Shown one piece after another: positions 1 through 64,000 of a stretch of 64,000 nt of DNA. Under the pieces are notes generated by a model that saw only the letters and a program-made list of their open reading frames with translations, did no database searches and was not told the origin of the DNA. The stretch covers positions 4,588,001-4,652,000 of the forward strand of contig NZ_JACCBB010000001.1 in assembly GCF_013409345.1 (NCBI RefSeq), read 5' to 3'. This stretch comes from Kineococcus aurantiacus (GTDB lineage: Bacteria > Actinomycetota > Actinomycetes > Actinomycetales > Kineococcaceae). Each line of letters starts with the position of its first letter. The first letter of the stretch is position 1. The position numbers and the translations under genes are program-made.

Positions 1-989
1 AGGTGGACGGGCCGGCCGGTGGTGGCCGCTTCGAGTGCGCTGACGGCGAGGCGGACCGCTTCGGCGCCGTCGCGGGCGTCGACGCGGCTGGGCCGGCCGG
101 TGGTCAGCTGCCGGGTGAGTTCGCGCAGCTGCAGGAAGTAGGGGCTGGCCGTGGGGTCGACGACGGGCACGAGCGTTCCGCCGGCGCCGGAGCGGTCGAG
201 GTCCTCGGTGACGGTGGACTCCGACCGGCTGCTGTGCTCCAGCTGCCCGTCGGTGCCGGTCACCGAGAAGGACGTGCTGAAGGTCAGGTGGGGGGCGCCC
301 CACTCCCCGTAGACGTGGGTGATGGCCCCGCTGTGGTGGACGAGGGTGATGTGCGCCGAGCGGACACCGCCCTTGCCGGCCGTGGCGGCCGACACGGTGG
401 CGACCGGGCCGGCGACCCAGCGGGCGATGTCCAGGTCGTGGATGAGCTGGTCGACGATGATGCCGCCGGACAGTTCCTCGTCGGCGAACCACGGGGCCGC
501 GGTGGTGGGCGCGGCTCCCGAACGCGTGAAGCGCAGCACGGCCAGGTCCCCGAGCAGACCGGCGTCCACCGCGGACTTCAGCTGCGCGTACTCGGGGAAG
601 AAGCGGACCACGTGCGCCGGCAGGAGGAACCGGCCGGCGGCCTCGGCCGCCTCCACGACGGCCAGGGAATCGCGGTGGTGACGCGTCAGCGGCTTCTCGG
701 AGATCACGTGCTTGCCGTGCGCGAGAGCGGTCCGGATGAGTTCGCCGTGCGTGTGGGTGGGGGTGACGACGTCGACGACGTCGACGCGTTCGAGCAGTTC
801 GGGCAGGCTCGCGGCCGTCGTCCCGCCGTAGGCCGCGACGAGTTCGTCGGCGCCGTGGCTGGAGTGGACCGTGACGTCGGCCCCCAGGCGCAGCAGGTGC
901 GGCAGGTGGTGGTGGGCGATGCCGCCGGCGCCGATGAGCCCGACGCGCAGCGGCGCGGTGAGGAGAGCGGGAGCAGGAGAAGGGTTCAC
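1..989 (-). CDS. Gfo/Idh/MocA-family oxidoreductase (3' end outside window)
   Basis: NAD(P)-dependent sugar or polyol dehydrogenase of the Gfo/Idh/MocA family, probably acting in the cytoplasm on the sugar imported by the upstream ABC system. Read from a GTG at 989, the protein begins MNPSPAPALL and then shows the Rossmann loop VGLIGAGGIA. It goes on to the family EKP motif (ISEKPLT, about residue 95) and a HDLDIARW helix in the C-terminal substrate domain. The GTG overlaps the stop of the ROK gene by 4 bases, so the two are probably translationally coupled and this is the last visible gene of the operon. About 329 residues are visible without a stop and the C-terminus is beyond the edge. Family is certain; the substrate is not known. 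Confidence 0.85.
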   Translation of the reverse strand, partial: MNPSPAPALLTAPLRVGLIGAGGIAHHHLPHLLRLGADVTVHSSHGADELVAAYGGTTAASLPELLERVDVVDVVTPTHTHGELIRTALAHGKHVISEKPLTRHHRDSLAVVEAAEAAGRFLLPAHVVRFFPEYAQLKSAVDAGLLGDLAVLRFTRSGAAPTTAAPWFADEELSGGIIVDQLIHDLDIARWVAGPVATVSAATAGKGGVRSAHITLVHHSGAITHVYGEWGAPHLTFSTSFSVTGTDGQLEHSSRSESTVTEDLDRSGAGGTLVPVVDPTASPYFLQLRELTRQLTTGRPSRVDARDGAEAVRLAVSALEAATTGRPVH

Positions 990-2044
990 GGTGACGTGCT
1001 CACTCGTTCGGTCGGTGGACGGGTGGGTCGGGCCAGGTGCGCGCTCAGGCGACGCAGGTGCTCCGCGGCGTCGGAGGGGTTCACGACCCCGCGCAGGGCC
1101 AGGGCGGCGGCACCGGTGAGCGGGGCGCGGTCGAGGTGCGGGCTGATCCGCAGCGCCGGCGCCGGGCGCCAGGGCATGCGCACCCGCAGGCTGCGGGACA
1201 GGGGGCGCAGCAGCTCGTCTCCGGCGCGGGAGACCCCTCCGCCGAGCAGGACGGCGTCGGGGTCGAGCAGGGCGGTGACGGCGATCAGGCCGCTGGCCAG
1301 CGCGTCGACGCCCTCGGCCCAGACGCGGTCGGCGACGGGGTCGACGCCGGTGCGGGCGACGACGTCGGCCGCCGTCAGGTCGGGTGGGCTCGTCGGGACC
1401 GACGCGCGGTAGCGGCGGAGGAGGCTGTGCGCCGAGGCGTAGGCCTCCACGCACCCCCGGGCGCCGCAGGTGCACGGTTCCCCGCCGGGAACGGCCGGGA
1501 CGTGCCCGAACTCCCCGGCGGCCCCGTCCACGACCTGCCCGGCGACGACCACGCCGGCCGAGACGCCCGTCCCGATCGGCACGAAGACGAACGACGCGGT
1601 CGGGCCGAACGACCCGTCGGCGACGTGGGCCAGCGCACCGGCGCGCGCGTCGTGCTCGACCCGCACGAGCGCCTGCAGGTCGCGGCGCAGCACGTCCCCG
1701 AGCCGCACGTCGCGCCAGTCGAGGTTCGCGGCGTACCGCACCGTCCCCGACGTGCCGTCGACGAGCCCGGGGACGGCGACGCCGACGCTGCGCACGCGGT
1801 GGTCACCGACCGCGTCGGCCAGGCGTCGGGCCAGCGCGCGGACGGTCGCGACCGCCGCCGCGCCGCGGCCGGTGGGCACGGGGGTCTCGACCACGACGCG
1901 ACCGTCGTCGGCCAGGGCGGCCGCCTTGACGGTGGTCCCCCCGACGTCGATCGCCAGGTAGGCCGAGCCGGCGGCCCGGGACCGCGTGCGGGCCGGGGTG
2001 GGAGCAGGTGCGGGAGACCCCGGCCCGGCCGGTTCAGGTCGCAC
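986..2044 (-). CDS. ROK-family sugar kinase
   Basis: Cytoplasmic ROK (repressor/ORF/kinase) protein, most likely an ATP-dependent sugar kinase because no N-terminal helix-turn-helix precedes the kinase core. A Pro/Ala-rich stretch of about 28 residues leads into the phosphate-binding DVGGTTVK (residues 33-40). The ROK signature with its zinc motif, EFGHVPAVPGGEPCTCGARG followed by CVEAYAS, lies near residue 190, and the C-terminal LLGGGVS loop is also present. At 352 residues it is slightly longer than usual (about 300-320), which the N-terminal extension explains. The GTG start overlaps the ATPase gene by 11 bases; a later start before the DVGG motif is possible. Context suggests phosphorylation of the imported sugar. 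Confidence 0.85.
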   Translation of the reverse strand: MRPEPAGPGSPAPAPTPARTRSRAAGSAYLAIDVGGTTVKAAALADDGRVVVETPVPTGRGAAAVATVRALARRLADAVGDHRVRSVGVAVPGLVDGTSGTVRYAANLDWRDVRLGDVLRRDLQALVRVEHDARAGALAHVADGSFGPTASFVFVPIGTGVSAGVVVAGQVVDGAAGEFGHVPAVPGGEPCTCGARGCVEAYASAHSLLRRYRASVPTSPPDLTAADVVARTGVDPVADRVWAEGVDALASGLIAVTALLDPDAVLLGGGVSRAGDELLRPLSRSLRVRMPWRPAPALRISPHLDRAPLTGAAALALRGVVNPSDAAEHLRRLSAHLARPTRPPTERVSTSP

Positions 2045-3596
2045 GGGGTGCCTCGCCGCTGGCGATGGAGTGCACCAGCTCGTCGTAGGTGACGTCCTGG
2101 GCGTACCCGGTCCAGGTGGTGCGGCCGCGGTGCAGGACCTGGAACCGGTCGCCGAGCCCGTACAGCTCCTCCAGGTCGTCGGAGACGACCAGCACGGCGG
2201 CCCCGGCGCGCGCCCGTTCCTTGATGAGGCGGTGGATCTGCGCCTTGGTCCCGACGTCGACCCCCGCCGTGGGCTGGTCGACGATCAGCACGTCCGGGGC
2301 GGCGAGCAGGGCCTTGCCCAGGACGACCTTCTGCTGGTTGCCGCCGCTGAGCGTGCCGGCCGGGGCGTCGACGTCGTGCGGCCGGACCTCCAGGTCGGTG
2401 AGCACCCGGGAGCTGACGCGGCGCACCGAGCGGCGCGAGACGAGACCCCAGCGCCCCAGTCCGCGCTGGATCGCCATGAGCACCAGGTTCTGCGACAGGG
2501 ACGCCTCCATGCTCAGGGCCTGGTGCTTGCGGTCCTCCGGGATGAGCGCGATGCCGCGCCGGATCGCGGCGCGCGGGGAGCGCAGCCGCAGTTCCCGGCC
2601 CTGGAACGTGAGGGTGCCCGAGGTGGGGCGGTCCGCTCCGGCCAGCACCCGGCACAGGCGGGTCCGGCCCGAGCCGACCAGGCCGGCGACGCCCAGGACC
2701 TCCCCGCGGTGCAGGGTGACGTCGATGCCGTGCAGCCGTCCCGGGACGGTGAGGCCGTGGCCGGTCATGACCGCCTCGCCCTCCGCGTCGGGCACGGGCC
2801 GGTGGTCGGTCTGCAGGTCGTGGGCCAGTTCCTCGCCGAGCATGAGGGTGGCCAGCTCGGACACGGTCGAGGACCGGGCCGGCTGGGTGGCGACCACGGT
2901 GCCGTTGCGCATCACGGTCACCTCGTCGCAGATCTCCCGCACCTCGTCGAGGTAGTGGGAGATGAAGACGATGCCGACCTCGCGGGCGGCCAGGTCGCGC
3001 ACCAGGTCGAACAGCGCGACGCGCTCGGCCTCGGACAGGCGCGCGGTGGGTTCGTCCATGACGAGGACCTTGGCGTTCTCGGCCAGCGCCTTGACGATCT
3101 CCATCCGCTGGTGCACCGCCGGGCTCAACCCCTCGGTGGGGGCGGTCAGCTCGGCGCCCAGGGTGATGCCGACGCGCCGCACGAGGTCGGCGGCGTCCTC
3201 GACCAGCCGGGCCCCGTCGTACCTCCAGCCGGCGCCTTCGCGGCCCAGCAGGAGGTTCTCGGCCACGGTCAGGGTGGAGACCAGGCTGAACTCCTGGTGG
3301 ATGACCGCGACGCCGTCGCGACGGGCCTGGCGGGGGTTGCGCATGGTGACGTCCCGGCCGTCGACCTGGATGTCACCGGAGTAGTCGGGGTACAGGCCGG
3401 CCAGCGTCTTGACGAGCGTCGACTTCCCGGCGCCGTTCTGGCCGATGAGGGCGTGGACCCGGCCGCGGCCGACCACGAGGTCGACCCCGTCCAGGACCGT
3501 GGAGGCGCCGAACTTCTTGGTCAGTCCCGAGATGGCGAGGCTGGGGTTGCGCGGCGCACCCGGCGGCTGCGGCCCGGGCGGGTGCGGCCCGGGCAT
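2034..3596 (-). CDS. Sugar ABC transporter, duplex ATP-binding protein (RbsA/MglA type)
   Basis: Two fused nucleotide-binding domains of a carbohydrate-uptake transporter, acting on the cytoplasmic face of the membrane with the permease upstream. Domain 1 has Walker A GQNGAGKS and Walker B VMDEPT, but its signature is LSPAVHQ rather than LSGGQ. Domain 2 has the degenerate P-loop GLVGSGRT, a canonical LSGGNQQKV signature and Walker B VDQPTAGVD, with Gln where the catalytic Glu usually sits. Such asymmetry is normal for RbsA/XylG/MglA proteins. I chose the ATG at 3596 because GGAG stands 6 bases upstream and it gives a TGATG junction with the binding-protein stop; a GTG at 3608 is the alternative. 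Length 520 residues fits the family (about 500). Confidence 0.9.
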   Translation of the reverse strand: MPGPHPPGPQPPGAPRNPSLAISGLTKKFGASTVLDGVDLVVGRGRVHALIGQNGAGKSTLVKTLAGLYPDYSGDIQVDGRDVTMRNPRQARRDGVAVIHQEFSLVSTLTVAENLLLGREGAGWRYDGARLVEDAADLVRRVGITLGAELTAPTEGLSPAVHQRMEIVKALAENAKVLVMDEPTARLSEAERVALFDLVRDLAAREVGIVFISHYLDEVREICDEVTVMRNGTVVATQPARSSTVSELATLMLGEELAHDLQTDHRPVPDAEGEAVMTGHGLTVPGRLHGIDVTLHRGEVLGVAGLVGSGRTRLCRVLAGADRPTSGTLTFQGRELRLRSPRAAIRRGIALIPEDRKHQALSMEASLSQNLVLMAIQRGLGRWGLVSRRSVRRVSSRVLTDLEVRPHDVDAPAGTLSGGNQQKVVLGKALLAAPDVLIVDQPTAGVDVGTKAQIHRLIKERARAGAAVLVVSDDLEELYGLGDRFQVLHRGRTTWTGYAQDVTYDELVHSIASGEAPRAT

Positions 3597-4579
3597 CAGT
3601 TGCTCCACGACGACGGGTTGGCGTCGACGTTCTCCCGGGTGATGGCGGGCAGGTCGATGAGGTGCTCGGGCCGGGGCACGTCGTCCTGCTTGCCGGTCAG
3701 CCAGGCGTGGGCGTACCGGACCCCCAGCTGGCCCTCCAGTTCCGGGCTCTGGTTGACCGTGCCGTACATCGCGCCGGAGCGGATGGACTCCTCGACCTGC
3801 TGGGAGTAGTCACCGGCGATGAACTTGACCTCGCTGCGGCCGTTCTTGAAGGCGTAGTCGGCGCCGACGTACATCTGGGGTCCCTGCGCCACGACCGCGG
3901 CCAGCTCGCCCCGCGGGTACTTGGTCAGCAGGTCCTGGGTGACGGCGAGGTTCTTGCTGCTGTCGAAGTCGTCGTTGGGGGTGGCGACGATCCTGATGTC
4001 GGGGCGGTCCTGGATCGCCTCCTTCAGGCCTGCCAGGCGCTGGACCTGGGGGGTGGAGCCCAGGGGGCCGAGGATGACCGCGACGTCGCCGCCCTGCGGC
4101 AGGGCCTGGGCCAGCAGCTGGCCCTCGCCCTTGCCGTAGTCGAAGTCCGAGGCTCCCACGTAGGTCACGACCTCCGCGGCCTCGTCCAGGCGGGCGTTGA
4201 CCGCGATGACGGGGATCCCGGCGTCGGCCGCGTTCCGGATGGCCGGCACGACGGCGGTGGGGCTGGAGGAGATCACCAGGATGACGTCCACCTTCCGGGC
4301 GACGAGCTGGTTGACGTTGGCCGCCTGGACGGCGTTGTCGTACTCGCCGTTGAGGATGACCGTGTCCATGCCCAGCTTCTCGGCCTCCTCCTCGATGGCC
4401 TTGTCCAGGGTGGCCAGGAAGGAGACGGTGGTGTCGGCCTGGGCCACGCCGATCAGCAGGCGCTCCTGGCCCGCGGCGGTGTCGGACTGCCCGCAGGCGG
4501 CGGTGCTGCCGGCGGCCGCCAGGGCCAGCGCGGCGGAGACGGAGCGGATGACGGTGCGGCGCGTGACGTGCTCGTGCAT
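3596..4579 (-). CDS. Sugar ABC transporter substrate-binding lipoprotein (RbsB type)
   Basis: Extracytoplasmic type I periplasmic-binding protein that delivers a sugar or sugar-like ligand to the permease. The first 30 residues form a signal peptide with the lipobox STAAC (Cys29), so it should be anchored to the outer face of the membrane. The mature part has the two-lobed pattern of the RbsB family: LIGVAQADT strand, the DAGIPVIAVNAR hinge region and repeated NxxDxG-like ligand loops. Length 327 matches the family. It lies 38 bases after the permease gene and shares one base with the ATPase start. The ligand cannot be predicted from sequence alone; the linked ROK kinase and dehydrogenase suggest a sugar or polyol. 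Confidence 0.88.
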   Translation of the reverse strand: MHEHVTRRTVIRSVSAALALAAAGSTAACGQSDTAAGQERLLIGVAQADTTVSFLATLDKAIEEEAEKLGMDTVILNGEYDNAVQAANVNQLVARKVDVILVISSSPTAVVPAIRNAADAGIPVIAVNARLDEAAEVVTYVGASDFDYGKGEGQLLAQALPQGGDVAVILGPLGSTPQVQRLAGLKEAIQDRPDIRIVATPNDDFDSSKNLAVTQDLLTKYPRGELAAVVAQGPQMYVGADYAFKNGRSEVKFIAGDYSQQVEESIRSGAMYGTVNQSPELEGQLGVRYAHAWLTGKQDDVPRPEHLIDLPAITRENVDANPSSWSN

Positions 4580-4617
4580 CGGGTGCTCGCTTTCGGGGCG
4601 GAGGACGGGGAGGGGGC

Positions 4618-5751
4618 TCAGGAGGTGCGCGGGGCGGTGCCGGTCGCCGGTGACGGCGTGGCTGCGGGTGCGGGTGCGGGTGCCGGGGCCGTGACCCGCT
4701 TGCGCCGGCTGTGCTGGTCGAGCACGACGGCGACGAGGATGACCAGGCCGGTGACGATGGGCTGCCAGTCGCTGGCGATGCCCAGCTGGTTCATGCCGTT
4801 GGCGATGACGCCCAGCAGCAGGGTGGCGGCCAGGACGTCCTCGATCCGCCCCACGCCACCGGTCAGCGCGACCCCGCCGACGACGCAGACGGCGATCGCG
4901 CGCAGCGGCCAGTCAGCGGCCGCCGACGGCTGCCCCACGCTGGTCTGGCCCAGCAGGATGAGGCCACCGGCGCTGGCGAAGACGCCGCCGAGGGCGAAGG
5001 AGGCGATCTGGACCAGTTCCACCGGGACGCCGGACAACCGGCTGGCCTGGGCGTTGCCGCCCACGGCGTGGACGTAGTGCCCGAACTTGGTGCGCGTCAG
5101 CAGCAGCCACACCACCAGCAGGCAGGCGGCGAACAGGACGAAGCTGACGGGGACCGGTCCCAGCCGGCCCGTGGCCGCCCACTGCAGGGCCGGCGTCCCG
5201 CCGGGGATGGACTGCGCCCCGGTGGAGACGAAGAGGAGACCCAGGACGACGCTGGCCATGGCGAAGGTGGTCACGAAGGCGTTGATGCGCAACCGCGCGA
5301 TCAGCACGCCGTTGACCAGCCCGACGACCAGCCCGACCAGCAGGGCGGCCGCCACGGTGGGCACGGTGCCCCACCCGAGGTTCGCCACGGCGGCGCCGGT
5401 CACGGCGGCGGTGGCACCGGTGGCGCCCACGGAGAGGTCGAAACCCCCGGAGATCATCATGATGGTCATCCCGCAGGCGACGACGCCGATGAGGGCGTTC
5501 TGCTCGAGGACGTTCTGGAGGTTGAACGTCGAGCGGAAGGTGGGGGAGACGATCGACAGGACCGCCACGACGACGGCCAGGACCAGCCAGAGCCCCAGGC
5601 GGCGCAGCGCGCCGGCGCGGGAGGTGGTGCGCAGGGTGCTGCGGAACGTCGTGCGGGCGGTGGGGCGTGCCCGCTCGTCGGCCGCGGCGCGGGCGGGGAC
5701 GGCCGGCGGCGCGACGGGTCGGTGGGTGCGGGGGGAGTCTGAGGCGGGCAA
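4618..5751 (-). CDS. Sugar ABC transporter permease (RbsC type)
   Basis: Inner-membrane permease of the ribose/xylose/galactose ABC family, with about 8-10 hydrophobic segments. Visible family marks are the ISGGFDLSVGA segment after the second helix and GGVGRIEDV near the end. I chose TTG at 5751 (protein starts MPASDSPRTH, 377 residues) because AAGGAG lies exactly 6 bases upstream; longer readings run into the promoter. The first 45 residues are a Pro/Ala/Arg-rich cytoplasmic tail and the C-terminus is an Ala-Pro repeat, both atypical additions. It is the first gene of the operon permease - binding protein - ATPase - ROK - dehydrogenase, an unusual order since the binding protein normally comes first. 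Confidence 0.88.
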   Translation of the reverse strand: MPASDSPRTHRPVAPPAVPARAAADERARPTARTTFRSTLRTTSRAGALRRLGLWLVLAVVVAVLSIVSPTFRSTFNLQNVLEQNALIGVVACGMTIMMISGGFDLSVGATGATAAVTGAAVANLGWGTVPTVAAALLVGLVVGLVNGVLIARLRINAFVTTFAMASVVLGLLFVSTGAQSIPGGTPALQWAATGRLGPVPVSFVLFAACLLVVWLLLTRTKFGHYVHAVGGNAQASRLSGVPVELVQIASFALGGVFASAGGLILLGQTSVGQPSAAADWPLRAIAVCVVGGVALTGGVGRIEDVLAATLLLGVIANGMNQLGIASDWQPIVTGLVILVAVVLDQHSRRKRVTAPAPAPAPAATPSPATGTAPRTS

Positions 5752-5792
5752 GGGAGGCTCCTTCGCTGGGACCGTGCCCCGAGTTGTTCCGA

Positions 5793-5806
5793 AAGGCATT
5801 TGCCTT
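5793..5806. promoter_or_regulatory. Palindromic operator candidate downstream of the sugar operon promoter
   Basis: AAGGCA-TT-TGCCTT is a perfect 6-bp inverted repeat with a 2-base spacer. It sits about 6-19 bases downstream of the predicted transcription start, a typical position for a repressor that blocks promoter clearance. No LacI, GntR or DeoR gene is visible next to it; the regulator may lie beyond the left window edge. Confidence 0.45.
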
Positions 5807-5818
5807 GCGTATAGCGGG

Positions 5819-5847
5819 ACCTTAAGGTCGGCGTCCGGCCGTGTCAA
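5819..5847 (-). promoter_or_regulatory. Promoter of the sugar ABC operon
   Basis: On the minus strand TTGACA (5847-5842) and TAAGGT (5824-5819) are separated by exactly 17 bases, a near-consensus sigma-70-type promoter. Predicted transcription start is near 5812, giving a leader of about 60 bases before the TTG start of the permease gene. Confidence 0.7.
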
Positions 5848-6275
5848 CGCTCTGGAGCAACTGCGTTCACGGGGGGCCGGAACGGTCGCCGCCGCTCCGC
5901 GCGGGTACCGGTGTGCAGCGCGGCACCACCCGCGGCGACGACGCCGGGCTGCGCGAGGCCCGGCCCCGGACCGCGCCGCCGGGATCGCAGTTCCGGGCGA
6001 ACCCGCCGTCACCGTCCGGCTCGGGAGCACGTTCCCCCCGCCCCTCGCTGGGCGGGCCACGACCGGCGTCGCAGGTCGCTCGCGGGCCGCCCGGCGGCCT
6101 GGGCGGCCGCCACCGCGGGGGGAGTTCGGGCACCACCGGTCCCGACCCGGCGCAGGGGTGCGTGGAACCGCTCGCCGACCTCGGGCGTGCTGACCGTCGA
6201 CCCCGGCCGGCTACCGGCAGGAGAGGGCGGCGGAGGTGGCGAACGACGTCCGCCCGCCCCTCCGCCCGCCGCGTC
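5848..6275. other. Intergenic region without a recognisable gene
   Basis: About 430 bases between the sugar operon promoter and the stop of the universal stress protein gene. No reading frame here shows a family motif or ribosome-binding site. A GC hairpin GGCCGCCC / GGGCGGCC with an 8-base loop (6085-6108) lies about 170 bases downstream of the tct-usp operon and might help end its transcript, but it lacks a T-run. Confidence 0.5.
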
Positions 6276-6677
6276 TCACCCCCGCAGCGCCGGCTTGACG
6301 CTGATCACCGGGCAGGGAGCGTCGAGGATGATGCGTTGCGCGGCGCTGCCCATGAGGAACTTGCCCACCGGGGTGCGGCGGCGGTGACCGACGACGACGG
6401 CGGAGGCGTTCAGTTCGTGCAGGGCGTCGACGACGACGTCGGCGGTGTCCCCCTGCCCTGCGCGCTGCACGACCTGCGCCCGCACGGCGGTACCGGCGAG
6501 GCGTCGACGGACCTGCTCCAACTGGTCGGGGGAGGCGTAGGTCTTCTCCGCCAGCGCGGCGCCCGCGGGGGCGTTGAGCACGAACAGGTCCTCACCCCGG
6601 CGCTGCGCCTCCTCCACCCCCGCCTCCAGGGCGGCTTCTCCTTCCGGGGTGGGCGCGTACGCGACGACGACGGTCAC
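6276..6677 (-). CDS. Universal stress protein (UspA family)
   Basis: Small cytoplasmic Usp-fold protein of 133 residues, probably nucleotide-binding. It starts with the family beta strand [17 protein letters not shown]. Near the C-terminus it has the ATP-binding type motif [18 protein letters not shown] (the G-2x-G-9x-G-S/T pattern is approximated by GHRR...GKFLMGS), then the closing strand CPVISV. The GTG at 6677 overlaps the tctA stop by 4 bases, so it is the fourth cistron of tctCBA-usp. UspA proteins are sometimes found beside TctA-type or TRAP transporters and may sense energy state or modulate transport. That role is inference. Confidence 0.85.
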
Positions 6678-8227
6678 CGGTGGGCCTCCTCGTGGTGGGC
6701 GCCCGCGGCGCGCAGGTCGGTGGTGCGGGCCTGGCGCCGACCTCCCAGCCGGGCCGGCAGCACGCGCCGGTACAGCGGGAACGCGACGACCAGGACCACC
6801 GCGACGTAGACGGCGATGGAGAACGGGTCGGCGACCAGGCCGCTCCAGCTCCCCCGGGAGATGGTCAGCGCCGTGCGCATGCGTTCCTCGGCCAGCGGAC
6901 CGATGATCACCCCGATGATCAGGGGGAGCACCGGCAGGCCGAAGCGGCGCATGACGAAGCCCAGCACACCGAAGGCGAGGAGCAGCCACAGGTCGAAGGT
7001 CTGCAGGTTGCCGGCGTAGGCGCCCAGGGTGGCGAAGAACAGGATCCCGGCGTACAGGTAGGGACGGGGGATCCGCAGGAGCTTGGCCCACACCGGCGCC
7101 AGCGGCAGGTTCAGCACCAGCAGCAGGGCGTTGCCGATGAACAGGCTCGCGATGAGCGCCCAGACCAGGTCCGGCTCGCGCTCGAACAGCAGCGGCCCGG
7201 GCTGGAAACCGTAGGAGATCAAGGCCGCGAGCAGGACCGCGGCGGTGGCGTTGGTGGGGATGCCCAGCGCGAGGGTGGGGACGAGGGTCCCGGCGGCCGA
7301 GGCGTTGTTCGCCGCCTCCGGCCCGGCGACCCCCTCGATGGCTCCCCTGCCGAACTCCTCGGGGTGCCGGGACAGCTTGCGTTCGGTGACGTAGGACAGG
7401 AACGTGGGCAGTTCTGCGCCGCCGGCGGGAACCGCGCCGAAGGGGAAACCGAGCGCGGTGCCGCGCAACCACGGTTTCCACGAGCGCTTCCAGTCCGCCC
7501 GGCCCATCCAGGGCCGGCCCACGGGGATGACCTCCACCGCGGAGCGCCGCATGCGCGAGGCCACCCACAGCGCCTCGCCGACGGCGAAGATCGCCACCGC
7601 GATGACGACGATGTCGATGCCGTCGATCAGTTGCAGCACCCCGAACGTCAGGCGGGCCTGGCCGCTGATGGCGTCCAGGCCGATCAAGCCGATGGTCAGG
7701 CCGATGAACAGGGACGCGAAGCCCCGGACCCGCGAGGACCCCAGGACCGCGGTCACCGCCAGCAGGGCCAGGACCATCAAGGCGAAGTAGTCGCCCTCGC
7801 TGAGGTTCACCGCCAGGTTCACCATGAGGGGGGCGGCGGCCACCAGCAGGACCGAACCGATGGTCCCGGCGACGAAGGAGCCGATGGCGGCGGTGGACAG
7901 CGCCTGCGCCGCCCGGCCGCTGCGGGCCATCTTGTTGCCCTCCAGCGCCGTCACCACCGAGGACGACTCGCCGGGGGTGTTCAGCAGGATGGCGGTCGTG
8001 GACCCCCCGTACATGCCGCCGTAGTAGATGCCGGCGAACATGATGAGGGCGCTGGTGGGTTCCAGGGTGTACGTCAGCGGCAGCAGCAGCGCCACCGTCA
8101 TCGCCGGGCCGATGCCGGGCAGGACACCGACCGCGGTCCCCAGGACGACGCCGAGGGCGGCGAAGGCGAGGTTGGCGGGCGTCAGCGCGTCGCCGAACCC
8201 GCCGATCAACAACCCGATGTCACCCAT
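6674..8227 (-). CDS. tctA: Tripartite tricarboxylate transporter, large permease TctA
   Basis: Large membrane subunit of a TctABC secondary transporter that imports citrate-like carboxylates with a binding protein. It is a 517-residue polytopic protein with about 11-12 hydrophobic segments. Strong family marks are [20 protein letters not shown] near residue 40, [20 protein letters not shown] near residue 70 and the second half-repeat [20 protein letters not shown] near residue 320. Both P-G-E/N-type loops expected for the TctA family are present, and length matches (about 500). The ATG at 8227 shares one base with the tctB stop (TGATG), and the stop overlaps the usp start. Substrate specificity is not readable; carboxylates are expected. 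Confidence 0.93.
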
Positions 8228-8754
8228 CACAGGATCCCGTCCAGGATGCCGGGTGGCAGCTGGATGCCCAGCACCACCCAGAAGAAGTAGAAGGTCAGCG
8301 ACGAGAGCACGGCACCGACGGCGATCGCGCGCAGCAGGCTGCGCCCGCCGAGCACCTTGGCGGTGGCGCCGAAGAACAACGCGGCCGAGACCACCCAGCC
8401 CAGCCGCTCCACCAGCAGGACGTTGGCGGCGAAGACGAGTCCCAGCGTGCCCAGGCGCGCCCAGTCGGTGCGGGCCGAGACGTCGACGTCCTCCCCGCCC
8501 TCGGCCTCCCCGCGCCCACCCCGCAGCACGTCCACGGCCAGGACGACCGCGGTCAGCGCCAGACCGGCAGCCACGACGTACGGCACGGGGCGCGGACCGA
8601 CGACCCCCTCGTCGACCAGGCCCTGCGACAGGGTCGCCGTGTCGGTGACCACCAGTGCGCTCAGGCCGAGCAGCAACGCGCACACGCCGAGCTGCGACAG
8701 GTCGCGTCGCCGCGGCGCGAGGTCCGTGGCGCCGGGCGCCACCGCGGCGCTCAC
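8227..8754 (-). CDS. tctB: Tripartite tricarboxylate transporter, small permease TctB
   Basis: Small membrane subunit of the tripartite tricarboxylate transporter, 175 residues with four hydrophobic segments: [60 protein letters not shown] and the last, about residues 145-165. This is the usual TctB topology, with a charged cytoplasmic loop in the middle ([19 protein letters not shown]). Sequence conservation in TctB is low, so identification rests on topology, the [10 protein letters not shown] stretch and position between tctC and tctA. The GTG start at 8754 overlaps the tctC stop by 4 bases. Confidence 0.88.
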
Positions 8755-9791
8755 ACCAGCCCCAGGCGGGCCAGCACGTCGCGGACCCGCGCGGCCTGCT
8801 CGTCGAGGAACGCGCCGAACGCGTCGCCGGCGGTGAAGGCGTCGGTCCAGGCGTTGTCGGTGAGGACCTGCCGCCACTGCGGGGAGTCGTGCATCCGGCT
8901 CACGGCGTCCACGAGCCTCGCCACCTCCGTCTCGTCCAGGTCGGGTGGGGCGACCAGCCCGCGCCAGTTGGTGAACGTCAGCTCCACGTCCTGCTCGCGC
9001 AACGTCGGCACGTCCAGGACGGGGACCCGCTGCTCGCTGGAGACGGCCAGGACGCGCACCGCGCCGGTCGTGATCTGGTCCAGCAGTTCGCCGTACCCGC
9101 TGGTGGCGAAGGCGATCTGACCACCCAGCAGCGCGGGCAGCAGGTCCCCACCACCGTCGTAGACGATGTAGTTCACGTCGGTGGGGTCGACACCGACGGC
9201 GTCGGCCAGCTGCATGGGCAGCAGGAAGTCCGGTCCGCCCGGGGAGGAACCGCCGCCGACGGCGAGCGCGCCCGGGTCGGCGCGCCAGGCGTCGACGAGG
9301 TCCGTCAGGGTGGCGAACGGCGAGTTCGTGGGCACGAGCACCACGCCGGCCTCCTCGATGAGCTGCGCGACGGGGGTGGTCTGGTCCAGCGTGACGTCGA
9401 CGTCGTTGGTGTAGGAGGCGCCCACCACGCCCAGGCCCATCGACATCAGGAACTGCGGGTTGCCGCTCTCGCTGACGCAACGGGCCAGGCCCACGGTGCC
9501 GCCGGCGCCGGAGAGGTTGGTGACCTCGACCCCCTCGGCCACGCCCACCTCCTCCATCACGCGCACGGCCGAGCGGCCGGTGGTGTCGTACCCCCCTCCC
9601 GGGGCGTTGGGCACCAGCAGTTGCAGCCGGTCCAGGGTGCCGCTGGTGGCGGCGGCCCGGCGGGTGACGCCACAGCCGGTGGTGGCGGTCAGCGCGGGCA
9701 GGGCGGCGAGCGCGCCGAGCAGGACCCGGCGCGGGGGGCCCGGTGGTGAGCCCGGGGCCCGGCGACCGGTTCGGGTCGTGGTGTCGGTCAT
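8751..9791 (-). CDS. tctC: Tripartite tricarboxylate transporter binding protein TctC (Bug family)
   Basis: Lipid-anchored extracytoplasmic binding protein of the Bug/TctC family that captures the carboxylate and presents it to TctAB. The N-terminus is a signal peptide with the lipobox TATTGC (Cys40). The mature protein has the family ligand loops [13 protein letters not shown] (Bug loop with the carboxylate-pinning glycines) and [11 protein letters not shown], and the usual PTLREQ segment before [11 protein letters not shown]. At 346 residues it is slightly longer than typical (about 320). It is the first gene of tctCBA-usp and diverges from the sensor kinase gene across 259 bases that probably hold both promoters. 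Confidence 0.9.
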
Positions 9792-9897
9792 GGCGTCCTC
9801 GTCGACGGCCTGCGCCGGAGCCGGTCGGCCCGGGCGGACGGGGAGCCGGTGCCCTCCCGTCGCCCGTCATGCTGCCCCGGTGCCTTCGCGAGGTCAC

Positions 9898-9933
9898 CCT
9901 TGCGGTGGCAGTGGTCTTTGCGGTCCTTGTGGT
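9898..9933. promoter_or_regulatory. Three 9-bp direct repeats between tctC and the sensor kinase gene
   Basis: CYTTGYGGT occurs at 9898-9906, 9916-9924 and 9925-9933, in one orientation and with start spacings of 18 and 9 bases. The cluster sits in the divergent control region of the carboxylate transporter and the CitA/CitB-type pair, making it a candidate binding site for the response regulator. A weak -10 (TAGGAT, 9943-9948) follows it toward the kinase gene. Confidence 0.4.
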
Positions 9934-10050
9934 CGCGACGAGTAGGATCCCGGCGCGTCGTACCCACGGCGGGACGGGACGGCACGGCTCACCGGTGAGC
10001 CGACCGCGAGGTCGCGCCGACGTGCCGGGGCGGCGCGTGGAGGGGGACGA

Positions 10051-11727
10051 GTGGGCGGACCGAGCGGGCACGGCAGGCGCAGGCACACCAGCCTGGCCGG
10101 GCAGATCCTCATCGTGCAGGTCCTGCTGTTCACCGTCGTCCTCGTCGGCGTGGGGGCGGTGTCGGTCGCCCAGTCGCGGCAGGCCTCCACCGACGCCCAG
10201 GAGCGCCGGGTGCGCCAGGTCGCCGAGTACGTCGCCTCCCTGCCGCTGGTGCGCCAGCAGCTGGCCGACGCGGCCGACGGGCGGACCACCGCGGCGGCGC
10301 TCGCGGTCACCGCCGAGCAGTTGCGCACCACCTCCGACGTGGCGGTGCTGCTCCTGGCCGGACCCGACGGCCGGGTGATCGCCTCGCCCGCTGACCCGCG
10401 CTCGCTGGGGACGTCGCTGCCGGCGGCACCGGCCGGTCCGGCCGACGACTCCTCCTGGCTGGGCAGGGTCCGGCTGGGCGGGGCGGTCACCACCGCCGCG
10501 CGGGTGCCGGTCCTCGCCGACGTGAGCCGCCGGGCCGGGCGCGTGCCGGGCAGCGTCGTGGGAGCCGTCCTGGTGGGGCAGGACGCCGTGCCGTGGAGCG
10601 TGCAGCTGCGCACCGCTCTGCCGGACCTGGCCACCTACCTGGGCATGTCGGCCCTGGTGGGTCTGCTGGGGGCCTGGTTGCTGGCGCGCCGGGTCAAGAG
10701 CCAGACGCTGGGGCTGGAGCCGCGGGAGATCGCCTCGCTGGCCACCCACCGCGAGACGGTGCTGCGCGGCATCCGCGAGGGCGTCATCGCCCTGGACCGC
10801 GAAGGGGTCGTCACCGTCGCCAACGACGCCGCCCGCGAACTGCTGGACCTGCCGGCGGGCGCGGTCGGTCAGCGCGTGCAGGCGCTGTCCCTCCCGCGCG
10901 AGGTCGTGGACCTCCTGCTGCACGGTCCGGCCCCCAGCGACCGCCCCGTCGTCGCCGGTGGACGACTGCTCGTGCTCAACCGCACGGTGCTGCACCGGGG
11001 CAGCGGCGCCGGTGCCGAAGCGGTGGGTACGGTGACCACGATGCGCGACCGCACCGAACTCGTGGCGCTGCAGCACCAGCTGGGGCTCAGCCGCACGACC
11101 ACGCAGGCGCTGCGCGCGCAGACCCACGAGTTCGCCAACCGGCTGCACACGATCTCCGGCCTGGTGCAGCTGGGCCGCTACGACGACGTGGTGGGTTTCA
11201 TCGACCGCGTCAGCCGCGCCCACGCCGAACTCGGCGAGCAGATCGCCGCGCAGGTCGGCGACCCCGCGCTGGCGGCGCTGCTGCTGGCCAGCACCAGCGT
11301 GGCCGACGAGCGGGACGTGGAACTCGTCCTGGCCGCCGAGGCCGAACTGCCCGCCGTGCCCGACGACCTGTCCGACGACCTGGTGACCGTGGTGGGCAAC
11401 CTGGTCGACAACGCGGTGGACGCCGCCGCCGGGACCGGCGGCGGCACGGTGGAGGTCGACGTGCGCGACGACGGTGCCGGGGGCGCGGTGGTCCTGGTGC
11501 GCGACGACGGCCCGGGGGTGGACCCGCGGTTGCTCCCGCACCTCGTGCGACGGGGGACGACCTCGAAGGACGACTCACCGCCCGGTGGTCACGGCGTGGG
11601 TCTGGCCCTGGTGCAGCTGGTGTGCCACCGCCGCGGGGGGAAGCTGGAGCTGCACCGCGGCGAGCACGGTGGCGCCACGTTCACCGCCACCCTGCCCTCA
11701 CCCCCGTCGGCGGTGGTCCGTGCCTGA
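10051..11727 (+). CDS. CitA/DcuS-type sensor histidine kinase
   Basis: Membrane sensor kinase for extracellular di- or tricarboxylates, controlling the neighbouring tct operon by analogy with CitA, DcuS and DctS. Order of parts: first transmembrane helix at about residues 18-40, an extracytoplasmic PDC-like sensor to about 190, second helix 192-212, a PAS domain at about 230-335, then the CitA-family dimerisation motif THEFANRLHTISGLVQLG with phospho-acceptor His359. The ATPase domain has the N box NLVDNAVDAA and the G boxes RDDGPGV and GGHGVGLALV. The GTG at 10051 follows GGAGGGGGA by 4 bases. Its 3' end overlaps the response regulator by 8 bases. Length 558 fits the family. Confidence 0.9.
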   Translation: MGGPSGHGRRRHTSLAGQILIVQVLLFTVVLVGVGAVSVAQSRQASTDAQERRVRQVAEYVASLPLVRQQLADAADGRTTAAALAVTAEQLRTTSDVAVLLLAGPDGRVIASPADPRSLGTSLPAAPAGPADDSSWLGRVRLGGAVTTAARVPVLADVSRRAGRVPGSVVGAVLVGQDAVPWSVQLRTALPDLATYLGMSALVGLLGAWLLARRVKSQTLGLEPREIASLATHRETVLRGIREGVIALDREGVVTVANDAARELLDLPAGAVGQRVQALSLPREVVDLLLHGPAPSDRPVVAGGRLLVLNRTVLHRGSGAGAEAVGTVTTMRDRTELVALQHQLGLSRTTTQALRAQTHEFANRLHTISGLVQLGRYDDVVGFIDRVSRAHAELGEQIAAQVGDPALAALLLASTSVADERDVELVLAAEAELPAVPDDLSDDLVTVVGNLVDNAVDAAAGTGGGTVEVDVRDDGAGGAVVLVRDDGPGVDPRLLPHLVRRGTTSKDDSPPGGHGVGLALVQLVCHRRGGKLELHRGEHGGATFTATLPSPPSAVVRA

Positions 11728-12409
11728 GGACACGTTGCGCGTGCTGGTCGTCGACGACGACCCGATGGTCGCCTCGGTCCACGGCGGGTTCGTGCGGGCG
11801 GTGCCGGGTTGCCTGCTCGTCGGAACGGCGGGTTCGGGGGCGCAGGCGCTGGAACTGGTGCAGCAGGTGCGCCCGGACGTGGTGCTGCTGGACCTGTACC
11901 TGCCGGACGTCCCCGGCCTGCAGGTGCTCGCCCGCTTGCGTGAGGCCGGCGCCGACGTCGACGTCGTCGTCATCAGCGCCGCCCGCGAGGCCGAGACGGT
12001 GCGCGAGGCGTTGCGAGGAGGGGTGGCCGGTTACCTCATCAAACCGTTCGGGGCCGAGCAGCTCGCCGAACGGCTGCAGCACGTCCGGGGTGCGCGCCGC
12101 ACGCTGACGACCGGCGTCCTGCAGCAGGCCGACGTGGACCGCGCCCTGGGCGTCCCGGCCCCCCTCGCGGGCGGTGGTCCCGGGAGTTCCCTGCCGAAGG
12201 GTTTGAGCGTGGAGACCGCCGAGCTCGTGGCGAACGTCCTGGCCCGGGCGAGCGCCCCGGTGTCGGCCAGCGAGGTCGCCGCGCAGCTGGGACTGTCCCG
12301 GGTCGCGGTGCGCCGCTACCTGGAGCACTTCGCGGGGCAACGCCGGGCCCAGGTGCGGCTGCGCTACGGAGCGGGGCGCCCGGAGAGGTTGTACGAAGCA
12401 GTGCGGTGA
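11720..12409 (+). CDS. CitB/DcuR-type response regulator
   Basis: Cytoplasmic transcription factor partner of the preceding kinase. The receiver domain (about 1-120) has the acidic pair VVDDDP, the phosphorylation site Asp58 in VVLLDLYLP and the conserved Lys in YLIKPF. The C-terminal half carries a helix-turn-helix, SASEVAAQLGLSRVAVRRYL, typical of the CitB/DpiA/DcuR group. The GTG start at 11720 lies 8 bases inside the kinase gene, so the two are translationally coupled. Length 229 matches the family. It probably activates tctCBA-usp when carboxylates are present; the triple repeat at 9898-9933 is the obvious candidate site. Confidence 0.9.
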   Translation: MPEDTLRVLVVDDDPMVASVHGGFVRAVPGCLLVGTAGSGAQALELVQQVRPDVVLLDLYLPDVPGLQVLARLREAGADVDVVVISAAREAETVREALRGGVAGYLIKPFGAEQLAERLQHVRGARRTLTTGVLQQADVDRALGVPAPLAGGGPGSSLPKGLSVETAELVANVLARASAPVSASEVAAQLGLSRVAVRRYLEHFAGQRRAQVRLRYGAGRPERLYEAVR

Positions 12410-12501
12410 GCGGGCCCTCAGCGACGGCCCTCGACGCCGACGAGGTGGGGCGCGGGGCGTCGTGGTCGTGGTCGTGGCGACGGACGGCCACCGCAGCGCG
12501 C

Positions 12502-13725
12502 CTACCGGTGCGGGGCGGTGGCCGCCGCGATCTCCCGCTGCGCCCACGCACCGACGTCACCGCCGGTCATGGCCAGCGCCAGCAGGTCGGGGAACGCGTC
12601 GGGGGTGCAGGCGAACGCGGGGATGCCGAGCGCCGCCAGCGCGGCCGCGTTCTCGCGGTCGAAGGCGGGCGCCCCGCTGTCGGACAGGGCGAGCAGGACG
12701 ACCACCTGCACCCCGGCGGCCTTCATCGCGGCCATCCGCTTCACCATCTCGTCGCGGACACCGCCCTCGTACAGGTCGCTGATGAGGAAGAACAGCGTGT
12801 CCGCGGGACGGGTGATGCGGTCCTGGCCGTAGGCGATGGCGCGGTTGATGTCGGTCCCGCCGCCGAGCTGCACGCCGAACAGGACGTCGACGGGATCGGC
12901 GAGGGACGCGGTGAGGTCGACGACCTCGGTGTCGAAGGCGATGAGCGTGGTCTTCAGGGTGCGCATCTTCGCCAGCACCGCGCCGAAGACGCTGGCGTAC
13001 ACGACGGACTCGGCCATCGACCCGGACTGGTCGATCTCCAGCACGACCTCCTTGGCCACGACCTGCTGACGGCGGCCGTGGCCGACGAGCCGCTCGGGCA
13101 CCACGGTGCGGTGCTCGGGCAGGTAGTGGGCGAGGTTGGCGCGGATCGTGGCGCCCCAGTCGACGTCGTGCAGCCGGGGGCGGTGCGTGCGCGCCGAACG
13201 GTCCAGGGCCCCGGCCACCGCGGACGTGGTGCGGTCGGCGACGCGCGCCTCGATCTGGCGCACGACCTCGGCGACGACCTGGCGGGCGGTCTCCCGGGTG
13301 CGTTCGGGCAGGACCCGGCTCAGGGACAGCAGGGTTCCGACGAGGTTCACGTCGGGCTGGACCGCGCCGAGCAGTTCCGGTTCCAGCAGCAGGCGGGTCA
13401 GGTCCAGCCGCTCCACCGCGTCGCGCTGCACGACCTGCACGACGGAGGAGGGGAAGTAGGTGCGGATGTCGCCCAGCCACCGCGCCACCGACGGGGCGGA
13501 CCCGCCGAGCCCGGCCGAGCGCCGTCCCCGCGCACCGGGGGCCGTGTCGGGCTGGTCGTAGAGGGCGGCCAGCGCGGCGTCCACCGCGGCGTCCGCACCG
13601 GTCAGGCGCGGGGCGCAACCGTCCGCGGCGTCGCCGAGCAGCAACCGCCAGCGGCGGGCGCGCCCGGCCTCGTCGACGACCGGCACGGGAACCGCACCCG
13701 TCCCGTCGGTGGTGCCGGTGCTCAT
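12502..13725 (-). CDS. VWA domain protein of the SWIM-MoxR operon
   Basis: Protein of 407 residues whose C-terminal half is a von Willebrand factor A domain. The MIDAS metal site is intact: D232-x-S-x-S in EIDQSGSMAES, then a Thr in the GGGTDINRA loop and an Asp in FLISDLYEGG. The N-terminal half (about 70-220) is alpha-helical and unrecognised. No signal peptide or membrane segment is visible, so it is probably cytoplasmic. VWA proteins next to MoxR ATPases usually act as adaptors that couple the ATPase to a metal-loading or remodelling client. It is the last gene of the five-gene operon; the ATG at 13725 overlaps the preceding stop by 4 bases. Confidence 0.85.
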   Translation of the reverse strand: MSTGTTDGTGAVPVPVVDEAGRARRWRLLLGDAADGCAPRLTGADAAVDAALAALYDQPDTAPGARGRRSAGLGGSAPSVARWLGDIRTYFPSSVVQVVQRDAVERLDLTRLLLEPELLGAVQPDVNLVGTLLSLSRVLPERTRETARQVVAEVVRQIEARVADRTTSAVAGALDRSARTHRPRLHDVDWGATIRANLAHYLPEHRTVVPERLVGHGRRQQVVAKEVVLEIDQSGSMAESVVYASVFGAVLAKMRTLKTTLIAFDTEVVDLTASLADPVDVLFGVQLGGGTDINRAIAYGQDRITRPADTLFFLISDLYEGGVRDEMVKRMAAMKAAGVQVVVLLALSDSGAPAFDRENAAALAALGIPAFACTPDAFPDLLALAMTGGDVGAWAQREIAAATAPHR

Positions 13726-16073
13726 GCGGGGCCTCCGAGCAGGAACGCCGCGGTGCGCAGCGCGGGCAGGGCGAGGGCGTCGTCGACGTCGGCGGCCCCG
13801 GTCGTGGTGCCGGCCGGGGGCCGGCGGGTGACGGCGTCGCCGATGCTGCGGCGCTCGGCGCGGTCGTAGGCGCCGAAGGTGCGCCGCAGCAGCGGCAGGA
13901 CGTCGGTGAACTCCCGCTCCGGCAGGGAGCACACCCAGCCGTCGAGCAGGGCGAGCAGGTCCGTGTCGTGGACGAGCAGCAACCCGTCACGGCCCAGGAA
14001 CCCCTCGACCCAGGCCGCCTGCGCAGGGGCGGGCGTGCCGATCGACAAGGCCCGCTGCAGCCGGTGGGCGGCCTCGGCGGGCAGCAGCCGTCCGGTGTCG
14101 CGCAGCAGGCGGGTGGCGCGGCCGGACAGGAGGCCGTGGACGTCGGTGCGGGCCGACACCCCGGCCAGCGCGCCGGACCACCGCTCGTCGGCGTCGGGGT
14201 CCTGCCAGAGGGCGACGGCGGCGTGGACGTCGTCCAGGGCGGCGCGCAGCGCGGCGGCCCCGGCGTCGTCGAGGCTGGTCACGGCGGCCGGCAGCCCGGC
14301 GCAGGTGCGCACGAGCAGGCTGCTCGCGACGGCGCTCAGCGCCTCGGTGCTGGTGCCGCGGACGTCGCGGTAGCGGGCGGCGCGCACCAGCGCCGGCAGC
14401 GCGGCCACGAGGTGCGCGACGTCGAGGTCGAGCGCGGCGCGGTCGTCCACGGCGCGGACGACCGCCGGCAGGGCCTCGGCCAGGTCGGCCAGGAGGCAGT
14501 GCTCCACGAGACCGGTGAGCGCGGGCAGCGACGCGTCGGCGGCGTCGGCGACCGCCTTGGCGTTCGCGGCGGCGGCCACCGTCGTGCCCCAGAGGGAGGC
14601 CTCCACGACGGCCACGGCCAGCTCGGGCGCCCACACCAGGCGCCACGCCTCGCGGAAGGTGCCGGTGCCGCGGACCTGCGAGCGGGTGGGCACCCCCCAG
14701 CCCACGCCCAGCAGCCGCAGCCGGTGCAGCAACCGGCTGCGGGCGGCGTCGGTGTCCTTGCGCAGGTCCAGTTCCAGCGCCCGCTCGGCGGGTTCCTGGG
14801 CCAGGCGCAACCGCTTCGCGCTCGCGCGCAGGTCCGCGGCCAGCGGCACCGTCGGGGCGCCGTCGGGGACGGTGCCCATCGACTCGCCGACCACGAGGCG
14901 GTCGGTGACGAGGGCGAGCAGGGCCTCCTCTCCCTCGGCCAGGACGGCGCGGGTGGCCTCGGTGACCTCGGCCAGCCCGGGCAGCGGACGCCCGCGCAGC
15001 AGCGCGAGGGTCTCGGCCAGCCGGACGGCCTCGATGACGTGGGCGCTGGAGACGGGCAGGTCCTCGGCGCGCAGGACGCCGGCGACCCTCGTCAGCCAGC
15101 GGGCGACGGGTTCGTCGCGGGCGGTGAACAGGTGGTGGTACCAGCCGGGGGAGGTGATGCCCGCCCCGTACCCGGAGGCGCGCGCGAGCCGCGAGTGCGT
15201 CCAGGGCACCCAGCTCAGGGTGGTCCGCCGTTTCGGGGTCCCGCGCAGCAGCCGGGCGTCGGAGGCCGCGGAGGGCAGCGTCCCGCTCAGCGCGGGCGCG
15301 TGCCAGGCCCCGCAGACGACGGCGACCCGGCGGGCCCCGCCCTTGAGGGTCTCCCGCAGGACCTGGCGCATGTGCGCTTCCCGGCGGTCCTCCAGGAGCT
15401 GTTGCACCGCAGGCAGTGCGGGGGTGACGGCGCGCAGTTCGGCCATGGCCTCGGTGAGGACCGCGAAGGGGGCCGGGGCGTCGGAGCGGGATTCCACGAC
15501 GTCCTCCCACCACCGTTCGGGGTCGTCGTAGCCGCCCGCCGCGGCCAGGGCGGCCAGCGGGTCGCGGCGCACCCCCAGCGGGTCCGCGAGTTCACCGGTG
15601 GGTTCGTCCGCGAGTTCACCGGTGGGTTCGTCGGTGGGTCCGCCCGCGGGTTCGGCCGCGGGTTCTTCCGCGTCGGTGCGCTGGACGAGGCTGCTGCTGG
15701 ACGGCAGGTCGCAGAAGCGGACGTGCGCGCCGTGCTCCCGGGCCCACACCAGCGCCTGCCACTCCGGGGAGAACACCGCGAACGGCCAGAACGCCGCCGT
15801 GCCGGGTTCGTCGGTGACGTGGGCGAGCAGCGCCACGGGCGGCACCAGGTCGCGGTCGCCCACGAGGACGGCCAGCGGGTCGGCGTCGGCGGGGCCCTCG
15901 ACGAGGACGACGTCGGGCCGCAGCCGTTCCAGCGCGGCCCGGACCGCGCGCGCGGAACCGGGGCCGTGGTGGCGGACGCCGAGGACCTCCACGACCGGCG
16001 TCCCGTCACCGGGTCCGCCGTCACCGGGTGCGGTCACCAGGATCCCGGTCCCGCCCGTGGGAGCCGTGCTCAC
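13722..16073 (-). CDS. DUF5682 family protein
   Basis: Large protein of 783 residues of a family without an established function. The N-terminal domain shows GVRHHGPGSARAV (about residue 30), VLVEGPADAD and, further on, VAVVCGAWHAPAL (about residue 260). The spacing of a GxxHxG-type motif, an EGP motif and a CGxWH motif resembles TraB/ChaN/EreA-like putative hydrolases, which is my inference. The rest is helical and Ala/Leu-rich. An acidic linker near residues 147-165 contains a duplicated DEPTGELA unit. The GTG at 16073 overlaps the MoxR gene stop by 4 bases and its own stop overlaps the VWA gene. Confidence 0.8.
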   Translation of the reverse strand: MSTAPTGGTGILVTAPGDGGPGDGTPVVEVLGVRHHGPGSARAVRAALERLRPDVVLVEGPADADPLAVLVGDRDLVPPVALLAHVTDEPGTAAFWPFAVFSPEWQALVWAREHGAHVRFCDLPSSSSLVQRTDAEEPAAEPAGGPTDEPTGELADEPTGELADPLGVRRDPLAALAAAGGYDDPERWWEDVVESRSDAPAPFAVLTEAMAELRAVTPALPAVQQLLEDRREAHMRQVLRETLKGGARRVAVVCGAWHAPALSGTLPSAASDARLLRGTPKRRTTLSWVPWTHSRLARASGYGAGITSPGWYHHLFTARDEPVARWLTRVAGVLRAEDLPVSSAHVIEAVRLAETLALLRGRPLPGLAEVTEATRAVLAEGEEALLALVTDRLVVGESMGTVPDGAPTVPLAADLRASAKRLRLAQEPAERALELDLRKDTDAARSRLLHRLRLLGVGWGVPTRSQVRGTGTFREAWRLVWAPELAVAVVEASLWGTTVAAAANAKAVADAADASLPALTGLVEHCLLADLAEALPAVVRAVDDRAALDLDVAHLVAALPALVRAARYRDVRGTSTEALSAVASSLLVRTCAGLPAAVTSLDDAGAAALRAALDDVHAAVALWQDPDADERWSGALAGVSARTDVHGLLSGRATRLLRDTGRLLPAEAAHRLQRALSIGTPAPAQAAWVEGFLGRDGLLLVHDTDLLALLDGWVCSLPEREFTDVLPLLRRTFGAYDRAERRSIGDAVTRRPPAGTTTGAADVDDALALPALRTAAFLLGGPA
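15585..15632. repeat. 24-bp in-frame tandem duplication inside the DUF5682 gene
   Basis: Two exact copies of a 24-bp unit (15585-15608 and 15609-15632). They encode two DEPTGELA blocks in an acidic linker and keep the frame. This is probably a slippage product in a flexible region. Confidence 0.85.
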
Positions 16074-17200
16074 CCGCTCACCTCGCGGCAGGCGCGGTAG
16101 AACGGCGCCCAGTCGCGACGTTCGCGGACGACGGCTTCGAGGTACTCCGTCCACACGGCGCGATCGGCGACGGGGTCCTTGACGACGGCGCCGAGGATCC
16201 CGGCGGCGACGTCGTCGGGGCGCAGCTGCCCGTCGCCGAAGTGCGCCGCGAGTGCGATGCCGTGGGTGACCACCGAGATCGCCTCGGCGGGCGAGAGCGT
16301 GCCGGAGGGGCTCTTCAGACGGGTGCGCCCGTCGCTCGTCTGCCCCGAGCGGAGTTCCCGGAAGACGGTGACCACGCGGCGGATCTCCTCGCCCGCCGTC
16401 GCCACGGGAGGCAGTTCGAGCGCCGCACCGAGCTGGGCGACCCGGCGCGTGACGATGTCGACCTCCTCGTCCTCGCTGGCCGGCAGCGGCAGCACGACGG
16501 TGTTGAAGCGCCGGCGCAGCGCCGACGACAGCTCGTTGACGCCGCGGTCGCGGTCGTTGGCGGTGGCGATGACGTTGAAACCCCGGCGCGCCTGGACCTC
16601 GATCCCCAGTTCGGGGACGGGCAGCGTCTTCTCCGACAGCACCGTGATGAGGGCGTCCTGCACGTCGGAGGGGATGCGGGTCAGTTCCTCGACGCGGGCG
16701 ATGCCGGCCCCCTGCATGGCGGTCATCACCGGGGAGGGGACGAGCGCGGCGGCGCTGGGCCCTTCCGCCAGCAGGCGCGCGTAGTTCCAGGCGTAGCGGA
16801 TGGCCTCCTCGGCGGTGCCGGCCGTTCCCTGCACGAGCAGGGTGGAGCGGCCGCTGACGGCGGCGGCCAGGTGTTCCGACACCCACGTCTTGGCGGTGCC
16901 GGGGGACCCGAGCAGCAGCAGCGCCCGGTCGGTGGCCAGGGTCGCGACGGCCACCTCCACCAGGCGGCGCGGGCCGACGTACTTGGGGGTGATCACCGTG
17001 CCGTCGGACAGCGTTCCGCCGAGCAGGTAGGTGGTGACCGCCCACGGTGAGAGCCGCCACGCCGCCGGGCGGGGGCGGTCGTCGGCCGCGGCGAGGGCGG
17101 CCAGTTCCGCGGCGAAGGCCTGCTCGGCGTGCGGGCGCAGCACCACCTCCCCGGGACGGTCCTCGGTGGCGCCGGTCGTAGCGGTGGCGGGGACGGTCAA
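16070..17200 (-). CDS. MoxR-family AAA+ ATPase
   Basis: Cytoplasmic AAA+ ATPase of 376 residues, related to MoxR chaperones that act with VWA partners. Walker A is GSPGTAKT (residues 98-105). The Walker B region reads EELTRIPSDVQDALITVLSE, with the usual DE-N-R replaced by EELTR. Sensor 1 is VIATAND, followed by an arginine finger in LSSALRRRFN. TTG at 17200 is the best start: GAGGAG lies 5 bases upstream and the codon makes a 4-base TTGA overlap with the preceding stop, like every other junction in this operon. Partners are probably the VWA and DUF5682 proteins. Confidence 0.88.
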   Translation of the reverse strand: MTVPATATTGATEDRPGEVVLRPHAEQAFAAELAALAAADDRPRPAAWRLSPWAVTTYLLGGTLSDGTVITPKYVGPRRLVEVAVATLATDRALLLLGSPGTAKTWVSEHLAAAVSGRSTLLVQGTAGTAEEAIRYAWNYARLLAEGPSAAALVPSPVMTAMQGAGIARVEELTRIPSDVQDALITVLSEKTLPVPELGIEVQARRGFNVIATANDRDRGVNELSSALRRRFNTVVLPLPASEDEEVDIVTRRVAQLGAALELPPVATAGEEIRRVVTVFRELRSGQTSDGRTRLKSPSGTLSPAEAISVVTHGIALAAHFGDGQLRPDDVAAGILGAVVKDPVADRAVWTEYLEAVVRERRDWAPFYRACREVSG

Positions 17201-18837
17201 CGGAACTCCTCGAGCATCTGGTGGCGTTCGGCCACGGTGTCGGCGACGTCGGTCAGGGCGGAGCGCCACGGGGTGTCGTCGGGCAGGGCGTCGGCGACGA
17301 CGCGCAGCGCGTCGGCGGTGGCGGGAGTGGCCGGCAGGCGGTGCGCGGCCCGCTCCAGCAGGTCGTGCGTGACCCACCGGCTGCGACGGGGTGCCGCGGT
17401 GAGCCAGCCGAGCACGGCGTCGGCCAGCGGCTGCGGCCACGGCCCCGGGCAGGCCGCGACGACCGCGACGACCCGGTCGTCGGCGTCGTCGCGCCTGCTG
17501 CGCGCGGCGGCGGTGACGACCGCCACGACGGCGGCGACCCGCTCGGCGGGCGGCAGGACGGCCAGCAGCTCGGCGTCGTGGCCGGTGGCGTACCCGCCGT
17601 CGGCGCCGGCGTCGAGCAGCGCCCGCGCCCAGCGCCCGTCGCGGTGCAGGACGGTGGCGCGGGCCCAGGCGGTGTGCAGGTCCTGGCCCGGACCGCCGTC
17701 GACGGGCAGCGCGAGGAGGCGTTCGGGGCTCTCGCCCAGCGCCTGCTCCCAGGCGCCGGGCGGCGTGAGCGCGACCAGCTGCTGCAGGGCCCAGGCGCCC
17801 GGGCCCACCCCCGCGGGAGCGGCCCCGGCGCTCACCGGCGGCAGGGCCGGGTCGGTGGGGTCGGGCAGGGTGACGACGAGGGTGCGCCGCAGCCGGTGCC
17901 GTTCCAGGTGCACGGCGGCCAGCGCGGCCCGGTGCACGCGCTGGGTCCACGCGGCCCCGGGCAGCCGCGCCAGGAGCTGCTCGGCGGCGCGGCGCACGTC
18001 CTGGCTGCGGTCGGCGCGGGCGCGTTCGAGCAGTTCCTCGTCCTGCGCCGACAGCCCGACGGCCACCGCCGCGACGAAGGCGGCGCGGTCCTCGGCGCGT
18101 TCGGAGCGCCAGGTCGTGGCCAGCAGCGCGGTGCGGGCGGCCGCCGGGTCCTGCCGCCGCAGCCGCCGGACCCAGGCGCGGCGATCCGCGGGGCTGCCGT
18201 GCTCCCACACCGGGTCCGGGACCTGCGCGTCGTCGGGCCCACCGCCGGGGGACGAGGGAGCCGCTGGGCGGTGGGGTTCCACGGCGCCGGCCCAGTCGGC
18301 GCGCAGCCCGGCCAGCCACCAGCCGCGCGGGCCCAGCACCGGGGCCACTGCGGCGGCGATCCCGTCGCGCCGCAGGGCCAGGTCGAGCAGCGCGGGCAGT
18401 CGCGGGGGCGGGAGGGTGCAGCCGGCGTCCGCCGCCAGGCTCAGCCACGTCCGCAGCAGCGTGTCGGTCCTCCCGCCCTCACCGCCGCCGGGGGTTCCCG
18501 GGCCCAGCCGGGCCAGCAGCGACCCCAGGCGGGCCGCGGCCGCCGCGGGCAGTGGAGCGTCGTCACCGGTGGGCGCGGGGGTGAGCGGGGTGCGGCCGGG
18601 CAGCGGGGTCCGCCCGGCGCGGCGGTGGACCGTCAGGAGGGCGGCGGCGTCCAGCAGGGTGGTCGTGGCGTCCCGCGCGCCCACCGCGGCGCGCACGTCG
18701 GCGAGCGCGGCGGCCACGGGGGCGGGCAGCGCGGACAGGTCGGCGGGACGGCGGTCCGTGCCCAGCAGGGCGGCACCGACGAGGGCGTCCCAGCCGGCCC
18801 CGCCGGCGCTGGGGCCGGTGGTCGGGGGTGTCGTCAC
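17197..18837 (-). CDS. DUF5691 family protein (HEAT-repeat-like)
   Basis: Protein of 546 residues of unknown function, recognised by position and by the segment RRLRRQDPAAARTALLATTW leading into RAEDRAAFVAAVAVGLSAQD and DEELLERARADRSQDVRR. These amphipathic helical pairs look like HEAT repeats, consistent with a scaffold. No catalytic motif, signal peptide or membrane segment is seen. The N-terminal region (WDALVGAALLGTDRR) is the conserved opening of the family. It sits between the SWIM and MoxR genes and overlaps both by 4 bases, so stoichiometric co-expression is likely. Confidence 0.8.
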   Translation of the reverse strand: MTTPPTTGPSAGGAGWDALVGAALLGTDRRPADLSALPAPVAAALADVRAAVGARDATTTLLDAAALLTVHRRAGRTPLPGRTPLTPAPTGDDAPLPAAAAARLGSLLARLGPGTPGGGEGGRTDTLLRTWLSLAADAGCTLPPPRLPALLDLALRRDGIAAAVAPVLGPRGWWLAGLRADWAGAVEPHRPAAPSSPGGGPDDAQVPDPVWEHGSPADRRAWVRRLRRQDPAAARTALLATTWRSERAEDRAAFVAAVAVGLSAQDEELLERARADRSQDVRRAAEQLLARLPGAAWTQRVHRAALAAVHLERHRLRRTLVVTLPDPTDPALPPVSAGAAPAGVGPGAWALQQLVALTPPGAWEQALGESPERLLALPVDGGPGQDLHTAWARATVLHRDGRWARALLDAGADGGYATGHDAELLAVLPPAERVAAVVAVVTAAARSRRDDADDRVVAVVAACPGPWPQPLADAVLGWLTAAPRRSRWVTHDLLERAAHRLPATPATADALRVVADALPDDTPWRSALTDVADTVAERHQMLEEFR

Positions 18838-20225
18838 AGCCGGACCAGCCCGTCCCCGGTCACGGCGGCGCTCAGGCGCAGCCCCTCCGGGGTCCAGTCC
18901 CCGGCCACCGCGCACGGCGCCGCCCCCGTGACGGCCAGCAACGTCCACACCCCGTCGGGGCCGGTGAGGGGGACCGCGTGCCCGGCGGTGTCCACCAGCG
19001 CCCAGCCCTCCTGCGCCGGGACGGTGCCCGCGACCGGTGCGGACGGCGGTGCGGACAGGACGACGTCGGCGAGCACGACGGGCAGTTCGGGCAGCCACGG
19101 GTCCGCGGCCAGCGCACCGGCCCACCGGGCGTGCGCGGCGGCCACCGTCTCGGCCGCGACGGCGCCCAGGGGACCGGGGTCGCCGTGGCGGGTCCCGACG
19201 ACGGCGCGCAGCGGGTGGGCGCCGGGGTGGAAGTGCAGGTCGGCCTCGACGCTGGTGCCCGGGACCAGCGAGGCGTCCAGCGGACGTCCGGGCGGGGCGA
19301 AGGAGAGCACGACCGCGGTGCGCCCGCTGCGTCCACCGCTGAGGTGCGCGCGCCGGGTGACCAGCCGGTCCTCGACGTGGTCGCGCAGGTCGAGCACGTT
19401 CCAGCGGTCGCGCACGGGGGTCCCGGCGAGGACGTCCTCGGTGCGCACGGGGTGGCCGACGCGGGACCGGACGGTGGCGGCCAGCGGTGCGGGCAACTCC
19501 TGCGCGCGAGCGTGGGCCTCGACCAGCAGGTGCAGCATCGCGTGCTCCTCCAGCAACCGCGAGGACCAGCCCTCCCCGCTGACCGCGACCCGCGCGAGCC
19601 GGCGCACGGAACCGGCGAGCGCACCGGCCTGCGCGTCGACGAGGCGGGCGGCGACCGGGTCGGTGCGCCGGTAGCCAGCGTGGTCGGCGCCCGCCAGCCC
19701 CGTGCGGGTCTGGTCGTGGAGCCAGCGCGACAGTTCCTCGACCCCGTCGCGGACCCGGGCGGTGCGCTGCTCGGCGCGGCGGGCGGCGACGGCCGGGTCC
19801 GCCGGTGGCCCCCCGGCCCGGGCGGCCGCCGCGGGGCGCGCGGCCTTCTCGGTCCGGGAGGCCAGCCACGCCTCGCTGAAGGGCGCGGGGGTGCTCGCCG
19901 CGGGAACGGCCCCGCCGGCCCACAGCAGCAGCAGGCCCAGGGCGTGCTTGCAGGGGAACTTGCGGCTCGGGCAGGAGCACTTGAACGCCGGGCCGGACAG
20001 GTCCACGACCGTCTGGTAGGGCGTCGCGCCCGACCCCTTGCACGAACCCCACACCGCGCCGCCCGTCCCCTCGCCGGGGTCGAGCGCGCCGGTCTGCGAC
20101 CACGGGGCGGGCACGCCGAGCTTGCGCCCGGCGGTGGCGCTCGAGGCGTCGGGGGCCAGCGCGAGCACCTGCTCCACGCTCCAGCGGTCGATCACGCCGT
20201 CGACGGTATCGACCGCCACCGACAC
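18834..20225 (-). CDS. SWIM zinc-finger protein
   Basis: First gene of the five-gene operon, 463 residues. A SWIM zinc finger (CxCx(n)CxH) is plain at Cys83, Cys85, Cys92 and His94 in KCSCPSRKFPCKHALGLLL. SWIM domains mediate DNA or protein binding. The remainder (about 130-463) contains no motif I recognise. The GTG at 20225 gives MSVAVDTVDG; a GTG 4 bases upstream is out of frame. Upstream 20226-20354 separates it from the amine oxidoreductase gene on the same strand. The context points to a role in recruiting the MoxR/VWA machinery to a target; this is inference. Confidence 0.85.
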   Translation of the reverse strand: MSVAVDTVDGVIDRWSVEQVLALAPDASSATAGRKLGVPAPWSQTGALDPGEGTGGAVWGSCKGSGATPYQTVVDLSGPAFKCSCPSRKFPCKHALGLLLLWAGGAVPAASTPAPFSEAWLASRTEKAARPAAAARAGGPPADPAVAARRAEQRTARVRDGVEELSRWLHDQTRTGLAGADHAGYRRTDPVAARLVDAQAGALAGSVRRLARVAVSGEGWSSRLLEEHAMLHLLVEAHARAQELPAPLAATVRSRVGHPVRTEDVLAGTPVRDRWNVLDLRDHVEDRLVTRRAHLSGGRSGRTAVVLSFAPPGRPLDASLVPGTSVEADLHFHPGAHPLRAVVGTRHGDPGPLGAVAAETVAAAHARWAGALAADPWLPELPVVLADVVLSAPPSAPVAGTVPAQEGWALVDTAGHAVPLTGPDGVWTLLAVTGAAPCAVAGDWTPEGLRLSAAVTGDGLVRL

Positions 20226-20305
20226 GCACCGGGTCCCCGCGGGACGTTCACCCGGTCGGCAGGCGACCCCCGCGCCCGACCCGGGTGGGAGCGCAGCCGG
20301 CCGGT

Positions 20306-20320
20306 GCCCCCGCCGGGGGC
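20306..20320 (-). terminator. GC hairpin after the FAD oxidoreductase gene
   Basis: GCCCCCG-C-CGGGGGC lies about 35 bases beyond the stop of the minus-strand FAD oxidoreductase and ahead of the SWIM gene. There is no T-run, as is common in very GC-rich actinobacteria, so termination is plausible but unproven. Confidence 0.3.
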
Positions 20321-20354
20321 GGCGCGCCCGGCCCGGCCCCCGGGGACCGTCGCG

Positions 20355-21752
20355 TCAGGAGTCGAAACCCAGCCCCAGCCGGTCCAGCGTCCGCAGCCAG
20401 ACGTTGCGCTGACCCTCGTGCCGGTCGGCGTGGTCGAGCGACCGGGTGGTCACCTCGACCCCGCCCCACGCCAGGGGTTCGGGCGGGAACGGCACCGGCG
20501 GGGTCCGCACGAGCTCGAGTTCGGTGAGCTCGGTGGGGCCGTCTTCCGCGCGGGCCAGCAGGTCCAGGACGACGTCGGCCGCGAAGCGGGTCATCCCCAC
20601 GCCGAGACCGGTGTACCCGGCGACGTGCGCGACGCGGCCGCCGTGGCCGGTCCCGAAGAACGGGAAGAACCGCGTGCAGGTGTCGATCGCGCCACCCCAG
20701 GCGTGCGTGAACCGCACGCCCTCCAGTTGCGGGAACGTCTGCTGGAAGTGCGCGGCGAGCGTCCGGAACGAGTCGGGGTTCTGGTCGTACTCGGCCGACA
20801 GCCGCCGGCCGTAGTGGTAGACGGCGTCGTACCCGCCGAACAGGACCCGGTCGTCCGCCGTGCGCCGGTAGTAGTGGAAGCGGTTCCCCAGGTCCCCGAC
20901 GCCCTGCCGGTTCCGCCAGCCGATGGCCGCGAGCTGCGCGCCCGACAGGGGTTCGGTGACCAGGGCGTAGTCGTAGACGGGGATGGTGTGCCAGCGGTAG
21001 CGCGGCAGGAGCGATGGGAACACGTTGGTGCCCAGGGCGACGCGCCGGGCGCACACGTCCCCGCCGGGTGTCCGCAGGACGACGTCGCCGTCCGCCGAGG
21101 AGATGTGGCGCACCGGGGTGTGCTCGGCGATCCGCACGCCGAGCTCGAGGCACGTGCGCTTCAGCTCCCAGCACAGCCGCGCGGGGTTCACGAGGGCGGT
21201 GTCGTCCCGCGTCCACACCCCGGCCAGGTAGGTGGGGGAGTCGACCTGCGCCCGCACGGCGGCCGTGTCGAGGAACCCGGGTTCCCCCCGCAGCTGGTCG
21301 ACCTGATACGCCTCGGTGGCGACCGACAGACCGCCCGTGCGCTCGAAGTCGCAGTCCCACCCGTAGCGGGCCACGCTGTCCTGCAGACCGTCCAGGTTCG
21401 CCAGGCCGAGGGCGTCGAGCCGGTCCACCTCGCCGGGCAGGTGCAGTTCACCGTTGCTGCGGCCGTGGGTCAGGCTCGCGTCGATGAACCCGCCGTTGCG
21501 GCCGGAGGCGGCCCACCCGATCCAGGCGCCTTCGAGCAGCAGCACGTCGCGCCCCGGGTCGCGCTCCTTGGCGCGCAGGGCCGTCCACAGCCCGGTGAAC
21601 CCGCCGCCCACGACGGCGAGGTCGGTGCGGGTGCCGGTGATGAGGGGTGGTTCGGCGTCCGGCCGGCCGGGGTCGTCCAGCCAGAACGGGGTGCTCGCGA
21701 CGGCCCGCAGGGCGTCGTCGACGGCCGGTGATCTCGACGTGAGGAACGGCAC
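20355..21752 (-). CDS. FAD-dependent amine oxidoreductase (PuuB/DadA-like)
   Basis: DAO-superfamily flavoprotein of 465 residues, most like gamma-glutamylputrescine oxidoreductase and related amine oxidases. The FAD-binding fold begins with TDLAVVGGGFTGLWTALRA (about residue 40) and the family motif GWAASGRNGGFI follows at about 75. Near the C-terminus THAWGGAIDT and VAGYTGLGVGMTRFA close the FAD site. GTG at 21752 is chosen because a promoter -10 ends 7 bases upstream, so the mRNA would start at the codon itself; no Shine-Dalgarno is visible, consistent with that. It diverges from the Lrp/AsnC regulator and belongs functionally with the aminotransferase and the pot transporter. Confidence 0.85.
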   Translation of the reverse strand: MPFLTSRSPAVDDALRAVASTPFWLDDPGRPDAEPPLITGTRTDLAVVGGGFTGLWTALRAKERDPGRDVLLLEGAWIGWAASGRNGGFIDASLTHGRSNGELHLPGEVDRLDALGLANLDGLQDSVARYGWDCDFERTGGLSVATEAYQVDQLRGEPGFLDTAAVRAQVDSPTYLAGVWTRDDTALVNPARLCWELKRTCLELGVRIAEHTPVRHISSADGDVVLRTPGGDVCARRVALGTNVFPSLLPRYRWHTIPVYDYALVTEPLSGAQLAAIGWRNRQGVGDLGNRFHYYRRTADDRVLFGGYDAVYHYGRRLSAEYDQNPDSFRTLAAHFQQTFPQLEGVRFTHAWGGAIDTCTRFFPFFGTGHGGRVAHVAGYTGLGVGMTRFAADVVLDLLARAEDGPTELTELELVRTPPVPFPPEPLAWGGVEVTTRSLDHADRHEGQRNVWLRTLDRLGLGFDS

Positions 21753-21759
21753 GCGCCGA

Positions 21760-21789
21760 GTTGTACCGCGACGCCTCGCGGTGGGACAA
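21760..21789 (-). promoter_or_regulatory. Promoter of the FAD oxidoreductase, apparently leaderless
   Basis: Minus strand TTGTCC (21789-21784) and TACAAC (21765-21760) with an 18-base spacer. The -10 ends 7 bases before the GTG, so transcription should begin at or beside the start codon. The -35 is part of the motif GGAACCCCTTGTCC (21797-21784), which recurs at two other promoters of this island. Confidence 0.5.
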
Positions 21790-21800
21790 GGGGTTCCGCG

Positions 21801-21806
21801 TAGCAT
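21801..21806 (+). promoter_or_regulatory. -10 box of the Lrp/AsnC gene, apparently leaderless
   Basis: TAGCAT ends 6 bases before the GTG start of the regulator gene at 21813, again implying a leaderless transcript. The motif 21784-21797 lies immediately upstream, between the expected -35 and this -10, suiting autoregulation. Confidence 0.4.
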
Positions 21807-21812
21807 CGGGCC

Positions 21813-22280
21813 GTGCCGAACCGTCAGCCCGCGCCCGCCCTCGACGACCTCTCCAAGCGGATCATCGAGGTCCTCCAGGAGGACGGCCGGATGTCGTATG
21901 CGGCGATCGGCAAGGTCGTCGGGTTGTCCGAGGCGGCCGTCCGCCAGCGCGTGCAGCGCCTCCTCGACGGCGGCGTGGTGCAGATCGTCGCCGTGACCGA
22001 CCCCGTCCAGGTGGGCTTCGCCCGGCAGGCGATGATCGGAATCCGGGCCGAGGGGGATACCCGCATCGTCGCCGACCGGCTCGCCGAGGTCCCGGAGATC
22101 GACTACGTCGTGGTCACCGCCGGTTCCTTCGACGTCATCGTGGAGGCCGTCTGCGAGGACGACGACGGCCTGCTCGAGCTCATCAACGCCAAGATCCGCG
22201 CCGTCCCCGGGGTGGTCGCGACCGAGACCTTCGTCTACCTCAGCCTGCGCAAACAGCTGTACAACTGGGGCACCCGCTGA
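21813..22280 (+). CDS. Lrp/AsnC-family transcriptional regulator
   Basis: DNA-binding protein of 155 residues. An N-terminal winged helix-turn-helix (about 10-60, LDDLSKRIIEVLQEDGRMSY then AAIGKVVGLSEAAVRQRVQR) is followed by an alpha-beta ligand/oligomerisation domain (RAM/ACT-like; IDYVVVTAGSFDVIVEAVCE). Length is typical for a single-domain Lrp protein. Genes of this type often sit beside amine or polyamine catabolic genes and respond to amino-compound effectors. It is placed between the oppositely transcribed FAD oxidoreductase and the aminotransferase, all of which share a promoter motif, so it probably controls the island. Confidence 0.9.
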   Translation: MPNRQPAPALDDLSKRIIEVLQEDGRMSYAAIGKVVGLSEAAVRQRVQRLLDGGVVQIVAVTDPVQVGFARQAMIGIRAEGDTRIVADRLAEVPEIDYVVVTAGSFDVIVEAVCEDDDGLLELINAKIRAVPGVVATETFVYLSLRKQLYNWGTR

Positions 22281-22319
22281 CCTATCCGTCGCGAAACGAA
22301 GACGTAACGACGGAATCCC

Positions 22320-22348
22320 TTGTGGAACTGTACCGGCCGGTCTAGTGT
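22320..22348 (+). promoter_or_regulatory. Promoter of the aminotransferase operon, apparently leaderless
   Basis: TTGTGG (22320-22325) and TAGTGT (22343-22348) are 17 bases apart, and the -10 ends 7 bases before the ATG at 22356. The -35 overlaps the shared motif GGAATCCCTTGTGG (22312-22325). Confidence 0.55.
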
Positions 22349-22355
22349 CCGGCGC

Positions 22356-23750
22356 ATGTCCAGCCTCCTCGCGAAGACCCCGCGCGGCACGGACCGTTCC
22401 GTGGCCGCCCGAGAGCACCTGTGGATGCACTTCACGCGGCACGCCCCCTTCGACGCCGGCGAGGAGGTGCCCGTCATCGTCCGCGGTGAGGGCGCCCGCA
22501 TCTGGGACCAGCACGGCCGGGAGTACCTCGACGGTCTCGCCGGCCTGTTCACCGTCCAGGTCGGCCACGGCCGCACCGAGCTGGCCGAGGCCGCGGCCCG
22601 GCAGGCCTCCACCCTGGGTTTCTTCCCGCTGTGGTCCTACGCCCACCCGGCCGCGATCGACCTCGCCGAGCGCCTGGCCCACGAGGCCCCGGGCGACCTG
22701 GACCGGGTGTTCTTCACCGGCAGCGGCAGCGAGGCCGTCGAGACGGCGTGGAAGCTCGCCAAGGCCTACTTCAAGCGCATCGGCAAACCCGGCAAGCACA
22801 AGGTCGTCAGCCGCTCCATCGCCTACCACGGGACCACCCACGGTGCGCTGTCCATCACCGGCATCCCGGGGGTGAAGGCCGACTTCGAACCCCTGGTCCC
22901 CGGGACGTTCCGCGCCCCCAACACCAACTCCTACCGGGCGCCGGAACACCTGCGCGAGGACCCCAAGGCGTTCGGCCGCTGGGCCGCCGACCGGGTCGGG
23001 GAGGCCATCGAGTTCGAGGGTCCCGACACCGTGGCCGCGGTCTTCGTCGAACCCGTCCAGAACGCCGGCGGCTGCTTCCCGCCGCCGCCGGGGTACTTCG
23101 AGCGACTGCGCGAGATCTGCGACGAGCTCGACGTCCTGCTCGTCAGCGACGAGACGATCTGCGCCTTCGGCCGCATCGGTGAGCTGTTCGCGTGCAAGGA
23201 CTTCGACTTCGTCCCGGACATCATCACGTGCGCAAAGGGGCTCACCAGCGGGTACTCCCCGCTGGGGGCGGTCATCGCCTCCCAGCGCCTGTTCGAGCCG
23301 TTCCGCGCGCCGGGGGAGGTGTTCGCGCACGGCTACACGTTCGGCGGCCACCCCGTCTCGGCGGCGGTCGCGATGGCCAACCTCGACATCTTCGAGCGCG
23401 AGGGCCTCGTCCAGCACGTGCACGAGAACGCCCCGCTGTTCCGCCGGGCGCTCGAGCGCCTGCTCGACCTGCCGATCGTCGGCGACGTCCGGGGGGCGGG
23501 GTTCTTCTACGGCATCGAGCTCGTCAAGGACCAGGCGACGCGGGAGACGTTCGACGAGGCCGAGTCCGAGCGCCTCCTGCGGGGTTTCCTCTCACCCGCG
23601 CTGTGGGAGGCGGGGCTGTACTGCCGCGCCGACGACCGCGGGGACCCGGTGATCCAGCTCGCGCCGCCGCTGGTCGTCGGTCCGCCGGAGTTCGACGACA
23701 TCGAGCAGCGGCTGCGGTCGGTGCTCGTCGAGGCGGGCCGGCTGCTGTGA
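22356..23750 (+). CDS. Class III aminotransferase (putrescine/polyamine--pyruvate type)
   Basis: PLP-dependent class III (omega) aminotransferase of 464 residues, probably removing an amino group from putrescine or a related diamine with pyruvate as acceptor (SpuC-like). Landmarks: [20 protein letters not shown] near residue 50, [17 protein letters not shown] (phosphate-binding turn), ISRAYHG-like [25 protein letters not shown] with the cofactor-pairing Asp, and the Schiff-base Lys in [22 protein letters not shown] at 22356 is preferred because of the promoter position. The stop overlaps the next FAD oxidoreductase by 4 bases. The exact amine substrate is inferred from the neighbouring spermidine/putrescine-type transporter. 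Confidence 0.88.
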
Positions 23751-25121
23751 CCGTGCGCTCGCTGTGGGAGGACACCGCGCCGCCGGGCCCCGCCCGCGAG
23801 CCGCTGGACGGGGACACCGAGGTCGACGTGTGCGTCGTCGGGGCCGGCTACACCGGTCTGTGGACGGCGTACCACGTCCTCGAGCACGACCCCGGAGCCT
23901 CCGTCCTGGTCGTCGAGGCCGAACGCGTCGGGTTCGGGGCGAGCGGCCGCAACGGCGGCTGGTGCTCGGCCCTGCTGCCCCAGGGGGAGTCCGCCCTGGC
24001 CGCCGAGCACGGTCCCGCGGCGGCCCGGGCCATGCGGGAGGCGATGCGCGCGACGATCGACGCGGTCGAGCGCGTCGTGGTCGCCGAGGGCATCGACTGC
24101 CACTTCCGCCGCGGCGGCACCGTCGTCGTGGCGCGCAGCGAGCCGCAGCTGGCCCGGGCCGTCGCCGAGGTCGCGGCCGACGAGCGCGCGGGGTCCCCGG
24201 AGCGGCTGCGCCTGCTGGACGCCGAGCAGACCCGCAAGACCGTCGGGATGACGCGCGCCCTGGGGGCGACGTACACCCCCGACTGCGCGCGCATCCACCC
24301 CCTGCGGCTCGCGCGCGGCCTGGCCGAGGCCGTGGAACGGCGCGGGGGGCGCATCGTCGAGGGCACGCGCGCCACGCAGGTGGCGGCCGGTCGCGTCCGC
24401 ACCGATCGCGGCACGGTCCGGGCCCGGCACGTGGTGCGGGCCACCGAGGCGTGGACGGCGACGACGGGCTCGCGCGAGGTCGTCCCGGTCTACTCCCTCA
24501 TGGTGGCCACCGAACCCCTGCCGGCCCGGTTCTGGGAGCAGGCCGGGCTCGAGAACGGGGAGACGTTCTCCGACCACCGGCACGTCGTCGTCTACGGCCA
24601 GCGGACCGCCGACGACCGGCTCGTGTTCGGCGGGCGCGGTGCCCCGTACCACTTCGGGTCCTCGATCCGGCCGGAGTTCGACGGGGACGAGGCGGTGTTC
24701 CGGAAGCTGCGGGCCACGCTGCGGGACCTGTTCCCGGCCGTCGCCGGTGCCCGGTTCACCCACGCCTGGGGCGGGCCGCTCGGCATCGCGCGCGACTGGC
24801 ACGCCGCGGTCCGGCACGACCCGGTGTCGGGCCTGGGCAGCGCCGGCGGCTACGTGGGCGACGGCGTCGGCACGGCCAACCTCGCGGGCCGGACCCTGGC
24901 GGCCAGCATCACCGGCGCCGACCCCGAGCTGCTGCGGCTGCCGTGGTTCGGCCACGTCCCGCCCCGGTGGGAGCCCGAGCCGCTGCGCTGGCTGGGCGTC
25001 AATGCCGGCCTGCTGGTCGCGCGGGCCGCCGACGCCGCCGAGGGCCGCCGACGCCGCCGAGACCGCCCTGGGCCGTCCGACGCCCCTGTCGAGCGCCCTG
25101 GCCCGGCTCACGGCGCACTGA
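23747..25121 (+). CDS. FAD-dependent amine oxidoreductase with frameshifted C-terminus
   Basis: DAO-family flavoprotein. [20 protein letters not shown] (about residue 27) binds [18 protein letters not shown] follows, and [10 protein letters not shown] with [14 protein letters not shown] closes the site. It is a paralogue of the FAD oxidoreductase at 20.4-21.75 kb. The gene is intact to about residue 426. There an exact 19-bp tandem duplication (25024-25061) shifts the frame. Without it the protein would end [20 protein letters not shown] and stop at 25119-25121; with it, translation runs on in frame, without a stop, into the amidohydrolase gene ending at 26950. Only the last 20 or so residues are altered, so the enzyme may still work. 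The GTG at 23747 overlaps the aminotransferase stop by 4 bases. Confidence 0.8.
25024..25061. repeat. Exact 19-bp tandem duplication causing a frameshift
   Basis: GGCCGCCGACGCCGCCGAG occurs twice back to back (25024-25042, 25043-25061). Since 19 is not a multiple of 3, it shifts the 3' end of the FAD oxidoreductase gene. Removing one copy restores a plausible C-terminus and stop. Confidence 0.9.
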
Positions 25122-25230
25122 GCCCCTCCCGTGGGTACTCGCCGTGGTGGCGTCCTCACGCGATCGGTCGGCCGGAGGCCGCTCGAGGGGCGGAACCCGT
25201 GGCGGCAACACGATGGAAACACCGAATCCG

Positions 25231-25259
25231 TTGTCACGGAGGCCATCCGCTTGTACCTT
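25231..25259 (+). promoter_or_regulatory. Internal promoter of the amidohydrolase-pot operon
   Basis: TTGTCA (25231-25236) and TACCTT (25254-25259) with a 17-base spacer; the -10 ends 8 bases before the ATG at 25268, so the transcript is nearly or fully leaderless. The -35 overlaps CGAATCCGTTGTCA (25223-25236), matching the motif at the two other promoters of the island. Confidence 0.55.
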
Positions 25260-25267
25260 CCGATGCC

Positions 25268-26950
25268 ATGAGCGGTACTGCGGACCTCGTCCTGCACTCC
25301 GGACGGGTTTTCACCGGGACCGGGTTGCACCCCTCGGCGACGGCGGTGGCCGTCAGCGACGGCCGCGTCGCCGCCGTCGGGACGGACGCCGAGCTCCGGT
25401 CCTGGACCGGGCCCGGCACCCGGACGGTGGACCTGGCGGGCCGGCTGGTCCTGCCCGGTTTCACCGACGCCCACGTCCACCCCGTCATGGGCGGCCTGGA
25501 ACGCCTGGGCTGCGACCTCAGCGAGGTCCACGGCGCGCAGGCCGCCCTGGACCGGGTCGCGGCCCACGCGGCGGCCCACCCCGGGGAGTGGGTCTCCGGC
25601 GGGGGCTGGTCGATGGCCGACTTCCCCGGCGGCACCCCCCGTCGCGAGGACCTCGACCGCGTCGTGCCGGACCGGCCGGTGTTCCTGCTGAACCGCGACC
25701 ACCACGGCGCGTGGGCCAACAGCCGGGCCCTGGAGCTGGCCGGGGTCGACGCGCGGACCCCCGACCCCGTCGACGGCCGGATCGAGCGCGACCCCGACGG
25801 CACCCCGACCGGCACGCTGCACGAGGGCGCGATGGACCTCGTCAGCCGCCTGCTGCCACCGGTCACCCCGGCCGACCTCGCGGCCGGGCTGGCCGAGGGG
25901 CAGCGGTACCTGCACTCCGTGGGCGTCACCGGCTGGCAGGACGCCATCGTCGGCGCCTACGCCGGCCACTCCGACACCACGCCGGTCTACCTGGACGCGG
26001 TGGCCGCCGGCACCCTCACCGCCCGCGTCGTCGGCGCCCTGTGGTGGCCGCGCGGCCGGACGGCCGAGGAGGTCGACGACGTCGTCGCCGGGTTCGTCGC
26101 CCACCGCGAGCGGGTCGCGGCGGCCGGCTCGGACCGCTTCCGGACCACGAGCGTCAAGATCATGCTCGACGGGGTCGCGGAGAACCGGACCGCCTCGATG
26201 CTCACGCCGTACCTCGACGGCTGCGGCTGCAGCTCGGGGGAGACGGGCCTGTCCTACCTGGACCGCGACCTGCTGCTGGCCGCCGTGCCCGCGCTGGACG
26301 CGGCGGGCTTCGACGTCCACGTGCACGTCATCGGCGACCGCGCCGTGCGCGACGCCCTCGACGCCGTCGCCCTGGCGCGGCGGTCCCCCGCCTCCCGCGG
26401 CGGCCGGCACCACCTGGCGCACCTGCAGGTCGTCCACCCCGACGACGTGCCCCGGTTCGCCGCGCTCGACGTCACCGCCAACGCCCAGGCGCTGTGGGCC
26501 TGCGAGGAGGAGCAGATGACCGCGTTGACCACACCCCTGCTGGGACCGGAGCGGAACTCCTGGCAGTACCCGTTCGGGGGGCTGCTGCGGACCGGGGCGC
26601 GCCTGGTCATGGGGTCGGACTGGCCGGTGTCCACCCCCGACCCGTGGCAGGCCGTCCACGTCGCCGTCAACCGCACCCCGCCGGGCGTCGACGCCCGCCC
26701 CTTCGGCCCCGAGCACGCGCTGACCCTCACCGAGGCCCTGCACGCGTACACCGCCGGATCGGCCTGGATCAACCGGCACGACGACGCCGGCACGCTCACC
26801 GCGGGAGCCGTCGCCGACCTCGCCGTCGCCAGCGTCGACCCCTACTCCGTGGAACCGCGGGACCTGCACCGGGTGCGGACCGACCTGACCCTCGTCGCCG
26901 GGACCCCGGTCCACGAGGCGTCGACGGACCTGGCGGGGGTGGGACGGTGA
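25268..26950 (+). CDS. Amidohydrolase family 3 protein (YtcJ-like)
   Basis: Metal-dependent amidohydrolase of 560 residues. The metal-binding pair is in [15 protein letters not shown] (about residue 67); further ligand segments are KIMLDGVAE (Lys, possibly carboxylated), [16 protein letters not shown] (His), [13 protein letters not shown] (His) and [13 protein letters not shown] (Asp). This is the full set for the YtcJ/NfdA branch, which cleaves amide or formamide bonds. The ATG at 25268 has its own promoter. The frame is open upstream into the preceding gene because of the 19-bp duplication. It may hydrolyse an acylated or formylated polyamine intermediate, which is inference from context. 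Its stop overlaps potA by 4 bases. Confidence 0.85.
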
Positions 26951-28092
26951 GCGTGCTGGCCCCCGACACCTCCTCCCTCGCCGGCACCGGCGGCGGGTCG
27001 GTCGACATCACCGGCGTCGTCAAGCGGTTCGGCGCGGCCACGGCCGTCGACGGCGTCGACCTGCACGTCCGGTCCGGGGAGTTCCTGTCCCTGCTCGGTC
27101 CCAGCGGCTGCGGCAAGACCACCCTGCTGCGGATGCTCGCGGGGTTCGAGCACCCCGACGCGGGCGACCTCGCCATCGACGGCCGGTCCGTCCTCGGCCT
27201 GCCCCCGCACCGGCGCCCCGTGAACACGGTGTTCCAGGCCTACGCGTTGTTCCCGCACATGACCGTCGCCGAGAACGTCGCCTACGGGCTGCGGCAGAAG
27301 GGGCTGCGGCGCAGGCGCGTCGAGGCCGGGGAGGTCCGCCGCCGCGTCGGCGAGGCGCTGGAGATGGTGCGCATGAGCGCCTTCGCGCAGCGGTCCCCCA
27401 GCGCCCTGTCCGGCGGTCAGCAGCAGCGCGTCGCGCTCGCCCGCGCCCTCGTCAACCGCCCGCAGGTGCTGCTGCTCGACGAACCCCTCTCCGCCCTGGA
27501 CCGCAAGCTGCGCGAGGAGATGCAGGTCGAGCTGAAGCTGCTGCAGACGTCGCTGGGCACGACCTTCGTCTTCGTCACCCACGACCAGGAGGAGGCGCTG
27601 TCCATGAGCGACCGCATCGCGGTCATGCTCGACGGCTGCGTGCAGCAGTTCGGGGTCCCCGAGGAGGTCTACGCCGAACCCGTCAGCGCCTTCGTCGCGG
27701 GGTTCATCGGCAAGCAGAACTTCCTGCCCGGCCAGGTCGTGCAGCCGGGCGTGGTGACGTGCCCGGAGGGCACGCTGGCCACCCGCCCCGTCGACCTGCC
27801 GGCCGGGTCCCCCGTCCTCGCCGCCGTCCGCCCCGAGGCCGTCCAGGTCACGGCCGGCGAACCGGCGGGCGCGGCCAACCGCGTCCGCGGCCGCCTCGCG
27901 GGCGTCGCCCACCTCGGCGACGTCGTCCAGCGCGTCGTCGTGACGAGCTCGGGTGCGGAGGTGCTGGCCCGCGCCCCGCGCGGTGCCGCCGGCCCCGGCA
28001 CCGGCGAGGTCGGGACCGAGGTCTGGTGCGCCTTCACCCCCGAGCACGTCCACGTCTTCCCCGCCCCCCACACCCCCGGGAGCCCCCTGTGA
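26947..28092 (+). CDS. potA: Spermidine/putrescine-type ABC transporter ATP-binding protein
   Basis: Cytoplasmic ATPase of a PotABCD-type importer, 381 residues. Motifs: Walker [10 protein letters not shown]-loop [20 protein letters not shown], signature [15 protein letters not shown], Walker [13 protein letters not shown] and switch His in [10 protein letters not shown]. The C-terminal TOBE domain (about 285-375, with LAAVRPEAV) is typical of this group. The GTG start at 26947 makes a 4-base GTGA overlap with the amidohydrolase stop, and the stop overlaps potD. Family assignment is certain; substrate (polyamine) is inferred from the PotD homologue and the linked catabolic genes. Confidence 0.9.
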
Positions 28093-29258
28093 CCGACCAC
28101 CCCACCGCCCTCGTCCCCGCGGCGACCGCCGGCCGGCTCAACCGGACCCTGACCCGGCGCCGCAGCGTCCTCGCCGCCCTCGCCTCCAGCGCCGCGCTCG
28201 CGGCGTGCGGCGGGAACTCCAACGGGGCGGGCGGTGCCGCGGCGACCCCCGACGGCGAGCTCGAGGACAGCCTCAACGTCTACAGCTGGGCCGACTACGA
28301 CGACCCGGACAACCTCACGGCGTTCGAGGGGACCGGCCCGAAGCTGCAGGTCGACAGCTACGCCTCGAACGAGGAGATGATCGCCAAGCTCGTCGCCGCC
28401 AACGGGGCCAGCGGGTACGACATCGTGGTCCCCACCGGGCTGTTCATCCCGCAGATGGCGCAGAACGGGCTCCTGGAGGAGCTCGACCACAGCAGGCTCA
28501 AGAACTTCGGCAACCTCGACCCCGCCTACCTCGGCCGCGACTGGGACCCGGAGAACAAGTACTCCGTCCCCAAGGACTGGGGCACCACGGGGTTCGTGTA
28601 CGACAACACCGTCATCGGACGGCAGCTCACCTCGTGGGCCGACTTCCTCGACGCCGCGCAGAAGGAGGCGTCCGGGAACACCTCGATCCTCGAGGACCCC
28701 TGGGAGGTCACCTGCATCTGGTTCGCCGCCAACGGGATCGACCCGAACACCACCGACCCGGCGGAGATCGCCGCGGCCAAGGAGGGGCTGGTCCAGGGCC
28801 TGGCTCCGCACCTGAAGGGGTTCGAGTCCAACCCCGGCAGCAGCGCCATCGCCCAGTCGACCTTCGCCCTCATGCAGTGCTGGAACGGCGACGCCCGGCT
28901 CGGGATCGACGGCTCCGACACGCCGGACAAGTGGACGTACGTCTTCCCCACGCCGACGGCCAACCTCTGGATCGACAACTGGTGCATCGCCAAGGGCGCC
29001 GAGCACCCCGACGCGGCCTACGCCTTCATCGACTTCATGCTCGACGAGGCGAACTCGGTCAAGGAGGTCCTCTACATCGGCTACCCGACGGCGCTGAAGG
29101 ACATCGCGGCGAAGGCCGCGGCGGCGGGGCTGGACCGCTCCGAGCTCGTGTTCCCGGACAAGAGCATCGTCGACCGCCTCACCGTCAGCCAGCTCAACGA
29201 GGGCCACCAGGCGATCGTCGAGGCGGTCGACGCGATCCGCGCCGCAGCGGGGAACTGA
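28089..29258 (+). CDS. potD: Spermidine/putrescine-type substrate-binding lipoprotein
   Basis: Extracytoplasmic binding protein of 389 residues. The signal peptide has a twin-arginine-like [13 protein letters not shown] followed by the lipobox SAALAAC (Cys40). The mature N-terminus [19 protein letters not shown] is the classic PotD/PotF opening. Conserved PotD features follow: YDIVVPTG, the [13 protein letters not shown] segment and [20 protein letters not shown] near the C-terminus. The acidic and aromatic residues that cradle polyamines in PotD are plausible here but cannot be confirmed without alignment. It overlaps potA by 4 bases and potB by 1 base (TGATG). Confidence 0.9.
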
Positions 29259-30142
29259 TGCTGCGCCGCCTGCGGACGCCCCACGGTGCGCTCGCCCTGC
29301 CGGCCTGGGTCTTCCTGCTCGGCTTCTTCGTCGCCCCCGTCGCGCTCGTCGTCTGGTACAGCTTCGGGTACAAGCCGGGCATGTTCGGCACCCACGCCAA
29401 CGACGTGCTGTCCCTGGACCGGTACGGCGAGGCGCTCTCCGGCACGTTCGTCCGCACGTTCTGGAACACCCTGCGCATCGCCGTGGTGGGCACCCTGGTC
29501 TGCCTCGTCGTGGCCCTGCCCTTCGCCTACTGGCTGGCCGTGAAGGTGCCCGCGCGGTGGCGGGGGCTCGTCCTGGCCCTCGTCATGGTGCCCTTCTGGA
29601 CGAACTTCCTGGTCCGGACCCTCGGCTGGCAGATCGCGCTCTCACCGCAGGGCCCGTTCTCGACGGCGTGGCAGGCGCTCGGCGGGGACCCCTTCGACCT
29701 CCTCTACACCCGGGGCGCCGTGCAGCTCGGCGTCGTCTACAACTACCTGCCGCTGATGCTCCTGCCGCTGTACGTCGCGCTGGAACGCACGAGCCACACG
29801 CTGCGCGAGGCCAGCCGCGACCTCGGCGCCGGACGCTGGCGCACCTTCGTCGACGTCACCCTGCCCCTGGCCTTCCCGGGGATCGCCTCGGGCAGCCTGC
29901 TGGTGTTCGTGCCCCTCATGGGCGACTACGTCACGGCGACGGTCCTGGGCGGCGCCAAGGGCAACATGGTCGGCCAGCTCGTGGCCGGGCAGTTCCAGTC
30001 CGCGCAGAACTGGGCGCTGGGGTCGGCCATGGCCGTCGTCCTCATCCTGTTCACCGGGGGCACCGTGCTGCTCACCGCCGTCGCGGTGCTCGTCGTCCGC
30101 CGGGTCCGACGGGCCCGTCGCCACGTGGAGGTGACCCTGTGA
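29258..30142 (+). CDS. potB: Spermidine/putrescine-type ABC transporter permease PotB
   Basis: Inner-membrane permease of 294 residues with six predicted helices. The first is LPAWVFLLGFFVAPVALVVW. The EAA loop that docks the ATPase is EASRDLGAGRWRTFVDVTLP. The PotB-characteristic segment VPFWTNFLVRTLGWQIAL is present. It lies between potD and potC, overlapping each by 1 and 4 bases, so the transporter is made as a unit. Confidence 0.9.
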   Translation: MLRRLRTPHGALALPAWVFLLGFFVAPVALVVWYSFGYKPGMFGTHANDVLSLDRYGEALSGTFVRTFWNTLRIAVVGTLVCLVVALPFAYWLAVKVPARWRGLVLALVMVPFWTNFLVRTLGWQIALSPQGPFSTAWQALGGDPFDLLYTRGAVQLGVVYNYLPLMLLPLYVALERTSHTLREASRDLGAGRWRTFVDVTLPLAFPGIASGSLLVFVPLMGDYVTATVLGGAKGNMVGQLVAGQFQSAQNWALGSAMAVVLILFTGGTVLLTAVAVLVVRRVRRARRHVEVTL

Positions 30143-31023
30143 TCGACGACCGTCCCCCCGTCCTCGTGCGGTCCCGGCCCGCGCGGCGCCGCACGCGCTC
30201 CGACGTCCTGCTCACCGCCTGGGGCGTCCTCGTGCTGCTGTTCCTGTTCCTGCCGATCGCGGTGATCGTCGTCTACTCGTTCAACTCCGGGCGGCTGCTC
30301 ACCTCCTGGGGCGGCGCCGGGTTCGAGGCGTACACGGCCGGGCTGTCCCGGCCCGTCATCCGCGCCGCGGTGGCGACGTCCCTGCAGACCGCGGTCGGGG
30401 CCGCGCTGCTGTCCGCCGTCATCGGCTCCCTCGCCGGTCTGGCCCTGGCCAGGGTCGGCGGGCGGTGGGCCGCGGGGCTGACGCTCCTGCTCGGCCTGAC
30501 CCTCGTCACGCCGGAGATCGTCGACGCGATCTCGCTGCTCGGCTGGTTCGTCTCCCTCGACACCGAGGCCGGGCTCCCGCTGTTCGGCAACGGCATCGCC
30601 CGCCTCGTCGTCGCGCACTCGGTGCTGTCGACGGCTGTCGTCACCTTCATCGTGCGCGCCCGGGTCGCCGGTCTGGACGCCCGGCTGGAGGAGGCCGCGG
30701 CCGACCTGTACGCGACGCCGTGGCGCCGGTTCCGGGACGTCACGCTGCCGCTGGCGGCGCCGGGGGTGCTGGCCGGCGGGCTCATGGCGTTCACGTTGAG
30801 CCTGGACAACACCATCGTCGCGAGCTTCGTCTCGCTACCGGGCGCCAGCCCCTGGCCGGTGTACGTGTTCTCGGCCCTGCGGGCCGGGTTGCGGCCGGAG
30901 ATCGCCGCCGTGTCGACCCTCCTGCTGCTGCTCACCCTCGTCGCCCTGGCGGTCGTCGCGCTGGTGCTGCGCCGGTCGGGCGACTCCGCCTCGGACATCG
31001 CCCGCACGATGGCGGGCGGCTGA
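30139..31023 (+). CDS. potC: Spermidine/putrescine-type ABC transporter permease PotC
   Basis: Second permease of the importer, 294 residues. Six hydrophobic segments, beginning with VLVLLFLFLPIAVIVVYSFN, which is the usual PotC start. The EAA loop is EAAADLYATPWRRFRDVTLP, and TPEIVDAISLLGWFV is a PotC-typical helix. The GTG at 30139 overlaps the potB stop. It ends the operon; the convergent GntR gene stops 12 bases beyond its stop codon. Confidence 0.9.
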   Translation: MIDDRPPVLVRSRPARRRTRSDVLLTAWGVLVLLFLFLPIAVIVVYSFNSGRLLTSWGGAGFEAYTAGLSRPVIRAAVATSLQTAVGAALLSAVIGSLAGLALARVGGRWAAGLTLLLGLTLVTPEIVDAISLLGWFVSLDTEAGLPLFGNGIARLVVAHSVLSTAVVTFIVRARVAGLDARLEEAAADLYATPWRRFRDVTLPLAAPGVLAGGLMAFTLSLDNTIVASFVSLPGASPWPVYVFSALRAGLRPEIAAVSTLLLLLTLVALAVVALVLRRSGDSASDIARTMAGG

Positions 31024-31035
31024 CCCGTCCGCGGG

Positions 31036-31713
31036 TCAGAGCACCCTGCGCACGGTCTCCTCGAAACCCGTGACGTGCTCCACGGCCAGCCGGGCCGCCT
31101 CGGCCTCGTCGCCGGCGACGATGGCCTCCAGCAGCGCCACGTGCTCCCCGACGTGACCGGCGAAGGTGGGCAACCGGTCCAGGACGAGGCACCAGATCCT
31201 GGTGGCGAGGTTGTCGTGGCGGACGAGGACGTCCTCCAGGTAGGCGTTGCCGCAGTGCCGGTAGATGCTGCGGTGGACCTCGATGTCGTGACGCATGAGC
31301 TCGCGCTGCGACACCACCGCGGACCCGTCGGCGGAGGTGACCCGCAGGCCGGCGACGGTGCGGGCCAGGGCGCTCATCTCGGCCCGGGCGGCGTCCCCGG
31401 CGCGGCGGGCGGCCCCGGCGGCGGCGAGGGGTTCCAGGGCCCGGCGCACTTCGGAGATCTGCCCCAGGTCGGTCATGTCGACGGTGGTCGCGAACGTGCC
31501 GCGGCGGGGGTAGGCGATGACGAGCCGGTCGGCCTCCAGCCGTTTGAAGGCCTCACGCACGGGGGTGCGCCCCACCCCGAGCTGCTGGGCCAGGGCGTCG
31601 TCGTCGAGCGGTTCCCCGGGGCGGATGTCCAGCACGAGCAGGCGGTCGCGCAGCTGCTCGTAGGCGAGGTCGGCCAGCGTGGACGACGGCCCCTGGGTGG
31701 TCACGGCGCTCAT
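31036..31713 (-). CDS. GntR-family (FCD) transcriptional regulator
   Basis: DNA-binding regulator of 225 residues. The N-terminal winged helix (LAYEQLRDRLLVLDIRPGEP through LAQQLGVGRTPVREAFKRLE) is the GntR signature. The C-terminal helical FCD domain has the metal/effector-binding pattern of the family: a D-x-x-x-H in RHDIEVHRSIY and later histidines in GEHVALLEAI and EHVTGFEE. The ATG at 31713 is preferred since a -10 (TACCAT, 31726-31721) ends 7 bases upstream. It faces away from the betaine/sarcosine island, and a 15-base motif in its promoter recurs at the sarcosine operon promoter, so it probably represses both. Confidence 0.9.
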   Translation of the reverse strand: MSAVTTQGPSSTLADLAYEQLRDRLLVLDIRPGEPLDDDALAQQLGVGRTPVREAFKRLEADRLVIAYPRRGTFATTVDMTDLGQISEVRRALEPLAAAGAARRAGDAARAEMSALARTVAGLRVTSADGSAVVSQRELMRHDIEVHRSIYRHCGNAYLEDVLVRHDNLATRIWCLVLDRLPTFAGHVGEHVALLEAIVAGDEAEAARLAVEHVTGFEETVRRVL

Positions 31714-31720
31714 GGGACCG

Positions 31721-31759
31721 ATGGTACGAGTGACCACGCACTGGTACATCAGTGTCCCG
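31721..31759. promoter_or_regulatory. Promoter and operator region of the GntR gene
   Basis: The minus-strand -10 is TACCAT (31726-31721). The pseudo-palindrome TGGTACATCA (31742-31751), of the kind bound by FCD-type GntR proteins, lies where the -35 should be. It belongs to the 15-mer TACATCAGTGTCCCG (31745-31759), 13/15 identical to 32776-32790 at the sarcosine operon. A half-similar TGGTACGAGT is at 31722-31731. Confidence 0.5.
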
Positions 31760-31843
31760 GGGTCCCCGTGAGCCGGGTCGCGGGGACTGCGCCCCGCGCG
31801 GCCCGTGGCGGTGGTGTTGCGACGATGCTGGGATGGTGGGGGC

Positions 31844-32644
31844 ATGAGCGGCACGCCGGGGACTGCTGATGGCCCGCGCACCTCACCCGTCCAGTCCGTC
31901 GACCGGGCCGTGACGATCCTCGAGGTGCTGGCCGAGCTCGGCGAGTCCGGCGTCACCGAGATCTCCCAGCGCCTCGACGTGCACAAGTCCACGGCGTTCC
32001 GGCTGGTCACCGCCCTGGAGAGCAGGGGGCTGGTCGAGCAGGTCGGCGACCGCGGCAAGTACCGCCTGGGCATGGCCGTGGTCCGGCTGGCCGGGGCCGT
32101 GACCGAGCAGCTCGACGTGGCGCGCCGGGCCCGCCCGGCCTGCGAGGCGCTCGCCGCGGCGACGGGGGAGACGGTGAACCTCGCCGTCGCCGACGGGGAC
32201 GCCGCCATCAACGTGGACCAGGTCCGCGGGACGTCCTCGGTCGTGACCCGCAACTGGGTGGGGGAGCGCACCCCGTTGCACGCGACCTCCAGCGGCAAGG
32301 TGCTCATGGCGTTCTGCCCGCCCGTGCGCGCCGCCGGGCTGACCGAGCGGCTGCGCCGGTTCACCGACGCCACGGTCGTGCGGGGCCGCGACCTGGAGGA
32401 GGCGCTCGGCAAGATCGCCGTCGACGGGTACGCCGTCACGCAGGAGGAGCTGGAGGTGGGGCTCAACGCCGTCGCGGCGCCGGTGCGCGGCGCGGACGGG
32501 ACGGTGCTGGCCGCTCTGAGCGTGTCCGGCCCCTCGTACCGGCTGACGCCCGAGCGTCTCCTGGAGGTGGCTCCCGAGGTCGTGGCGGCCGCGGAGACGG
32601 CGTCGGCGAACCTCGGCTGGCGGGCCAGGACCCCCCGCCCCTGA
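31844..32644 (+). CDS. IclR-family transcriptional regulator
   Basis: Regulator of 266 residues. The N-terminal winged helix has SPVQSVDRAVTILEVLAELG and VTEISQRLDVHKSTAFRLVT, a typical IclR opening. The C-terminal GAF-like effector domain includes GETVNLAVADGDAAINVDQV and LHATSSGKVLMAF. ATG at 31844 is chosen over an upstream GTG at 31805 because the latter adds only an unconserved MAVVLRRCWDGGG stretch. It resembles the second IclR gene at 43.8-44.6 kb. Placed directly ahead of the sarcosine operon, it is a likely regulator of it or of the transport genes. Confidence 0.88.
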   Translation: MSGTPGTADGPRTSPVQSVDRAVTILEVLAELGESGVTEISQRLDVHKSTAFRLVTALESRGLVEQVGDRGKYRLGMAVVRLAGAVTEQLDVARRARPACEALAAATGETVNLAVADGDAAINVDQVRGTSSVVTRNWVGERTPLHATSSGKVLMAFCPPVRAAGLTERLRRFTDATVVRGRDLEEALGKIAVDGYAVTQEELEVGLNAVAAPVRGADGTVLAALSVSGPSYRLTPERLLEVAPEVVAAAETASANLGWRARTPRP

Positions 32645-32737
32645 CCTCCGGGGCGGACCGGGGCGACGCCTCCTCGACGTCGCCCGCCCCACGTCGCGCC
32701 CGGACGGGCGCCCGCCGCACCGGGGCGACGCCGGACC

Positions 32738-32766
32738 TTGACCTGTGAGCAGCCGGCTCTTAGAGT
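32738..32766 (+). promoter_or_regulatory. Promoter of the glyA'-soxBDAG operon
   Basis: TTGACC (32738-32743) and TAGAGT (32761-32766) with exactly 17 bases between them; predicted start near 32773, with a leader of about 37 bases. Confidence 0.7.
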
Positions 32767-32768
32767 CC

Positions 32769-32790
32769 GGACAGATATATCAGTGTCCTG
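32769..32790. promoter_or_regulatory. Operator at the sarcosine operon promoter
   Basis: Inverted repeat GGACA (32769-32773) ... TGTCC (32784-32788) flanks GATATATC, right at the predicted transcription start. It contains AGATATATCA, the counterpart of TGGTACATCA at the GntR promoter, and shares a 15-base block with it (TATATCAGTGTCCTG, 32776-32790). Best explained as a GntR (FCD) repressor site. Confidence 0.55.
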
Positions 32791-32809
32791 ACAGCGACCA
32801 GGGGTGGCG

Positions 32810-33454
32810 ATGACGACCGCGGTGCAGCACGGGGGCAGGTCGAGGGCCGACGGCACCGTCCCCGGACGGCCCCTGGCCGGGGCCGCTCCCGACGTCGCGG
32901 CGGCGACCGCGTCGGAACCGGCGCGTCGGCAGTCCACGCTGGAGATGACGGCGAGCGGGGACCCCGAGCCCCGCGCCGTCGGGGAGGCGCCGGGGTCGGT
33001 GCTCACCACCGGCTTCGCCGAGCACTGGGAGCGCGCGCTCACCGGGGCGGAGCTGCTGGCCGAGCGCCTGCTCGCCCGGGACTCCCGGGCCGCCGGTCTC
33101 GACGTCGTCAGCGGCGGCACCGACGTCCACGTGGTCCTGGTGGACCTGCGCGGTTCCCACCTCGACGGCCGCCAGGCCGAGGACCGCCTGCACGAGATCG
33201 GCATCGCGGTCGACCGCCACCCCGTCCCCCGCGACCCGGCGACCCCCGGAGCGGGTTCCGGTGTCCGGATCGGGACCCGGGCCCTGGCCGCCCGCGGGTT
33301 CGCCGCCGCGGACTTCGCCGAGGTCGCCGACGTCGTCGCCGCCGCGCTGCGACCCGGCACCGACCACCTGGCCCGGCTGGCCCTGCGCGGCCGCGTCAGG
33401 GCCCTGGCCCGCCGCCACCCGCTCCACCCCGACCTGACGGAGGCCGACCGATGA
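32810..33454 (+). CDS. glyA: Internally deleted serine hydroxymethyltransferase (catalytic core missing)
   Basis: A 214-residue protein made of the two ends of a serine hydroxymethyltransferase (normally about 420-430). Residues 20-71 match the SHMT N-terminal arm: [20 protein letters not shown], then [10 protein letters not shown] (family QSTLEMIASENF) and [16 protein letters not shown] (family GSVLTNKYAE). Residues 72-200 match the C-terminal domain: [16 protein letters not shown] and [15 protein letters not shown]. About 250 residues between, with the PLP-binding Lys and most of the active site, are absent, and the SEN motif is replaced by SGD. The ATG at 32810 follows AGGGG. It is the first gene of the sox operon, where an intact glyA would be expected, and overlaps soxB by 4 bases. 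A pyridoxal enzyme activity is not possible from this chain alone. Confidence 0.8.
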
Positions 33455-34725
33455 GCACCGTGGACGCGTTCTCCCGCGATCCGGCCCGGGCGGTCGCCGC
33501 CCGCACCCCGGGGGCGGACCTGCCCGAGCACCCGGACTTCCTGTGGCGCAACCCCGAGCCGAGGAAGTCCTACGACGTCGTCGTCGTCGGGGGCGGCGGG
33601 CACGGCCTGGCGACGGCGCACTACCTGGCGAAGAACCACGGGATCACGAACGTCGCGGTCCTGGAGAAGGGGTGGCTGGCGGGCGGGAACATGGCCCGCA
33701 ACACCACCCTCATCCGGTCGAACTACCTCTGGGACGAGTCGGCCGGGATCTACGAGCACTCCCTGAAGCTGTGGGAGGGCCTGGAGGAGGACCTGGGGTA
33801 CCCGATCCTGTTCAGCCAGCGCGGGGTGCTCAACCTCGCCCACACGCTGCAGGACGTGCGGGACTCGGTGCGGCGGGTGCAGGCCAACCGGCTCAACGGC
33901 ATCGACGCCGAGTGGGTCGAACCGGACGAGGTCCGCAAGATCTGCCCGATCGTCAACACCTCCGGCGACATCCGCTACCCGGTGCTCGGAGCCACGTACC
34001 AGCCACGGGCAGGCATCGCCAAGCACGACTACGTGGCCTGGGGCCTGGCCCGGCGCGCCGACGAGGCCGGCATCGACATCATCCAGGACTGCGAGGTCAC
34101 GGGTTTCACCGTCGACGGTGACCGGGTCACGGGCGTGCGGACCACGCGGGGCGACATCGCCTGCGGCAAGGTGGCGCTGGCCTCCGCGGGCAGCACCTCG
34201 GTGCTGACCGACATGCTGGGGTTCCGGGTGCCGATCCAGTCCCACCCGCTGCAGGCGCTGGTGTCGGAACTCCTCGAACCCGTGCACCCCACGATCGTCA
34301 TGTCGAACGCGGTGCACGTGTACGTGTCGCAGGCGCACAAGGGCGAGCTGGTCATGGGGGCGGGCGTCGACTCCTACAACGGCTACGGGCAGCGGGGCGC
34401 TTTCCACATCGTCGAACGGCAGATGGCGGCGGCGGTGGAGCTGTTCCCGGTGTTCGCCCGGGCCCACCTGCTGCGGACCTGGGCCGGCATCGTCGACGTC
34501 ACCCCGGACGCCTCGCCGATCGTGGGCAAGACCCCCTACGAGAACGTGTACCTGAACTGCGGCTGGGGGACCGGTGGTTTCAAGGCGACCCCGGGGGTGG
34601 GGTGGTGCTTCGCGCACACCATCGCCCACGACAGCCCGCACGAGTACAACGCGCCGTTCACCCTGGACCGGTTCGTGACCGGCCGGCTCGTCGACGAGCA
34701 CGGCGCCGCCGCCGTGGCCCACTGA
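33451..34725 (+). CDS. soxB: Sarcosine oxidase subunit beta
   Basis: Flavin subunit of heterotetrameric sarcosine oxidase, which oxidises sarcosine to glycine and passes the methyl carbon to tetrahydrofolate. 424 residues. The FAD fold is [20 protein letters not shown] (residues 41-60), with [19 protein letters not shown] after it. The motif [12 protein letters not shown] carries the His that holds covalent FMN in characterised SoxB proteins. The C-terminal FAD closure is [12 protein letters not shown]. The ATG overlaps the preceding stop (ATGA). Confidence 0.95.
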
Positions 34726-34738
34726 GTCAGGAGGAGAC

Positions 34739-35053
34739 GTGCAACTCATCGAGTGCCCGTGGTGCGGCCCCCGCGAGGAGGTCGAGTTCCACTACGGCGG
34801 CCAGGCCCACGTGGCCTACCCGCCGGACCCGGCCGCCCTGTCCGACGAGCAGTGGGCGCAGTACCTCTTCTTCCGCGACAACCCGCGGGGACTGCTGGCC
34901 GAGCGCTGGCAGCACGGCGCCGGGTGCCGCCGCTGGTTCAACGCGGTGCGCGACACGGTGACCTACCAGTTCAAGACCGTCTACGCCCCCGGGAGCGCCG
35001 ACCCCCTGGCCACCCCGGGCCCCACGACCCCGACCGGAGCGCTGAACCCGTGA
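34739..35053 (+). CDS. soxD: Sarcosine oxidase subunit delta
   Basis: Small zinc-binding subunit of 104 residues. The zinc ligands seen in characterised SoxD proteins are present: CPWC at residues 6-9, and His and Cys in WQHGAGCRRWF at about 59-63. GTG at 34739 follows GGAGGAG by 2 bases, a strong if close ribosome-binding site. The C-terminal tail is Pro/Thr-rich. The stop overlaps soxA by 4 bases. Confidence 0.93.
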   Translation: MQLIECPWCGPREEVEFHYGGQAHVAYPPDPAALSDEQWAQYLFFRDNPRGLLAERWQHGAGCRRWFNAVRDTVTYQFKTVYAPGSADPLATPGPTTPTGALNP

Positions 35054-37932
35054 CCCCCACCACCCCTGGCGCCGGCACGCGCCCCGGGTTCCGCACCGGG
35101 ACCGGTGGGCGCGTCGACCGCTCCCGCACGATCACCTTCACCTTCGAGGGCCGGACCCACGAGGGCCACCCCGGTGACACCCTCGCCTCGGCGCTGCTGG
35201 CCGGCGGCCGGCACCAGGTCGGCACCAGCATCAAGCTGGGCCGGCCCCGCGGGATCGGCGCCGCCTGGGCCGAGGACCCCGGCGGCCTGGTCCAGGTCGA
35301 GGAACCCTTCCCCGAGCCCATGCTGCTGGCCAGCACCCTGGAGCTGTTCGACGGGCTGTCCGCCCACGGCCTGCCGGGCCAGGGCCGGCTCGCCGAGGTC
35401 GCCGACACCGCCCGCTACGACTCCCGGCACCTGCACGTCGACGTCCTCGTCGTCGGGGCCGGTCCGGCCGGTCTGCAGGCCGCGCTCACCGCGGCCCGCG
35501 CCGGGGCCCGGGTGGCCCTCGTCGACGAGCAGTCCGAGGCCGGGGGGACGCTGCTGGGTTCCACCGACGTCCTCGGCGGCGCCCCGGCGCTGGAGTGGGT
35601 CGCCGGGGCCGTCGCCGAACTGCGCGCGCACCCCGACGTCACCCACCTGCAGCGGACCACGGCCTTCGGCGTCTACGACGACGGTTTCGTCCTGGCCGTC
35701 GAGCGTCGCACCGACCACCTGGGCACCGCGGCGCCGCAGAACCTCTCGCGCCAGCGGGTGTGGCGCGTGCGCGCCGAGCACGTCGTCGTCGCGACCGGCG
35801 CGCACGAACGTCCCGTCGTGTTCACCGACAACGACCGCCCCGGCACGATGCTGGCCGGTGCGGCGCGCACCTACCTGCACCGCTACGGCGTCCTCGCCGG
35901 GACCCGCGCGGTGGTGTTCACCACCAACGACAGCGCCTACGCCGCCGCCGTCGACCTCGCCGACGCCGGCGTCGAGGTCGCCGCGGTCGTCGAGGTCCGC
36001 CCGACGGTGCCCTCCCGGTGGGCCGGCGAGCTGACCCGCCGCGGCATCCCCGTGCGCACCGGCTCCGTCGTGACCGGGACCCGGGGCGAGGAGAGGGTGA
36101 GCGCAGCCCTCGTCGCCCCGCTGGAGGCCCCCGCGGCCCCCACCGAGACGCTGGACTGCGACCTGCTGCTGGTCAGCGGCGGCTGGAACCCGGCCGTCCA
36201 CCTGTTCAGCCAGGCCCGCGGCCGGTTGCGCTTCGACGCCGCCCTGGGCGCCTTCGTGCCGGCGGAGGCGGTCCGCGGCATGACCGTCACCGGTTCCGCC
36301 GCCGGCACCTTCGACCTCGCCGCGGTGCTGACCGGCGCGCACGAGGCGGCCGGCGCCGTCCTGTCCAGCCTCGGCCTGGACCCCGGCCGCCTCGCGACGC
36401 CGCCGGTGGCCACCTTCGGACCCACCGGCGACGCCCCGGCACTGCTGTGGCGGGTGGAGGGGCCGCCGGAGCGGCAGTTCGTCGACGTCCAACGCGACGC
36501 GACCGTCGCCGACATCGCCCGTGCCGTCGGCGCGGGGCTGCGCTCGCCCGAGCACGTCAAGCGGTACACGACCATCGGCACCGCCCACGACCAGGGCAAG
36601 ACCTCGGGCATCGTCGCCGCCGGCGTCCTCGGTGAGCTCCTGGGACGCGGCCCCGAGGCCGTGGGGACCACGACCTTCCGCCCGCCCTACACCCCCGTCG
36701 CGTTCGCGACCCTGGCCGGGCAGGACCGGGGCCGGTTGTTCGACCCCGAGCGCACCACCGCGGTGCACGACTGGCACGTCCAGCACGGCGCCGTCTTCGA
36801 GGACGTCGGGCAGTGGAAGCGTCCCCGGTACTACCCGCGGCCGGGGGAGGACCTGGAGGCGGCGGTCCTGCGCGAGTGCGCCGCCGTTCGCACCGGCGTC
36901 GGCATCATGGACGGTTCCACGCTGGGCAAGATCGACGTGCAGGGCCCGGACGCGGGGGAGTTCCTCGACCGGCTCTACACCAACGTCATGAGCTCGCTGC
37001 CGGTGGGCCGGATCCGCTACGGCGTCATGTGCGCCGCCGACGGGATGGTCCTCGACGACGGCACCGTGCTGCGCATCGCGCAGGACCGCTACACCGTCAC
37101 CACCACCACCGGCGGGGCGGCGAAGGTCCTGGACTGGATGGAGGAGTGGCTGCAGACCGAGTGGCCGCACCTGCGGGTCCACCTGGCCTCGGTCACCGAG
37201 CAGTGGGCCGCGTTCCCCGTGGCGGGACCGGCGTCGCGCGCCCTCGTCGGCGCGGTGTTCCCCGACGTCGACGTCAGCAACGAGGCGTTCCCCTTCATGA
37301 CGTGGCAGGACACCACCCTCGGCGGCGTCCCGGTCCGGCTGGCGCGCATCAGCTTCTCCGGCGAACTCGCGTGGGAGGTGCACGTGAACGCGTGGTTCGC
37401 GACGGCCGTCTGGGAGCGCCTGGTCGCCGCCGGCCGCGAGCACGGCCTCACCCCCTACGGCACCGAGACCATGCACGTCCTGCGCGCGGAGAAGGGCTAC
37501 CCGATCATCGGGCAGGACACCGACGGCACCGTGACCCCGCAGGACCTCGGGATGTCGTGGGTGGTGTCGAAGAAGAAGCCCGACTTCGTCGGCAAGCGCT
37601 CCTTCGCCCGCGCCGACAACCAGCGCCCCGACCGCAAGCAGCTCGTCGGGCTCCTGCCGGTGGACCGGGACACCGTCCTGCCGGAGGGCTCGCAGCTCAT
37701 CGCGTTCCAGGACGACGGGCGACTCCCGCCGCCGCCGGTGCCGATGCTCGGGCACGTCACGTCCAGCTACCGCAGCGCGTTCCTCGAACGGCCCTTCGCG
37801 CTCGCCCTGCTCGCCGGCGGTGCGTCCCGGCACGGGCAGACGCTCCACGTCCCGGTCGGTGACCGCCTCGTGGCCGTCGAGGTCACTGGTCCCGTCCTCG
37901 TCGACCCCGAAGGAGCGCGCCGCGATGGCTGA
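35050..37932 (+). CDS. soxA: Sarcosine oxidase subunit alpha
   Basis: Largest subunit, 960 residues (family about 965). The N-terminal 2Fe-2S-ferredoxin-like fold (FTFEGRTHEGHPGDTLASAL) lacks cluster cysteines, as usual in SoxA. The NAD-binding domain follows with VDVLVVGAGPAGLQAALTAA at about residue 136. From about residue 560 comes the folate-binding GcvT-like domain, with GIMDGSTLGKIDVQGPDAG and TMHVLRAEKGYPIIGQDTDG. The GcvT part transfers the methyl-derived carbon to tetrahydrofolate. The GTG overlaps the soxD stop, and the stop lies inside the start of soxG. Confidence 0.95.
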   Translation: MTPTTPGAGTRPGFRTGTGGRVDRSRTITFTFEGRTHEGHPGDTLASALLAGGRHQVGTSIKLGRPRGIGAAWAEDPGGLVQVEEPFPEPMLLASTLELFDGLSAHGLPGQGRLAEVADTARYDSRHLHVDVLVVGAGPAGLQAALTAARAGARVALVDEQSEAGGTLLGSTDVLGGAPALEWVAGAVAELRAHPDVTHLQRTTAFGVYDDGFVLAVERRTDHLGTAAPQNLSRQRVWRVRAEHVVVATGAHERPVVFTDNDRPGTMLAGAARTYLHRYGVLAGTRAVVFTTNDSAYAAAVDLADAGVEVAAVVEVRPTVPSRWAGELTRRGIPVRTGSVVTGTRGEERVSAALVAPLEAPAAPTETLDCDLLLVSGGWNPAVHLFSQARGRLRFDAALGAFVPAEAVRGMTVTGSAAGTFDLAAVLTGAHEAAGAVLSSLGLDPGRLATPPVATFGPTGDAPALLWRVEGPPERQFVDVQRDATVADIARAVGAGLRSPEHVKRYTTIGTAHDQGKTSGIVAAGVLGELLGRGPEAVGTTTFRPPYTPVAFATLAGQDRGRLFDPERTTAVHDWHVQHGAVFEDVGQWKRPRYYPRPGEDLEAAVLRECAAVRTGVGIMDGSTLGKIDVQGPDAGEFLDRLYTNVMSSLPVGRIRYGVMCAADGMVLDDGTVLRIAQDRYTVTTTTGGAAKVLDWMEEWLQTEWPHLRVHLASVTEQWAAFPVAGPASRALVGAVFPDVDVSNEAFPFMTWQDTTLGGVPVRLARISFSGELAWEVHVNAWFATAVWERLVAAGREHGLTPYGTETMHVLRAEKGYPIIGQDTDGTVTPQDLGMSWVVSKKKPDFVGKRSFARADNQRPDRKQLVGLLPVDRDTVLPEGSQLIAFQDDGRLPPPPVPMLGHVTSSYRSAFLERPFALALLAGGASRHGQTLHVPVGDRLVAVEVTGPVLVDPEGARRDG

Positions 37933-38524
37933 CACCCCGGGAGCGGTCCTGCCCCGCACCCACCCGCTGGCCGACCGCACCGAGCTGACCGCGCTGACCG
38001 GTGGGCTCGTCACCCCCCGCCCGAACCTGTCGTCGGTCCTGGTCCGGGCCCTCCCGGGAGGACCCGCCGCCGCGGCCGCGGCGCAGGTCCTGGGCGCCGC
38101 GCTCCCGGTGCGCGCGAACACCTGGGTCGCCACCGAGCGGGGCAAGGTCGTCTGGCTCGGGCCCGACGAGTGGCTCGTCCTGGACGACACCACCGAGCCG
38201 TGGGTCCTGGAGGACCGGCTGCGGTCGGTGCTGGCCCCGCTCGGCGGGGCCGCCACCGACGTCTCGGCGCAGCGCACCTGCCTGCGCCTGCACGGCCCGC
38301 ACGCCGAGGAGGTGCTGCGCGCGGGGTGCTCCCTGGACGTGCACCCGCGGGTCTTCGGCCCGGGGTCGGCGGCGCAGGTGAACCTCGCGCGGGCAGGGGT
38401 CGTCCTGCTGGCCCTGGCCGCCACCGGCGACGACTTCGAGGTCCTGGTCCGCAGCTCGTTCGCGGGCTACCTGGCGGCGTGGCTGATCGACACCGCGCTG
38501 GAGTTCGGGCCCCACCCGTCCTGA
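37925..38524 (+). CDS. soxG: Sarcosine oxidase subunit gamma
   Basis: Gamma subunit, 199 residues, with the GcvT-like half fold typical of SoxG: LPVRANTWVATERGKVVWLG, PDEWLVLDD and ATDVSAQRTCLRLHGPHAEE. The ATG at 37925 lies 8 bases inside the soxA gene; no other start gives the family N-terminus. It is the last gene before a short repeat-bearing gap leading to the dimethylglycine oxidase gene. Confidence 0.9.
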   Translation: MADTPGAVLPRTHPLADRTELTALTGGLVTPRPNLSSVLVRALPGGPAAAAAAQVLGAALPVRANTWVATERGKVVWLGPDEWLVLDDTTEPWVLEDRLRSVLAPLGGAATDVSAQRTCLRLHGPHAEEVLRAGCSLDVHPRVFGPGSAAQVNLARAGVVLLALAATGDDFEVLVRSSFAGYLAAWLIDTALEFGPHPS

Positions 38525-41101
<2,577 letters not shown>

Positions 41102-41168
41102 ACCCGCCCCGCGGGGACCGCCCGCGGCGGTCCCGCCCCGAACAACGCCGAGCGCTGAGGAGCTCCCT

Positions 41169-42020
41169 GTGCCCAGTTCCGCCGTCCTGACCCTCGACTG
41201 CCGGCAACGCCCCGGCATCGTCAACGCCGTCACCTCGTTCCTGTACCGGCACGGGTGCGACATCACCGAGCACCAGCAGTTCGACGACGCCCACAGCGGG
41301 CGGTTGTTCTCCCGCACCGCGTTCGGCACCGTGTCCGGGGACATCGACGTGCAGGCCCTGGCGGCCGACTTCGCCCCCACCGCCCGCGAGTTCGGCATGG
41401 ACGCCACGTTCGGGGGCGACCGCGCCCCGAGGGTCCTGGTGATGGTCTCGAAGATGGGGCACTGCCTGAACGACCTGGTCTTCCGCTGGCGCTCGGGGAG
41501 CCTGGGCGGGGACCTCGTCGCGGTGGTCTCCAACCACGAGGACCTGCGCCCCATGGCCGAGGCGGCGGGCCTGCCGTTCCACCACGTCCCGGTGACCCCC
41601 ACGGACAAGGCGGGCGCCGAACGCGCCCTGCTCGACCTCGTGTCCCGCTACGACGCGGACCTCGTGGTGCTCGCCCGCTACATGCAGGTGCTCTCCGACG
41701 ACCTGTGCCGGGTGCTGCGCGGCCGGGCCATCAACATCCACCACTCGTTCCTGCCCGGGTTCAAGGGCGCCAAGCCGTACCACCAGGCGTTCGACCGGGG
41801 GGTCAAGCTCGTCGGGGCCACGGCGCACTACGTCACCCCGGACCTGGACGAGGGCCCGATCATCGAGCAGGAGGTCATCCGCATCGACCACACCCACGAC
41901 CCGAAGGCCCTGGCCACCGTCGGCCGGGACGCGGAGGCGCTCGCGCTCTCGCGCGCGGTCCGGTGGCACTGCCAGCAGCGGGTCCTGCTCAACGGGCACA
42001 GCACCGTCGTCTTCCGTTGA
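41169..42020 (+). CDS. purU: Formyltetrahydrofolate deformylase
   Basis: Hydrolyses 10-formyl-tetrahydrofolate to formate and tetrahydrofolate, regenerating the carrier used by the sarcosine and dimethylglycine oxidases. 283 residues. The N-terminal ACT domain begins VLTLDCRQRPGIVNAVTSFL. The formyltransferase-like domain has NIHHSFLPGFKGAKPYHQAF with the catalytic Asn and His, and VGATAHYVTPDLDEGPIIEQ with the catalytic Asp. GTG at 41169 follows GAGGAG. purU is a regular member of sarcosine oxidase operons. Confidence 0.95.
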   Translation: MPSSAVLTLDCRQRPGIVNAVTSFLYRHGCDITEHQQFDDAHSGRLFSRTAFGTVSGDIDVQALAADFAPTAREFGMDATFGGDRAPRVLVMVSKMGHCLNDLVFRWRSGSLGGDLVAVVSNHEDLRPMAEAAGLPFHHVPVTPTDKAGAERALLDLVSRYDADLVVLARYMQVLSDDLCRVLRGRAINIHHSFLPGFKGAKPYHQAFDRGVKLVGATAHYVTPDLDEGPIIEQEVIRIDHTHDPKALATVGRDAEALALSRAVRWHCQQRVLLNGHSTVVFR

Positions 42021-42069
42021 CGGGCGGTGTTTCGCGGGCGTTCGGGCCTGGTTCCAATCACGTGAACTC

Positions 42070-42100
42070 GTTGCTCATCGCGCAACAGCAGTCCTAGGCT
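42070..42100 (+). promoter_or_regulatory. Promoter and IclR-type operator of the BCCT transporter gene
   Basis: The 17-bp palindrome GTTGCTC-ATC-GCGCAAC (42070-42086) overlaps a -35 (TTGCTC, 42071-42076); a -10 TAGGCT is at 42095-42100, spacer 18. The same palindrome type occurs twice at the gbcA promoter, so the IclR gene between the two probably controls both. Confidence 0.6.
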
Positions 42101-42158
42101 GCGGTCAGCGCCACTCCCACTCACAGGTCCAACGGACCCCTCCGGAGAGGACCCCCGC

Positions 42159-43775
42159 ATGGTGATCGAACCAGGGGCCGACGAGAAGCGCTCCACGCTC
42201 CCCCTCGACAAACCCGTCCTGTTCGTGTCCGTCGCCGTCGTGGCCGTGCTGCTCGTGGTGGGCATCGCGATCCCCGAGCGACTGGCCTCCGGCAGCGGAT
42301 CGCTGCTGACCTGGATCACGACCAACCTCGGCTGGGCGTTCGTGGTCGGGGCCACCGGCTTCGTGGCCTTCGCCCTGGTCCTGGCCTTCGGCCCGACCGG
42401 CAGGATCCGCCTGGGCCGCGACGACGAGCGGCCGGAGCACTCCCGGGCGTCGTGGGTCGCGATGATGTTCTCCGCCGGCATGGGCATCGGGTTGATGTTC
42501 TACGGCGTCACCGAACCGGTCACGCACCTCATGACCCCGCCCGAGGCGGGCGTCGAGGCCGGCACCGAGGCCGCGGCCGACACCGCCATGAGCTACACGC
42601 TGTTCCACTGGGGTCTGCACCCGTGGGCCGTGTACGCCGTCGTGGGTCTCGCACTGGCCCACTCGGGGTACCGCAAGGGCCGGACCGGCGGGTTCTCCGC
42701 GGTGTTCGCGCCCCTGCTGCGCGGGCCCCGCGCCCACGGCGCCGCCCGGGCGATCGACGTCCTCGCGATCTTCGCGACGATCTTCGGGTCCGCCGTCAGC
42801 CTGGGCCTGGGCGCGGCCCAGATCAACGGCGGGTTGACGGAGGTCTTCGGCGCCGGCAGCGGCTCGGGCTGGCAGGTCGGCATCATCGCCGTGCTGACCC
42901 TGTGCTTCGTGATCAGCGCCGTGAGCGGCATCGAGAAGGGGATCAAGCTCCTCTCCAACACGAACATGGTGCTGGCCGGGCTCCTCCTGCTCTTCCTCTT
43001 CGTCGTCGGCCCGACGGTCTTCGTCCTGAACCTCATGCCGAACGCGGCCGGTGACTACCTCAACAGCCTGCCGCACATGTCGCTGCGCACCGGCGTCTAC
43101 GGCGGGGGCGACTGGCTGGCCGGCTGGACGATCTTCTACTGGGCCTGGTGGATCTCCTGGACGCCCTTCGTCGGCGCGTTCCTGGCGAAGATCTCCCGCG
43201 GGCGCACGATCCGCGAGTTCGTCGGGGGCGTCATGCTCATCCCCACCCTCGTGAGCGTGGTCTGGTTCTCCGTCTTCGGCGGGACGGCCATCCACGAGCA
43301 GCTGACCGGAGCCCTGGACGTCCTCGCCGGCGACTCCCAGGAGGCCCAGATGTTCAACCTCCTCGCCCAGTTCCCCTGGGCGGGGGTGACTTCGGTCCTC
43401 GTCGTGGTCCTGGTGGCGGTCTTCTTCGTCTCCGGCGCCGACGCGGCCAGCATCGTCATGGCGTCCCTGTCCAGCCACGGCGACGACGAACCGCGCCACT
43501 GGCTCACGGCCGTGTGGGGAGCGCTCACCGGGGCGGTGGCGATCGTGCTGCTCCTCGCCGGGGGTCTGCAGGCCCTCCAGAACGTCACGATCATCGCCGC
43601 GACCCCGTTCCTGGTCGTCATGGTGTTCATGTGCGTGGCGCTGGTGAAGGACCTCCGCTCCGACCGCCTGGTGCGGCCGGTCGACCCCCGGCCCGTCGCG
43701 GAGTTCCGCGACCCGGTCACCGCGGTGGACCTCACCGGCACCGACCGCAAGGTCGAGGTCCCCGCGGGCGACTGA
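42159..43775 (+). CDS. BCCT-family betaine/carnitine/choline transporter
   Basis: Inner-membrane transporter of 538 residues with 12 predicted helices, importing betaine or a related quaternary amine with Na+ or H+. The BCCT signature is complete: FYWAWWISWTPFVGAFLAKI followed by SRGRTIREF. The glycine-rich stretch MMFSAGMGIGLMFYGVTEP and the aromatic SYTLFHWGLHPWAVY segment are also typical. The ATG at 42159 follows GGAGAGGA. It stands between the sarcosine pathway and the betaine monooxygenase genes, so glycine betaine is the likely substrate. A strong bidirectional hairpin follows the stop. Confidence 0.92.
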   Translation: MVIEPGADEKRSTLPLDKPVLFVSVAVVAVLLVVGIAIPERLASGSGSLLTWITTNLGWAFVVGATGFVAFALVLAFGPTGRIRLGRDDERPEHSRASWVAMMFSAGMGIGLMFYGVTEPVTHLMTPPEAGVEAGTEAAADTAMSYTLFHWGLHPWAVYAVVGLALAHSGYRKGRTGGFSAVFAPLLRGPRAHGAARAIDVLAIFATIFGSAVSLGLGAAQINGGLTEVFGAGSGSGWQVGIIAVLTLCFVISAVSGIEKGIKLLSNTNMVLAGLLLLFLFVVGPTVFVLNLMPNAAGDYLNSLPHMSLRTGVYGGGDWLAGWTIFYWAWWISWTPFVGAFLAKISRGRTIREFVGGVMLIPTLVSVVWFSVFGGTAIHEQLTGALDVLAGDSQEAQMFNLLAQFPWAGVTSVLVVVLVAVFFVSGADAASIVMASLSSHGDDEPRHWLTAVWGALTGAVAIVLLLAGGLQALQNVTIIAATPFLVVMVFMCVALVKDLRSDRLVRPVDPRPVAEFRDPVTAVDLTGTDRKVEVPAGD

Positions 43776-43779
43776 GGTA

Positions 43780-43815
43780 CCGGGCTGACCCCCGACGCCC
43801 CGGGGGTCAGCCCGG
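43780..43815. terminator. Bidirectional hairpin terminator between the BCCT and IclR genes
   Basis: A perfect 14-bp stem CCGGGCTGACCCCC / GGGGGTCAGCCCGG with an 8-base loop lies 4 bases after the BCCT stop and contains the stop codon of the convergent IclR gene. It is followed by TTT on the plus strand and should end both transcripts. Confidence 0.8.
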
Positions 43816-44589
43816 TTTCAGGTGCCCCAGCCGCCAGGAGGCCCGGGCCGCGGCGTCCAGGAGGAGCTCCGTGAGCCCCGGCAGCGTCGCGGCGTTGACG
43901 CGGTAGCTGGGGCCCCCGAGGGTGAGGGCCCCCACGGTCCGGCCGTCGGCGTCCCGCAGGGGGGCGGCGATCACCACGAGACCGACCTCATGCTCCTCGA
44001 ACACCGAGGCCCACCCGCGGGCGCGCACCTCCGCCAGCTGGGCCCGCAGGGCGGAGCGGTCGGTGATCGTGGCGTCGGTGAGGCGGGGCAGGCCCGCGCG
44101 CAGCGCGGCCGTGAGTTGCGCCGGGGCCATCGCGGCGAGGAACACCTTGCCGGCGGCGGTGGCGTGCAGCGGAGCTCGCCGGCCCACCCAGTCCGAACTG
44201 CTCACGATCGCACCACCGGTGACCTGGTCGACGGTGACGACCTCCTGCCCGTCGCTGATCACGACGTTCACCGTCTCGCCCGCGGTGGTGGCCAGCTCCT
44301 GGGCGATGGGGTGGGCCGACGCGGCGACGTCGGTGCTCCCGGTGGCGCCGGCCGCCAGCCGGCGCGCCGTCTGCCCGAGGCGGTACCGCCCGCGGCCCGC
44401 GTCCTGCTCGACCAGGCCGCGGGCCTCCAGCGTCGCCAGCAGCCGGAAGACCGTGGACTTGTGGATCCCCACGTCCAGGGACAGTTCGGTGAGACCGGCC
44501 GAGCCGCGCAGGGCCAGGGCCTGCAGCAGCGACACGGCCCGGTCGACCGACTGCACCGTCGAGGGGCGGTGAGCCTGGTGGGGGGGCAC
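43807..44589 (-). CDS. IclR-family transcriptional regulator
   Basis: Regulator of 260 residues. The winged helix is in STVQSVDRAVSLLQALALRG and LTELSLDVGIHKSTVFRLLA. The GAF-like effector domain includes GETVNVVISDGQEVVTVDQV and LHATAAGKVFLAAMAPAQL. GTG at 44589 is preceded by TAGGGT 6 bases upstream, which could be a -10 for a leaderless transcript; I found no good -35. It lies between the BCCT gene and gbcAB, both of which carry matching 17-bp palindromes, and is the best candidate to bind them. Its effector is probably betaine or a breakdown product. Confidence 0.88.
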   Translation of the reverse strand: MPPHQAHRPSTVQSVDRAVSLLQALALRGSAGLTELSLDVGIHKSTVFRLLATLEARGLVEQDAGRGRYRLGQTARRLAAGATGSTDVAASAHPIAQELATTAGETVNVVISDGQEVVTVDQVTGGAIVSSSDWVGRRAPLHATAAGKVFLAAMAPAQLTAALRAGLPRLTDATITDRSALRAQLAEVRARGWASVFEEHEVGLVVIAAPLRDADGRTVGALTLGGPSYRVNAATLPGLTELLLDAAARASWRLGHLKPG

Positions 44590-44690
44590 GCGTCGACCCT
44601 ACCCGGCGCCGTCGCGCGTTACGGCCGTGTTACCCCGCAAAGCGTTGCGGCGCAGGTGGTGGAGATCGTCCGGGCGGGGGCGGGTCACCC

Positions 44691-44755
44691 TTGACAGCCG
44701 CCGCCCGTCGCCGCAGACTCGTTCCGTGATGAGGAACTGTTTCGCATCGCGGAAC
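44691..44755 (+). promoter_or_regulatory. gbcAB promoter with two adjacent IclR-type operators
   Basis: TTGACA (44691-44696) and CAGACT (44714-44719), spacer 17. Two 17-bp palindromes follow at once: GTTCCGTGATGAGGAAC (44721-44737) and GTTTCGCATCGCGGAAC (44739-44755), 18 bp centre to centre, the first in reverse orientation. With the BCCT site they fit GTTNCKCATCRCGNAAC. Sites covering the predicted start suggest repression. Confidence 0.65.
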
Positions 44756-44790
44756 AGACTGGTGCTACCGCACACCCCGGGAGGAACCGC

Positions 44791-46053
44791 GTGACCGCTC
44801 CCACCGTCGGCGCTGCGCCTGCGGAGACCGTCGACGACCTCGTGGCCCGCCGCGTCGCCGGGCAGAGCCTCGAAGCGCCCTTCTACACCTCCCCGGAGGT
44901 GTACCAGCGCGACCTCGACGTCATCTTCGCCAGGAACTGGATCTTCGTCGCGGCTGCGGCCGAGGTCCCCGAACCCGGCGACTACGTCACGATCGACGTC
45001 GGCGCGTACTCGGTCATCGTGGTCCGTGACGACGACGAGGAGGTCCGGGCCTTCCACAACGTCTGCCGCCACCGCGGTTCGCGGTTGCTCCAGGAGCGCC
45101 AGGGAGCCGTCGGCAACATCGTCTGCCCCTACCACCGCTGGACCTACGGGGTCGACGGCAAGCTGATGTTCGCCGAGTCGCAACCGCCCACCTTCGACAA
45201 GAGCTGCTTCTCGCTGCGGTCGGTGCACGTGCGCAACCTGTCCGGCCTGGTGTTCGTCTGCCTCGCGCAGGAGGCGCCCGACGACTTCGACGCCGTGGCC
45301 GAGGTCGTCGCGCCGCACCTCGCGCCCTACGAGCTCGACCGGGCGAAGGTCGCGGTCAGCTACGACCTGCAGGAAGCCGGCAACTGGAAGCTGGTGATGG
45401 AGAACAACCGCGAGTGCTACCACTGCGACGGGCACCCCGAGCTCACCACCGCGTACTTCCCCCTCTTCGCCTACGAACCCGAGGACATCACCCCGCGCCT
45501 CAAACCCCTCTACGACCGCTACGTCAAGGCCGCCGGCGCGCTGGCGGAGGTGCGGGCTGCTCACGGCCTACCGCTCACCGACCACCGCGAGCTCGACACC
45601 CGGGTGGTCGGCTACCAGCTCTCGCACCTGCCCCTGGACGGGGAGGGCAAGTCCTTCGCCCCCGACGGTGCGGCGGTGTGCACGAAGCTGCTGGGGTCGG
45701 TGCAGGACGCCGCCTTCGGCGACCTCTCGCTGCACATGCAGCCCAACTCCTGGTTCCACCTCCTGTCCGACCACGCCGTCGTCTTCTCGGTGCTGCCCAC
45801 CTCCACCGGCACGAGCGTCCTGCGGACGACCTGGCTGGTGCACCCCGACGCCGTCGAAGGGGTGGACTACACCCTGGACGCCCTGACGGCGGTCTGGCGG
45901 GCCACCAACGACCAGGACCGGGCGCTGGTGGCCGGCACCCAGGCCGGCTGCGCCAACCCCGGGTACCTCCCCGGTCCGTACTCGATGGTCGAGGACGACG
46001 TGGAAGCCTTCGTGAACTGGTACGTCACCCGGCTGCGCGAGGCTTCCGCATGA
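44791..46053 (+). CDS. gbcA: Glycine betaine monooxygenase, Rieske oxygenase subunit
   Basis: Oxygenase component of 420 residues that demethylates glycine betaine to dimethylglycine, releasing formaldehyde. The Rieske 2Fe-2S centre is in CRHRGSRLL and CPYHRW (about residues 92-115). The mononuclear iron site is in NNRECYHCDGHPEL (about 205-220), the GbcA-type version of the E/D-H-H motif. GTG at 44791 follows GGGAGGA by 5 bases. The stop overlaps gbcB by 4 bases. Stachydrine or carnitine oxygenases look alike, but the downstream dimethylglycine and sarcosine oxidases make betaine the best substrate. Confidence 0.88.
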   Translation: MTAPTVGAAPAETVDDLVARRVAGQSLEAPFYTSPEVYQRDLDVIFARNWIFVAAAAEVPEPGDYVTIDVGAYSVIVVRDDDEEVRAFHNVCRHRGSRLLQERQGAVGNIVCPYHRWTYGVDGKLMFAESQPPTFDKSCFSLRSVHVRNLSGLVFVCLAQEAPDDFDAVAEVVAPHLAPYELDRAKVAVSYDLQEAGNWKLVMENNRECYHCDGHPELTTAYFPLFAYEPEDITPRLKPLYDRYVKAAGALAEVRAAHGLPLTDHRELDTRVVGYQLSHLPLDGEGKSFAPDGAAVCTKLLGSVQDAAFGDLSLHMQPNSWFHLLSDHAVVFSVLPTSTGTSVLRTTWLVHPDAVEGVDYTLDALTAVWRATNDQDRALVAGTQAGCANPGYLPGPYSMVEDDVEAFVNWYVTRLREASA

Positions 46054-47207
46054 CGGTCGTGGACCCGCTCGGGACGCTCGGCCACCCCGGCCGGGTCGGT
46101 GTCTGGGGCGACGAGGAGGACTCGGGGGAACTGGTCTGCCTCGGCGTGCGCGACATCACCCACGACGTCAAGACCTTCTGGTTCGAGTCCGCCGGCGGGC
46201 ACGTCTTCTTCTTCGACCCGGGGCAGTTCATCACCCTGCACCTGGACGTGGACGGCCAGCGGGTCGAGCGGTCCTACACGATCTCCTCGCCCCCGACGCG
46301 ACCCCATCGGCTGGCGATCACGGTCAAGCGCCAGCCCGGCGGGCTGGTCTCGAACTGGCTGCACGACCACGTGGTCCCGGGGACGCGGCTGACCGCCTCG
46401 GCGCCGCTGGGTGCGTTCAGCGTCGTGCGCCACCCCGCGAGGAAGTACCTGTTCCTCTCCGCGGGTTCCGGGATCACGCCGGTGATGTCCATGACGCGGA
46501 CGCTCGTGGACCTCGGCTCCGACGTCGACGTGCTGTTCGTCCACTCCGCACGCACACCGGCGGACATCATCTTCCGCTCCGAGCAGTGGGGCATGCCCAC
46601 CCAGTTCCCGACGGTGAACGTCGTGCAGGTGTGCTCCGCGGACGCGCCGGGGCAGGACTGGCGCGGTCACCGGGGCCGGCTCGACCAGGCCCTGCTCGCG
46701 CAGGTCGTGCCCGACCTGCAGGAGCGGGAGGTCTTCGTCTGCGGACCGGAGGGCTACATGTCCGTGGTGCGCGAGGCGTTGCGCGACGCCGGGTTCGACA
46801 TGACCCGGTACCACGAGGAGACCTTCGTCTTCGAGTCGCTGGGCCCCTCCGCCTTCGCCGGGTCGGTGGCCGAGGGTGTCGAGGACATCGGGGACTTCCA
46901 GCCGAGCGGAGCCCAGGGAGCCGACGGCGGTGACGCCGAGCAGGCGGTGTTCACCGTGTCGATGGCGGCGTCCGGCCGGAGCTTCCCCTGCGCACCGGAC
47001 GAGTTCATCCTCGACGCCGCCTTCCGCGCCGGCATCTCCCCGCCCAGTTCCTGCAGCCAGGGGATGTGCGGGACGTGCAAGACGGTGCTGCTCTCCGGGG
47101 AGGTGGACATGCAGCACAACGGCGGCATCCGCCCCCGGGAGATCGCGGCGGGCAAGGTGCTGATCTGCTGCAGCAAACCCCTGGGGGACGTCAGCCTCGA
47201 CAGGTGA
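46050..47207 (+). CDS. gbcB: Glycine betaine monooxygenase, ferredoxin reductase subunit
   Basis: Electron-transfer partner of 385 residues. The FAD domain has ERSYTISSPPTRP and the NAD(P) domain FLSAGSGITPVMSMTRTL plus VFVCGPEGYM. The C-terminal plant-type 2Fe-2S ferredoxin has CSQGMCGTC with the fourth Cys in LICCSKP. The order FNR-ferredoxin fits GbcB. It is coupled to gbcA by an ATGA overlap. Its end faces the convergent ABC ATPase gene 46 bases away. Confidence 0.9.
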   Translation: MTVVDPLGTLGHPGRVGVWGDEEDSGELVCLGVRDITHDVKTFWFESAGGHVFFFDPGQFITLHLDVDGQRVERSYTISSPPTRPHRLAITVKRQPGGLVSNWLHDHVVPGTRLTASAPLGAFSVVRHPARKYLFLSAGSGITPVMSMTRTLVDLGSDVDVLFVHSARTPADIIFRSEQWGMPTQFPTVNVVQVCSADAPGQDWRGHRGRLDQALLAQVVPDLQEREVFVCGPEGYMSVVREALRDAGFDMTRYHEETFVFESLGPSAFAGSVAEGVEDIGDFQPSGAQGADGGDAEQAVFTVSMAASGRSFPCAPDEFILDAAFRAGISPPSSCSQGMCGTCKTVLLSGEVDMQHNGGIRPREIAAGKVLICCSKPLGDVSLDR

Positions 47208-47253
47208 GGCGCGTCCGGTCCGCGCAGCGGTCCTGCCCTGCGCCGGCCCGGGT

Positions 47254-48975
47254 TCACCCGCGACCACCACCGGGGGTCCCCGCGCGCCGGTGCAGGGCGA
47301 AGGCCGCGCCGAGCAGGTCGCGCGTCACGGGGTGCTGGGGGTCGGAGAACAACCGCTCGGTGGCAGCGACCTCCACGAGCCGGCCGGCGTCCAGGACGGC
47401 GACGCGGTCGGCCAGGCGCCGCACGACGGCCAGGTCGTGGCTGATGAACAGGTACGCCGCTCCCGTCCGCTCCCGCAGCTCGGCCAGCAGGTCCAGCACC
47501 TGCGCCTGGACCGACACGTCCAGCGCCGACGTCGGCTCGTCGCACACCACCAGCGGTACCGGCCCGGCGAAGGCGCGGGCGATCGCGACCCGCTGCTTCT
47601 GCCCGCCGGACAACTGCCCGGGCAGCCGGTCCAGCAGGTCCGGCGGCAACCCGACCCGGGCGGCGAGCGCTTCGGGGGACTCCTCACCCCCCAGCAGCTC
47701 GGTGGCCCGCCGCAGCACCTGCCGCACCCGGCGGCGGGGGTTCAGGGAGGCGTCGGGGTTCTGGAAGACCACCTGGACCCCGCGGGGTGCCTCCACGGTG
47801 CCGGTGGCCGGGTGCAGCCCGGCCACGACCCGTCCCAGCGTCGACTTGCCGCTGCCGGACTCCCCGACCAGGGCCACGACCTCCCCGGCGGCCACCTCCA
47901 GGCAGACGTCGTGCAGCACCGGCCGACCGGCGTGGGCAGCGCCGACCGAGCGCAACCGCAGCACGGGCACCGCCGGCGGGTCGGTCGCGGGCGGGTCGGT
48001 CTCGGGCGGGGTGCTCGCCGGCGGACCCGCCGCCGGCCGGGGCGCGGCGGTGGTGGGGCCGGGCGCTCCCAGGGAGGCGCGGACGTCGGGCAGGGCGGCC
48101 ACCAGGGCGCGCGTCACCGGGTGCGACGGTGCGGCCAGGACGCGCCCGGCCGGGCCGGTCTCCACGACCTCCCCCTGGGCCAGGACGGTGACCTGCCGGC
48201 TGTGGGCGGCGACCAGGTGCAGGTCGTGACTGATGAGCAGCGTCGCGAACCCGTGCTCGGCGCGCAGGTCCTCCAGCAGGCGCATCACCCCGGCGGCCAC
48301 CCGCGCGTCCAGGGCGGTCGTCGGTTCGTCCAGCAGCAGCAACCGCGGGCGGGCGGCCAGGGCCATGGCGATGACGACGCGCTGCTGCTGCCCACCGGAC
48401 AGCTCGTGCGGGAACCGGCGGGCCAGGGCCGGCGGGTCGGGCAACCCGACGCGCTCGAAACCGGCGAGCACACCCGCGCGGGCCGCGGCCCGGTCCTGCC
48501 CGTGCAGCCGGAACACCTCGGCGACCTGCGGGCCCACCGGCGCGGTCGGGTTCAGCGCCCGGGCCGGGTCCTGGTGCACCACGCCCAGGGTCCCGGCCCG
48601 GAAGGCGCGCAACCGTTCCCCACGCAGGGCCAGGACGTCGTGACCGGCGACCTGGAACCGCGTCGCGCTGGCCTCGGCCCCCGGGGGCAGGTGCCCGGCC
48701 AGCGCCAGGGCCGCCGTCGTCTTGCCCGACCCCGAGGCCCCGACCAGGCCGTGCGCGCCGCCGGGCGCCAGGTCCAGGTCCAGCCCGTCGACCAGGTGGC
48801 GCGCTCCGCCCCGGGAGGGGACGGCGATCCGCAGGCCCCGCACGTGCACCAGCGCACCCGTGGGGTCGGTGCCCTCCACCGGCCCGGCGGGCCCGGGCAC
48901 GGCCGGCTCGGGCACGGCGGGTCCTCCCACCGGCCTCTCCTCGTGCGCGGGCCGCTCCAGCCCGTGCCGGTTCAC
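47254..48975 (-). CDS. Dipeptide/opine-type ABC transporter, fused ATP-binding protein (DppD-DppF)
   Basis: Two ATPase domains in one chain of 573 residues. Domain 1: Walker A GASGSGKT (79-86), signature LSGGQQQRV, Walker B LLLDEPTTALD, switch His in ISHDLHLV. Domain 2: GESGSGKS, LSGGQKQRV, VVCDEPTSALD, ISHDLAVV. The linker (about 320-375) is rich in Pro, Ala and Thr. Both domains look fully competent, unlike many fused transporters with one dead site. The GTG at 48975 overlaps the permease stop by 4 bases. It is the last gene of a seven-gene operon beginning with three flavin-dependent monooxygenases. Confidence 0.9.
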   Translation of the reverse strand: MNRHGLERPAHEERPVGGPAVPEPAVPGPAGPVEGTDPTGALVHVRGLRIAVPSRGGARHLVDGLDLDLAPGGAHGLVGASGSGKTTAALALAGHLPPGAEASATRFQVAGHDVLALRGERLRAFRAGTLGVVHQDPARALNPTAPVGPQVAEVFRLHGQDRAAARAGVLAGFERVGLPDPPALARRFPHELSGGQQQRVVIAMALAARPRLLLLDEPTTALDARVAAGVMRLLEDLRAEHGFATLLISHDLHLVAAHSRQVTVLAQGEVVETGPAGRVLAAPSHPVTRALVAALPDVRASLGAPGPTTAAPRPAAGPPASTPPETDPPATDPPAVPVLRLRSVGAAHAGRPVLHDVCLEVAAGEVVALVGESGSGKSTLGRVVAGLHPATGTVEAPRGVQVVFQNPDASLNPRRRVRQVLRRATELLGGEESPEALAARVGLPPDLLDRLPGQLSGGQKQRVAIARAFAGPVPLVVCDEPTSALDVSVQAQVLDLLAELRERTGAAYLFISHDLAVVRRLADRVAVLDAGRLVEVAATERLFSDPQHPVTRDLLGAAFALHRRAGTPGGGRG

Positions 48976-49898
48976 CGCTGACCTGCTGAGGCGGTCTCCG
49001 CGACGTGGTCGGCCACGACGTTGGCCGCCACGACCAGGGAGGCCACCGCCAGCGCGGGGGCGGCCACCGTCCACCAGGCGGCCTGCAGCAGCACCCGCTT
49101 CTCGTTGATGGCCAGTCCCCAGTCCGGGGAGGGGGGCTGCGCCCCCAGGCCCAGGAAGGACAGCGAGGACGTGATGAGGACGGCGGCGCCCAGGCTGAGC
49201 AGCGCCTGCACCAGCAGCAGCGGCGCGATGTTGGGCAGCAGCTCGGTGCGCAGCACCCGGACGTGGGTCTCCCCCTGGACGCGGGCGCTGGTGACGTAGT
49301 CCTTGCCCATCTCCACCAGCACCGCCGCGCGCACGATGCGCGCGATGCCGGGGGCGAACAGCAGCGCCACGATCGCCACGAGGGCGGGGGTGGAGGTCCC
49401 GAACGCCCCGACCAGCACCACCAGGAAGATCAACGTCGGCAGGGCCAGCAGGACGTCGAACGAGCGCATCAGGGCGTTGTCGACCCAGCCGCGGAAGTAC
49501 CCCGCCACCAGTCCCAGCGCCCCGCCCAGGACGGTGGCCAGCCCGGCGCCGAAGGGCCCCACGAGCAGGGCCGGGCGGGCTCCGGCGGCGACGCGGGCGA
49601 ACACGTCACGGCCCAGGTCGTCGGTGCCGAAGGGGTGCGCGGCGCTCGGCGCGGCCAGCAGCGGCCCGGTGCGCTCGAACGGCTCCACCCCGACCGCCTG
49701 CCAGCCGACCGCCCAGAACACCCACCAGGCCAGCACCAGGACGCCGAGGACGAACGTCGGCCGGTGCGCCAGGGCGCGCAGGACCTGCCCGCGCGGGGCG
49801 CCGGCGGGGGGCAGCTGGGCCGCGGGACGGGTGGGTCCGGCCGGCGGGAGGTGCCCAGCCCGCCCGGCCAGCTGCGTCTGCTCGAAGGGGGCGCTCAC
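48972..49898 (-). CDS. Dipeptide/opine-type ABC transporter permease (DppC type)
   Basis: Permease of 308 residues. A Pro-rich cytoplasmic N-terminus of about 50 residues precedes the first helix VLGVLVLAWWVFWAVGW. The DppC motif HPFGTDDLGRDVFARVAAGA is present, and the ATPase-docking loop is SARVQGETHVRVLRTELLPN (the EAA loop, with the usual leading Ala/Gly changed). SFLGLGAQPPSPDWG is the classic DppC/OppC C-terminal segment. It overlaps both neighbours by 4 bases. Confidence 0.9.
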   Translation of the reverse strand: MSAPFEQTQLAGRAGHLPPAGPTRPAAQLPPAGAPRGQVLRALAHRPTFVLGVLVLAWWVFWAVGWQAVGVEPFERTGPLLAAPSAAHPFGTDDLGRDVFARVAAGARPALLVGPFGAGLATVLGGALGLVAGYFRGWVDNALMRSFDVLLALPTLIFLVVLVGAFGTSTPALVAIVALLFAPGIARIVRAAVLVEMGKDYVTSARVQGETHVRVLRTELLPNIAPLLLVQALLSLGAAVLITSSLSFLGLGAQPPSPDWGLAINEKRVLLQAAWWTVAAPALAVASLVVAANVVADHVAETASAGQR

Positions 49899-50944
49899 GT
49901 GCGGCCGCCGAAGCGGATGCGCGGGTCGACCAGCAGGAACACCAGGTCGGTCAGCAGCAGGGCCAGCAGTGAGACCAGCCCGGTCACCACGACCCCGCTG
50001 GTCAGCAGCAGGACGTCCTTGCGGTCGGCGGCCGCGACCAGCAGGGCCCCCAGCCCCGGGTAGCTGAACAAGGTCTCCACGACGGCGGCACCGCCCAGCA
50101 GGGTGCCCAGGTAGGTCCCCACCACCGACAGCGTCGGCACCAGGGCGTTGCGCAGCACGTGCGAGCGCACGACCCGCCCCGGCGGCAGCCCCTTGAGCAC
50201 CGCGGTGAGGTGGAACGGCGCGGCCATCGCCTCGATGGTCCCGGCGCGCACCATCCGGGCCAGCACCGCCAGGTGCGCCACGGCCAGCACGACCGCCGGC
50301 AGCGTCATGAGCCTCACCTGCTCCAGCGGCCCCGAGCCGGCGTCGGGGGAGCTCTGCACCGGGAACAGCGGCCACTTCACCGCGAGCACCAGCAGCAGCA
50401 GGACGCCGGTGACGAACTCGGGGACGGCTGAGACCGTCAGCAGCCCGATGGTCAGCCCGCGGTCCACGCGCTGCCCGCGCCGGCGGGCCTGCACGACGCC
50501 CAGCACGAGCGCCAGCGGGACCAGGAGCGCGAAGGCGTACAGGCCCAGTGCCAGGGAGTTGCCCAGCCGGGTCATGACCAGGTCGCGCACGGGACCGGAG
50601 AAGCGCAGGCTCGTGCCCCAGTCACCGGTGAGGAAACCGCCCAGCCAGTGCAGGTACCGCTGGGCGACCGGACCGTCCAGGCCGTTGCGGGTGTTCCACT
50701 GCGCCACCTGCTCGGCGGTCGCGTACGGGCCCAGGGCGTTGCGCCCCGGGTCCCCCGGGACCACCTGCACCAGCCAGAACGTCAGGACCGAGATGACCAG
50801 CAGCACGACCGGGAGCTGCACCGCCCGGGTCAGCAGCAGCCGGCCCACGCGCCGGGAGCGGCCCCCGCCGGCCGCGCCGACGGTTGCCCCCGGTCCGCCC
50901 GGTCCTCCGGTCCCGCTCGACGCGGCCGGTGCGGTGGTGCTCAC
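49895..50944 (-). CDS. Dipeptide/opine-type ABC transporter permease (DppB type)
   Basis: Permease of 349 residues. The N-terminal 35 residues are a Gly/Ala-rich tail. The DppB opening follows: LLLTRAVQLPVVLLVISVLT then VVPGDPGRNALGPYAT. WGTSLRFSGPV and VRSHVLRNALVPTLSVVGTY (docking loop) are family features. The protein ends LVDPRIRFG, as DppB proteins do. It lies between the binding-protein gene and the DppC-type gene. Confidence 0.9.
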   Translation of the reverse strand: MSTTAPAASSGTGGPGGPGATVGAAGGGRSRRVGRLLLTRAVQLPVVLLVISVLTFWLVQVVPGDPGRNALGPYATAEQVAQWNTRNGLDGPVAQRYLHWLGGFLTGDWGTSLRFSGPVRDLVMTRLGNSLALGLYAFALLVPLALVLGVVQARRRGQRVDRGLTIGLLTVSAVPEFVTGVLLLLVLAVKWPLFPVQSSPDAGSGPLEQVRLMTLPAVVLAVAHLAVLARMVRAGTIEAMAAPFHLTAVLKGLPPGRVVRSHVLRNALVPTLSVVGTYLGTLLGGAAVVETLFSYPGLGALLVAAADRKDVLLLTSGVVVTGLVSLLALLLTDLVFLLVDPRIRFGGRT

Positions 50945-52551
50945 GAGAGCCTGACGTGCCGGAAGTCGAACCCGCCGGAGAAGTCCTGACCGCTGGCGAA
51001 GTCGGCCTCGACGTCCTGGGCCAGCACCAGTCGGGAGGAGGCGAACGCCGGCACGACGACGGCCACGTCGTTCCACTCGATCGCCGCGATCCGGTCGGCG
51101 AGGTCCTGCCGCTGCCCGGGGTCGGTCGTCGCGTCGTACTGCGCCGACAGCTGCTCCAGCTGCGGGTTGGAGTACTTCGAGGCGTTCCACGCCGCGCCGG
51201 TCGCGAACAGCTGCGAGACGTACTGCGAGGGCAGCCGGCGGGCCCAGTTGGTGATGGTCGCCGGTGCGCTCAGCCAGGGGGTGTCGGCCCCGTCGGCGTA
51301 GTACTGCGCGCTGGGCAGCACCGACAGCTGCACGTCGAAGGACCCGGTCGCGTTCAGCTGCTGCTGCACGACCTCGGCGAGGGTCTGCAGGGTGTCGACG
51401 GTGGTGATGGTGAAGGACACCCGGCGCCCACCGAGCAGTTCGGCGACCTTCGCGGTGTCGGCCCGGCGCTGCGTCAGCCCGCCGGGCTGCACGGCGTAGT
51501 CGGGGAAGTAGAGCGCGTCGTTGGCCACGGTCGCGTTCCGGCCGTAGACGGTGGCCACGATGGCGTCGCGGTCCAGCGCCCAGGCGATGGCCTGGCGGAC
51601 CCGCACGTCGGTGAAGGGGGCGACGGTGACGTCCAGGAAGATGCCGTCGAACTTGGTGTACCCCGGCGCGGACTGCTTCACCTCGGCGCCGAGGGTCCGC
51701 AGCACGGTCGGGTCGGCCGCGACCTGGTCGACCTCCCCGGCCTGGAAGGCCAGCAGCTGCGCCTGGGCGTCGGCGTAGAACTTCACGTGCAGCTCGTCGA
51801 GCAGGACGTTGCCGGCGTCCCAGTAGCGGGGGTTCTTCGTGAACCGCACCCCCTGCCCGGGGGTGTACTCGGTCAGCAGGAACTGCCCGGCACCGACGGG
51901 GTCGGCCTTCCAGTCGGCCTGCTCGCTGGTCCCCGCGGGCAGGATCGTGGTGTTGGAACCGGTCAGCAGGACGGGGAAGTCGGAGTAGGGACGGGCGAGG
52001 TGGAACTCGACCGTCCCGGGGCCCGGCCCGGGGGCCACCGTGGCCAGGACGTCCTTGAACGCGCTGGCTCCGGGGGACAGGCTGTCCGCGCCGGTGATCG
52101 TGGTGAAGGTCGCCACGACGTCGTCGGCGGTCACGGCCGTGCCGTCGTTGAACGTCGCCCCCTCGCGCAGGGTGATCGTCCAGGTGAGGTCGTCGCCCGA
52201 GACCTCCCACGCCGTGGCCAGCCGGGGCACCAGGCCGCCCTTGCCGTCCTGGGTGATCAGGCCCTCGCTGACCAGCCCGACCACGAACATGGCGTTCCAG
52301 TCCGAGACCGTGAACGGGTTGATGGTGCTGTCCGGTTCGGCCAGCCCCAGCGCGTAGGTCCCGCCCGCCGACGAGCCGCCGGACGCCCCACCCGCGCCGG
52401 CGGCACCGGCCTCGCCGGAGCCGAAGGAGCACCCGGCCACGACGACGGTGGGGATGGACAGGGCGAAACCCAGCAGGGTGCGGCGGGCGGTCGTGCTGGT
52501 CGACGGGGCGCTGGCGCTCGGGGCGCTCGGGGTGCTGTGGAAGGGGTTCAC
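50941..52551 (-). CDS. Dipeptide/opine-type ABC transporter substrate-binding lipoprotein
   Basis: SBP_bac_5-family binding protein of 536 residues. The signal peptide has an RRTLLGF twin-arginine-like start and the lipobox VVAGC (Cys41), followed by a Gly/Ser/Ala-rich spacer. Family landmarks: EGLITQDGKGGLVPRLATAW, WTITLREGATFNDGTAVTAD, DDVVATF and DVRVRQAIAWALDRDAI. It delivers a ligand such as a peptide, opine, metal-chelate or organosulfur compound. Linked flavin monooxygenases suggest a molecule whose C-N or C-S bond is then cleaved. Confidence 0.88.
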   Translation of the reverse strand: MNPFHSTPSAPSASAPSTSTTARRTLLGFALSIPTVVVAGCSFGSGEAGAAGAGGASGGSSAGGTYALGLAEPDSTINPFTVSDWNAMFVVGLVSEGLITQDGKGGLVPRLATAWEVSGDDLTWTITLREGATFNDGTAVTADDVVATFTTITGADSLSPGASAFKDVLATVAPGPGPGTVEFHLARPYSDFPVLLTGSNTTILPAGTSEQADWKADPVGAGQFLLTEYTPGQGVRFTKNPRYWDAGNVLLDELHVKFYADAQAQLLAFQAGEVDQVAADPTVLRTLGAEVKQSAPGYTKFDGIFLDVTVAPFTDVRVRQAIAWALDRDAIVATVYGRNATVANDALYFPDYAVQPGGLTQRRADTAKVAELLGGRRVSFTITTVDTLQTLAEVVQQQLNATGSFDVQLSVLPSAQYYADGADTPWLSAPATITNWARRLPSQYVSQLFATGAAWNASKYSNPQLEQLSAQYDATTDPGQRQDLADRIAAIEWNDVAVVVPAFASSRLVLAQDVEADFASGQDFSGGFDFRHVRLS

Positions 52552-52574
52552 GGGGTCTCGTCTTCTCGGGGGCC

Positions 52575-53933
52575 TCAGCCGGCGACGGCGGGAGCGGTGG
52601 GGGCGGGGGACGGTGACGGGGCGAAGGTGGAGGCGGGACGGGGCAGGTCGAGCCGGTCGCGCAGCGTCCCGTCCCGGTAGGCCGGCGGCACCAGCCCGCG
52701 GCGTCGCAGTTCGGGGGTGACCAGGTCCACGAAGTCCTCGATGCCGCCGGGCAGGTGCGGGAACTGCACCACGAACCCGTCGGCGGCCCCCGCGCGGTGG
52801 TGCTCCTCCAGGTGGTCGGCGACGTCGGGGCCGGTGCCGACGACGACCGTGCGTTCGAACTGCCAGGCGTAGACCTCCCGCGCGGTGGCCGACCCCTGCG
52901 CTCGCAACCGCTCGCGGACCGGGTCGGGCGAGCGGGTCTCGTTGGAGGTGTCCAGGTCCGGGGCGTAGGCGAAGGGTTCGTCGGCCGTGATGCCGCCGAG
53001 GTCCTGGCCGATGCTGTGCCCGACCGCCTCAAGCACCAGCGCGTCGGGGGTGTCGGCCAGCAACTGGTCGGCCAGCGCCCGCGCCTGGGCGCGGGTGCGG
53101 CCCAGGACCGGCATGACCGAGGGCAGCACCAGGGGAGGGCGGCGCCCGAGCCGGGCGGCGCGGGCCCGCAGGTCCGTCGTGGCGCGCGAGGTGGCCTCCA
53201 GCGAGCCGCCGCGGGCGAAGACGGCGTCGGCGGTGGCCGCCGCCAGCTGCAGCCCCGACTCCGACCCGCCGGCCTGGAACAGCACGGGGTGCCCCTGGGG
53301 CGGGCGGGCGACGTTCAGCGGGCCGCGGACGTCGAAGAACTCCCCGTGGTGGTCCAGGACGTGCAACCCGGCGGGGTCGGCGAAGCGGCCGGAGACCTTG
53401 TCCCGCACCAGGGCATCGTCGTCCCAGCTGTCGAGCAGGCCGTGCACGACCTGCACGTACTCGTGGGCCCGCTCGTAGCGGCGGGAGTGGTCCAGGTGCT
53501 GCACGCCACCGAAGTTGCGGGCCTCCTCGTCGTAGCGGGAGGTGACCAGGTTCCACGCCGCGCGGCCGCGGGAGAGGTGGTCCAGCGAGGCGATCTGACG
53601 GGCCAGGTGGTACGGCGGGTTGTACGTCGTGGACACCGTGGCGGCCAGCCCGATGTGGCGGGTCACCTGCGACAGCGCGGCCAGCAGGGTGAACGGTTCG
53701 GGCCGCAGCGACCCGTAGTGGTCGACCCCCGAGCGGTAGCGGTCCCAGAAGTACAGCCCGTCGGCCAGGAAGACGAGGTCGAACGTGCCGGCTTCGGCGA
53801 CGCGGGCGAAGTGCGCGTAGTACTTCGGGCTCAGGTGCTCAGCGGGGCGGGACCGTTCGTGCCGCCAGCCGGTGACGTGCGCACCGCCGGGGTGGAACAG
53901 GAAAGCCCCCAGCACCAGGTGGTCGGCGCTCAC
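52575..53933 (-). CDS. NtaA/SnaA/DszA-family FMN-dependent monooxygenase (second copy)
   Basis: Flavin-dependent monooxygenase of 452 residues, of the group including NtaA, EmoA, DszA and YtnJ, using FMNH2 from a separate reductase. Family marks: LVLGAFLFHPGGAHVTGWRH, FDLVFLADGLYFWDRYRSG, GRAAWNLVTSRYDEEARNFG, HHGEFFDVRGPLNVARPPQG and HPVLFQAGGSESGLQLAA. The C-terminal about 20 residues are Pro/Ala/Ser-rich. The GTG at 53933 overlaps the previous monooxygenase stop by 4 bases. It is clearly paralogous to that gene. No flavin reductase is seen in the cluster. Confidence 0.88.
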   Translation of the reverse strand: MSADHLVLGAFLFHPGGAHVTGWRHERSRPAEHLSPKYYAHFARVAEAGTFDLVFLADGLYFWDRYRSGVDHYGSLRPEPFTLLAALSQVTRHIGLAATVSTTYNPPYHLARQIASLDHLSRGRAAWNLVTSRYDEEARNFGGVQHLDHSRRYERAHEYVQVVHGLLDSWDDDALVRDKVSGRFADPAGLHVLDHHGEFFDVRGPLNVARPPQGHPVLFQAGGSESGLQLAAATADAVFARGGSLEATSRATTDLRARAARLGRRPPLVLPSVMPVLGRTRAQARALADQLLADTPDALVLEAVGHSIGQDLGGITADEPFAYAPDLDTSNETRSPDPVRERLRAQGSATAREVYAWQFERTVVVGTGPDVADHLEEHHRAGAADGFVVQFPHLPGGIEDFVDLVTPELRRRGLVPPAYRDGTLRDRLDLPRPASTFAPSPSPAPTAPAVAG

Positions 53934-55303
53934 GCGCTCACCTGCGTCCAGCGGCTGGACGGCACGTCCAGCCCCAGGTTCTCCCGCAGGGTCTCCCCGC
54001 GGTACTCCCCGCGGTAGACGCCGCGGCGGCGCAGTTCGGGGACCACGGTGTCGACGAACTCCTCGATGCCCTCGGGCAGGGAGGAGAAGGCCAGCATGAA
54101 GCCGTCGGCGGCGCCGCGGGTGAACCGTTCCTGCATGTGGTCGGCGACCTGCGCCGGGGTACCGGGCAGGAAGCGTCGACGCAGCAGCGTGCGGTAGACG
54201 TCCCGCAGGGTGCGCCGGCCCTCGCCCACCAGTTCCTGCACCGTCGCGTACAGGCTCTGGACCTGGTTGGTGCCGCCGGAGAAGTCGTGCGTGAACGGCT
54301 CGTCCAGCGGCCGGTCGGACAGGTCGACCTCCAGGTGGTGCGACAGCAGGTCGAGCGCGACCCGGTCGGGGGTGAGGGACTCGATGAGTTCCAGCTTCTC
54401 GACCGCCTCGGCCGGGGTGCGCCCCAGGACGGGGGACAGGGCGGGCAGGACCAGCAGCTCGCGCGGGTCCCGGCCGGCGGCGCTGGTGCGGGCGGCGTAG
54501 TCGGCGTACAGCCGCTGCGCCGCGCCGAGGTCGTGCTCCCAGGGGGTGAAGACCGCGTCGGCGTTCGCCGCGGCCAGTGCCCGGCCGGCCGGGGAGGCGC
54601 CGGCCTGGAACAGCACCGGGTGCCCCTGGGGCGGGCGGGCGATGTTCAGGGGCCCGCGGACGTCGAAGAACTCCCCGTGGTGGCCCAGGACGTGCAGCTT
54701 CTCGGCGCGGGCGAAGAACCCCGATCCCTTGTCGTAGGTGAAGGCGTCGTCGTCCCAGCTGTCCCACAACCCGCGCACGACCTGCACGAACTCCCCGGCG
54801 CGCCGGTACCGGTCGGCGTGCGCCAGGTGGGTGCCGGCCCCGAAGTTGCGGGCCTCCTCGTCCGCGGCGCTGGTCACCAGGTTCCACGCCGCGCGTCCCT
54901 GGCTCAGGAAGTCCAGCGAGGCCAGTTTGCGGGCCACGTGGTACGGCTCGTGGTAGGTCGTGGAGACGGTCGCGGCCAGCCCGATCCGCTCGGTCAGCTG
55001 CGACAGGGCGCCCAGCAGGGTGAAGGGCTCGGTGCGGACGTTCACCACGTGCTCCACGCCGCTGGCGAAGCGGTCCCACACGTACAGCTCGTCGGCCAGG
55101 AAGATCGTCGCGAACCCGCCCCGTTCGGCGGTGCGAGCGAAGTCGGCGTAGTAGTCCACGTCCAGGTAGCGCTCGGGCTGGGCACCGGGCAGGCGCCAGC
55201 TGGTCGCGTGCTCCCCGCCGGGGTAGAAGTGCATGGCCCCCAGGACGAGCCCGCGCTCGCGCCGTTCCTGCTGCTGCCGCTCCGGGCCCCGGTCCGCGCT
55301 CAC
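53930..55303 (-). CDS. NtaA/SnaA/DszA-family FMN-dependent monooxygenase (first copy)
   Basis: Paralogue of the downstream gene, 457 residues. It has LVLGAMHFYPGGEHATSWRL, FATIFLADELYVWDRFASG, GRAAWNLVTSAADEEARNFG and HHGEFFDVRGPLNIARPPQG, which is almost identical to the other copy at this cofactor/substrate loop. Tandem copies suggest either two related substrates or successive cleavage of one substrate, as in polyaminocarboxylate breakdown. The GTG at 55303 overlaps the upstream LLM gene stop. Substrate unknown. Confidence 0.88.
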   Translation of the reverse strand: MSADRGPERQQQERRERGLVLGAMHFYPGGEHATSWRLPGAQPERYLDVDYYADFARTAERGGFATIFLADELYVWDRFASGVEHVVNVRTEPFTLLGALSQLTERIGLAATVSTTYHEPYHVARKLASLDFLSQGRAAWNLVTSAADEEARNFGAGTHLAHADRYRRAGEFVQVVRGLWDSWDDDAFTYDKGSGFFARAEKLHVLGHHGEFFDVRGPLNIARPPQGHPVLFQAGASPAGRALAAANADAVFTPWEHDLGAAQRLYADYAARTSAAGRDPRELLVLPALSPVLGRTPAEAVEKLELIESLTPDRVALDLLSHHLEVDLSDRPLDEPFTHDFSGGTNQVQSLYATVQELVGEGRRTLRDVYRTLLRRRFLPGTPAQVADHMQERFTRGAADGFMLAFSSLPEGIEEFVDTVVPELRRRGVYRGEYRGETLRENLGLDVPSSRWTQVSA

Positions 55304-56397
55304 GCGCGCGTCCCGACGAGGTCGGCCCGGCGGGCACCCGGGTCAGCCACCTGAGCGCCGGGGGGCCCGGTGGGCGGGTCCGCGGACGGTGCGGTCCAGC
55401 CCACGTGCGGGGCGACCTGCTCGGCGAACAGGGCCAGCGCCTCGGCGCGGGCCCCGAAGTCGGCGGGACCCAGCTCGACCTGGACGTTGAGCTGAGTGGC
55501 GTGCTCCAGCCACGGTGAGGCCAGCAGCGAGGCGGCGATGTCCTGCGCGGTGCCGTGGTGCAGGTTCAGGCGCGCGGCCTTCTGCGCCAGCGTGGTGGCC
55601 TCGCCCAGGAAGGAGGCGCCCCAGGCGTACTTGGCCTCGATGCCCGGCGCCGCCTTCCGCAGGGCCTCCTCCCGGCTGCGCGCGGGGTGGATCGCGGTGG
55701 AGACCGCCACCCGCGGGACGACCCCGGCCGGCAGGGCCTCGTGGTAGGCCGCGGCGGTCACCTCGGCCGGCACGGTCTGGGTGGTGCCGACCAGGATCCC
55801 GTGGCCGCGGCGCGCGGCTTCGGCGGCGCTGCGCGCTGTCAGCACGGCCTCCCACACCCGATCACCCAGTCCCGGCGCCGGCGGGTTGAGCCGTTGCCCG
55901 CGGGTGGTCAGGGCGTGCCCGTCCAGGGCGTGCAGGAGACGGGTCAGCAGTTGCCCGTAGCGGTCCTTGGCGGCCTCGACGTCCGCGCCACCGGGAACGG
56001 GGTCCCCGTCGTGGGCGAAGAGTTCCAGCAGCCCGGGCGCCCCGCCGCCGTTGGCCACCCCCAGTTCGACGCGGCCGCCGCTGAGCCGGTCCAGCACCGC
56101 GGCGTCCTCGGCCACCCGCACCGGGTTCTCCAGCGGGAGGGTGACCGCTGCGGTCCCCAGGTGCAGCCGGGTGGTACAGGTCGCCAGGGCGGCCAGCAGC
56201 ACGAACGGGGAGGGCAACCCGCCGCTGGTGTGCGGGCCGGACGCCTCGCGCAGGTGGAACTGCCGGACCCAGGCGGTGTCGAAGCCGAGGTGCTCGGCCG
56301 TGATGAACAGCTCCAGCTCGTCGGTGTAGGAGTGGGAGTCGGGTACGGCCTGCAGGTGGGAGAACATGGCCAGGGACAACCCCGGGGTGGCGCTCAC
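55300..56397 (-). CDS. LLM-class flavin-dependent oxidoreductase (MsnO8/YtmO-like)
   Basis: Luciferase-like monooxygenase of 365 residues and first gene of the operon. It has LSLAMFSHLQAVPDSHSYTD, LGFDTAWVRQFHLREAS, RLHLGTAAVTLPLENPVRVA and VLDRLSGGRVELGVANGG, the standard TIM-barrel LLM pattern. Some LLM oxidoreductases of this kind pair with NtaA/YtnJ-like enzymes in sulfur-scavenging clusters. The GTG at 56397 is the farthest start that keeps the family N-terminus. A 13-base palindrome CTCGA-GTG-TCGAG (56417-56429) lies just upstream and could be an operator. Confidence 0.85.
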   Translation of the reverse strand: MSATPGLSLAMFSHLQAVPDSHSYTDELELFITAEHLGFDTAWVRQFHLREASGPHTSGGLPSPFVLLAALATCTTRLHLGTAAVTLPLENPVRVAEDAAVLDRLSGGRVELGVANGGGAPGLLELFAHDGDPVPGGADVEAAKDRYGQLLTRLLHALDGHALTTRGQRLNPPAPGLGDRVWEAVLTARSAAEAARRGHGILVGTTQTVPAEVTAAAYHEALPAGVVPRVAVSTAIHPARSREEALRKAAPGIEAKYAWGASFLGEATTLAQKAARLNLHHGTAQDIAASLLASPWLEHATQLNVQVELGPADFGARAEALALFAEQVAPHVGWTAPSADPPTGPPGAQVADPGARRADLVGTRA

Positions 56398-57565
56398 GGC
56401 GGTGCGCTCCGATTCGCTCGAGTGTCGAGGGGGTGGGGGAGGAACGGTTGACGGGTGCGGCGACGGAACGAGTGGGCGACGGGACGGGCGCGGACGGTCC
56501 GTCGACGGCCCGGCGCAGGTCGGCCCGCCGCGAACCGCTCAGGCGCGGACCGCTCGCAGTGCAGGACGAGGAACGGGGATCAGGTCGCTGGTCGGGCCGG
56601 ACAGCAGTCGCTGGACTGCAGCGCCAGGTCGACGTGACGCCGCCGCACCAGGTGCAGCCGGGGGCGTGGTCCAGCGATCGCCGTGTTCAGGTGGTGCACG
56701 CTGACCTCCGCATTCCATCGTCTTGGCGGAAGCACCTGTCAGCCCAGGGGACTGGTGGTTGCTGCGGCGTCGTCGAGCCAAGTCTCTCGGCCGCTCTGGA
56801 TGGTGCGTGAATTTGATCCCATCGCGGGGACCGGTGTCAACCGTGCCGTGACCGGGCCGGCGCCGCGGTGATCCGCGCCGGCGGTGGACCCACCCCCTCC
56901 GCCGGCTACCTGCTTCCCAGCGCCGGCGAGTTCCGCGGCGTCGCCGACACACCCACCGGCATCGACGACCCGCTGCCCCTGTTCCGGCTGCGGTGGTCCG
57001 TGCCACGGAGTTCGACCCCCCGGCGGCACCGCCCACCTCGCCGGCCCGGAACAGGACCACGATCCGTCTCCGGCGCGGAACTCGCGGGTGGGGTTCGCCC
57101 ACGGTTCGGCCGTCGTCGGCCGGTACCGGGCGTTGTCGTCGTCCGCCGGCGGCCGCAGGTGCTGACCGGCACGAGGCGGGTCGGGGCGTCGGTGAGGTGC
57201 CGGGCCACGATCGTGCCGGTCCCGTCGGTCGCGATCAGCTCCCCGGACATCGGCGGCGCACCCGTCTCGGCCCCCCCGGGGGGCAGGGCCGCCCACCGCT
57301 GGAGGGAGCAGGGGGGCCGGTCGGCGACGTCGCGGGCCGGGCCGCCCCGACGGCAGCTGGTGCGCCGCGCCGCTCGGCCTGCGGACCCCGCGGCGGTGGT
57401 CGGAGGCGCTCCACCCACCCGGGGACGACCCCCTGTCGCCGCCTGCGTGTAGAAGGGAGGCGTGACTCCCCTCAGCCGAGTGCTCCCGCCCCGGCGCCGC
57501 GACGGCCTCCCGCGGCGGCGAGCCCCGCGCGCTGCGGCCCGCAGCACCACGCCCGGGGGACGCCG
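56398..57565. other. About 1.2 kb without a confident gene, possibly containing a decayed CDS
   Basis: No frame carries a recognised domain over useful length. On the minus strand, codons with G or C in the third place run for about 35 codons from an ATG at 57250 (MSGELIATDGTGTIVARHL). Similar composition then continues in a second frame (ARYRPTTAEPWANPTREFRA, about 57125-57065) and a third (IVVLFRAGEVGG, about 57060-57025), as if one small gene had suffered two frameshifts. I do not recognise the product. A hairpin GCCCCCC-C-GGGGGGC is at 57270-57284. The rest shows nothing. Confidence 0.4.
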
Positions 57566-58897
57566 GTGAGCGCAGCGGTGCCGGAGGGGGTGCCGGAGGG
57601 GGTGGCGGTGGGCCGGTCGGCTGGCCCCGGCGACGCCGGCGGGCCCGCTGGGCCCGTCGCCGTGGAGCTGATGGCGGCGTTGCTGGGCGAGGCCGGCCCG
57701 CTGGCGACGGAGGCCCACCGGCTCCTGTCGCCGGTGGCCGCCTTCCGCAGCACGCTGCGTGAGCGGCTCCTGGTCGACGGGCAGATCGTCCCCTTCGCCC
57801 ACCGGGCCGCGGCGCTCACTCCCCGGCACAGCATCGCCGCGGTGGACGGGGCGTCGGTGCGGGAGCACCTGTACGCCGCGGACCTCGTGGTCGCCGTCGC
57901 CGTCGCGGCCGAGGGCATGACCAGCGTCGGCGGGCACCCGCTGTCGCACCGGCACTGGGCGCACGTGCGTGAGCACGAGTCGGAGAACGACCGGCTGCTG
58001 TCGGCGGCGATGGCGAGCCTGGAGCTGCAGCTGCTGGCGGACCTGTCCCACGACGTGCGCATCCTGGACGGCTCCCACGGCACCCCGGTGATCGCCCTGT
58101 CCACGGCCCTGGCCGCCCGCAGCCGCGGGGTGGCCGGTGCTGCGGCCGAGCTGGTGACCGACGAGGTCGTCGCCGCTGTCCGCTCGCTGGCCGACCCGGA
58201 CCAGCGGGTCCACCCCGGGGAGGTCGTGGCCCTGCCGAAGGCGGACTCGGCGCACGCCTTCGCCGGCGTGTACCGGGCCCGGTACGGGCTGGACCTGCCC
58301 GGGGGGGACCGCTTCCTGGCCGCGCAGGTCCTGGAGCCGGGGGAGATGCTCTACCCGCGGGCCGCCGCGGAGGTGGCCGGGGTGCACTTCACCGTCCGCG
58401 AGGAGGCTCCCCAGCGCGTGCAGGAGGCCGCTTCGACGCTGGACCAGGCGATCGCGCCCCTGCGCGAGGCGGCCGGCAGCGCGCAGCTGCTGGTCACCTA
58501 CGTCAAGCCGGCCACCGCCGACACGGTCCTCAAGGTCGAGTTCCGCGTCTCGGAGCCGCTGGTGGACGCGGGCGCCCCGGCGTCCTCCCGGGCGTCCTCG
58601 AGGGCGCTGGGTGAGGCGCAGCGGCTGGCGGGGCTGCTGTCGGCCGAGACACCGGGCCCGCACCTGCAGGAACCGTTCGCGCAGTACGCGGTGGACCTGC
58701 TCGCCAAGAGCGTGTCGGTGGGGGCCGAGGCGCTGAACCAGTCGATGATCGCGATGCTGCCGCCCGGCTCGGAGGACTACCTGACGCTGCTCGCCCGCTC
58801 GTACCGCACCCGGGCAGGTGGCGGCGGTGGGGGCGGCACGCGCCCCGGCGGCGTCGGGCGTGCCGGTGGGCCCGGCGGGCCGGCGGGTAACCGGTGA
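57566..58897 (+). CDS. nurA: NurA-domain nuclease
   Basis: Protein of 443 residues containing a NurA domain, a metal-dependent 5'-3' exonuclease that works inside the HerA hexameric motor in DNA-end resection. The nuclease start is SIAAVDGASVREHLYAADLV (about residue 95), whose Asp is the first metal ligand. Further conserved parts are the LSTALAARSRG helix, VVALPKADSAHAF (the Lys/Asp active-site region) and FREYD-like EFRVSEPLVDAG. GTG at 57566 is chosen for the family-like start; MSAAVPEGVPEGV is a variable tail. The stop overlaps herA by 4 bases, matching the tight coupling of these genes in archaea and in the bacteria that have them. Confidence 0.8.
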   Translation: MSAAVPEGVPEGVAVGRSAGPGDAGGPAGPVAVELMAALLGEAGPLATEAHRLLSPVAAFRSTLRERLLVDGQIVPFAHRAAALTPRHSIAAVDGASVREHLYAADLVVAVAVAAEGMTSVGGHPLSHRHWAHVREHESENDRLLSAAMASLELQLLADLSHDVRILDGSHGTPVIALSTALAARSRGVAGAAAELVTDEVVAAVRSLADPDQRVHPGEVVALPKADSAHAFAGVYRARYGLDLPGGDRFLAAQVLEPGEMLYPRAAAEVAGVHFTVREEAPQRVQEAASTLDQAIAPLREAAGSAQLLVTYVKPATADTVLKVEFRVSEPLVDAGAPASSRASSRALGEAQRLAGLLSAETPGPHLQEPFAQYAVDLLAKSVSVGAEALNQSMIAMLPPGSEDYLTLLARSYRTRAGGGGGGGTRPGGVGRAGGPGGPAGNR

Positions 58898-61800
58898 ACG
58901 GCGCCGGGCCGACCGCGGCCACGGGTCCCACCCCGGCGGCTCCAGCCGCTGAACCGTCACCGACAGAACCAGCAGCACCAGCACGAGCAGCACGAGCAGC
59001 GCGAGGGAGTCTTTCCGTGGACCCGATCACCACCGCCGAGCAGGTCGCCGTCGTCGGTACCCCGTCGTCGAACTACGAGGTGACCCTCGACCTGCTCGAC
59101 ACCGCCGTCCACGAACCCCTCGTCGGGTCGATGCTGCTGCTCACCCAGCCCTCCGGTGGCGGTGAGGAACTCGCACTGGGCACGGTCACCGAGGTGACCA
59201 CGATGAACCAGTGGCACTCCCAGCCCCTGCTGCGCGGCGTCGTGAAGGCCAGGGGTCACATCCCCGGCATGTCCGGCGACCTGGGGGACGTGCGGGCGGC
59301 CAGCATCAAGCTGCAGGCCTGCTACAAGCGCAACGCCTTCGGCCAGCCCCAGCCGTGGGTGCAGGCCGGGCCGTCGCTGCGGATGTCCCCACCCACCGGC
59401 ACGGCGGTGCGGCGGGTGACCAACGAGGTCCTCGACGAGCTGATGAGCGGTGAGGAGGACCTGCACTACCTCGGGCACCTGCACGGGACCGCCGACGTGC
59501 GCATCCCCCTGTCGATCCGTGACTTCTCCGGTGACCGTGGCGCCTTCCACGCCGGTCTGTTCGGGATGAGCGGGAGCGGGAAGGCACTGGCGCTGGACAC
59601 CCCCGTCGCGACTCCCGGCGGTTGGACGACGATGGGGGAGTTGTCCGACGGCGACCTCGTCTTCGACGAGACGGGCCGACCCACCCGGGTGGTCAAGGCG
59701 CACGAGGTGCGCCTCGACCGCCCCTGCTACGAGGTCGTCTTCTCGGACGGTTCGGTCATCGTGGCGGACGCGGACCACAACTGGTACACCGAGGACGAGG
59801 CTGCCCGGCGGTCCGCAGGCACGGCCCGGCGTTCGGAAGGCACCAGGAAGCGACGCCCCCTGCTGGCTCCCGCGATCACCGGACGCCTGCGCCGCCTCGC
59901 CGCGGCCGCCGCGCCCGAGGACGTCATCACCGTGCCCGAGGTCGTCGCGCTGACGGGCCTGCACCGCAGGAGCAGCGCGCTGACGACCGTCACCACTGCT
60001 GTCGGCACGCTCGGGGCCCAGAGGGCCACCGCCCGGTTCGAGTACCGCGCGCAGCAGTACACCAAGACGAGAACGCTGGTCGCGTGGCCCGGACGCGAGC
60101 TGCTGACCGCCTTGGCGAGCGTGGCCGAGGCAGGCCGCCCGAGCGCCCCCGTCTTCAACCCGTCCCTGGCACCTCGACTGCGTGAGGCCGCCGCGGACGC
60201 CGCGGACTGGCTCAGCTTGCCCGACGTCGCGCGCCTGATCGGTCTACCTGCCCGCAACGCCAACCTGCGGCGCAAGGTGGAGACCTGTTCGATCCCGGCG
60301 CACCGCCGGCCGATGCCCGTCCGGGTGACCCTCCCGGCGCACACGGTCGAGCGCGCTCCGGCGAACGCGGTGCTCACCTACCCCAGGCGGCGACTGCTCA
60401 CCGCCCTCGCCGACCACGCCGACCGGCCTGTGGGCGACCAGCGGCACAAGCGGATCACCGGCCGCGTGGTCACGACCGAGCAGATCCGGCGAACCCTGCG
60501 GACCTCGGACGGGGAGAGCAACCACGCCGTGCCGGTGGCCGGGCCCCTCGTCCTGCCCGAGCAGCGCCTGCCGCTGGACCCGTACTTCCTCGGGTACTGG
60601 CTCGGGGACGGCAAGGCGTCCGACGCCCGCATCTACACCGCTGACGCCGAGGTTCTCGACACCTTGCGCGGCCGCGGGTTCGTGGTGACCGCCACCGGAC
60701 GCGACTTCGAGTTCCGCGTCACCTGGGGCGACCCGGCGAAGGAGGCGGCCCGCGCCGCGCGGCCCTGCGCCCGGTGCGCGGCGCCGTTCACCCCGGCTGG
60801 ACCGCGCCGGCGGTACTGCTCGAACGCGTGCCGGCTCGACGGCCCCCGTGCTACCCGCGCGGACGGTGCCGGGCGGTGCACCGACTGCGGCCGCAGCGGC
60901 GTCAGCGGGCTGCGCTGCATGAGCTGCCACCGCACGGCCACGCCCACCGGCGTCCTGCGTCACCTCGGTGTTCTCCACGACAAGCACGTTCCCGACCGGT
61001 ACCTGCGCGGTTCCCAGGCGCAGCGCCGGGCGTTGCTGGCGGGCCTGCTGGACAGCGACGGCACGCCCGCGCCGCAGGGGACGGTCCTACTTCGACAACA
61101 CCAACCTCCGGCTGGCGCAGCACGTCCAGGAGCTGGCGGCCTCCCTCGGCTACCGCCCCACCCTGACGAGCAGGACCGCGACGCTGAACGGCAAGGCGTG
61201 CGGTCCGACCTACCGAGTCGCCTTCACCGTGGCCGACGACGTCTTCGCCCTGAGCCGCAAGCGGACGTTGCACGCCGAGCGCCGCGCCGGCCACCACCCG
61301 GCGAGGACGTCGCACCGGTACGTCGTCGACGTCCGGCCCGTGCCGTCGGTGCCGGTCCGGTGCATCACCGTGGACAGCCCGAACCGCCTGTACCTGGCCG
61401 GCCGCACCATGATCCCGACGCACAACACCGCGTTCTCGGCGTACTTCCTGGCCGGGCAGATGCGCAATCCCGACCAGGGTTTCATCGTCGTCGACCCGCA
61501 GGGGCAGTTCGCCTCCGAGACCGGTTTCCCGTTCTCCCTGCAGGCCTGGGCCGCGGAGATGGGCCGGGAGGTCGTCGTGCGCCGCGTGAGCGAGGACCTG
61601 CGGCTGGAGAAGGACGCCCCGTTGTTCGGGGAGTTGCTGGGCAAGACGAAGCTGACCGGTGAGATCACCAAGATGGCTCCCGAGACCGCCGGCCTGTTCA
61701 TCGACGAGCTGGTCAAGCTGCTGCGCAAGCGCAGCGGCTGGGACACCGAGGACTCCGCCGGCCTGCTGAGGGAACTGCTGGGCTCGCTGACCGAGGCCGG

Positions 61801-62926
61801 TGTCCTGGGGCGCATCTACGTCGACGAGACCCGGCAGGCCCGGCTCCGGGACGCCGTCCTGGACGTCCTCGACGACGCGGACCGGTTCGGCGACGTGTTC
61901 AGCCAGTTCCAGCCGCTGCACAACCTGTTCAGCCCCGCCAACCCCGGTGGTGGGAGGCGGCACTCGATGTGGGGCACGATCGCCCACGTCTTCGACAAGG
62001 CCCAGCGGGCCGGTGCGCCGGCGCCGATGCTCGTCCTGGACATGTCCACCTCCGGGCAGGTCTCCTGGGTGTCCTCCCTGCTGGCCGGGCCCGAGCAGGC
62101 TGCGGCCGTGGAGGCGCTGCGGGTCCTGGACCAGGACTCGATCAAGGCCGCGATCCTGCGCAAGGCGTGCCGCACCTTGAAGGAGGCCTCCGAGTCCGCC
62201 TTCCGGCTCGGGGAAACCCTGAACACGATGGTGGTCTTCGACGAGGCGTGGCGCTACGCCCCGCCGCTGCACCTGGCCGGCGACGAGGAGGTCAAGGCCC
62301 TGTCGGCGGACATCGCCGGCTACTTCCGCGACACCCGGAAGTTCGGCATCGGCTGGACGCTGATCAGCCAGTCGCCCCGCAGCGTGAACGCGGACTGCTT
62401 CGACCAGATGGCGGTGCGCGTCATGGGCTACGGCCTCGGTGGCGCGGACCTGGCCAAGGTCGCCGAGCAGATGGACGACGCGGAGCACCTGAAGCTCTAC
62501 CGGGCGTTCGCGCCGCCGGACGCCACCAGGCCCAAGGTGTACCCCTTCATGGTGACCGGTCCCGTCTCACCGCTGTCCTTCACCAAGGCTCCGGTGTTCC
62601 TGGCCGCCTACACCGACTTCGAGGTCTTCCGCGCCGACAACCACCCCTGGATCAGCCAGGCCCGCCGCAGTCAGGGCCTGCCGGTCCTGTCCGGCGTTCC
62701 CCGGCTGCGCGGCGCCGGACCGGTGGTGGCCGCCCAGGTCCCGCGGTCCACCGCCCCGGCCGGCGCCGGGAAGCGTGCCGGGGGGACGAAGGAGGCGCTG
62801 GAGCGCGTCCGCGAGAACGCCGCCACCGGGGGGATCGCCGCGGGGGCCTTCGCCGGGCTGGCCGGCGACGCCGGGTTCAGCGGGGGACTGGGCAGCATCG
62901 ACGACGACGACCCGCCGCCGTTCTGA
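58894..62926 (+). CDS. herA: HerA-type DNA translocase ATPase, interrupted by an intein and frameshifted
   Basis: HerA/FtsK-fold ATPase that would pump DNA for the NurA nuclease. The host protein is 729 residues in two parts: 230 before the intein (58894-59583) and 499 after (61427-62926). The N-part has an Ala/Pro-rich tail and a HAS-barrel-like domain, ending in Walker A GMSGSGK. The C-part resumes with TAFSAYFLAG and has the Walker B VVFDEAWRYAPPL and the sensor ISQSPRSVNADC. The intein between Lys and Thr contains one extra base (GGGG at 61077-61080). As written, translation from 58894 therefore leaves the proper frame and stops at 61662; the downstream frame is open from about 60968. Either the gene is inactivated, the base is a sequencing error, or recoding occurs. 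Confidence 0.8.
59584..61426 (+). other. Intein with LAGLIDADG homing endonuclease in the HerA P-loop
   Basis: Splicing blocks are clear. N-terminus ALALDTPVATPGGWTTMGEL has Ala, not Cys, at position 1. Block B is SVIVADADHNWYTEDE. The C-terminal block is CITVDSPNRLYLAGRTMIPT ending in HN, with Thr as the +1 residue. Length is 1843 bases, 614 codons plus one. Endonuclease motifs: DPYFLGYWLGDG and RRALLAGLLDSDGT. Between block B and the first motif are two helix-turn-helix-like stretches (VPEVVALTGLHRR, LPDVARLIGLPAR). Between the two motifs are two cysteine clusters (CARC...YCSNAC and CTDC...CMSC), zinc-ribbon-like. The +1 shift falls just after LLDSDG. It sits exactly between Lys and Thr of the P-loop, a favoured intein site. 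Confidence 0.9.
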
Positions 62927-62944
62927 CCGCCCCGGGACGGGGGC

Positions 62945-62963
62945 CCGGGCGCGCGGCGCCCGG
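62945..62963. terminator. GC hairpin between herA and the Mre11-type gene
   Basis: CCGGGCGC-GCG-GCGCCCGG, an 8-bp perfect stem with a 3-base loop, 18 bases after the herA stop. There is no T-run. It could attenuate readthrough, or it may be incidental in GC-rich DNA. Confidence 0.3.
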
Positions 62964-63037
62964 TGAGAACATCGTGTCCGACGGTGCCCCTACGGTGTCG
63001 GCGCAGCGAGTGATCACGGTTGAAGGAGCCAGTGCAG

Positions 63038-64000
63038 GTGAGTGAGCCCGTCTACGAGGTCGGCTTCGTGGCCGATGCCCACCTCGGGTACGCCGCCCGG
63101 TGCGGCTCCCACCCCGCGTCAGGGCTGAACCACCGGGTCCGCGACGGCTACCTGAGCTACCGCGCGGTCGTGCGGGACATGATCGCCAAGGAGGTGGACC
63201 TGGTCATCGACGGCGGGGACACCTTCCACCAGTCCCACCCCAGCATCGGGGCCATCGTCTGGGCCCGCCGGCAGATGGAGTCCCTCGCCGCCGCGGGCAT
63301 CCCGGTCATCGGCAACACCGGCAACCACGACGCCTCGGCGGACCGCAGCAAGTCCCCGGCCACCGCGGCCATCGACGACCCCGCCCGCGGCATCGCCTAC
63401 GTCACCGAGCCCTACAAGGTCTTCGAGCCCCTGGACGGGCTGGCCGTCCACGTGATCAGCCACTACGGGCTGGCGCAGAGCGAGCGCCTGCTGCCCGAGC
63501 CGATCGACGGGGTCGTCAACCTGCTCTCCGCGCACGGGGCGGCGATGCTGCCCGGGCACGAGGTGTTCCGCTCGGTGGACTCCCCCGGGGAGGTGCCGAT
63601 CGGGTTGGACATCCTGGCCGACGACCGGTTCGCGTTCAAGGCGCTCGGCCACTACCACGGCATGGGGGAGATCCTGCCGAACGTCTGGTACGCCGGGTCG
63701 CTGGTGCGGCGCGGGTTCGCCGACCCCGCGGGAGGTCGCGGCTGGTTGCTGTGCAAGGTGTTCTCCGACGGCCAGGTCGTGGTCGAGCCGCAGTACATCG
63801 ACCAGCGACCGCAGTTCGACCTGCCGCGCATCGACGCGAAGGGGAAGACCGGGGCGCAGGTCGAGGAGGAGATCCGCGCCAACCTGGACAGCGTCGACGT
63901 CGCCGGCGCGATCATCCGGCAGGTCGTGGTCAACTGCTCGACCAGCACGCGCCGGGGCATCGACCAGCCGGCCCTGGCCGCGCTGACGGAGTCGGCGCTG
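63038..64000 (+). CDS. Mre11/SbcD-type DNA repair exonuclease (3' end outside window)
   Basis: Calcineurin-like metallophosphoesterase of the Mre11/SbcD group, acting on DNA ends. The metal motifs appear in order: GFVADAHLG (D-x-H), DGGDTFHQS (GDxxH), GNTGNHDAS (GNHD) and ALGHYHGMG (GHxH). 321 codons are visible and the frame is open at the edge. I chose GTG at 63038 (MSEPVYEVGF), with AAGGAG 9 bases upstream; GTG at 63032 is only 3 bases from that site. Placement after nurA-herA mirrors the archaeal herA-mre11-rad50-nurA cluster, so a Rad50/SbcC-like gene is likely just beyond the window. Confidence 0.88.
   Translation, partial: MSEPVYEVGFVADAHLGYAARCGSHPASGLNHRVRDGYLSYRAVVRDMIAKEVDLVIDGGDTFHQSHPSIGAIVWARRQMESLAAAGIPVIGNTGNHDASADRSKSPATAAIDDPARGIAYVTEPYKVFEPLDGLAVHVISHYGLAQSERLLPEPIDGVVNLLSAHGAAMLPGHEVFRSVDSPGEVPIGLDILADDRFAFKALGHYHGMGEILPNVWYAGSLVRRGFADPAGGRGWLLCKVFSDGQVVVEPQYIDQRPQFDLPRIDAKGKTGAQVEEEIRANLDSVDVAGAIIRQVVVNCSTSTRRGIDQPALAALTESAL

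Follow-up and report, generated by a model that had tools for sequence, protein, structure and literature searches.

Short tandem duplications that alter a protein have been described in Xenorhabdus, where three spontaneous duplications of 26-116 bp were reported in lrp and a heading by the authors terms the lrp mutations not reversible (PMC6786866). Phase-variable tandem repeats have been reported in M. tuberculosis (PMC12817950). The repeat analyzed here is located in a stretch of 64,000 nucleotides (the window) from the genome of a soil-type actinobacterium, Kineococcus (5.03 Mb, 2 contigs, completeness 99.99), inside a gene for an FAD-dependent oxidoreductase. Like the lrp duplications (PMC6786866), it is short, consists of adjacent copies within a coding gene and changes the protein sequence beyond it; unlike them, its new frame meets no early stop and enters the next gene. 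It shares with the phase-variable bacterial repeats (PMC12817950) a tandem copy number that can alter the reading frame, but it has only two copies and is found in one genome. A literature search returned no paper joining FAD-dependent oxidoreductase, amidohydrolase, fusion protein and polyamine.

The oxidoreductase matches Pfam PF01266 at residues 27-386 over profile positions 1-352 of 353, which is the full domain and places the protein in the DAO family. Among the matches listed, the nearest solved chains are the sarcosine oxidase beta subunit and glycine oxidase, both of this same family, and the 50 solved chains listed share 14-24% identity with the K. siccus orthologue. In comparison with the sarcosine oxidase beta subunit and glycine oxidase, the window copy has a replaced C-terminus. 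The genes of the cluster are arranged in the order aminotransferase, FAD-dependent oxidoreductase and amidohydrolase, and the GTG start of the oxidoreductase at 23747 overlaps the stop of the preceding aminotransferase gene. The aminotransferase gene scores above its NCBIfam cut-off, a nearby gene for a polyamine-type ABC transporter ATPase is just above the potA cut-off, and another nearby gene resembles Lrp/AsnC-type regulators with a score below the NCBIfam cut-offs. The same cluster includes a second FAD oxidoreductase, 35% identical to the first, on the minus strand (20406-21686); five other genomes of the genus (G001, G003, G006, G007 and G009) also have a paralogue in the opposite orientation, no more than a few kb away. 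The features discussed below are collected in Table 1.

Table 1. Features of the oxidoreductase-amidohydrolase region, in window coordinates
Feature	Coordinates	Strand	Basis or remarks
FAD-dependent oxidoreductase (DAO family) body to end of repeat	23747..25061	+	PF01266; one-copy orthologues in six same-genus genomes
19-bp unit, copy 1	25023..25041	+	Encodes end of conserved helix ..RAADAAE; TRF
19-bp unit, copy 2	25042..25060	+	Exact run goes on 1 base, to 25061
Remnant of ancestral 3' end, out of frame now	25062..25121	+	Matches C-termini of G001, G003, G009
Spacer, open in shifted frame	25122..25267	+	Third-position G+C 0.58 (48 codons)
Promoter-like block GGCAACACGAT..CGAATCCGTTGTC..TTGTACCTT before amidohydrolase ATG	25203..25267	+	Relatives' alignment; putative role
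Amidohydrolase (Amidohydro_3), complete, 560 residues	25268..26950	+	PF07969 profile positions 1-472 of 472

Exactness and rarity of the 19-bp repeat

The maximal exact tandem run, 25023-25061, consists of two copies of the 19-bp unit GGGCCGCCGACGCCGCCGA plus one base, and TRF reported a period of 19, 2.1 copies and 100% match. The exact 19-bp tandem duplication noticed in a preliminary description of this DNA was thus confirmed, the true run being one base longer than claimed. The two copies are indistinguishable as to which is the extra one. They lie inside the oxidoreductase gene, 60 bases 5' of the ancestral stop, in a G+C-rich and internally repetitive site, GCCGCCGAC GCCGCCGAG, that encodes AADAAE. 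The unit is not a multiple of three (19 mod 3 = 1) and produces a +1 frameshift, so that the repeat has these features of a frameshifting short tandem duplication: adjacent exact copies, a length that is not a multiple of three and a location inside a coding gene.

The repeat is beyond chance, because a random 4-Mb sequence generated by a 6-base-context Markov model of the genome had no exact tandem unit longer than 13 when units of 10-40 were scanned. The 18-base core, with one mismatch permitted, occurs in the window only at these two copies and was absent from 100 shuffles. Repeats of this kind are a normal feature of this genome, since 16 exact tandem repeats with units of at least 13 (two of them overlapping) were found in 800 kb sampled from it; three of the 16 have units of at least 19 (24, 26 and 30). 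The possibility that the genome is rich in frame-breaking repeats was considered and rejected: 10 of the 12 sampled repeats with a unit that is not a multiple of three are at gene ends, defined as a flanking coding-phase frame that ends inside the repeat or no more than 40 bases from it. These calls were based on third-position G+C and stop codons, without gene annotation, and the two remaining repeats (L124 10436 and L142 19760) received no gene-end call. Some repeats of 10-11 bases keep the codon phase on both sides, e.g., L127 14714 and L156 8828. A frameshifting repeat inside a gene and with no nearby stop is less usual, and the one in the window is itself only 60 bases before the ancestral stop.

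Other tandem elements were observed in the same genome. A 13-bp unit, ACCCAGCGCGAGA, is present in three exact copies at 38524-38562 of the window; the first base of this triple is also the final base of the TGA that closes the open frame 37820-38524, and the triple is located between this stop and a frame that begins at 38633. A tandem 16-bp element, its core GTGATCGAGCACTCC found in 2 of 179 loci, is present at more than one place in this genome: at L128 7361-7395 and L143 4477-4515 the sites look, by codon phase, like gaps at gene ends, and a related unit is on the other strand at L132 11163-11213.

Ancestral state in related genomes

Ten other genomes of the genus, one per species, were searched, and an orthologue with 71-94% protein identity was found in six of them. 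In G002, G004 and G008 nothing matched at E 1e-40, and the only related gene of G005 is a 35% paralogue rather than an orthologue. The comparison of the junction proposed in the preliminary description indicates that a single copy is ancestral: the 19-bp unit is present once in all six same-genus orthologues, while the two-copy string was found in 1 of the 11 genus genomes, the window's own. The five orthologues whose contig reaches the gene end stop 19 codons past AADAAE, with the ending ...LTAH or ...LTGH; the contig of G010 runs out before the end of the gene.

A wider scan confirmed at least 581 stretches encoding relatives, and the best 80, mostly actinobacterial by title, were kept; one of these, the K. 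siccus contig L038, duplicates that of G007 and so adds no independent evidence. Among the best 80 of at least 581 loci, 78 have a stop 13-32 codons past the matched region, and two (L083 and L116) run off their contigs. No extension beyond the usual stop was found among the 78 loci with a visible stop within this best 80 of at least 581. When 59 genomes of the order were searched, the enzyme was found in 20, and no stops occurred within the 22 order-wide matches. The duplication is derived, and private on present data, because the unit is single in the genus orthologues and the usual stop is found in 78 of the 80 wider loci. The identity of the two copies fits a recent event.

The altered C-terminus of the oxidoreductase

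The preliminary description stated that with one copy the protein ends naturally at 25121, and the stop of the single-copy sequence is indeed the TGA at 25119-25121. With two copies the last 19 residues of the oxidoreductase are replaced, and the ancestral end, ...LTAH, is gone. When the window was aligned with 36 loci from the best 80, the last invariant residues were D429 and E432; they are in or at the edge of copy 1, and both are retained. Within the lost stretch, the position equivalent to residue 474 of the K. siccus protein is Gly in 90% or more of these 36 loci, although the window's remnant shares an Ala there with G001, G003 and G009. The K. siccus orthologue was modeled with a mean pLDDT of 86.9 and ends in helices 437-459 and 464-472, a block with pLDDT of 68-92; the equivalents of the lost residues are a loop and the short last helix (464-472). 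For the window frame, the prediction keeps helix 413-434, and residues 438-507 have pLDDT below 50, without structure; the new tail of the shifted frame is thus predicted to be disordered.

Private amino acid changes in the oxidoreductase body number 6 in the window genome, 2 in G001 and 6 in G003; the window genome had a raw count of 8, from which two changes, at residues 435 and 438, were dropped because they fall in the shifted tail. The body is, as judged from these counts, constrained and evolving normally, with no excess of amino acid changes. The lack of an excess would mean that the event is recent or nearly harmless, or that it is an assembly error, and normal evolution of the body that the gene is still working or was hit recently. 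Three of the 78 loci with a visible stop among the best 80 of at least 581 (L055, L082 and L108) have a shorter tail; therefore, the enzyme has no strict need of the tail, and its replacement may have no functional effect. The oxidoreductase is probably at most mildly affected by its new tail.

These observations are probably best explained by a recent, lineage-private frameshifting duplication of 19 bp whose fusion frame is incidental. The duplication would have struck a G+C-rich and internally repetitive stretch near the 3' end of a gene for an FAD-dependent amine/amino-acid oxidoreductase, causing a +1 shift. The DAO domain would be retained in full, as would the long conserved helix, while an unstructured tail would take the place of the last 19 residues, which include the short helix at the end and the terminal ...LTAH. 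Out-of-frame stops are few in the G+C-rich DNA of this region, so that translation could continue through the spacer into the amidohydrolase, which would be in that frame by chance; any fusion product would be incidental, and the amidohydrolase would still be produced from its own start.

An oxidoreductase body without sign of decay would also be found if the second copy were an assembly or consensus error, the organism having one copy and a normal enzyme. Such an error would agree with the lack of the extra copy in the six relatives that have the gene and with the G+C-rich, internally repetitive nature of the stretch. However, this reading is unlikely, and less probable than a real duplication: the assembly is near closed, with 2 contigs and a completeness of 99.99, and nearly full-length family matches were obtained for the aminotransferase, amidohydrolase and transporter ATPase genes that flank the site. 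Furthermore, other exact tandem repeats with units of at least 13 are spread across the same genome, and the location of 10 of 12 frame-changing repeats at gene ends points to selection acting on real repeats, unlike random errors. We infer that the duplication is present in the organism and not merely in the assembly.

The fusion frame and the amidohydrolase

The frame that starts at GTG 23747 has 1067 codons and ends at 26950, with both domains whole. These reading frames agree with the preliminary description, in which the second copy changes the frame and leaves it open through about 150 bases of spacer and the whole amidohydrolase as a potential 1067-residue protein; the spacer between the old stop and ATG 25268 measures 146 bases. 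Past the site, the ancestral frame has 19 codons left before its stop, and the other two frames are open for 629 and 1010 codons. Three of the six frames over 23747-26950 have no internal stop. The openness of the frame is a by-product of the G+C-rich composition, expected here, because both shifted frames stay open (629 and 1010 codons). The same +1 shift in relatives stops after 54 codons in G003, 80 in G009 and 24 in both G007 and G006; in G001 it meets no stop in the 613 codons up to where the available locus ends, yet this is not the frame in which the amidohydrolase is read. The +1 shift thus brings the amidohydrolase in frame in none of five relatives, and a +2 shift, not +1 as here, would give an in-frame fusion reading only in G003 among these five. 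On these comparisons the fusion frame looks accidental.

The open 1067-codon frame with its two whole domains could be taken for a bifunctional oxidoreductase-amidohydrolase in which an intermediate of the amine-catabolic cluster is channeled, the more so as the genes adjoin in one cluster with the aminotransferase and the polyamine-type ABC transporter ATPase. No terminator-like site was found in 25000-25400; both genes could therefore share one message, from which the fusion might be translated. Nonetheless, a functional fusion is improbable. The linker is predicted to be disordered, and third-position G+C in the fused frame falls from 0.97 in the oxidoreductase to 0.58 in the spacer before returning to 0.975 in the amidohydrolase, so that the linker has no coding signature. 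No fused relative was found among the genus orthologues or the best 80 of at least 581 loci, and the same shift misses the amidohydrolase frame in five of five relatives. The fusion as a meaningful form was thus unsupported, with both shifted frames open, the amidohydrolase in frame in 0/5 relatives and residues 438-507 predicted to be disordered.

A reversible switch, in which slippage between two copies and one would toggle a free and a fused (or altered) oxidoreductase, is highly improbable: slippage or recombination can delete a copy from an exact adjacent pair, but there are just two copies in one genome and one copy in six of six relatives, and catabolic enzymes are not, to our knowledge, usual switch targets. 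As for precedents, phase-variable tandem repeats reported in M. tuberculosis favor a switch (PMC12817950), and the heading of the Xenorhabdus report that terms the lrp mutations not reversible speaks against it (PMC6786866). The least credible form of this idea, in which one copy gives two separate enzymes and two copies give the bifunctional oxidoreductase-amidohydrolase alongside free amidohydrolase initiated at its own start, has the repeat itself as the sole point in favor of a copy-number switch; if true, it would mean metabolic heterogeneity through slippage in a G+C-rich genome with scarce out-of-frame stops.

If the duplication is real and its fusion frame incidental, as we favor, the locus would be a clean natural case of a small frameshifting duplication that, given a very high G+C content, leaves a frame open straight into the neighbor gene. 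Frameshifting duplications in G+C-rich DNA may be a raw route to gene fusions. Caution is also needed, as a gene caller is likely to report here a 1067-residue two-domain protein absent from the examined relatives.

The preliminary description also gave the amidohydrolase its own promoter. A strict sigma-70 consensus scan found no promoter in 25000-25400, which leaves that part of the claim without a match to the consensus, while the block before the ATG did prove to be conserved in relatives. Upstream of ATG 25268, GGCAACACGAT, CGAATCCGTTGT and TTGTAC(C/G)TT, the last placed 7-8 bases 5' of the ATG, are strongly conserved in G001, G003 and G009. The block 25203-25267 is presumably a promoter with a -10 of the TANNNT type and a leaderless message, as judged from the general features of actinobacterial promoters. 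The conserved block before the ATG suggests that the amidohydrolase may be expressed separately.

Two minor observations concern the same region and its gene family. The block 25203-25267 has a partial dyad symmetry, CAACACGAT .. ATCCGTTG, and could combine an operator with a leaderless promoter; as a regulator site, its core has no second copy in the window. A distant paralogue of the amidohydrolase, with 39% identity and one TGA inside the reading, is located at G007:C333:47662-49302.
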